DNA from: Verrucomicrobiota bacterium JB024
Lineage (GTDB): Bacteria; Verrucomicrobiota; Verrucomicrobiia; Opitutales; Cerasicoccaceae
DNA: 32,512 bases
Direction: 5' to 3'
NCBI GenBank assembly: GCA_030673825.1
Contig: JAUTCS010000008.1
Coordinates: forward strand, 1 to 32,512
Shown here: positions 1 through 32,512 of the stretch, piece by piece
How the letters are laid out: each line of letters opens with the position of its first letter
How positions within the stretch are numbered: position 1 is the first letter of the stretch
Position numbers and translations under genes: made by a program
The notes under the pieces: model-generated
Told to the model about the DNA's origin: nothing
What the model saw: only the letters and a program-made list of their open reading frames with translations
Database searches by the model: none

Positions 1-232
1 CCACATGGTGGGCGATCCAGGCGGAGACGGGGTAAACCTTCGAGTACCAGGGCCAAACGGTTTCGTTACTGTGGCAGTCGGCGCAGGCACGGGTAAAAAG
101 TTCCTTCGTGCGGGGGGAGTTCCAGGTCGGCTCCGTCTGGACGGGCGGGTTGGTCCGGGCGACCGGGATAAACTGGATAGCGATGAAAACGAGGATGAAG
201 ACGGAGAGCAGAATACGAAGGGCTTTTTTCAT
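1..232 (-). CDS. Haem-binding domain protein (Haem_bd family), C-terminus cut by window edge
   Basis: The gene reads leftward from an ATG at 230-232 and runs off position 1, so only about 77 residues are visible. Residues 4-22 form a hydrophobic signal or anchor segment, so the protein should sit in or beyond the inner membrane. It is followed by the stretch [12 protein letters not shown] and, at residues 50-54, a CADCH motif (CxxCH, covalent haem c attachment), then [10 protein letters not shown]. This arrangement matches what I remember of the Haem_bd family of small c-type haem proteins. No Shine-Dalgarno sequence is evident. It is divergent from hisS with about 230 nt between them. The missing C-terminal part probably contains the distal haem ligand. 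Family assignment is recalled rather than searched. Confidence 0.8.
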
Positions 233-460
233 CTGTTCGATTGTGTTTCTCCGTTCACATATGGCAAGACCGGGTTTTCGCTTTGGCAACAATAAGTCGT
301 TGGCTGAGATTGGGTTTCAAAATCTTCCGTGAAGCTTGGCGACGGAGATGGAGATGGTTTGACGGGGAACTGCGGCAGCGCAGGCGAGGGGATACGTCAT
401 GTGACAGAGGTGCGTTTTTACCGTTGCCAAACCGGCGACGCGGGGATGCTTTGGAGCGCT

Positions 461-1774
461 ATGTTTCAGACTCTGCCCGGTTTTCGTGAGTTTTATCCGG
501 AGGACTGCGCCATCCGTAACTATATCTTCGGGGTGTGGCGGCAGGCCGCGCTGCGCTTTGCCTTCCAGGAGTTCGACGGCCCGCTGCTGGAGCCGCTGGA
601 GCTGATCACGGCCAAAAGCGGCGACGAGATCGTCAGCCAGCTTTTTAACTTTGAGGACAAGGGCGGGCGCGCCGTCACCCTGCGCCCGGAGCTGACGCCG
701 ACCCTGGCCCGTCTCGTCGGCGCGAAGGCCGGGAGCATCAAGCGCCCGGTCAAGTGGTTCGGGATCGCGGAAAACTTCCGCTACGAAAAGCCGCAGAAGG
801 GCCGCCTGCGCTCGCACTACCAGCTCAACGCCGACATCCTCGGTGAAGCTTCGCCCGCCGCTGACGCCGAAGTGATCGCGCTGCTCATTTCGACGCTGTG
901 CGCCTTCGGCCTGGGGGAAAAGGAATTTGTCCTGCGCCTGAGCGACCGCGACCTGTGGCTCCTGCTGCTGGAGCAGCACGGGCTGACCGGCGACATCGCC
1001 ACGGGCGCGCTCAACGTCATCGACAAGATGGAGCGCGAGTCGCCCGAGACACTGCTCAAAATGATGCAGGACAAGGGCGTGCCCGGCGCCGAGGCCGTGC
1101 TGGCCGACGCGCAGAAGCTCGTGGCCTGCACGTCGTTGGAGGCGGTCGAGGCGTTTTTCGCGGACCGGGGCAGCGATGTTGCCAGTGGTACGCGTGTGAG
1201 CGCCCGGCTCGACCAGTGGCGTGAAGTGCTCGCGCACCTCGATGCGATGGGTCTGGCGGGCTTTATCCGGGTGGATCTCGGAATCGTCCGCGGGCTGGCG
1301 TACTACACGGGCTTTGTCTTTGAGGCGTTCCAGACCGTGGGAAAGGGCCGTGCCCTGGCCGGGGGTGGACGCTACGACCACCTGGTGGAAAAGCTCGGCG
1401 GCCAGCCGATGCCCGCCGTGGGTTTTGGCATGGGCGACGTGACCCTGCGCGACCTGCTGGAAGATTGCCAGCTGCTACCGGATCCCAAGCCAACGCTCGA
1501 CGGTTACGTCGTGGTGGGTGGGGGCGAGACCGAGCGCCGCGCTGCACTGCACGATGTGGCCGCGTTGCGCAAACAGGGCTTCGCGATCGACCACCCGCTC
1601 AAGCAGCAGGGTTTCGGTAAGCAGTTCAAGACCGCCGGGGCCTCCGGGGCGCGCTTTGCGCTGATCTACGGTGAGGAGGAGGTTGCCCAGGGCAAGCTCA
1701 AGCTGCGCGATCTCGCCAAGGGTGAGGAAGTTCTGGTCACGCTCGAAGAGGCGGCGACACGGCTGGGGCAGTAA
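461..1774 (+). CDS. hisS: Histidyl-tRNA synthetase
   Basis: Charges tRNA-His with histidine in the cytoplasm (class II synthetase, 437 aa). The ATG at 461 is preceded by GGAG six bases upstream. The frame stays open back to 329, but that extension does not look like HisRS. Motif 2 is visible at residues 105-123 (ENFRYEKPQKGRLRSHYQ), the histidine-binding loop at 277-284 (RGLAYYTG) and GGGRYD at 301-306. A full C-terminal anticodon-binding domain follows from about residue 345, which argues against the regulatory paralogue HisZ. Two departures from the usual bacterial form are visible. RGLDYYTG is RGLAYYTG, and the usual motif 3 'GLER' is replaced by GFGMGDVTL at 321-329. I recall similar features in a plant-organellar/cyanobacterial-like HisRS clade. 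The gene appears to stand alone, with a 269-nt gap downstream. Confidence 0.93.
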   Translation: MFQTLPGFREFYPEDCAIRNYIFGVWRQAALRFAFQEFDGPLLEPLELITAKSGDEIVSQLFNFEDKGGRAVTLRPELTPTLARLVGAKAGSIKRPVKWFGIAENFRYEKPQKGRLRSHYQLNADILGEASPAADAEVIALLISTLCAFGLGEKEFVLRLSDRDLWLLLLEQHGLTGDIATGALNVIDKMERESPETLLKMMQDKGVPGAEAVLADAQKLVACTSLEAVEAFFADRGSDVASGTRVSARLDQWREVLAHLDAMGLAGFIRVDLGIVRGLAYYTGFVFEAFQTVGKGRALAGGGRYDHLVEKLGGQPMPAVGFGMGDVTLRDLLEDCQLLPDPKPTLDGYVVVGGGETERRAALHDVAALRKQGFAIDHPLKQQGFGKQFKTAGASGARFALIYGEEEVAQGKLKLRDLAKGEEVLVTLEEAATRLGQ

Positions 1775-2043
1775 AGGCCACAGCGGCTGCCGTTTCGCAT
1801 TTCTTATGCGCGTTAGGGCTGCGCCGCGGCTGCTTTTTCAAAACTCTTGTAAAAAGCCGGTTTTTGCATCTATTTTGCAAATGAGACTTGCAACTCTAGG
1901 GTGTTTTTCTTATCCGTTTTAAGTGCTTGAGCGGATGTCAGCCTAACAGATTTATCCGGTCTTTTTCGCTAAAAGCCCCGATAGGCGAATAAGATGAAAT
2001 ATGTTAGTGTTTTCATTAATCACACGTTGACGCCTTTAACCCC

Positions 2044-2514
2044 ATGAAACTGAAGACGCTGATTCTACTGTTGCTTCTGGCCGGGGTGGGGTACGCCTTT
2101 TATGGGTACGCCACCACGCACTTCAGCCAGCCGGCGCTGGCCTATAAACGCTACGTGGCCGCTCTGATTGACGGCGACAGCGCACGGGTGAAAAATATCA
2201 TCGCCACAGACCAGGCTCTGCGGGCTTTTGCCGTGCATGACGCACGGATGCAGCGCCTGGGGGGCGAACCCCGCCTCATGTGGTACGAGTTCCTGAGCCG
2301 CCGCGATTCCGCCGACGGTAACACCGTGCAGCTGGTTGTGCTCTGCCATGTGCGTGTGGACCCCAAGGGAGAGGATACTTATATCGGAGCCGAAGACCGC
2401 CGGGACCGGCATCTGGTTACGCTGGTGAGGGAGAACTCCGCCTGGAAAATAGCCAATTTCGAGGACTCTTCCACTGTGTCGGCTGAGACAGCCAATGTGC
2501 TCAAACGCCGCTAA
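2044..2514 (+). CDS. Membrane-anchored small protein with a possible NTF2/DUF4878-like domain
   Basis: A 156-aa protein of unknown function. Residues 3-24 are an uninterrupted hydrophobic stretch (LKTLILLLLLAGVGYAFYGY) that looks like an uncleaved signal anchor or signal peptide. The remainder is soluble and mixed alpha/beta. The segment ALAYKRYVAALIDGDSARVK followed later by VQLVVLCHVRV and HLVTLVRENSAWKIANFED resembles the layout of lipoprotein-type NTF2-like domains, with a helical start and a closing 'W-K-I' strand. That resemblance is only an inference. The gene is monocistronic: 269 nt separate it from hisS and about 500 nt from sdhC. A small hairpin (CGGCAG/CTGCCG, 2544-2562) lies just after the stop and may terminate it. 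Confidence 0.65.
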   Translation: MKLKTLILLLLLAGVGYAFYGYATTHFSQPALAYKRYVAALIDGDSARVKNIIATDQALRAFAVHDARMQRLGGEPRLMWYEFLSRRDSADGNTVQLVVLCHVRVDPKGEDTYIGAEDRRDRHLVTLVRENSAWKIANFEDSSTVSAETANVLKRR

Positions 2515-3021
2515 GCTCTTTTAATCTACCGCTGAGTACCCCTCGGCAGGGTTTTTCTGCCGCCCCTTACGGCCTTTATGGACGCAGGTGGCGGAGTGAT
2601 TATTTTTTTTATTGATGGAGTCCGCTGGACCGGGGATTCCAACGCCCGGCAGTTGCCTTACCCGATAGTGTGCGACTAACTGCCTATTATTAGTTTTTTT
2701 GAAGGCATGAGCCGTTGCGCCAAATCGCGTTTTCTTATGATTGGCAAAGGGCTGGAGAGCGATCCGACGGCTGGTTAGCCCGTCGTTTGGGGTATGATTA
2801 TAGCCGTTCGCCACGTTCCAGACCGCACCGCAAATGGCCGACAGAGAGGCGGTTGTAAATAGAATTGAGACCCATTCGCGTTACTAATGCTGGGTTTTGA
2901 TTAACAAAACTAATTTTGCGCAAGGAGCTAACTTATATTGAGCTTTCTTGCTTTACTACAGTTGCATCTACTGGGTGTGTCGTTCAAGTTTCAGCATAAG
3001 CAAAGGTTATGGGATTCGCCC
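2515..3021. other. Long intergenic region upstream of the sdh operon
   Basis: No convincing gene is visible in this 507-nt stretch. It holds a 6-bp hairpin at 2544-2562 right after the upstream gene and a weak ACTAA/TTAGT hairpin followed by seven T's at 2675-2700. A second hairpin at about 2764-2784 (CGACGG/CCGTCG) lies roughly 240 nt before sdhC. An AAGGAG at 2922-2927 precedes an in-frame TTG at 2938, which could be an alternative or extra sdhC start. The region is AT-richer than the flanking genes, as expected for a promoter and leader. I cannot identify a known riboswitch in it. Confidence 0.5.
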
Positions 3022-3867
3022 ATGGCCGTCGCGAGAACCATGAGTGCTGCCAAGAAAGTAATTCTCCCTTCACTGGTCAAAAAATACCTGATGGCTGGAT
3101 CAGGCATCATATTGGTGTTGTTCGTCCTCGGACACATGCTGGGCAACCTGCAATTCTTCGGGCCCCCGGAAATGATCAACGCCTATGCCTACCACCTGCA
3201 TCACCTGCCCGGGCACCCGGTCACGCTGTGGATTATCCGCGCGTTTCTGTTGGCCTGTGTGGTCGTCCACATTGCGATGGCCGTCCTGCTGGTGAAGGAA
3301 AACCGTGAAGCCCGTCCCCAAAACTATGCGAAGCAGGGCTTCCGCGAAAGTGACTACGCCGCGCGTACGATGCCGATGAGCGGGCTGATTATTTTTGCCT
3401 TCATCATCTTCCACATCCTGCAGTACACCGTTCGTGTCGTGCCGGAGCACTACAACGCCACCATCGGGCAGGCCCCGGTGGAAGTCTCCCACCTGCAGCT
3501 CGAATACTTCGACGTGTTCGCCATGATGGTGAAGGGCTTCTCCAGCCCGGTCATTTCGATCTTCTATCTGATCGCCATGGCGCTGCTGTGCATGCACCTG
3601 ACCCACGGGGTCGCGAGCATGTTCCAGTCCCTGGGCGTGCGTAACGAAGTGTGGCGCTACCGCCTGAAGTGCCTGGCCACAGCCTACGGCTGCTTCATCT
3701 TCATCGGCTTCGCCTCGATCCCGGCCTCCGTGCTGTTCTTCGGCCACGGCAAAGCCTACCTCGCTGAAAAGGAAGCCGAGTGGGCCAAGACCCCGGCTGC
3801 CGAGGTCTCCGTCATTGACGCGCAGGCCGCCCACACGCAGTTCGTAACTTTGAACGAAGGACGCTAA
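3022..3867 (+). CDS. sdhC: Succinate dehydrogenase cytochrome b558 subunit
   Basis: Membrane anchor of succinate dehydrogenase (complex II), passing electrons from SdhB to quinone. The 281-aa product has about five membrane segments. Candidate haem b ligands sit in LGHMLGNL (His38) and [10 protein letters not shown] (His83), and further His residues in [10 protein letters not shown] and [11 protein letters not shown]. This fits the single-subunit di-haem anchor of the Bacillus/Wolinella type rather than the SdhC/SdhD pair of E. coli. Start choice is uncertain. ATG 3022 has a GGGA about 7 nt upstream, ATG 3040 begins MSAAKKV, and a TTG at 2938 has a better AAGGAG but would add 28 residues that do not look like SdhC. 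The stop is 2 nt before sdhA. Confidence 0.92.
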
Positions 3868-3869
3868 GC

Positions 3870-5819
<1,950 letters not shown>

Positions 5820-5846
5820 GGCCATTAATCATCAGAAGTTTTAGCT

Positions 5847-6608
5847 ATGGATCTGCACCTGAGAGTCTGGAGACAGAAAAACAGCGAAACGTCCGGCAAG
5901 TTCGTGAACTACGAGCTCAAGGGCGTGAGCGAGGATTCTTCGTTCCTGGAGATGCTCGACATCCTCAACGAACAACTCGTCGAAAAGGGCGAGGAGCCGG
6001 TGGCCTTTGACCACGACTGCCGCGAAGGGATTTGCGGGATGTGCTCGCTCGTCATCAACGGCATGGCCCATGGGCCGGAGCGGGCCACCACGGTCTGCCA
6101 GCTGCACATGCGCCACTACAGCGACGGCGACACCATCACCATCGAGCCCTGGCGTGCCAAGGCCTTCCCGGTGGTGAAGGACCTGATCGTGGACCGCGGC
6201 GCCTTTGACCGCATCATCCAGGCGGGCGGCTTCATCACCGCCCGTACCGGTAGCCCGCAGGATGCCAACGAGCTGCTCATCCCCAAGCCTATCGCTGACA
6301 AGGCGATGGACGCGGCGGCCTGTATCGGCTGTGGCGCGTGCGTGGCGGCCTGCCCGAACGGCGCGGCCATGCTCTTCACCTCGGCCAAGTGCTCGCAGCT
6401 GAACCTGCTCCCGCAGGGTCAGCCCGAGAAGGACCGCCGCTCGCTGGCCATGGTCGCCGCGATGGACTCCGAAGGCTTCGGTAACTGCACCAACTACGGT
6501 GAGTGTCAGGCCGTCTGCCCGAAGGAGATCACGCTCGACTTCATTGCCAAGATGAACCGCGACTACGCGGGGGCGCGCATCCGCCACTTCTTCGGCAAGG
6601 CTATCTAA
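5847..6608 (+). CDS. sdhB: Succinate dehydrogenase iron-sulfur subunit
   Basis: Electron-transfer subunit linking the SdhA flavin to the SdhC haems (253 aa). All three cluster-binding sets are visible. The [2Fe-2S] set is C58, C63, C66 and C84 (CREGICGMC...C). The [4Fe-4S] set is C159, C162, C165 and C169 ([11 protein letters not shown]). The third set is C182, C214, C220 and C224 ([11 protein letters not shown]), expected to hold the [3Fe-4S] cluster next to the quinone site. Length is normal for the family. It is the last gene of the sdhCAB operon; a hairpin consistent with termination begins 32 nt after its stop. Confidence 0.97.
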
Positions 6609-6639
6609 AGTTTCCACAAAAACTTTACCCCAAACCAAG

Positions 6640-6672
6640 TGACGCCGGTTCGCCTTTGTGCGGCCGGCGTCA
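6640..6672 (+). terminator. Probable terminator of the sdhCAB operon
   Basis: A 9-bp perfect stem (TGACGCCGG / CCGGCGTCA) with a 15-nt loop starts 32 nt after the sdhB stop. It is followed only by TTTGCTTG rather than a long T-run, so it may be a weak or Rho-assisted terminator. Confidence 0.6.
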
Positions 6673-6678
6673 TTTGCT

Positions 6679-6762
6679 TGCAGGGCATGCCCTGCACCCT
6701 CGGTGCTGCGCACCGCCATGGGGCTCCGCCCCATCGGAGCCAGAAAGGCTCCTGCCCCGGGG
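6679..6762. repeat. Array of five adjacent short palindromes
   Basis: Five inverted repeats lie almost end to end: TGCAGGGCATGCCCTGCA (6679-6696, a perfect 18-bp palindrome), CGGTGC/GCACCG (6701-6715), ATGGGGC/GCCCCAT (6718-6734), GGAGCC/GGCTCC (6736-6752) and CCCCGGGG (6755-6762). The array is non-coding and follows the sdhB terminator. It resembles multi-hairpin repeat elements dispersed in some GC-rich genomes. Whether it is repeated elsewhere in this genome cannot be seen from one window. Confidence 0.75.
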
Positions 6763-6820
6763 ATGGGTGGGACTAGAGCTATTTAAATAAAGTCGTAGCC
6801 GTCTTTGGTTTTATATTTAT

Positions 6821-6886
6821 CCACAGATTTGACAGATGCACACAGATTATTTCTGACCTATCTGTGTGCATCTGTGAAATCTGTGG
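6821..6886. repeat. 27-bp near-perfect inverted repeat built from CACAGAT words
   Basis: The arms at 6821-6847 and 6860-6886 pair over 26 of 27 bases around a 12-nt loop. The arm itself contains three tandem ACAGAT words (ccACAGATttg-ACAGATgcac-ACAGAT). It lies between convergent transcription units, sdhB (+) and tRNA-Thr (-), so it could work as a bidirectional terminator or be a dispersed repeat element. Confidence 0.85.
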
Positions 6887-6980
6887 ACACAACTTTTCTT
6901 AAATTGCTCTAGTGGGGGAAAGACCACCGCCAGACAGCAGCGCACGCACTCTGTCCCCAATCGTCTGGAAACCTCCACAA

Positions 6981-7015
6981 AAAAATCCCGCCAAGACAAG
7001 CCGAGCGGGATTTTT
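6981..7015 (-). terminator. Intrinsic terminator of tRNA-Thr
   Basis: The arms AAAAATCCCGC (6981-6991) and GCGGGATTTTT (7005-7015) form an 11-bp stem with a 13-nt loop. Read on the minus strand it is a GC-rich stem ending in a T-run, 28 nt past the tRNA CCA end. The A/T flanks are symmetric, so it could also act on plus-strand transcripts. Confidence 0.8.
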
Positions 7016-7042
7016 CAAAGATGCGGACGATGAAAAAGAGAA

Positions 7043-7118
7043 TGGAGCCATCCATCGGACTCGAACCGACGACCTGCTCATTACGAGTGAGCTGCTCTAC
7101 CAACTGAGCTAGGATGGC
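7043..7118 (-). tRNA. tRNA-Thr (anticodon CGU)
   Basis: Minus-strand sequence folds into a full cloverleaf. The acceptor stem is GCCATCC/GGATGGC, the D arm GCTC-AGTTGGTA-GAGC, and the anticodon stem GCTCA/TGAGC with loop CTCGTAA (anticodon CGT, reading ACG codons). The T arm is GTCGG-TTCGAGT-CCGAT. The discriminator base is T, followed by an encoded CCA (7043-7045). The body without CCA is 73 nt. It is flanked by a good terminator downstream and a plausible promoter upstream. Confidence 0.96.
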
Positions 7119-7135
7119 CCGCTTGAAAAACCGGT

Positions 7136-7164
7136 AATCAAACGCCCGCGCCGGGTACGTGCAA
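7136..7164 (-). promoter_or_regulatory. Candidate promoter of tRNA-Thr
   Basis: On the minus strand TTGCAC (7159-7164) and TTGATT (7136-7141) are separated by exactly 17 nt. The -10-like box ends 17 nt before the tRNA 5' end. The -35 matches the consensus well and the -10 only loosely. Confidence 0.4.
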
Positions 7165-7222
7165 GCCTATTTCTGGATTATTGAACAATGATGGCTGCCG
7201 AGGACACAGGCGGCAGGCCGCA

Positions 7223-7678
7223 TCAGCGATTGAGGGCAACGATGGCGGTGTTGAGCGCGAAGGCGTAGGCGATCCATGCCGCGTAGGGGACGAAGAGCCA
7301 GGCGGCGGGGCGGTTGCGTCTCCAGCATAGGAGGATAAACGTAATAATCCCGGCCAGCATCAGGGAGAGGATGCCCAACGCCACTCCTGGCCAGTGCAGC
7401 CCGAAGAAAACGGGCGTCCACATGAAATTCAGCGCGAGCAGGGCGCTCCAGAGCGTGCGTGCGGCGCTGGGGGCGGGATGGATGAAGACCCGAGCGCCAG
7501 CCAGACCGATGAGGATGTAGAGCACCGTCCAGGCCGGAGCGAAAACCCAGTTCGGCGGATTGAAGATAGGCTTTTCCAGCGCGGCGTACCATGAGCCGGG
7601 TTTAAACATCAGGCCGACGAGCATGCCGCCGCCAAGTGTAAGGGTGATAAAAGCGAGCGTGGTAACGGGATTTTTCAT
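7223..7678 (-). CDS. tspO: TspO/MBR-family membrane protein (tryptophan-rich sensory protein)
   Basis: Five-helix inner-membrane protein of the translocator/benzodiazepine-receptor family (151 aa), known to bind porphyrins and affect tetrapyrrole handling or stress signalling. The signature is present: WYAALEKPIFNPPNWVFAPA then WTVLYILIG near residues 30-57, and LNFMWTPVFFGLHWPG in the middle. The ATG at 7676-7678 was chosen because homology starts there. The open frame continues upstream only as a shadow of the helicase gene. It is the last gene of the long minus-strand run, 121 nt after the helicase, so it may have its own promoter. There is no clear ribosome-binding site. Confidence 0.9.
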   Translation of the reverse strand: MKNPVTTLAFITLTLGGGMLVGLMFKPGSWYAALEKPIFNPPNWVFAPAWTVLYILIGLAGARVFIHPAPSAARTLWSALLALNFMWTPVFFGLHWPGVALGILSLMLAGIITFILLCWRRNRPAAWLFVPYAAWIAYAFALNTAIVALNR

Positions 7679-7799
7679 GTCGCGCCAATGATCGGATGGA
7701 CCCGGATGCCGGTTGCCGTCGTCTTCCGCTTTTCGAGAAGAAAAGGCGTCCGGGCGATTCGTCAAGAAGCGTGGAGATTTTCCACGGAAAGGCGCGAAT

Positions 7800-10148
7800 T
7801 TATTCCACCGGCGCGCTGAGCCAGTCCGCCAGCTGCGTGGGGGTGCTGATCGTCTCGCCGGGCAGGAAAACCGGGTCGAGCAGGCGCTGGTAGCTGGGGT
7901 CGGCGAAGCGGCGGCAGTGCAGCAGCACGCGGGCGTGCTGGCCGGGGCCGCGCACGAGCCGGCCGAGGGCCTGGTTGATCTTGCGCATGGCCGGGAGCTG
8001 GTACACGCGCCGGAAGGCTTCGGGGCGGCCCAGGTGGTCGAAGCGGGCGAGGCGGGCCTTCTGCTCGGCGTTGACCTCGGGCAGGGCGGGGCCGACGACC
8101 ATGGCCTGCCCGATGCGCCCGCCCAGCTCGTCAATCCCCTCGCTGAAGCCGCTCCCGAGCACGAAGAACACCGCGTGCGCGCACAGCAGGCTCTCCTCGA
8201 TGAAGTGGAGCTGGCCGTTGAGATCGACGCCGCGCGGCTGCATGGCGACGACGAGCTGCGGGGCAAGCTGGGCGAGGTAGGTGCGGATCGTCTCGGCGTA
8301 CTGGTAGCTGGGGAAAAAGACGGCAGTGGGCCGCGAGTCGGCGGCGCAGAGGGCCTCGACGGTGGCAGCGGTGGTCTCGTAGTGGCGGGCGCGCGCGTTC
8401 AGGCGGGTATCCACGCGGGCGTCAACCGCGACGGTGTAGGCGTTGTCGCGCCAGGGGGCTCCGGCGCGGATGGTAGTGACGGCGGCGGGTTCGAGGCCGG
8501 TCTCGGCGCAAAAATCTTCCAGCGGGCTGAGCGTGGCGGACATGAGCAGGCTCTGGCCAAAGCTCTCCAGCTTTGACGCGATTTCCCCGGCAGCGTCCAG
8601 GCAGGAGACACGCAGCTCGCCCCGGTTGGGGCACCAGCAGAGCCGGTCCAGCCCCTCGGCGGCCATGATGGCGTGCAGGCGCGGCAGGCGATGAAGGGAT
8701 TCGGCGGTGGCGGGCGGCAGCTCGTCCCAGGGCAGACGTTCGGTATAAACGGTTTTGGCGAGCTGTTCCAGCACGTCGGCGATCTCGTACTCGGTGCTCA
8801 TGTCAAGGGCCTCGCGGGGGCGGAGGCTCTCCAGCAGGTCGGCCCATTGCTCGCCCAGGGCGAGAAACTTCGGCGACGTGTCGAGGTAGCGCAGGTTGCC
8901 CAGCAGGTGCTGCGCCCCGGCGGCGGTTTCCCCGAAGGAAAAGAGCGCCGCCACGCGGGAGGCGAGGTTGTGCGCCTCGTCCACGATGAGAAGGGTTTTC
9001 GCCGCGTCGAAGCCCGTGCTCTCCAAAAACACCTGCTGGTGCCAGGGGGAGAAGACGTAGTTGTAGTCGCCCACCCACACATCCGCGTGGGGGAGGAGGC
9101 TTTTGGAAATCTCGTACGGGCACACGCCGGTGCGCGCTCCCAGCAGGCGGACGCGCTCGAGGTCGGGCTGGCCCTCGGACCAGAGTTCCCAAGGGACGAT
9201 GCCGCTGCGGGCCCAGGCTTCCTCGATGCCCTCGGAGCAGGAGCCGCCGGTGGCGTCGCAGGTGTGCAGGGCGGTGGCGATGGCGTGCTCGGCCCGGTTG
9301 CGGAAAACGAGGGTGCGCAGCGCCTCGGGGCTCTCGGCCATGCGGCGCAGTTGGCGGTCCACCTGAAGCTGGCCGGTGGACTTGCCGGTGCAGTAAATGA
9401 CGTGCTCGAACATCCCGTCGCGCAGCTGTCCGAGCGCGTGCTGGAGCACGAGCCCGGTCTTGCCGAAGCCGGTCGGGGCCTCCAGCAGGATGACGCGGGC
9501 GCGGGCGGATTTTTCGGAAAGCTCGTCGAGGGCGCGGACCTGCTCGGGCCGGAAAGCCTCGAAGGCGGGGGCAAAGGACAGGCACTTGCGGCGTTCGGAG
9601 GCGTCACGGCGCTCGTTGAGAAAGGCCGAAACGGTGGCCGCCTGCTCGTCGAAGAGATCCTCGTCGCCGGGCTCGAGCGCGATGACCTGGCGTAGCCCTT
9701 CGCTGATCTCGACGAAGATCAACTCGCCGCGCACCGGCAGGCCGCGAAACGCCGGGAGCACGCGGGCCAGGCGGACATAGGCGGCCAGCTGGCAGAAGTA
9801 GGCGGGGTAGGCCGCCCGCAGTTCGGAGGCGGGCCGGGGGAGGCGTTGGCCGAGGGTCTTGATCTCGCGCAGGGTCCAGCCCTCCTGCGTCTCCTCTACC
9901 TGGTCGATGCGCCCGTGCAGATGCAGGCTCCAGCCGTCCTGCAGCCACAGGCCCGAGATGGGAATCTCTGAGCTGACGGCGGAGCTGGCCGCCTCGTCAG
10001 CCTGCTGGATCTGCTGGTGCCAGGCCAGGCCGGTGCGCATGCGCCAGAGGCCCCCGGCCTCGTTACGCCCGCCGCGCGGGCCCAGCCGGAATTGCGCAAA
10101 CTCGGTCACGCCCAGGCTGGCGCGCCGTTCTTCCTCATGCACCATCAT
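7800..10148 (-). CDS. RecB-like nuclease fused to XPD/DinG-family DNA helicase
   Basis: A 782-aa fusion. Residues 1-180 carry the motifs of a RecB/Cas4-type PD-(D/E)XK nuclease: GLAWH at 40-44, D82 in GRID, E95 and K97 in LREIK, and Q120-x3-Y124 in QLAAY. From about 195 to the end is a superfamily 2 helicase of the Rad3/XPD/DinG type: Walker A APTGFGKT at 224-231, DEAH at 390-393, LLMSATL, and a closing QALGRLVRG...HCRRFAD segment. Cys297, Cys304 and Cys343 (the last in a CPYE context) lie where XPD-type enzymes bind an iron-sulfur cluster; a fourth ligand is not obvious. A role in DNA repair or processing is likely, consistent with the recO-like gene two genes upstream. The start codon is 36 nt after the LolA-like gene. 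ATG 10148 and ATG 10145 are equivalent choices. Confidence 0.88.
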   Translation of the reverse strand: MMVHEEERRASLGVTEFAQFRLGPRGGRNEAGGLWRMRTGLAWHQQIQQADEAASSAVSSEIPISGLWLQDGWSLHLHGRIDQVEETQEGWTLREIKTLGQRLPRPASELRAAYPAYFCQLAAYVRLARVLPAFRGLPVRGELIFVEISEGLRQVIALEPGDEDLFDEQAATVSAFLNERRDASERRKCLSFAPAFEAFRPEQVRALDELSEKSARARVILLEAPTGFGKTGLVLQHALGQLRDGMFEHVIYCTGKSTGQLQVDRQLRRMAESPEALRTLVFRNRAEHAIATALHTCDATGGSCSEGIEEAWARSGIVPWELWSEGQPDLERVRLLGARTGVCPYEISKSLLPHADVWVGDYNYVFSPWHQQVFLESTGFDAAKTLLIVDEAHNLASRVAALFSFGETAAGAQHLLGNLRYLDTSPKFLALGEQWADLLESLRPREALDMSTEYEIADVLEQLAKTVYTERLPWDELPPATAESLHRLPRLHAIMAAEGLDRLCWCPNRGELRVSCLDAAGEIASKLESFGQSLLMSATLSPLEDFCAETGLEPAAVTTIRAGAPWRDNAYTVAVDARVDTRLNARARHYETTAATVEALCAADSRPTAVFFPSYQYAETIRTYLAQLAPQLVVAMQPRGVDLNGQLHFIEESLLCAHAVFFVLGSGFSEGIDELGGRIGQAMVVGPALPEVNAEQKARLARFDHLGRPEAFRRVYQLPAMRKINQALGRLVRGPGQHARVLLHCRRFADPSYQRLLDPVFLPGETISTPTQLADWLSAPVE

Positions 10149-10184
10149 GACGCGGGGTGGCTCCTTCTGCGGGCGGGCATGGCG

Positions 10185-11054
10185 TCACTGCTGGCGCAGC
10201 CATCTTTCCCGGACCTTGGGCATGTCAAAGAGGCCGGGCTCGATCTCCGGGTTGACCTCGATGAGGGTGATCTTGCCCTCGCCGAGTTTCTGGTTGTCGA
10301 TGTAATACTCCTGGGCGACGGGGAACCACACGCCGTTGACCTTCTCGAAGCTGGTGTTGTACACGTCCTCATCGACAATCGCGCCGCCGAAGATGATCTC
10401 GGCGCCCATGCGGGTGATCATCAGGGTCTTGGCCTCGAAGTACAGAAACAGCGTGCGCCCGGCGGAGGTGTACATTTTCAGCAGGTAGTGCGGGCGGCCC
10501 TTGGACTTGACCTCGCCGAGATACTCGAAGGTGCAACCGCGGGCCTCCCAGTCCAGGCACGGGTCGAGGAAAAAGCCGTTGGCGGCATCCTTGAGACGCA
10601 GACCGTCGATCTGCTTGGGGAAGGCTCTTTTTTCGTTGGGGTCGTACTCCCAGAGTATCTCGCCGTTGTAGCCCTCGAACTTGTCGTAAAGCTTGCCCAG
10701 GCGCTTGACCGTGGTTTTTACGTGATAGCGGTAGGGGTTGCCGGTTTCGGTCATAATCAGGTCCCCCTCAAAGTGGGCGCGACGCATATGCGAACTGATG
10801 CGGACGGCTTCGATTTTGTTCAGAGCTTCCTGGCCGCCGAGGGCTTTCAAGTGGGTCTCGATGATCTTGCGAGAACCGGCGTCGGTGTGGTCGGGGATGG
10901 GCTCGATCAGCTTCGAGTAGAGCGAGCCGTCGCCGGACTCGTCCTGTGCTCGGAGGGAAAACGGGGCCAGTACCGCGAACGCGAGGACAGCCAGAAACAG
11001 TCTTCCCGGACCCGTGCGGAACCTTCCCAATGGCGGCAACAACATAGCCCTCAT
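10185..11054 (-). CDS. Secreted LolA-like / outer-membrane lipoprotein-sorting-type protein
   Basis: A 289-aa exported protein. A signal peptide is visible (hydrophobic FLAVLAFAVLAPFSLRA near residues 20-36, with likely cleavage after LRA). The mature start IETHLKALGGQEALNKIEAV is the typical opening of LolA-fold 'outer membrane lipoprotein-sorting' family proteins, and the rest is beta-rich (YLLKMYTSAGRTLFLYFEAK, VNGVWFPVAQEYYID). It probably binds a lipid or lipoprotein in the periplasm; the ligand is unknown. The start ATG (11052-11054) overlaps the stop of the recO-like gene as ATGA, implying translational coupling. ATG 11045 is a second in-frame possibility. Sitting between two DNA-repair-type genes is unexpected and may only reflect operon packing. 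Confidence 0.72.
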   Translation of the reverse strand: MRAMLLPPLGRFRTGPGRLFLAVLAFAVLAPFSLRAQDESGDGSLYSKLIEPIPDHTDAGSRKIIETHLKALGGQEALNKIEAVRISSHMRRAHFEGDLIMTETGNPYRYHVKTTVKRLGKLYDKFEGYNGEILWEYDPNEKRAFPKQIDGLRLKDAANGFFLDPCLDWEARGCTFEYLGEVKSKGRPHYLLKMYTSAGRTLFLYFEAKTLMITRMGAEIIFGGAIVDEDVYNTSFEKVNGVWFPVAQEYYIDNQKLGEGKITLIEVNPEIEPGLFDMPKVRERWLRQQ

Positions 11055-11662
11055 CCTAGCTCCACGTCGTCGCGGGCGGCGAGCCAATTCTTGAGCGCAC
11101 GGGCCAGTCGGCGGGCGGCCTCGGGCTCGGTGTCGAGGGCCTCCAGCGGGGTGTTGAGGATGCGGGCGGCGGTCTCGGCCTCCGTGGCGGGGAGGCCGCG
11201 CAGCCACTGCTCGCGCACGGGCCAGCCCTCCTGCCGGGAAAAGAGAAAGAAGCCCTTGAGCAGGGCGGCCTCGGGCTGGGCGGCGCTCTCCAGCGCCCCG
11301 AACGTTTTCAAGGCGATGTCGTAAACCGTGGCCGGGTCCTGGCAGTGGACGGCGTTGTGCCGTAAAAACAGCGCCCACTCGGCGGCGGCCTGAAAGGCGG
11401 CGTAGCGCGTGGCGATTCCGCTGAGGCGGCGCAGCAGCCGGAACTCCCGCACGAACCACGCCCGCCCGCTTTTGGCGGCCTCCAGGTGAAACTCGCCCCG
11501 GTCGAAGAGATCCGGCGGTGTCCCCTTGTTCGCCTGCGTCTGGCGGAAAAACACCTCGCGCCGTCCGGTCTCGGGCTCCAGCAGGGAGAGGCGCAGGTGG
11601 TTCTCCCCGGTGAGCTCGCGACCGAGGATGAGGGCTTCGAGCTGGACGGCCTCAGCCGGCAT
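11051..11662 (-). CDS. recO: Probable DNA repair protein RecO
   Basis: A 203-aa protein. The N-terminus (QLEALILGRELTGENHLRLS followed by LLEPETGRREVFFR) has the pattern of the RecO OB-fold: an opening strand, the 'tGE..LrLsLL' turn, then the EPETG hairpin and a LFDRGEF strand. The C-terminal half is helical, as expected for RecO. RecO loads RecA onto SSB-coated single strands with RecR. No zinc-finger cysteines are visible, so this is the shorter, degenerate type. Context is the second line of support: phoH, pgpH, ybeY and recO lie near each other in Bacillus too. It overlaps the upstream DUF502 gene by 11 nt and the downstream gene by 4 nt. Sequence similarity alone would be weak evidence. 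Confidence 0.65.
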   Translation of the reverse strand: MPAEAVQLEALILGRELTGENHLRLSLLEPETGRREVFFRQTQANKGTPPDLFDRGEFHLEAAKSGRAWFVREFRLLRRLSGIATRYAAFQAAAEWALFLRHNAVHCQDPATVYDIALKTFGALESAAQPEAALLKGFFLFSRQEGWPVREQWLRGLPATEAETAARILNTPLEALDTEPEAARRLARALKNWLAARDDVELG

Positions 11663-12359
11663 TTTCCGGGGAAGGGGGGAGGGGCTTGGCCTGGTGGTTG
11701 CGGGTCCGGGGGGCCTTGGCCGCCCGGGGCGGGGGCGCAGGGTAGGGCGGGCTGACCGCGCCGCCGGAGACGATCAGCTTCATGCCGTCGGTGATGGTCA
11801 TGTCCATTTCGATGACCTCATCCCGCGGTACCATGAGCAGAAAGCCGCTGGTGGGGTTCGGTGTGGTGGGGATAAAGACGTTGACGACCTCGGCGCCGGT
11901 TTTCTCCTGCACCTCTCCGCGCGCCTCGCTGGTGAGAAAGCCCAGGACGTACACGCCCTTGCGCGGGTACTCGGTCAGCACGACCTTCTGGAAGACCGCC
12001 TTCTGCTGCTTGCTGAAAGTCTCGACGATCTGCTTGACCGTGCGGTACACGGCGTTGATGAAGGGCACGCGGTCGATGACCCGCTCGGTGCCCATGATGA
12101 CCACCTTGCCCAAAAAGTAGTTCGAGAAAAAGCCCAGCAGGGTGATGGCCAGCACCACGATCAGCACCGCCGCCATGTCCAGTCCGAAGTCCACGATCGG
12201 CAGCCGCCGGATGTCCGGCGGGAGGATGTTCTGCGGGATCATCGCGGTGACGCGCGATCCGATTTTCGATCGCAGAAAATCGATCACGAAGTAGGTCACC
12301 CCGAGGGGGGCCAGCAGCACAAGGCCGGCGATAAAGGCGTTACGTAAACGGCGGTACAT
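11652..12359 (-). CDS. DUF502-family membrane protein
   Basis: A 235-aa inner-membrane protein. Two membrane segments are visible at about residues 8-28 (NAFIAGLVLLAPLGVTYFVI) and 50-75 (LDMAAVLIVVLAITLLGFFS). They are followed by the DUF502 hallmarks: FINAVYRTVKQIVETFS, GVYVLGFLTSEA, VFIPTTPNPTSGFLLMVP and a final DEVIEMDMTITDGMKLIVSGG. The extreme C-terminus is proline/alanine-rich and probably disordered. The function of the family is not established. An upstream in-frame ATG at 12422 would overlap ybeY by about 50 nt and add a non-family sequence, so ATG 12359 is preferred. It is ten nucleotides after the ybeY stop. Confidence 0.88.
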   Translation of the reverse strand: MYRRLRNAFIAGLVLLAPLGVTYFVIDFLRSKIGSRVTAMIPQNILPPDIRRLPIVDFGLDMAAVLIVVLAITLLGFFSNYFLGKVVIMGTERVIDRVPFINAVYRTVKQIVETFSKQQKAVFQKVVLTEYPRKGVYVLGFLTSEARGEVQEKTGAEVVNVFIPTTPNPTSGFLLMVPRDEVIEMDMTITDGMKLIVSGGAVSPPYPAPPPRAAKAPRTRNHQAKPLPPSPENAG

Positions 12360-12369
12360 GGGAAAGGTG

Positions 12370-12834
12370 TTAAAGGGCGGGGGTGAACTGCGGCAGCCCC
12401 CCGGTCGCCTCCAGATAAGCAAGCGCCTGGCTTTCGCCCAGGCGCATCTGCGCGCGGTCGGGTTCGCTGCGGTCGTCCAGTCCGGCCAGGTGTAGCCAGC
12501 CGTGTACCAGATAGAGGGAAATCTCCTGCGAAAGGGTGTTACCGTGCTCGGGGCCGGTCTCCATGGCCTGCTCGGCGCCGACGCAGATCTCGCCAGCGAA
12601 GTCCATCTCCGGGTCGCCGTCGAAGGTGATTACATCGGTCGGGGTGGCATCGTCGAGGAACTGCGCGTGCACCTCGGCCATGGCGGCGTGCTCCAGAAAG
12701 GCAATAGACAACTCGCCGTCGGGGATCCGGTAGGCTTCCCACTGGTCCAGACGGTGAAAGAGTCCGACGACGGCGTCGTCGTCATAGACGAGCAGTTCAG
12801 ACGAAGGCTGACTTAGCTGGATCGCTCTTGGCAT
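12370..12834 (-). CDS. ybeY: Endoribonuclease YbeY (rRNA maturation factor)
   Basis: Zinc-dependent endoribonuclease involved in 16S rRNA 3'-end maturation and ribosome quality control (154 aa). Visible family features are TDVITFDGD at 66-74 followed by FAGEICVG, and the metal site HGWLHLAGLDD at residues 111-121. The canonical motif is HGxLHxxGyDH. His111 and His115 are kept, but the third zinc ligand position (121) is Asp. Asp can bind zinc, so this may be a tolerated variant. The gene starts 38 nt inside the 3' end of pgpH, an overlap that suggests coupled translation. The phoH-pgpH-ybeY order is conserved in many bacteria. Confidence 0.93.
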   Translation of the reverse strand: MPRAIQLSQPSSELLVYDDDAVVGLFHRLDQWEAYRIPDGELSIAFLEHAAMAEVHAQFLDDATPTDVITFDGDPEMDFAGEICVGAEQAMETGPEHGNTLSQEISLYLVHGWLHLAGLDDRSEPDRAQMRLGESQALAYLEATGGLPQFTPAL

Positions 12835-15229
12835 CGCGTGGAGGGATGGGAGGCTGGGTTTGCTGGGAATCGCGCCGGGAAGAGGACTCTTTCTTGGCCA
12901 TCTTCGGGTATTCGACGCGGCTGTGGAGCATGTTCAGGATGGTGAAGACGAAGCTGTCGCGGATGCGGCGAATCTCCTGCATGGTGAGCGGGGACTCGTC
13001 GAGCTGGCCGTCCTCGATGCGTTCGGAGATGATGGCGTCCACAAGGTCCTCGACATTTTGCGGAGTGACCTTTTTCAGGCTGCGCGAGGCGGCCTCGATC
13101 GCGTCGGCGAAGAAGATGATGGTCGCTTCCTTGGAGCGCGGACGCGGCCCGTCGTAGCGGAAGCTGCTCTCGTCGATCTCGCCCGGCTCAGGGATGGAGG
13201 GATTCGTTCCGCCTCCCAGGGGGAGGGTCGGCTGCTGCTTCTGGTTGAGCGCCTTGCTGTAAAAGAACTTGATCAGGGTGGTGCCGTGGTGCTGGCGGAT
13301 GATGTCGTGGAAGACGGCTGGGAGCTTGGCCTCGCGGGCCATGTCCACGCCTTCCTTGACGTGGTTCTTGATGATGAGCGCGGACATGGTCGGGTTGCGG
13401 TCATCATGGGGGTTGTAGCCCTCCTGCTGGTTCTCCACGAAGTACTCGGGCTTGGCCATTTTACCCACGTCGTGGAACAGGCACGTGGCGCGGCACAGCA
13501 AGGGGTTGGCCCCGATCTCCAGCGCGGCGCGCTCGGAGAGGTTGGCCACCATGAGGCTGTGGTGGTAGGTGCCGGGGGCGTCGATCTGGAGCTTGCGCAG
13601 GAGCGGGTGGTTGAAGTCCGTCATCTCCAGCAGCGTGATGTCCGTCGTGAACTTGAAAATATGCTCCAGCAGCGGCAGCACGCCGATGGCGAGCATACCC
13701 GTCAACACCCCGACCAGACACGCCACGACAAACTGCTGGATCACCGTGCGGGTGTCCAGGTCGTCCAGCAAGCCGAAGAACAGGGCGCAGATGGCGATGG
13801 CCAGCCCGGTCATGGCGCCGGCTTTGACGACCTTGGCGCGCAGGCGGATATCCCGGCAGTAGTGGATACCGGTCAGGGAGGCGACCAGCGCGACGAGGAA
13901 CACTTCTAAGGAGTTACCCTCCATCATGCCGAAGAGGGTGGCGATGATGAGCGAGATCATGACCGCCGCGCGCTCGCCGATAAGCATGGAAATGACGATC
14001 CCGCCGAAGGCCACCGGGGCCAGGAACATCACCGTGGCCTGCAGCGTTGGGCTCTGGCTGAGGAAGTCCAGGTCGCCGATAAAGTTGACGATGCGGATAA
14101 GGATGAGATTGACCAGCAGGACCAGCGCGGTGAGCAGGATGCGCCGGTTCGAGCGGCGGAACTCCGGCATCGAGACCTGGATGTAGATCATCGAGGCCAG
14201 GATGAGGATAAAGGTCAGCACGGTCTGCTGGGCCAGGGTGGCGTTAAAGCCCAGGATGACGCGCTCGCTCTTGTTGAGGGCCTGGCGGTAGGCGGCGAGG
14301 GCCTCGACCTGCTCGGCGGTCAGGCGAGTGCCCGGCTCGGTCAGCACGTCGCCGCTCTGGACCTTGACCTCGACGGGGCGGACCTTGGCCGCGGCGGCCT
14401 GCTTGCGCTCGGCGGTACGCTGGGCGTCATAGTCGAGGTTGGGCTTGATGCCCTTGCGGAAGATGCGGAAGAGCGCGCGGGAAAGACCCGTGTCGGCGTC
14501 AAGTCCGGCCAGGTTGATCCGTAAAAGGCGTACGGCGTCCTCCTCGGACTGCAGGCGCGTGCCTTGAGAGCGCCCGATGATCTCGTAGGAGGCAGGGGCC
14601 TCGCCATCGACCACGGCCGGTTCGAGCTGGTTGGGCTGGAAGATACCCTCGCGCAGGATGTCGCGCAGGATGAGTTTGCCTTCGTTGAGGTAGCGGGTGA
14701 GCTGCTCGGGGGTGCAGCGGTCCACCAGCAGGGTGATATCCTCGCCGTTAACGCCCAGGTTCGTCAGTTGGTTGAACTGTTGGGTAAAGGTGTCGATGGC
14801 GATCTTGCGGTCCTCGGCGGGCAGCTCCTGAAGTTCGGGCAGCAGCTCGGTCTTGATGCCGGTCTCCAGTTGGTCGATGCGCTCGCTGAAGTTCTGGTAA
14901 ACGCCGGGGTTGATGCCGTAGTAGGGGCCGACCTGGAGCTTGCGCTGCTCCATCAGGCGGTTGGTCTGCACTTGGCTCACGTACGTGAACGGGATCTCCG
15001 CGGTCACGCGGATGCGAGCCGTCTGCCCCTGGAGCACGCGCGGCCCGGCGGGCGAGCGCCCGACGAAGCAGATCAGCACGATAGCCAGGGTCAGCCCGAG
15101 CATCAGCCCGGTGGCGACCCATTGGTTCGTGTCGATGGCCTCGCGGACATTGGCCGGACGACCCTCGTCCCGGCGGCGGCGCCGGGCTTCGACAGTCTGT
15201 TCCTTTTTGGTCTTTTTCTTAAATACCAT
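12797..15229 (-). CDS. pgpH: 7TM-HD phosphohydrolase, PgpH-type (c-di-AMP phosphodiesterase family)
   Basis: An 810-aa membrane protein with the full PgpH layout. A basic N-terminal tail is followed by TM1 near 40-60 and a long extracytoplasmic 7TMR-HDED domain. A cluster of seven membrane helices follows at about 335-520, then a cytoplasmic HD hydrolase with HHSLMVANLS, LFHDVGK at about 580-585 and RQHHGTT near 645. In Listeria and Bacillus relatives this family degrades cyclic di-AMP. That this protein does the same is inference by family. ATG 15229 is used; a TTG 9 nt upstream is possible. The C-terminus is a charged, probably disordered tail overlapping ybeY. It is 37 nt after phoH. Confidence 0.92.
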   Translation of the reverse strand: MVFKKKTKKEQTVEARRRRRDEGRPANVREAIDTNQWVATGLMLGLTLAIVLICFVGRSPAGPRVLQGQTARIRVTAEIPFTYVSQVQTNRLMEQRKLQVGPYYGINPGVYQNFSERIDQLETGIKTELLPELQELPAEDRKIAIDTFTQQFNQLTNLGVNGEDITLLVDRCTPEQLTRYLNEGKLILRDILREGIFQPNQLEPAVVDGEAPASYEIIGRSQGTRLQSEEDAVRLLRINLAGLDADTGLSRALFRIFRKGIKPNLDYDAQRTAERKQAAAAKVRPVEVKVQSGDVLTEPGTRLTAEQVEALAAYRQALNKSERVILGFNATLAQQTVLTFILILASMIYIQVSMPEFRRSNRRILLTALVLLVNLILIRIVNFIGDLDFLSQSPTLQATVMFLAPVAFGGIVISMLIGERAAVMISLIIATLFGMMEGNSLEVFLVALVASLTGIHYCRDIRLRAKVVKAGAMTGLAIAICALFFGLLDDLDTRTVIQQFVVACLVGVLTGMLAIGVLPLLEHIFKFTTDITLLEMTDFNHPLLRKLQIDAPGTYHHSLMVANLSERAALEIGANPLLCRATCLFHDVGKMAKPEYFVENQQEGYNPHDDRNPTMSALIIKNHVKEGVDMAREAKLPAVFHDIIRQHHGTTLIKFFYSKALNQKQQPTLPLGGGTNPSIPEPGEIDESSFRYDGPRPRSKEATIIFFADAIEAASRSLKKVTPQNVEDLVDAIISERIEDGQLDESPLTMQEIRRIRDSFVFTILNMLHSRVEYPKMAKKESSSRRDSQQTQPPIPPRDAKSDPAKSAFV

Positions 15230-15266
15230 AATAGGCAAGGAGCGGCGCCAGCGGGCACCGAACCTC

Positions 15267-16238
15267 TTATTTGGACTTCTTGGACCGGTCCGAGAGATGG
15301 TTCTCGTAGGCGTGGATGATACGGCTCACCAGCGGGTGGCGCACCACGTCGGCGTGGTCGAAGTAAAAGAGTTTGATCCCCTCGATGTGGGCGAGGATCT
15401 CGACGGCCTGCTTGAGCCCGGACTGCTGGGCGCGGGGCAGGTCCACCTGGGTGATGTCGCCGGTGATAATCATCCGGCTGCTGTCGCCCAGGCGCGTAAG
15501 GAACATCATCATCTGCTCCGGAGAAGTGTTCTGGGCCTCGTCGAGGATGACGTAGGCATTGGAAAGGGTACGACCGCGCATGTAGGCCAGCGGGGCGATT
15601 TCGATCAGGCCGCGTTCGGCCATGCGTTCGGTCTCCTCGGGGCCGACCATCTCGTTGAGCGCGTCGTAGATCGGACGCAGGTAGGGCAGGAGCTTTTCCT
15701 TGAGGTCGCCGGGCAGGAAGCCGAGCGCCTCCCCGGCCTCGACGGCGGGGCGGGTGATGATGAGCTTCTGCACCTTCTTCTCCTGCAACGCCTGGAGGGC
15801 GGCGGCCATGGCCAGGTAGGTCTTGCCGGTCCCGGCGGGGCCGATCCCGAAGACGATGTCGTTCTTGCCGATAAACTGGAGGTAGCGCTTCTGGTTGATC
15901 GTCTTGGGGACGATGCTCTTTTTGCGCAGTTGGATGACGAGCGGGTTTTCGAAGACCTCACGCATCTCGTCGGCCTCGCCGCGGGCGATGGACGCGAGCA
16001 TGTTGTCAAAGTCCGAACGGCCGATCTGGATGCCCTGGCCCCGGAGCTTGTCCAGGAGCTGGAAGAGCTCGGCGGCGGCGGCCACGGCGGCGTCCTCACC
16101 GTCGATCTTGAGCCAGTCGTCCCGCGAGACGAGCGTGACATCCAGCGCCTTCTCGGCCTTGGCGAGGTTGTCGTCGTTGGAGCAGTAGAGCTGGGCCAGG
16201 TGCCGGGGGCTCGGGAAGGTGAGGGTTTCTGTGGCCAT
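15267..16238 (-). CDS. phoH: PhoH-family ATPase
   Basis: Cytoplasmic P-loop ATPase of the PhoH/YbeZ family, 323 aa. The N-terminal PhoH-specific region (about 1-110) precedes Walker A GPAGTGKT at residues 133-140, the conserved LIITRPAVEAGEALGFLPGD, Walker B AYVILDEAQN and sensor-like MIITGDITQVDLP. The family is linked to RNA metabolism and typically partners with YbeY, whose gene is two genes downstream here. The open frame continues upstream of ATG 16238 with no family similarity, so that start is preferred. There is no clear Shine-Dalgarno sequence. Confidence 0.95.
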   Translation of the reverse strand: MATETLTFPSPRHLAQLYCSNDDNLAKAEKALDVTLVSRDDWLKIDGEDAAVAAAAELFQLLDKLRGQGIQIGRSDFDNMLASIARGEADEMREVFENPLVIQLRKKSIVPKTINQKRYLQFIGKNDIVFGIGPAGTGKTYLAMAAALQALQEKKVQKLIITRPAVEAGEALGFLPGDLKEKLLPYLRPIYDALNEMVGPEETERMAERGLIEIAPLAYMRGRTLSNAYVILDEAQNTSPEQMMMFLTRLGDSSRMIITGDITQVDLPRAQQSGLKQAVEILAHIEGIKLFYFDHADVVRHPLVSRIIHAYENHLSDRSKKSK

Positions 16239-16311
16239 TACACGTAAAAGCGTGCGCGCATCGGTCTCGGGTTGGTTAGCAGGGCGGATGCCGAAAAGCG
16301 TCCGACGCGCC

Positions 16312-16800
16312 TCATTCGGTGACGAATTGCCGCAGACGCTGCCACATGGCGTCCAGCGATTCGGGTAAGACCTTGGTTTCGCCCAGCACGGGCATAAAGT
16401 TCGTGTCGCCGTTCCAGCGCGGAACGATGTGGCAGTGAATATGCGTGGGGATGCCGGCGCCGGCGGCCCGGCCCAGGTTGAAGCCCACGTTGAACCCATC
16501 GGGATGGATGGCGTTTTCCAGTATCTGCTGTCCCTTGATGATGGTGTCCAAGAAATCCGCTTTTTCCTCCGCTGTCAATGCGTCGAGGCGGCTGACTTCC
16601 CGGTACGGAACGACCAGCAGATGCCCGGCATTATAGGGGAATTTATTCAGCACGAGGTAGCAATGCGCCGAGCGGAACACGATCAGTACCTTGCGGTCGT
16701 CCTCCTCCAGGGGGATGGACACAAAGGGATTATGGTCCCCGTTTTCCGGCTTGGGAACCTCGATGTAGGGCATGCGCCAGTACGAATGCAAAAAATTCAT
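16312..16800 (-). CDS. HIT-family nucleotide hydrolase/transferase
   Basis: A 162-aa protein of the histidine triad superfamily, which acts on nucleotide phosphoester or phosphoramidate substrates such as Ap4A and AMP-linked amines. The triad is H120-x-H122-x-H124 in THIHCHIVPRW. The upstream core NKFPYNAGHLLVVPYRE (about 52-68) and the GFNVGFNLGRAAGAGIPTH loop are typical of the Ap4A-hydrolase-like branch. The substrate cannot be told from sequence. Its ATG is preceded by a G7 run that could act as a ribosome-binding site. It is the first gene of the minus-strand run that continues into phoH 73 nt away. Confidence 0.93.
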   Translation of the reverse strand: MNFLHSYWRMPYIEVPKPENGDHNPFVSIPLEEDDRKVLIVFRSAHCYLVLNKFPYNAGHLLVVPYREVSRLDALTAEEKADFLDTIIKGQQILENAIHPDGFNVGFNLGRAAGAGIPTHIHCHIVPRWNGDTNFMPVLGETKVLPESLDAMWQRLRQFVTE

Positions 16801-17004
16801 TCCCCCCCAGCGTGACGGTCCGATGCCCCGACGTCAATGTTCGGTAGCGCTCCCTCCGGTGCCCCGAAAACGACCGGTTTTTTACCCCCCTAGAACCGAA
16901 AGATCGCGCTAAGCCGCTGAAAACGAGCAGCTTTTTTTAGGAAAAATCTCAACCGAGCGCCTGACGCTCCTGTTTTTTACACAAATTCTTTTTCACGGGC
17001 CTTG
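16801..17004. other. Leader/promoter region of the HIT gene, with T-rich hairpins on the plus strand
   Basis: Together with the adjacent inverted repeat this is a 420-nt gene-free stretch. A small stem GAGCG/CGCTC (16955-16969) followed by CTGTTTTTT looks like a plus-strand terminator, yet no plus-strand gene precedes it. GCTG/CAGC followed by seven T's (about 16916-16938) is similar but weaker. Read on the minus strand the same tracts are A-runs upstream of the HIT gene and may simply be promoter-associated. Confidence 0.35.
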
Positions 17005-17196
17005 GGATTTAACAAGAAGGGCGGGAAGAACGGGGTGAAAGATAACCTTTGCCCGCGAAGGGGCGAGAAGTCCGAGCGGAAAAGGTTTCTTCGTGTCCCT
17101 TCGCGGGGAAGCTCTTGGTCAATCCTTTTGAATGGGGTGTGCATCACCCAAGGCACGCGCCTTCATTCCGCTCTTCCCGCCCTTCCTGTTAAATCC
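17005..17196. repeat. 192-bp nested inverted-repeat element
   Basis: The outer arms 17005-17033 and 17168-17196 pair over 27 of 29 bases. Inside are a second inverted repeat, CCCGCGAAGGG (17052-17062) with CCCTTCGCGGG (17097-17107), a competing AACCTTT/AAAGGTT pair (17044-17050, 17081-17087), and two small hairpins, GGGTG/CACCC (17135-17149) and AAGGC/GCCTT (17150-17163). No coding potential is evident. It begins 24 nt after the stop of the HTH gene. The inner CCCGCGAAGG word also occurs in the hairpin at 26611-26689, so the two share a repeat vocabulary. Confidence 0.85.
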
Positions 17197-17220
17197 GGTC
17201 CCGCCGGGGCGGACGCTCGC

Positions 17221-17547
17221 TCAGTCCAGGAATTGTTTCAGGGTCCGTTTTTCCTCCGGGCTACGGTGGCGGATGAGCTCTCCCATCTGGCAGAGAAAGT
17301 CCTCCGGCTCGTAATTGGCGGTGCGCAGGAGAAACAGCAGCACCCCGTCGCGGTGGATCTGGTAGCGCTGGCGCTTCTCCTGGGTTTGGCGGGCGCGGCC
17401 AGTGGCGGTGTGGCCGAGGATTTTCTGGTTCAGGAAGCAGTCGCGGACGAACTGGTCGGTCTTGCCGATGAGGGCGGCCACCTCCTTGGGGCTGAACCAC
17501 TCCTGCCCGGGCGGCAGGAGCTGGCCGAAGTGTGCGTTGAGGTTCAT
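17221..17547 (-). CDS. Small protein with possible helix-turn-helix (excisionase/MerR-like) fold
   Basis: A 108-aa protein not recognised by name. The segment WFSPKEVAALIGKTDQFVRD followed by CFLNQKILGH (about residues 17-46) reads like the first helices of an AlpA/Xis or MerR-type winged helix ('s..evA.llg.s...vr.....g.l'). A basic stretch (RARQTQEKRQRYQIHRDGVL) then occupies the wing position. The rest is helical and acidic. This suggests a DNA-binding protein, but it is an inference from pattern. It lies 16 nt downstream of the next gene and is probably cotranscribed with it. The nested inverted repeat begins just after its stop. Confidence 0.6.
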   Translation of the reverse strand: MNLNAHFGQLLPPGQEWFSPKEVAALIGKTDQFVRDCFLNQKILGHTATGRARQTQEKRQRYQIHRDGVLLFLLRTANYEPEDFLCQMGELIRHRSPEEKRTLKQFLD

Positions 17548-17563
17548 GGCGGGCTTTCTTCGG

Positions 17564-17908
17564 TCAGAGGCTGCGGGAAAAGCGGCCCAGCGGGCGGCGA
17601 CTCAGGCGGGCGTCGCGGTAGCCGCGCTCGTAGGCTTCGCGCCGGGCCTGTTCGATGGCGTCGCCGATGCGCTCGCGTAGGCGCGCGGCCATCATTTCGG
17701 CGTGAAAGACGTCGCTGCAAAAGACCTTGGCGTAGGCAAGCCAGGTCTTGCCGCTGCGCAGGGGCATACCGGTGTCGATGACGATTTCGGCGGCACGCCC
17801 GTCGGGCTGCACGCGCAGGAGGATGTTTTTGTCGGAGGCGGATTCATGCGGGGAGAGGCTCTGCTCGCCGCGGAGGCGGATCTGCGGATAATCGTGAATG
17901 GCGGTCAT
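17564..17908 (-). CDS. Hypothetical protein
   Basis: A 114-aa soluble protein I do not recognise. The N-terminal half looks beta-rich (NILLRVQPDGRAAEIVIDTG, then GKTWLAYAKVF). The C-terminal half (about 70-105) is a strongly charged, arginine-rich helix (AARLRERIGDAIEQARREAY) that may form a coiled coil or bind nucleic acid. It is the first of two closely packed minus-strand genes, with 16 nt between them. It lies 94 nt after the RHH regulator, from which a hairpin separates it. Its real-gene status rests on GC-rich codon use, length and packing. Confidence 0.55.
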   Translation of the reverse strand: MTAIHDYPQIRLRGEQSLSPHESASDKNILLRVQPDGRAAEIVIDTGMPLRSGKTWLAYAKVFCSDVFHAEMMAARLRERIGDAIEQARREAYERGYRDARLSRRPLGRFSRSL

Positions 17909-17972
17909 GGTGGAAAGTCGGTTGGCTTTTATCGGTCTATTTATAAGAAGAAGCGGAGCGGGTAGGGCGGCG

Positions 17973-18006
17973 CTGAACGTCGTCCCATCCAGTTGATGGC
18001 GTTCAG
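17973..18006 (-). terminator. Hairpin at the 3' end of the RHH gene
   Basis: CTGAACG (17973-17979) and CGTTCAG (18000-18006) form a 7-bp stem, with a further CCATC/GATGG stem stacked inside. The right arm overlaps the TGA stop of the RHH gene. No long T-run follows, so termination strength is uncertain. Confidence 0.5.
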
Positions 18007-18197
18007 TGGCCGGCGGTGCCTGGAGGCGTCCCGGCGTCGTCGAGATAGCCTTCGCGGCGCAGGTGGTTCTGGAGGGCGCAGGCGACGAGGCTGGAGACGG
18101 AGCGGTTATCGTCGAAGGCCGCCTGCCGCGCCACCTCCCGCAAGTGCGGGGGAAGGCTCACTGACAGGTTGACAGTGGAAGGTTTTTTCGCTTTCAT
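18003..18197 (-). CDS. Ribbon-helix-helix (CopG/Arc-type) regulator
   Basis: A 64-aa protein with the ribbon-helix-helix pattern: strand TVNLSVSLPPHL (residues 8-19), helix 1 REVARQAAFDDN, and helix 2 beginning SVSSLVACALQNHLRRE. Such proteins dimerise and insert the paired strands into the DNA major groove, often repressing their own promoters. ATG 18197 is chosen because the fold begins directly after it. ATGs at 18206 and 18227 would add residues with no homology and would swallow the palindrome described as a candidate operator. The short glycine/proline tail is probably disordered. It is divergent from the RHH-nuclease gene, with a shared 117-nt promoter region. Confidence 0.75.
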   Translation of the reverse strand: MKAKKPSTVNLSVSLPPHLREVARQAAFDDNRSVSSLVACALQNHLRREGYLDDAGTPPGTAGH

Positions 18198-18198
18198 G

Positions 18199-18214
18199 GT
18201 GAACATATGATCAC
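18199..18214. promoter_or_regulatory. Candidate operator palindrome for the RHH protein
   Basis: GTGAACATATGATCAC is palindromic at 14 of 16 positions and lies directly upstream of the RHH start codon, inside the divergent promoter region. Position and symmetry fit autoregulation by a dimeric ribbon-helix-helix protein. Binding is inferred. Confidence 0.45.
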
Positions 18215-18314
18215 TTTTTGAATACAAATCCGCAAGTCGATTTTCTGAAATTGTCTATTTTACTATTATTTATTATCCATCCATCTCCATCAACGACTTA
18301 CCCCCTGCACTGCC

Positions 18315-18938
18315 ATGTCTGATGACCAGAAACACAAAACCGTGGGCGTGAGCTTCCCGCCCGAACTGCGCCAGCGCGCCGCCGACCGGGCCCGCGGCTT
18401 GGGCTTGTCCTTCTCCAAATATGTCACCCTCTGCGTGGAGGCCGAAGTCAACGGCAAGCCGCCGCAACTGGTGATGGAAAACCTGCTCCCGCCAGGCGTC
18501 GCCCCGCTCAATCTGGAGGCCGCGGTCGAGGAGGGGTCCGACTACGGCGCGATGAAGGCCGCCTCCATCGGCTTCGAGGACGACGTGGAGGAGATTCTCA
18601 AGCAGGAGGACATCTGCTACAGCCGTTTTGCCCAGGTCGCGCACCTGAGGACGGACTTTTTGCTCCAGCAGGTGGACCCGGTCAGCGGGCGCACCCGCCG
18701 CATCGCCTTGGAGTGCAAGTACAACGTACGCAACCGCGCCACCGTCACCCTCGGCCAGTGCATTATCCTCAAAAGCCTGCCCGGCGTCGATGCGGTCATG
18801 CTCTGCGTGCCTTACCTGAAGCACTTCGACACGCACCTGCGGGACACCTTTGCGCAGCAGGGCATTCCGGTCGTCACACCGGATACACTGAGCCCGGAGC
18901 TGGAAGCGTTGATGGAGGCTGCCCCGGCGGCTCAATAG
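18315..18938 (+). CDS. Ribbon-helix-helix domain fused to a PD-(D/E)XK nuclease-like domain
   Basis: A 207-aa protein. Residues 8-45 form a second RHH motif (KTVGVSFPPEL, RQRAADRARGLG, FSKYVTLCVEAEV). After a linker, residues 85-165 look like a restriction-endonuclease-like core: helix FEDDVEEIL with acidic residues, then D114 (RTDFLLQQV), E133 and K135 in IALECKY, and Q148 in a following helix (TLGQCIILKSL). D-x(18)-E-x-K is the expected spacing for a PD-(D/E)XK active site. A cut-and-bind role or a catalytically inactive DNA-binding role are both possible. I do not know a characterised protein with this architecture. The ATG at 18315 is the only reasonable start. Confidence 0.65.
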   Translation: MSDDQKHKTVGVSFPPELRQRAADRARGLGLSFSKYVTLCVEAEVNGKPPQLVMENLLPPGVAPLNLEAAVEEGSDYGAMKAASIGFEDDVEEILKQEDICYSRFAQVAHLRTDFLLQQVDPVSGRTRRIALECKYNVRNRATVTLGQCIILKSLPGVDAVMLCVPYLKHFDTHLRDTFAQQGIPVVTPDTLSPELEALMEAAPAAQ

Positions 18939-18966
18939 CCGTCCGGCACATGGCGTTACCCGGCTA
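18936..18966. terminator. Bidirectional hairpin between convergent genes, arms contain both stop codons
   Basis: TAGCCG (18936-18941) and CGGCTA (18961-18966) form a 6-bp stem. The TAG of the left arm is the stop of the RHH-nuclease gene and the CTA of the right arm is the TAG stop of the membrane-protein gene on the other strand. The loop is 19 nt. No T-run follows on either side. Confidence 0.5.
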
Positions 18967-19401
18967 CTGGACGCTGTTCATCTCCTGGGATACGGCCAGG
19001 AAAAAGAAGGGAATGGCGACGATCAGTCCCAGCACAAAGGCAAAGAGCGAGATCACGAGGTTGACCAGCAGCCCCCGCACGAAGCCGATCGGCTTGTGCC
19101 GGTGCGTGAACCAGATCCCGTACAGGTAGGAGTAGCCCCCGAGCCAGATGATCAGGTTCAGCGGAATGGTGACGAACACCATTGTCGGGCTGAGCATCGC
19201 GACCTGCTGAAGCAGGACGCTGATGATGAAGCCAATCAACGTGATTTTGAAAACCACCACATAGGCCTTGCCGTAGGCGGGCATCCGCTTGACCACGAAT
19301 TTCATCGCCCACTGGGCGAAGAGCGCGAACAACAGGCTGAGCAGCGCGCACATGACGACGCCGATCAACACGGTGAATATTATTCCAAAAACAGCTTCCA
19401 T
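18964..19401 (-). CDS. Hypothetical four-helix membrane protein
   Basis: A 145-aa protein consisting almost entirely of membrane segments: about 4-30 (FGIIFTVLIGVVMCALLSLL), 45-72 (VVVFKITLIGFIISVLLQQV), 75-95 and 110-137 (LLVNLVISLFAFVLGLIVAI). Loops are short and basic (VVKRMPAYGKAY, THRHKPIG). I recognise no family. ATG 19401 is used because the protein starts cleanly with a membrane helix; ATG 19449 would add 16 residues. It is convergent with the RHH-nuclease gene and stands alone. Confidence 0.6.
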   Translation of the reverse strand: MEAVFGIIFTVLIGVVMCALLSLLFALFAQWAMKFVVKRMPAYGKAYVVVFKITLIGFIISVLLQQVAMLSPTMVFVTIPLNLIIWLGGYSYLYGIWFTHRHKPIGFVRGLLVNLVISLFAFVLGLIVAIPFFFLAVSQEMNSVQ

Positions 19402-19597
19402 GACGAGAAATGGCCCCTCATGGACAACAGGTGAAAACCCTAGCCGCAAGGCTTAATTCTTTTCATGGCTAAAATGACACTTTGTCATGGTGCATACGCC
19501 CCGTTGTCGGGCACTTCGGGATTGAAAAAGGAGCCAGCGATTGCAGTTAAAATAAAATTGCCCGGCGGGGGGGATCGGTGTTGCTTAGGCGGCATCC

Positions 19598-21040
19598 ATG
19601 CCGGTCAAGATCCACGACACTCTTAGCAAGACCAAGCAGCCGCTGGCGCCCGCCGACGGCCAAACTTTCCGCTTCTACTGCTGCGGGCCGACCGTTTACG
19701 GCCCGGCTCATATTGGCAACTTCCGCACCTTTCTCGTGCAGGACGTCCTGCGCCGCACCCTGGAGGTGGACGGCTTAGCGCTGCGCCACGTGCGCAACAT
19801 CACCGACGTGGACGACAAGACCATCCGCCAGAGCCAGGCCGAGAAGCGTACGCTGGCCGAGTTTACCGCGCACTGGACGGACAAGTTTCACGCCGATTGC
19901 GCCGCGCTCAACCTCCTGCCCCCGCACGAGGAGCCCCGCGCCACCGCCCACATCGCCGAGCAGATCGCCATGATCGAAAAGCTCGTCGCTGGGGGCCATG
20001 CCTACGCCGCCGCGGACGGCTCGGTCTATTTCAAGGTCTGCTCCTGCGAGCACTACGGTGAGCTCTCCGGGCTCGACCGCTCCAATCTGCGCACCCAGAA
20101 CGTCAACAGCGCGGGTGACGCCAACGACGCCGACGAGTACGACCGCGAGAGCGTGAGCGACTTCGCCCTGTGGAAGGCCCGCAAGCCCGAGGATGGCGAG
20201 AATTTCTGGCAAAGCCCCTGGGGCGAAGGCCGTCCCGGCTGGCACATCGAGTGTTCCGCCATGAGCGTTAAATACCTCGGCGAGGGCTTCGATCTGCACG
20301 GCGGCGGGATCGACCTGTGCTTCCCGCACCACGAGAACGAGATCGCCCAGAGCGAGTGCGCGACCGGCTCCCGTCCCTTCGCCCGCCTGTGGTTCCACAG
20401 CGCCCACCTCATGGTCGAGGGCGCCAAGATGTCCAAGAGCCTCGGCAACCTCTACACGCTGGAGGACCTGCTGGCCAAGGGCTACCGCCCGATGGACATC
20501 CGCTACGCGCTCATCTCCGGCCACTACCGTCAGCAGCTCAACTTCACCCTCAACGGCTTGAAAGCCGCCCGCTCCGCGCTGGAAAAGATGGAGAAGACCC
20601 TTCGCCCCATCCTCAAGCGCCTCGGCGTGTCCGAGGAGGAGTTCCGCCAATGGATCAAGCCATCCCCGCTGGCCACGACAGGCATGTTCGCCCCGGCGTG
20701 GGACAAGCTCTCCGACGACCTCAATGTCCCCGCTGCCCTCGGGGAAATCTTCTCCGTCCTGGGCGACCTGGCCGATCCGTCCCTGGACGATGCCGCCGTG
20801 GCCGGACAGGTGGAGGCTTTCGGGGCCGTGCTCTATGCGCTCGGGCTGGACCTCTTTACCGCGCAGGACGCTCCTGCTGCCGCCGACATCCCCGAGGCCA
20901 TCCGCGCTCTCGCCGACGAACGCTGGTCCGCCAAGCAGGCCCGCGACTGGGCCAACGCCGACCGCCTCCGCGACGAACTCCTCCAGCAGGGCTGGAAAAT
21001 CCTCGACCACAAAGACGGCTACGACCTGGAGAAGGCTTAG
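19598..21040 (+). CDS. cysS: Cysteinyl-tRNA synthetase
   Basis: Class I synthetase charging tRNA-Cys (480 aa). Seen in order: the zinc/substrate Cys in [14 protein letters not shown] (residues 28-41; the HIGN form of the HIGH motif is normal for CysRS), [10 protein letters not shown] (68-77), GWHIECSAM with the zinc Cys (214-222), [12 protein letters not shown] (242-253) and KMSKS at 277-281. The C-terminal helical domain runs to the end. An AGGCGG about 7 nt before the ATG may be the ribosome-binding site. The next gene starts 16 nt after its stop, so a glycosyltransferase-type gene is likely cotranscribed with it. Confidence 0.97.
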
Positions 21041-21056
21041 GGCTTCAACTGCAAAC

Positions 21057-22211
21057 ATGAGTGTTTCCCTCACAAAACGGACACCGGTTCGCAGTGTCGC
21101 TTCCGTTGTTTTCGTCGTGCTGCTGGCGCAGTTGCTGGCGGTGATCTATGTGTGCTTCCTCATGCAGCGGTATCCGGTGTATGTGATTCAGGCTGGGGTC
21201 CAGTTCGACTATTTCGAGTTCTACAAATCCGCGCATCAGGTCCTGCATGGGATCAACCCTTACGAGGGGGGGCGGATGTTCATGCCGCCCTCGTCGATCG
21301 TGACGGGGTTTCTGCTCTGCTGGCTTCCTTGGGGCACCGCCGCCTGGGCTTTTTTCGTCCTGAACTTCCTGGTCCTGTTACTCGCGCTGAAGCGTCTGGC
21401 GGACGTTTTCACACTCTCGGATACCAACCGTCTGCTCCTGTACGGGATCGCGCTGATCTACTTTCCGGTGCTCTTCCTGCTCCAGCGTGGGAATCTTGAT
21501 GGGATCATGCTGGCGCTCATCGTGTTCGCCATGACGACGCAGAACCGTGTCTTACGGGGCATCCTGCTGGGACTGAGCTTGGCCATGAAGCTCTACAGCG
21601 GGCTTTTTCTGGTCCTGCTGGCGGCGAAGCGCAAGTGGGGCGTCATCGCCACTTCGGTAGCGGTGTTCTTTGTCATGCAGGCTCCCTTTTACCGCATCTT
21701 TGTTTCCTTCGTCGAGGCGCTGACCGGGCGGGCGTATAAGTTCAAGGTCGCCGAGAATATCAGCCCCAGCTCACTGGTGGATCTGGTCAACCCCACCGCT
21801 TACCAGTTGGAGTACCTGTTTTATGTCGCCTGGGCCCTGCTGTTGGTTATTCGAATCAAGCGCGACGTCGCTACACCCCTGAGCAAAAGCTGGCCGCTTT
21901 ACCTGCCGTGGATGTTTACCTTTCCCTCGCTGGTTTTTCCCTACACTGGTGTGCTCGGATTGGGGCTGCTCGCGTACATCATCTCGCAGAGCCAGCGGCG
22001 CAGGCTGTATACTTCGGAGTTTGTGGTCGTGGTCGGCTTCCTGTTACTCGGTTTCCAGGGGACCGCTTGGAGCGCCATGATGCACCTGCTGATCGAAAAC
22101 ACGCTCGTGATGTATCAGGTTTGCGCGCTGGGCTCGCTCGTCATGCTGATCGGGGCCACGTTCATGCCCGCCCCTGGCGGTGGCGCTGAACCAGCAGCGA
22201 AGTCCGTTTAG
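21057..22211 (+). CDS. GT87-type (DUF2029) polytopic glycosyltransferase
   Basis: A 384-aa multispanning membrane protein. After TM1 (SVVFVVLLAQLLAVIYVCFL) comes the family hallmark, a loop with FDYFEFYKSAHQVLHGINPY (D and E residues just after TM1), then LLQRGNLDGIMLALIVFAM and KLYSGLFLVLLAAKRKW. These features match GT87/DUF2029 enzymes, which use a polyprenyl-phosphate-linked sugar (polyprenyl-phosphomannose in characterised actinobacterial members) as donor on the outer membrane face. Donor and acceptor here are unknown. The ATG at 21057 lies 16 nt after cysS. The reading frame continues upstream within cysS, but that part is a shadow. It is convergent with two further glycosyltransferase genes. 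Confidence 0.82.
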   Translation: MSVSLTKRTPVRSVASVVFVVLLAQLLAVIYVCFLMQRYPVYVIQAGVQFDYFEFYKSAHQVLHGINPYEGGRMFMPPSSIVTGFLLCWLPWGTAAWAFFVLNFLVLLLALKRLADVFTLSDTNRLLLYGIALIYFPVLFLLQRGNLDGIMLALIVFAMTTQNRVLRGILLGLSLAMKLYSGLFLVLLAAKRKWGVIATSVAVFFVMQAPFYRIFVSFVEALTGRAYKFKVAENISPSSLVDLVNPTAYQLEYLFYVAWALLLVIRIKRDVATPLSKSWPLYLPWMFTFPSLVFPYTGVLGLGLLAYIISQSQRRRLYTSEFVVVVGFLLLGFQGTAWSAMMHLLIENTLVMYQVCALGSLVMLIGATFMPAPGGGAEPAAKSV

Positions 22212-22230
22212 CCCGGGCAATATCGGCTAA
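22208..22230. terminator. Bidirectional hairpin with both stop codons in its arms
   Basis: TTAGCC (22208-22213) and GGCTAA (22225-22230) pair around an 11-nt loop. The left TAG is the stop of the GT87 gene and the right CTA is the TAG stop of the STELLO-type gene on the minus strand. It lies exactly between convergent genes. Confidence 0.55.
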
Positions 22231-23231
22231 GGCCGGGTGACGCTCTCGATATCTGCCAGCCACGCCCGGACGAGTTCCAGTTCCTTTTCCGGAAGAATCC
22301 CCTGGGAAACCAGCGCCTCGTAGCAGGCGAGCAGGTTATCGCCTACGTGTTCGGGCCCGCTCTGAAGGGGCAAGCTTTCGAGGATGTCGGCGATCCGCGC
22401 GTTTTGCAGGTAGCCGGGCACCTCGTCCGCGAAGTCGCGCATCAGGTCGTGGGCGTTGCGCTCCTGATCGACCTCAGCCGGATGAAAGACAAGCCCTTCC
22501 GCGAACTCCCACAGGCAGCGCTGGGCGATGAAGCTGCGCCAGATGTCCGTCATCCGGAACGAGCAGTGGCTGGGCAGGTACATGAGCGGGTAGGCCGAAG
22601 GCCACCACCACGTGCTCTGGCTGTTAAACGGTGACCATGTTCCCGGCGGCAGGCAGATGCTTCTGGCCTGCTCAAACCTTATGTCCCGGTCCATGGCCAG
22701 CCGCCACACTGCATCGACATCCGGCGAACCGTCCGCCAGCCCCTGCTGGATGGGGGCGAGGATGTCCCGTACCGGACCGGGGGAGGGGATGGGGCGGCGG
22801 ATGGCGTCCAGCGGCAACCCTCGGGGCCAGACGTTTTCCGGCGTGAAGTGCGCGTAAACATTCAGCCAGCCGGAAGCCTCCACACGGGCGGCTCGGACCG
22901 TTTCCGCCCTCAGCACCCACTGTTTGTTGGGGGCGTTGTCGTCGTCGGTTTCGTAAATGCAAGATGCCCCGCGCCGCATGGCCAGCAGGTAGCCGAGGTT
23001 TTTGCGGGAGTAGCTGCCTTCGGGCAGGCCGCGCGCGAGGGTCAGCGGCAGCGCCTGCTGCGCGGCGAGCGTAAAGAGTTCGGCCCCGTCGGTTTCATAG
23101 GCGGAAGGCCCCTTGCGGTCGCCGATCACGATGAGCGGGACGGCCTCTTGCGCCAAGTGCTGGCAGAGGCTCCGCACGCTCGGCGTCGGAGACTGGATCG
23201 TGGTGATGACGGCGACGGTGTTGCTGCTCAT
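22227..23231 (-). CDS. STELLO-family (DUF288) glycosyltransferase-like protein
   Basis: A 334-aa soluble protein. Visible family blocks are AVITTIQSPTPSVRSL (7-22), LIVIGDRKGP (33-42), YSRKNLGYLLAMRRGA (74-89) and CIYETDDDN (91-99, the nucleotide-sugar/metal-binding acidic cluster). They continue with NVYAHFTPENVWPRGLPLD, LPPGTWSPFNSQST and SFRMTDIWRSFIAQRCLW. These match what I remember of DUF288/STELLO, first studied in plants as Golgi proteins affecting cellulose synthesis. The bacterial role is not established. The start ATG overlaps the stop of the GT2 gene as ATGA (23228-23231), so the two are almost certainly translated together, suggesting one glycan pathway. Confidence 0.82.
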   Translation of the reverse strand: MSSNTVAVITTIQSPTPSVRSLCQHLAQEAVPLIVIGDRKGPSAYETDGAELFTLAAQQALPLTLARGLPEGSYSRKNLGYLLAMRRGASCIYETDDDNAPNKQWVLRAETVRAARVEASGWLNVYAHFTPENVWPRGLPLDAIRRPIPSPGPVRDILAPIQQGLADGSPDVDAVWRLAMDRDIRFEQARSICLPPGTWSPFNSQSTWWWPSAYPLMYLPSHCSFRMTDIWRSFIAQRCLWEFAEGLVFHPAEVDQERNAHDLMRDFADEVPGYLQNARIADILESLPLQSGPEHVGDNLLACYEALVSQGILPEKELELVRAWLADIESVTRP

Positions 23232-24010
23232 CGCGACTTCCCGCGCTCCTTCCATAGGGCAAACAGCACGCGCAGGGAATCTGCGATGCTGGCCCCCGCG
23301 ACCGTGGGGTACGTGTTGGCGTAGCGGATGGGGACTTCCTTCCAGCGCCGCTTGCTCATCATGCAGCGGATCTCGGTCTGGAAAAAATGCGCGCGGCTGC
23401 GCACGCCGCGTTCGAGCACTTCCAGTAACGCCTCCCGCGTGAAGCACTCGAAGCCGCTGGTCATGTCGCTCATCGGCGCTTTCAGCAGCCCCCGGGCGAG
23501 GATCGTCCCGCCCTTGCTCAGCAGGCGGCGGGTGAAGAAACTGTCGTGGCATCCCCCGTCCAGGTAACGGCTGCCCCCGACGTAGTCGTAGCCCTCCTCC
23601 ATCCCCGCGATAAACTGCGGGATCTGCTCGGGCAGGTGGCTGAGGCCCCCGTCCATCTCCAGTATCCACCGGCACCCGGCGGCGCAGGCCTCCCGGTATC
23701 CCCGGAAATACGCGTCCACCACACAGCGGTTCTCCGGAGCCCAGACGAGGGTGACGCGGGCGTCCTTCTCGCGCTGCCAACCGGAGATCACTTCCCGGGT
23801 CCGGTCCTTGCAAACATTGTCCAGGATGCAAAACACCCGGTCCTCCGGCCCGAGCTGGACCAGGACCCGCGCCAACAGCCCGTCGATGGTCTGCTCCTCG
23901 TTGGCCAGCGGCATGACGACCCCCATACGCAGTGGGGCGCTGGCCTCAGCCGCTGGAGAGTCGTTCGGGGTAGGTGGCATAAGATTGTCTTTATGGCCGT
24001 TGAGGGACAT
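23228..24010 (-). CDS. GT2-family glycosyltransferase (dolichyl-phosphate-mannose-synthase-like)
   Basis: A 260-aa GT-A transferase. After a low-complexity N-terminal tail (1-28), the domain starts at MGVVMPLANEEQTIDGLL (29-46). It continues through CILDNVCKDRT (61-71), then the metal-binding region WILEMDGGLSH (115-125, in place of the usual DxDlSH). GYDYVGGSRYLDGG and MTSGFECFTREAL follow. The pattern matches polyprenyl-phosphate sugar synthases (DPM1-like), which load a sugar onto a lipid carrier, but no C-terminal membrane helices are present. Such a lipid-linked sugar is the donor type a GT87 enzyme would use, and a GT87-type gene lies next door. Start uncertainty: ATG 23980 is also possible. 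Confidence 0.88.
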   Translation of the reverse strand: MSLNGHKDNLMPPTPNDSPAAEASAPLRMGVVMPLANEEQTIDGLLARVLVQLGPEDRVFCILDNVCKDRTREVISGWQREKDARVTLVWAPENRCVVDAYFRGYREACAAGCRWILEMDGGLSHLPEQIPQFIAGMEEGYDYVGGSRYLDGGCHDSFFTRRLLSKGGTILARGLLKAPMSDMTSGFECFTREALLEVLERGVRSRAHFFQTEIRCMMSKRRWKEVPIRYANTYPTVAGASIADSLRVLFALWKERGKSR

Positions 24011-24109
24011 GACGAGCCATTAATCGCTTCCGGGGTATGAAGTTCAGATCTCTATGATAAGCTTTAAACTTGCTTTCCTTGATAGCTCTTGAAAAACAAA
24101 TAACACTCC

Positions 24110-24652
24110 ATGAAAATTCTTCTTGTTATACTGATTTTTATCCTTTCATCCGGTGCTAGCCATGCAGCCCTCTCAATCGTGGTAAATGTCAATACAAAGA
24201 CTCTAAGCATTCAGGAACAAGATTCCGGATCGGCGGCGCACGTATATTATGTCAATCCTCCACTCGGAGAGGTGTCGCAAGTCTTTTGGTTGTACGGTGG
24301 CACTTCGGGTAACCAGCAGATTGTAGACGTTCAAGATGGAATTGAACAAACGACAAACAGCGCGAAATTTAGAGTCTACTCTGATGGCAGCTTGTCTTTG
24401 CTCACGTATTCCCAGGATTCTTCTCTGGCCCAAATCAATGGTACCGGGGCAGAGATCAGCTATGCGTCACTGAGTGCCCCTTATCAGAGTATCTTGGAGG
24501 GTTCAAGTGGCCTTACTCTTTCTCTTGATCAGGGAAGCGGCTATTCTTCAGTATTGATGACGGTTGTCCCTGAGCCATCATACTATGTAGCCTGTATAGG
24601 TGCTTTGACAACAGTCAGTGCGGTATTTGTGCGCTACCGGAATCGTCGTTAG
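24110..24652 (+). CDS. PEP-CTERM secreted protein of unknown function
   Basis: A 180-aa exported protein. A signal peptide covers residues 1-19 (KILLVILIFILSSGASHA, then cleavage before ALSIVV). The C-terminus has the exosortase sorting signal: VPEPSYY at about 153-159, a hydrophobic helix (VACIGALTTVSAVFV) and a basic end RYRNRR. The mature part is Ser/Gly/Gln-rich and beta-like. Family knowledge says such tails are processed by exosortase (EpsH/XrtA), often alongside exopolysaccharide genes. No exosortase is in this window. The gene is clearly AT-richer than its neighbours and uses more A/T-ending codons, which may mark recent acquisition or relaxed selection. A strong hairpin follows. Confidence 0.82.
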   Translation: MKILLVILIFILSSGASHAALSIVVNVNTKTLSIQEQDSGSAAHVYYVNPPLGEVSQVFWLYGGTSGNQQIVDVQDGIEQTTNSAKFRVYSDGSLSLLTYSQDSSLAQINGTGAEISYASLSAPYQSILEGSSGLTLSLDQGSGYSSVLMTVVPEPSYYVACIGALTTVSAVFVRYRNRR

Positions 24653-24670
24653 CCTTAATTGTGGCTAACG
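24647..24670 (+). terminator. Hairpin terminating the PEP-CTERM gene, stop codon in its arm
   Basis: CGTTAGCC (24647-24654) and GGCTAACG (24663-24670) form an 8-bp stem with an 8-nt loop. The TAG stop lies in the left arm. It shares the TTAGCC/GGCTAA core with the hairpin at 22208-22230. No T-run directly follows. Confidence 0.65.
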
Positions 24671-24766
24671 CCCGACCGCTTTCCTTTTGACACTGAGTCT
24701 AAAAACGGCACGATGGGCGGTTTTTCGGGGGCGGCGATTCCGCCGCTTCCCAACGTATTTTTTGCC

Positions 24767-26596
24767 ATGAAAGCGATGACTCCGCTCGAAGAACTCCGCC
24801 ACTCCACTTCGCACGTGCTGGCCACGGCCGTGTTGCGTCTCTTCCCCGAGACCAAGCTCGATATCGGCCCCCCGACTGACACTGGCTTTTACTACGACTT
24901 CGACCTGGATCACAAGTTCACCGCCGAGGATCTCGAAGCCCTCGAAGCGGAGATGAAAAAGGTCATCAAGGAGAACCAGAAATTTGAGCGCCAGGAGTGC
25001 TCGCGTGAAGAGGCCGTGAAGATCATCACGGACTTCGGCCAGACCGCGTACAAGCTCGGTCGCCTCGCGGACATCCCCGAGGGCGAGCCGATCTCGTTCT
25101 ACCGCAACGGCGACTTCATCGACCTGTGCGCGGGCACGCACGTCAACTACACCAAGAAGATCAAGGCCTTCAAGCTGCTCAGCGTGGCCGGTGCCTACCA
25201 CCGCGGCGACGAGAACAACAAGCAGCTCCAGCGCATTTACGGCACCGCCTTCCCGACGAAGGAAGAACTGGAAGAGTACCTGAAGAACCTCGAAGAAGCC
25301 AAAAAGCGCGACCACCGCAAGGTCGGGCGCGAGATGGGCCTGTTCGAGATCAGCGAAGCCGTCGGCCAGGGCCTCATCCTGTGGAAACCGGCGGGCGCAG
25401 TCATCCGCCAGGCCTTGCAGGATTTCATCTCCGAGGAACTGCGCAAGGGCGGCTACAGCCAGGTCTTCACGCCGCACATCGGGCGCCTCGGTCTTTACCG
25501 CACCAGCGGTCACTTCCCGTACTACCAGGAGTCGCAATTCACCCCGCTGGTGGACCGCGAGGAGATGGAACACCTCGGGCACGAGGGCTGCTCCTGCGCC
25601 GAGCTTTCCAACAAGCTCAACCAGGGCGAGGCCGACGGCTACCTGCTCAAGCCGATGAACTGCCCGATGCACATCGAGATTTTCAAGAGCAGCCCCCACA
25701 GCTACCGCGACTTGCCCGTGCGCCTGGCCGAGTTCGGCACCGTGTACCGCTGGGAAAAGTCCGGTGAGCTCAACGGCATGACCCGCGTGCGCGGCTTCAC
25801 TCAGGACGACGCCCACATCTTCTGCACGGAGGAGCAGGTCCGCGACGAAATCCTCTCCTGTCTCGACCTGGTGAAGACCGTCTTCAACACCCTTGGGATG
25901 AAGGACTACCGTGTGCGCGTCGGCCTGCGCGACCCCGACAGCAGCAAGTACGTCGGTGCCGCCGAAAAGTGGGACAAGGCCGAGAACGCCCTGCGTGAAG
26001 TCGCCCAGACCCTCGGCGTGCCCTTCACCGAAGAGCAGGGCGAGGCCGCCTTCTACGGCCCGAAGATCGACTTCGTGGTCAAGGACGTCATCGGCCGCGA
26101 GTGGCAGCTCGGGACCGTCCAGGTGGACTACAACCTGCCCGAACGCTTCCAGATCGAGTACACCGGCGCGGACAACCAGCCGCACCGCCCCGTCATGCTC
26201 CACCGCGCCCCCTTCGGCTCGATGGAGCGCTTCGTCGGCGTGCTGATCGAGCACTTCGGCGGGAACTTCCCGCTCTGGCTCGCCCCCGAGCAGGTGCGCG
26301 TGCTCCCGATCTCCGAAAAGGTCAACGACTACGCCGCCTCGGTGGTCAACCAGCTCAAGGCCGCGCACATCCGCGCCGGGCTCGACCGCCACGACGAGAA
26401 GCTGGGCGCTAAAATCCGCCGCGCCGAGCTGGACAAGGTCCCCGTCATGCTCATCTGCGGCGAAAAGGAAGCCGAAGCCGGGCAGGTCTCCCTCCGCTCC
26501 CGCGTGGGCAAGGCCCTCGAAGGCACCGCATCCGTCGCCGACACCCTCGCCAAGCTCCAGGACGTCATCGCCACCAAGGCGCTGCCGGAGGCGTAG
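24767..26596 (+). CDS. thrS: Threonyl-tRNA synthetase lacking the N-terminal TGS domain
   Basis: Class II synthetase charging tRNA-Thr (609 aa). The protein begins directly with the editing (second additional) domain: HSTSH at 12-16, GPPTDTGFYYDFDL at 35-47, and the zinc/editing pair C121/H125 in CAGTH. The catalytic core follows, with KPMNCPMHIEIF, FGTVYRWEKSGELNGMTRVRGF (motif 2 region) and PVMLHRAPFGSMERFVGVL (motif 3), then the anticodon-binding domain. A roughly 25-residue insert with a CSC pair precedes KPMNC. The TGS domain of about 60 residues found in E. coli ThrRS is missing. The open frame reaches back to 24659 but does not encode it. ATG 24776 is an alternative start. Confidence 0.95.
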   Translation: MKAMTPLEELRHSTSHVLATAVLRLFPETKLDIGPPTDTGFYYDFDLDHKFTAEDLEALEAEMKKVIKENQKFERQECSREEAVKIITDFGQTAYKLGRLADIPEGEPISFYRNGDFIDLCAGTHVNYTKKIKAFKLLSVAGAYHRGDENNKQLQRIYGTAFPTKEELEEYLKNLEEAKKRDHRKVGREMGLFEISEAVGQGLILWKPAGAVIRQALQDFISEELRKGGYSQVFTPHIGRLGLYRTSGHFPYYQESQFTPLVDREEMEHLGHEGCSCAELSNKLNQGEADGYLLKPMNCPMHIEIFKSSPHSYRDLPVRLAEFGTVYRWEKSGELNGMTRVRGFTQDDAHIFCTEEQVRDEILSCLDLVKTVFNTLGMKDYRVRVGLRDPDSSKYVGAAEKWDKAENALREVAQTLGVPFTEEQGEAAFYGPKIDFVVKDVIGREWQLGTVQVDYNLPERFQIEYTGADNQPHRPVMLHRAPFGSMERFVGVLIEHFGGNFPLWLAPEQVRVLPISEKVNDYAASVVNQLKAAHIRAGLDRHDEKLGAKIRRAELDKVPVMLICGEKEAEAGQVSLRSRVGKALEGTASVADTLAKLQDVIATKALPEA

Positions 26597-26610
26597 CGCC
26601 CCGCATTTTT

Positions 26611-26689
26611 TGCCCGCGAAGGCACGCGAAGCTCCGCGAAGAAATCTGCTTCTTCACACTTTGCGTTCCTTCGCGTGTCTTCGCGGGCA
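26611..26689. repeat. 21-bp inverted repeat built from CGCGAAG words
   Basis: The arms 26611-26631 (tgcccGCGAAGgcacGCGAAG) and 26669-26689 pair at 20 of 21 positions. The arm itself is a tandem of CGCGAAG words, and a third one follows (tcCGCGAAG). It lies between the convergent thrS (+) and NlpC/P60 (-) genes, suggesting a bidirectional terminator or a dispersed repeat. The word CCCGCGAAGG recurs in the element at 17005-17196. Confidence 0.85.
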
Positions 26690-26698
26690 GTCTCTTTA

Positions 26699-27889
26699 TC
26701 AGGACGATGGAGAAGCGACCTTGCGTTTCTTCCGCCGCCAAATCACCGCTCCCAGCCCCAACAGCCCACCGACCAGGGCAAGCTCACCCGGCTCGGGGAC
26801 GGAGGAGGGGTCGATCACGCGCATGGCATGACTGAAATTCTGGTAAAACCAGTTGTCGTCGGTGAAGGGCAGGATTTCGACGCCGGGGGGCGGCAGTTCG
26901 CCGTCGAGGTCAAAGATGGCGGGTGTGTTGTCGTGACTGCTGATCACGAGCGGCACCTCCGAGGCGGTACCGTCGTCGAGCGTGCCGTAGGTGCCGAGCC
27001 AGATGACGACGTGGGTGATGTTGTCGGGCTGGTTGGGCTCGCCGGTGATGAAAAGCAGGTCGCCGGGCCGGAATAACTCAATCAGCGCGGCGAGCGAGTT
27101 GGGCGCGTTGATGGCGCCGCTGGCGTAGTTGGGGCCGTTGAGGAAGCCCGGCGTGATGAGCGTGCCGTCAGCCGCGATGATCGGGTTCGCCGTGAGCGAG
27201 CCGACGACCTCCTCGCCGAGGGTGCCGATGGCGGTGTCCATCTGGATGCCCAGCGCGACATTGTAGATGTAGGAGGCGAAATTACTGCAATCGATCCCAG
27301 CCGTGCCCTGGCCGTACTCGGTCTGCCACGGGTTGGAAATCTGCTGGCCGGAGGTTGTCTCAAGGTTGGCCTGGTCACTGACCTGGTTCCAGTCCCAGTA
27401 GTTGGGTGCGTTGGGGGCGGAGGAAAAGCCGTTGGCGTACGGGTTCCAGTCCGGGTTGTGGTGATGCTGGTAGGGGGTGCCGATCAGGCCCTTGGCCACG
27501 CTGAGCAGGCGCTGCTGCTGGTAGGTGGTCGTGTTCACGCCCGAGGGCGCGCCGGGGATGGCCCCGCCGTTGACCACGTGGCGGGTATCGTTGCCCAGCG
27601 TGTTGGCGGGGGTGTCCGTGCTGTAAAGCTGCGGCACGGTGACGCCCCAGTCGTGCCCGATCCCGTCGTTCCAGGTCGGGTCCTCGTAGTTGTACCAGTT
27701 GGAGGGACCGGGATTGGAATATGCGTTGACGGTGTCGATGCGGCCCGGGATGTCCGTCGTCCAGGTGGCGATGTCTGGATCGAGCGTGATCGCGTAGGGG
27801 GAGTCGTAGGTGTCGCCCCGGGCTGGAGAGTAGAGAAGGGCGGAGATCAGTAAAAGGATGACAGTGGCGTGGCGCATACTAGATGCCAT
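26699..27889 (-). CDS. PEP-CTERM NlpC/P60-type cysteine peptidase
   Basis: A 396-aa exported protein. A signal peptide is visible (VILLLISALLYSPARG). The mature region contains LSVAKGLIGTPY, then AGIDCSNFASYIYNVALG with the probable catalytic Cys, FRPGDLLFI, and ITHVVIWLG with the probable catalytic His. This is the order seen in NlpC/P60 (CHAP-like) peptidases, which cleave peptidoglycan stem peptides or related amides. The C-terminus is a sorting tail: SSVPEPGELALVGGLLGLGA, then IWRRKKRK. The combination implies an enzyme held at or released from the cell surface by exosortase. ATG 27889 was taken; ATG 27877 is also possible. It is convergent with thrS. Confidence 0.82.
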   Translation of the reverse strand: MASSMRHATVILLLISALLYSPARGDTYDSPYAITLDPDIATWTTDIPGRIDTVNAYSNPGPSNWYNYEDPTWNDGIGHDWGVTVPQLYSTDTPANTLGNDTRHVVNGGAIPGAPSGVNTTTYQQQRLLSVAKGLIGTPYQHHHNPDWNPYANGFSSAPNAPNYWDWNQVSDQANLETTSGQQISNPWQTEYGQGTAGIDCSNFASYIYNVALGIQMDTAIGTLGEEVVGSLTANPIIAADGTLITPGFLNGPNYASGAINAPNSLAALIELFRPGDLLFITGEPNQPDNITHVVIWLGTYGTLDDGTASEVPLVISSHDNTPAIFDLDGELPPPGVEILPFTDDNWFYQNFSHAMRVIDPSSVPEPGELALVGGLLGLGAVIWRRKKRKVASPSS

Positions 27890-27970
27890 AAGCAGCACTT
27901 AACGTGCCGTCAAGAAGCTCTTGCGTGGGTGGACTTGACAGCGCAGCACTTTTGACTTCCGTGTCGGGGC

Positions 27971-28288
27971 ATGTGTCCGGTTAAAGCCATTCATCGCCTG
28001 CGTGTGGTCGGCCTGATCGAGGGGATTTCCTTTCTGGTGCTCCTCGGAATAGCCATGCCCTTAAAATACTTCGGCGACCTGCCCGAGGCGGTCAAGATCG
28101 TGGGCTGGGCCCACGGGGTGCTCTTCATCGGGTTCGTCGTGCTGCTGATGATGGCCACGATCCTGGCCGACTGGAGCCTGCGGCGCGGGGTGGTGTTCTT
28201 TATCGCCGCGCTGGTGCCGTTCGGGCCGTTCGTGGCGGACCGGCACCTGCGCCGCTATGCCGTCGAGGCCGCCGCGCCCGCCGCGTGA
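27971..28288 (+). CDS. DUF3817-family small membrane protein
   Basis: A 105-aa integral membrane protein. It carries the family opening RLRVVGLIEGISFLVLLGIA, the middle PLKYFGDLPEAVKIVGWAHG, and a third helix followed by FFIAALVPFGPFVADRHLRR. Three membrane segments are visible. The family (also called YdzA-like) has no agreed function. The ATG at 27971 is supported by the family start. Its stop is about 80 nt before the HdeD-like gene. Small hairpins, including GGAGG/CCTCC at about 28301-28313, lie in between, so cotranscription is unclear. Confidence 0.85.
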   Translation: MCPVKAIHRLRVVGLIEGISFLVLLGIAMPLKYFGDLPEAVKIVGWAHGVLFIGFVVLLMMATILADWSLRRGVVFFIAALVPFGPFVADRHLRRYAVEAAAPAA

Positions 28289-28369
28289 GCAAGGGGAGGG
28301 GAGGACGCCTCCATTGAGCATCAAACATAAGGCTTTCCCCCGTAAGGGAAAAGCGTATAGCTGGTGAGC

Positions 28370-28951
28370 ATGTCTGACACTCAATCCCCCGAACCTCCCA
28401 TCCTGAAATTCCTCGGGCTCGACCCGGAAAAGTCCAAAAAGTACGCCGGCTGGCTCAAGTTCGAAGCCATCATGTTTATCATCCTCGGCGTGCTGGCGAT
28501 TATGCTGCCGGGCCTGTTTTCCTTTGGCCTGAGCGTGTTCCTCGGCTGGCTGTTCATCTTCGGCGGCTTGTTCGCCACGGTGGGCGCGTTCCAGGCGATG
28601 CAGTCGCAGGGCTTTTTCTGGCGGCTGGCCTCGGGCGTGCTGACGGTCGTCGTCGGCGTCATGGTCATCTCCAAGCCGATGGAGTGGATGGCCGTGCTGA
28701 CCCTGATCGTCGCCGGGTTCTATCTGGTGGACGGGATTTTTAAAATCATCTACGGCCTGCGCGCCAACGGCGTGCCCGGCGCGGGCCTGGCCATCGTCAA
28801 CGGCATCTTCGGCCTGATCATCGCCTGGATCGTCTATGCGCAGTGGCCACTGTCGGCGGAGTGGTTCCTCGGCCTGATCATCGGCATCAACCTCTTCATG
28901 GCGGGCCTCTTCCTGCTGCGCGTCTCCAGCGGCCTCAAGGGCGCTTCGTGA
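28370..28951 (+). CDS. HdeD-like (DUF308) membrane protein
   Basis: A 193-aa protein. A soluble N-terminal stretch of about 28 residues is followed by six membrane segments arranged in pairs: FEAIMFIILGVLAIMLPGLF, FLGWLFIFGGLFATVGAFQA, LASGVLTVVVGVMVISKP, VLTLIVAGFYLVDGIFKI, LAIVNGIFGLIIAWIVYA and FLGLIIGINLFMAGLFLL. The pattern of G-rich helices with the 'P...' breaks matches DUF308/HdeD proteins, named after an acid-resistance protein in E. coli. The role here is unknown. ATG 28370 is used (a GTG lies 6 nt before); GGTGA three bases upstream may be the ribosome-binding site. Confidence 0.85.
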   Translation: MSDTQSPEPPILKFLGLDPEKSKKYAGWLKFEAIMFIILGVLAIMLPGLFSFGLSVFLGWLFIFGGLFATVGAFQAMQSQGFFWRLASGVLTVVVGVMVISKPMEWMAVLTLIVAGFYLVDGIFKIIYGLRANGVPGAGLAIVNGIFGLIIAWIVYAQWPLSAEWFLGLIIGINLFMAGLFLLRVSSGLKGAS

Positions 28952-28974
28952 TGTGAGATTTCCGAGAGGAGATT

Positions 28975-29080
28975 TTAACCACAGAGGACACAGAGAGCAC
29001 AGAGGAATTATAAAAAACCACAAAGGCACAAAGGCACGAAGAGTGAATTTCTCTGTGTCCTCTGTGCTCTCTGTGGTTAA
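28975..29080. repeat. Inverted repeat of tandem CACAGAG words with a CACAAAGG block in the loop
   Basis: The 30-nt arms 28975-29004 and 29051-29080 pair at 26 of 30 positions, and each arm is three tandem CACAGAG-type words. The loop contains a second word set (ccACAAAGGcACAAAGGcACgAAG). It sits between convergent genes, HdeD (+) and Nif11 (-), starting 23 nt after one stop and ending 13 nt before the other. Confidence 0.88.
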
Positions 29081-29093
29081 ATAAATCTTTTTC

Positions 29094-29315
29094 TCAGTGC
29101 AGCCAGATGGCGCGGGAGCGGGGGTTGCCGGAGGAGGCGAAGTCCAGCTCCTCTTCCTTGAGGACCGCGTCGAGTTCCTGAATCGTGAACTCATACCCGT
29201 CGGCGTTGGCCGAGGCGACGAAGTCTTCCTTCGTTTCGATGACATTGTACTTGGCGCGCAGGGCCTTGTCGGTCCAGCCGTCCGTGAGGAGTTTTTCAAC
29301 GTTTTCTTTGGACAT
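29094..29315 (-). CDS. Nif11-family leader-peptide-like small protein
   Basis: A 73-aa protein beginning MSKENVEKLLTDGWTD and continuing KEDFVASANADGYEFTIQEL. This is the Nif11 pattern, in which a helix 'M..en...ll' is followed by 'efv..a...Gy.ft..el'. Nif11 domains are best known as leader peptides of ribosomally made natural products, although free-standing ones exist. The stretch after the leader (ELDFASSGNPRSRAIWLH) has no Cys, no Gly-Gly cleavage site and only a few Ser residues, so classical lanthionine chemistry looks unlikely. No modifying enzyme or exporter is next to it. The divergent rlmN is a radical SAM enzyme, but a housekeeping one. A TTTAAT box lies about 11 nt before the ATG. 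Confidence 0.75.
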   Translation of the reverse strand: MSKENVEKLLTDGWTDKALRAKYNVIETKEDFVASANADGYEFTIQELDAVLKEEELDFASSGNPRSRAIWLH

Positions 29316-29519
29316 AGTTCGTAGCGTATTAAAGGTGACCCGGCGCCCACACGGTCCGGATTGCCCGCAATTAGCAGGAAAAATGCCACGCGCCCGTGCC
29401 TGCGCACCTGCATGGACGGGTATTAGCGAGGTTGGGAGAGGGCTTAAGCCACGCTTTCGCCTCGGCGGGGGCGCATTCGGTATTGCGCCGGGGCAGGGGA
29501 TGCGTTCTTCATAGGCGGG

Positions 29520-30662
29520 ATGCAGGGATTTGTGGGCAAGCCGCCGATACACGGTGAAACGCTCGACTCGCTCACGGCGGCGCTGGCCGAGCGGGGCGAG
29601 AAGCCCTTCCGCGCGCGCCAGATTCTTGAATGGCTGTATAAAAAACGCGCCGCCGGTCCGCAGGAAATGACCAACCTGTCCAAGCCCCTGCGCGCCTGGC
29701 TGGAGGAGACGTACGATTTCGCCCCGACCTCGCGCCTCGGCGCGAAGACCTCCTCGGACGTGACGGACAAGTTCCTCCTGCGCCTGCGGGACCTCTCGCT
29801 CATCGAGACGGTCATCATCCGCGCCCCGCAGGAAGGGGTGGGGCAGAACAGCTCCCGCAAGACCGTCTGCATCTCCACCCAGGTCGGTTGCGCCTACGGG
29901 TGCAAGTTCTGCGCCTCGGGCTTGGCCGGTTGGAAGCGCGACCTCTCCACCGGCGAGATCGTCCACCAGTTGATCCAGGTCTGCCATCAGGAGGACCCGA
30001 CCACGCCCCGCGCCAGCGACGAGCTGGCCTCCTTTGACAACATCGTGGTCATGGGCATGGGCGAGCCATTGGCCAATTACGACAACCTCCTGCGTGCCCT
30101 CACCATCGTCAACGCCGACTGGGGTCTGGGGCTCGGCGCGCGGCGCATCACCGTCTCGACCAGCGGACTGGCCCCGCAGATCGTTCGTTTGGCGGACGAG
30201 CCGCTCGGGCTGCGCCTGGCCATCAGCCTGCACGGAGCTACCGACGAGGTGCGTCAGCAGATCATGCCGGTCAACCGCAAGTACCCGCTGGACACGCTCC
30301 TTCCGGCGGCGCAAGCCTTCGCCGACAAGCATGGGCGGATGATCACGCTGGAGTTTATCCTTATTCGCGAGGTCAACGACACCCTCGACCAGGCCCGCGC
30401 CCTGGCGAAAATCGCCCGCGACCTGCACGCCCACGTCAACCTCATCCCGTACAACACGGTGGAGGGCTTGCCCTGGGTGCGCCCGGAAGTCCCCCGTCAG
30501 GACGCCTTCGCCAACATCCTGCGCCAGGCGCGGGTATCGGTCACCATCCGCCGCGAAAAGGGCCACGATATCAACGCCGCCTGCGGCCAGCTCCGCCTCC
30601 AGACCGAACGAGCCGAGGGTACCATCGAGCCCGTTCCGGCGAAGGCGGGCCGGACTGGCTGA
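29520..30662 (+). CDS. rlmN: 23S rRNA (adenine-C2)-methyltransferase RlmN
   Basis: Radical SAM enzyme methylating A2503 of 23S rRNA and A37 of some tRNAs (380 aa). Seen in order: the N-terminal helical accessory domain with KPFRARQILEWLYKK (28-42); the cluster motif C124-x3-C128-x2-C131 in CAYGCKFCASG; MGMGEPLANYDNLL; STSGLAPQI; and AISLHGATDEVRQQIMPVNR. The catalytic C-terminal Cys at about 355 is in GHDINAACGQLR. The start ATG at 29520 has GGCGGG directly before it. It is divergent from the Nif11 gene with a 204-nt gap. Confidence 0.96.
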   Translation: MQGFVGKPPIHGETLDSLTAALAERGEKPFRARQILEWLYKKRAAGPQEMTNLSKPLRAWLEETYDFAPTSRLGAKTSSDVTDKFLLRLRDLSLIETVIIRAPQEGVGQNSSRKTVCISTQVGCAYGCKFCASGLAGWKRDLSTGEIVHQLIQVCHQEDPTTPRASDELASFDNIVVMGMGEPLANYDNLLRALTIVNADWGLGLGARRITVSTSGLAPQIVRLADEPLGLRLAISLHGATDEVRQQIMPVNRKYPLDTLLPAAQAFADKHGRMITLEFILIREVNDTLDQARALAKIARDLHAHVNLIPYNTVEGLPWVRPEVPRQDAFANILRQARVSVTIRREKGHDINAACGQLRLQTERAEGTIEPVPAKAGRTG

Positions 30663-30720
30663 ACGGGCGTGAGGTTTTTTCGGGCGGCGTGACCGGGGCC
30701 AGGGGACGAAGTTTTTCCCC

Positions 30721-30742
30721 CGAATGCCGCCCGGGGCATTCG
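30721..30742 (+). terminator. Candidate rlmN terminator
   Basis: CGAATGCC (30721-30728) and GGCATTCG (30735-30742) form an 8-bp perfect stem with a 6-nt loop, 58 nt after the rlmN stop. It is followed by TTCGCTTGAC, not a T-run, so intrinsic termination would be weak. A TTGACA six nt past the hairpin (30748-30753) could serve as the -35 of a nusA promoter, but no good -10 follows at 17 nt. Confidence 0.45.
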
Positions 30743-30791
30743 TTCGCTTGACAAGGGCTGCCGCGGCTGGCAGGTTCCTTGTTTTCCAACC

Positions 30792-30838
30792 ATCCTATAC
30801 CTCAGGATAGTGGGTCGCATGTACCCGCTATTTTTTTT
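30792..30838 (+). promoter_or_regulatory. Terminator-like leader directly before nusA (possible attenuator)
   Basis: The arms ATAGTGGGT (30807-30815) and ACCCGCTAT (30823-30831) make a 9-bp stem (one G-T pair) with a 7-nt loop, running straight into eight T's (30831-30838). This is a textbook intrinsic terminator on the coding strand, ending 14 nt before the nusA ATG. A second small stem, ATCCT/AGGAT (30792-30808), shares two bases of the left arm and could compete with it. Such an arrangement suggests leader-controlled expression of nusA-infB. Confidence 0.65.
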
Positions 30839-30852
30839 CTAACAACATATCG

Positions 30853-32106
30853 ATGAGTAACGAAATCCTGTCTGTTCTCGAGTACATGGAGAAGGAGAAG
30901 GGGATCAGCCGAGAGGACATGATCGCCACCATCGCGGCTGCCATCAAAAGTGCCGCTCAGAAAGGCGTCAATGCCGGCGCCGAGCTCGATGTGCAGATCG
31001 ATCCGCGCACCGGCGCTCTCAAGGCGTGGACCCTGCTCCGGGTGGTTGACTCGTTCAGCGATCCCTCCTCCGAAATCCCCCTCGACAAGGCTCACCTGTA
31101 TGACAAGGACGCCAAGGTAGGCGATACCGTCCGCAAGGACATCGACCCGGCCTTCCTCGGCCGCATCGCCGCCCAGACGGCCCGCCAGGCCATCATGCAG
31201 CGCGTCCGCCAGTTCGAGAAAGAACGCATTTACGACGACTACAAGGACCTCGTGGGCGACATCGTCACGGGTATCGTCCGCCGCCGCGAACGCGGCGACC
31301 TCATCGTCGACCTCGGCAAGGCCGAAGCCGTCCTGCCCCCGCGCGAACGCGTTCCGGGCGAGGACTACGCCCCCGGCGAGCGCATTCGCTGCCTCCTGCT
31401 GGCCATCGAGAGCACCCCGCGCGGGCCCGAGCTCGTCCTCAGCCGCGCCAGCATCAAGTTTGTCCGCCGCCTCTTCGAACTGGAGGTGACGGAAATCGCA
31501 GACGGTACCGTGTCGCTTGAGGGCATGGCCCGCGAGCCCGGCTACCGCACGAAGATCTGCGTCCACAGCAACGATCCGAAGGTGGACCCCGTGGGCGCCT
31601 GCGTCGGTGCCCGTGGCGCCCGCGTCAAGAGTATCGTCCGCGAGCTCGGTGGCGAAAAGATCGACATCATCCGCTATTTCCCCGATCCGCAGCAGATGCT
31701 GGAGGAGGCCATCAAGCCGGCCGTCCCGAAGAACCTGCACATCGACCCGATCGCCAAGCGCATTTACTTTGAAGTCAGCGAGGACGACCTCGCGGTGGCC
31801 ATCGGCCGCCGTGGGCAGAATGCCAAGCTCACCTCCCGCCTGATGGGCTGGCGCCTCGACATCGGCAAGGAAAAGCGCGAAGCCGCCACCCTTGAGGAGC
31901 GTGCCGAACGCGCCGGTCTCAACCTCGCCCAATCCCTGGGTATTGATGAGCCCCTGGCCGAAAAGTTGGTCGCCATGGGCATTAACTCCGTCGAGGTGAT
32001 CGCCGCTGGTGTCACCGCTGACGACCTTGTCGAGTCCGGCGACTTTACGCCGGAGCAAGCCGCTGGCATCATCGCCAAAGTTAACGAACTGCAATCCCAG
32101 GCCTGA
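30853..32106 (+). CDS. nusA: Transcription termination/antitermination factor NusA
   Basis: RNA-polymerase-binding factor that promotes pausing and modulates termination and antitermination (417 aa). The N-terminal polymerase-binding domain is at about 1-125, the S1 domain at about 135-200 ([20 protein letters not shown]), KH1 at about 230-280 ([18 protein letters not shown]) and KH2 at about 300-345 ([16 protein letters not shown]). A short C-terminal helix-hairpin-type extension follows ([20 protein letters not shown]). It is shorter than E. coli NusA (495 aa) because it has only part of the acidic repeat region. There is no Shine-Dalgarno sequence; the start is 14 nt past the leader hairpin T-run. 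infB follows 34 nt downstream. No rimP gene precedes it, unlike the common rimP-nusA-infB order. Confidence 0.96.
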
Positions 32107-32140
32107 GAATCATCCCGACTGATTACCGCAAACAGATTTT

Positions 32141-32512
32141 ATGAGTGTCCGCATATACGAGCTCTCCAAAGAGCTGAACATGGAAAACAAGGAGGTCATG
32201 CAACTCCTCCGCGAACGTGGCCACGAGGTGAAAAGCGCCTCGAGCACGGTCGATAACATCTCCGCGCAGGCGCTCATCGAAGAATTCAGCGGGAACGGCT
32301 CGGCCGCCACTGAAACCGAAGAGTCCGTCGCCCAACCCGCCGCTCCCGTTGAGACGGTCAAGCCCGGTCCCGCGGTTCCGAAGCTTCCGCCCTCGGCCAT
32401 CGTGAAGACCCCTGCCCAGATCGAGCAGGAGCGTCGCGAGAAGGATGCCGCCGAGGATGCCGCCCGCCAGCAGCGCGAGGACGAGCGCGAGGCCGCCCGC
32501 CAGGCCCAGCGT
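32141..32512 (+). CDS. infB: Translation initiation factor IF-2, N-terminal part (cut by window edge)
   Basis: The first 124 codons are visible. Residues 1-50 form the IF-2 N-terminal helical domain (MSVRIYELSKELNMENKEVM followed by QLLRERGHEVKSASSTVDN). A low-complexity Ala/Pro/Glu-rich linker follows, ending in a charged helical stretch (AEDAARQQREDEREAARQA). The GTPase domain lies beyond the window. The gene follows nusA by 34 nt in the conserved nusA-infB operon. Confidence 0.94.
   Translation, partial: MSVRIYELSKELNMENKEVMQLLRERGHEVKSASSTVDNISAQALIEEFSGNGSAATETEESVAQPAAPVETVKPGPAVPKLPPSAIVKTPAQIEQERREKDAAEDAARQQREDEREAARQAQR

Follow-up and report, generated by a model that had tools for sequence, protein, structure and literature searches.

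Two genes could be served by the intrinsic terminator that lies between rlmN and nusA in Verrucomicrobiota bacterium JB024, and its position raises the question of whether it ends the transcript of the first or controls the expression of the second, and, in the latter case, to what signal it would respond. We addressed this question for the window, by which we mean the whole stretch of 32,512 nucleotides analysed here, and for the corresponding regions of related genomes.

A predicted promoter and an intrinsic terminator precede nusA

The initial annotation described a 9-bp stem followed by eight T's that ends 14 nt upstream of the nusA start codon at 30853, and this description is borne out by the window sequence (Table 1). 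The arms of the stem, ATAGTGGGT (30807–30815) and ACCCGCTAT (30823–30831), enclose the loop CGCATGT (30816–30822), and one of the nine pairs is a U·G wobble. Folding of the 73 nt from 30780 to 30852 gave −14.2 kcal/mol (z −2.36), and 4 of 200 shuffled sequences were at least as stable. The earlier description of the terminator as 'strong' has to be qualified, since the lower stem consists of A-U and G·U pairs and the core contains the U·G wobble.

Upstream of the hairpin, a TTGACA box is followed, at the best-scoring placement with a 17-nt spacer, by a predicted −10-like box. The latter is weak in the window's genus: CAGGTT agrees with TATAAT only in the A at position 2 and the T at position 6. 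Among 90 Opitutales leaders, the pattern NAnnnT was present in 62, with the best −10 placement 23–48 nt from the stem core, while TTGAC[AT] was found 5′ of the hairpin in all 90 (TTGACA in 76, TTGACT in 14), as compared with 249 of 4500 shuffles. When the transcription start is placed 7 nt past the −10-like box, a leader transcript from this predicted promoter would begin upstream of the terminator and, if terminated in the T run, would measure ∼56 nt.

Table 1. Coordinates of the features around the nusA leader of the window.
Feature	Position	Strand	Remarks
rlmN	29520–30662	+	Next gene upstream of nusA, same strand
−35-like box TTGACA, predicted nusA promoter	30748–30753	+	Within the DNA shared with the two closest genomes
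−10-like box CAGGTT, predicted, weak	30771–30776	+	Best-scoring placement
Predicted terminated leader RNA	30783–30838	+	∼56 nt; deduced from promoter and T-run positions
Weaker overlapping hairpin, antiterminator-like	30786–30813	+	−7.3 kcal/mol
Terminator stem-loop	30807–30831	+	9 pairs; extendable to 30804–30834 by weak pairs; conserved and covarying
U tract, 8 T	30831–30838	+	First T doubles as last stem base
nusA	30853–32106	+	TIGR01953 NusA, 360 bits; NusA_N and KH_5 domains
infB, 5′ fragment, truncated at the contig end	32141–32512	+	IF2_N 3.2e-11; fragment without NCBIfam match

Some further features were noted. A GC-rich hairpin without a T run, CGAATGCC/GGCATTCG, lies 3′ of rlmN at 30721–30742, mostly outside the DNA block common to the two closest genomes. 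By eye, no clear Shine-Dalgarno sequence was seen 5′ of nusA in Opitutales, including positions 30839–30852 of the window, and many genomes of other classes have a GGAG-like stretch there. Elsewhere in the window, two ORFs, at 24110–24652 (+) and 26699–27898 (−), have C-terminal tails that resemble PEP-CTERM sorting signals.

The hairpin is conserved in Opitutales and shows compensatory changes

The relatives of the source genome are Opitutales, the named ones including Cerasicoccus, Coraliomargarita and Pelagicoccus, genera with cultured species that carry the hairpin. From 109 nusA loci, some of which represent the same genome in two collections, 93 distinct upstream sequences were obtained, with L045 left out because its contig begins inside nusA. 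A terminator hairpin was detected in 90 of the 93, and in these its stem, followed by the T tail, ended 15–43 nt 5′ of the ATG. By the same rule, hairpins were called in 214 of 1860 shuffles, where they could lie anywhere in 130 nt, and at 7 of 365 other ORFs (at most 50 nt). The three upstream sequences in which this rule found no hairpin were L017, L022 and L030, the first two belonging to one genus. By eye, L022 apparently has a different hairpin upstream of nusA, with its T run displaced by ∼9 nt. Furthermore, a terminator with a GnGGG arm was present 5′ of nusA in 18 of 18 additional genomes of the order (L116–L133).

In an alignment of the 90 sequences, 95.6 % of the stem cells were paired and every slid register was worse. 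Conservation was concentrated in the stem and the T run. In line with the initial annotation, which had looked to compensatory changes in relatives, the stem is kept with double-sided changes in 38 cells, as compared with 12.1 in shuffles, and none of 500 shuffles reached 38. These changes are unevenly distributed: column pairs 41–64 and 48–56 hold 35 of the 38, and a double change occurred in only 4 of the 10 pairs, a number reached by 27 of 500 shuffles. The G at alignment columns 43, 45 and 47 and the C at column 61 were invariant in all 90 sequences, and at the column pair 44–60 the U·G wobble was the commonest state (59 of 90). Judging by this alignment, the stem is constrained in sequence as well as in pairing.

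The terminator extends beyond the order, in a phylum without detectable RimP

To follow the terminator further, we read up to 180 nt 5′ of nusA in more distant genomes. We found the GnGGG form in 7 of 13 genomes that share the window's class but belong to another order (shuffles, 1 of 130) and in 37 of 53 genomes of other classes of the phylum (shuffles, 6 of 530), at distances of up to 111 nt; within these 180 nt it was missing from the remaining 16 of the 53. Three genomes of the same class (L141, L143 and L144) have a different terminator before nusA, GTGGAAACT...AGTTTCCACTT followed by a T run, which in L143 and L144 is succeeded on its 3′ side by a purine-rich, Shine-Dalgarno-like stretch.

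A covariance model was built from the 90 Opitutales sequences, so that the RNA model and the alignment share the same sequences, and 54 relatives were searched with it under stricter filters. Any match was found in 42, and directly 5′ of nusA in 39 of the 51 relatives with a NusA match, genomes that contributed a sequence to the model matching by construction. Nine relatives with a weak match or none were read individually, with four further genomes left out for lack of a NusA match or because of a truncated nusA. The GnGGG terminator was present in three of the nine (L234, L236 and L242), another terminator in L235, and none in L237–L241. The genomes of L237–L241 are 0.8–1.1 Mb in size, but L242, at 0.9 Mb, keeps the terminator. 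By eye, a TTGACA box is still present 5′ of nusA in L237–L241 (TTGACC in L239).

The initial annotation also stated that the usual rimP gene is missing, and this is what we observed at a much larger scale. RimP was found neither near nusA nor elsewhere in the source genome, and no RimP_N domain was detected in any of 54 relatives or in any of 144 phylum genomes that were at least 90 % complete. The C-terminal domain of RimP was likewise undetected in the same 144 genomes. Both RimP models matched in 10 of 14 control genomes; in this phylum, RimP may conceivably be too divergent for both models.

An overlapping stem is suggested for Opitutales

A weaker overlapping stem that could act as an antiterminator had also been proposed. 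Such a stem exists in the window: ATCCT (30792–30796) pairs with AGGAT (30804–30808), extended by C30790-G30810 and by CCA (30786–30788) with TGG (30811–30813). The leader of the window does not stand out, however, as 32 % of its shuffles reach the same stability with this arm, and single leaders are rarely significant (14 % at 0.05). In transcripts truncated past the 5′ arm, pairing of this arm with 4 or more upstream bases was observed for 88 of 90 leaders. The mean rank against dinucleotide shuffles was 0.275 over 38 clusters (z 4.8; 31 below 0.5), as compared with 0.477 for a reversed-leader control, and duplex energies of the transcribed leader gave a z of 3.4, with four controls between −0.35 and 0.45; these order-level values rest on 27–38 clusters that are not fully independent and on a leader window that was not chosen beforehand. 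With 26-nt windows the z dropped to 1.4–1.8. Moreover, fifteen further leaders of the order, used as a hold-out, gave a z of 1.7, or of −0.6 and 0.5, and one reversed control reached 2.0. Seven genomes of the same class gave a z of ∼1.9, equal to that of the reversed control (∼1.9), and genomes of other classes gave −0.3 to −1.0. The order-level signal (z 3.4–4.8) speaks for the proposal, but it lost strength as the windows were lengthened, and neither the hold-out nor the genomes outside the order reproduced it. Taken together, the pairing is suggestive of an overlapping stem for Opitutales only. We also considered a DNA operator palindrome at ATCCT/AGGAT, which seems unlikely given that the letters in the paired positions vary from group to group.

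Relation to known leaders of the operon

The rimP-leader is a terminator of the form GGGc...gCCC with a U tract before rimP-nusA-infB (Naville and Gautheret 2010, PMC2965389). It is reported to lie 4–130 nt before the first gene, mostly without a larger conserved element, and to show no visible antiterminator save for a tandem form in some Gammaproteobacteria; the authors did not decide between RimP and NusA as the protein that is sensed, but favoured NusA (PMC2965389). As far as this description goes, the element studied here resembles the rimP-leader in being an intrinsic terminator ahead of the operon's first gene, with infB following nusA, and in its GGG...CCC stem, G-rich 5′ arm, C-rich 3′ arm and U tract. 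It differs in standing directly before nusA, RimP being undetected, so that rimP is not the first gene here; we treated the latter as a description of the operon and not as a definition of the RNA element. It also differs in its core, GnGGG...CCCnC with a common U·G wobble, and in the overlapping upstream stem that may exist here, whereas none was reported outside the tandem form (PMC2965389). The attenuator type is accordingly known, and the missing RimP is the instructive difference. In E. coli K-12, the same kind of hairpin, GGGCTTTAGGCCC followed by T, is found just before rimP.

The Rfam family RF01770 (rimP) likewise represents a leader of this operon, but it has no match over its gathering cut-off at this place; of 14 control genomes, 1 scored above that cut-off, and in the source genome the family gave four weak matches elsewhere and none at the nusA leader. 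No Rfam family was over threshold at the nusA leader, and in 12 relatives nothing was found at E up to 1. Among the literature matches listed, no title or beginning of an abstract concerned this leader in Verrucomicrobia; the species list of PMC2965389 may already include some of these genomes.

In B. subtilis, NusA is stated to control its own expression by stimulating termination in the leader (PMC12288461, citing Mondal 2016), for which a length of 180 nt is mentioned (PMC2965389). As far as these sources go, the two systems share a terminator in the 5′ leader of a nusA-carrying operon and a proposed negative feedback by NusA; the NusA dependence is experimental there and deduced here, and the leader of 180 nt contrasts with the ∼56 nt predicted here. 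Closer in size is the rimP-nusA-infB operon of S. agalactiae, where termination occurs 31 nt past the start and NusA feedback was proposed (PMC4448216). There, too, a very short leader ends at an intrinsic terminator, but RimP is the first gene and the leader is supported by RNA-seq, whereas here it is predicted.

NusA feedback is the likely function

We consider it likely that the hairpin serves as an attenuator in the nusA-infB leader and that NusA acts on it in a feedback loop. Transcription would probably start near 30783 from the promoter at 30748–30776, and RNA polymerase would meet the intrinsic terminator after ∼56 nt. In the cell, a fraction of the polymerases would stop at this site, freeing the short leader RNA, and the remainder would read into nusA-infB. 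Abundant NusA, which aids hairpin formation and prolongs pausing, would increase termination and limit its own synthesis, and basal read-through may come from the weaker hairpin that precedes the terminator and shares its 5′ arm. We infer NusA as the effector, in agreement with papers on B. subtilis, S. agalactiae and E. coli (PMC12288461, PMC4448216, PMC2965389). Distal interruptions of the U tract are mentioned for NusA-dependent terminators (PMC8060035), and the uninterrupted U tract found here counts somewhat against a strong NusA dependence. The same source links weak terminal A-U and G·U pairs to NusG, and assistance of the hairpin to NusA (PMC8060035).

The attenuator could instead respond to another product of the operon (IF2, for instance), to a ribosomal protein or an RNA-binding protein, or to growth-rate-dependent translation, or a fixed terminator could set a constant low level of nusA, which a terminator by itself would also yield. 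We regard these options as improbable, though not negligible. The conserved sequence sits in the stem itself, no binding protein was identified, and the overlapping stem could be a sensing part, all of which would suit these options. Against them stands the NusA feedback that has been published for the leader of this operon in B. subtilis and has been put forward for S. agalactiae and E. coli in the papers cited above. RimP is unlikely as the effector, as it was undetected in 144 of 144 genomes.

The poor conservation of the leader 5′ of the hairpin, as opposed to the stem and T run, argues against a stand-alone small RNA gene of ∼56 nt with nusA expressed mainly by other means, as do the place directly before nusA, which is kept through the phylum, and our by-eye reading of the relatives' upstream regions, in which no second promoter was seen to be kept between the terminator and nusA. 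We rate such a gene as very unlikely, even though the promoter box and the U-tailed terminator would frame a short RNA and the covariance model has one best match in the source genome, namely the nusA leader, with the next at E 2.5. Across the 54 relatives, 14 model matches lay away from nusA, all at E 4.9e-4 or worse; one of these, in G010, ranks above the match at nusA. A GnGGG 5′ arm occurred in 1 of 20 other T-tailed terminators of the loci, a small sample. The idea of a wider regulon was set aside after 13 of the 14 matches away from nusA had been read (G025:C1 was left out), as they resemble ordinary terminators or repeats. The repeat in G030 (three copies in L244, others in L245 and L253; at least 5 occurrences) reads GTTCTCCTTTT...GGAGAAC and then ACGGGTTTTCCTACCCGTTTATTTTTT; one copy precedes a small ORF that is presumably RelB-like.

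The hairpin belongs to nusA and not to rlmN alone

The nearest upstream neighbour of nusA in the window is rlmN, which has the same orientation and whose transcripts could also stop at the hairpin. Among 110 loci, however, with mostly 1.5–4 kb of upstream DNA and less in some, rlmN was located 5′ of nusA in only two, namely the window (gap 193 nt) and L031 (2975 nt). It was not found within 8–9 kb 5′ of nusA in G001 and G002, of the same genus and with NusA 95 % identical to that of the window, or in G004, of the same family, and the hairpin is kept in all three. In G003, a third genome of the genus, rlmN is ∼3 kb away from nusA. Within the 1.5 kb 5′ of the window's nusA, the DNA match of G001 and G002 is confined to 30738–30852 and excludes rlmN. 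Since this match starts just 5′ of the TTGACA box, the promoter box, leader and terminator have stayed together with nusA. That the hairpin is solely the terminator of rlmN, which in the window is its same-strand neighbour, is refuted by these relatives and hardly deserves further consideration. The proposal that it is a promoter-proximal leader terminator of nusA-infB, made in the initial annotation, is in turn strongly supported: its place before nusA, its pairing and the promoter box are conserved, independently of the upstream gene and with no detectable RimP.

Implications for the control of nusA

Within the NusA feedback that we favour, the nusA leader of Opitutales might be a two-state switch, in which an early hairpin hides the GUGGG/GCGGG arm and allows read-through, NusA tips the leader to the terminator, and control persisted without RimP. 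We put this forward as a tentative and rather doubtful possibility; if it is true, NusA, and not RimP, would be what this very widespread leader senses. The persistence of the leader ahead of nusA in a phylum without detectable RimP amounts to a natural experiment, one that favours NusA or its operon. At a predicted ∼56 nt, the leader would provide a compact test system for this control, and the relatives without the terminator natural comparisons.
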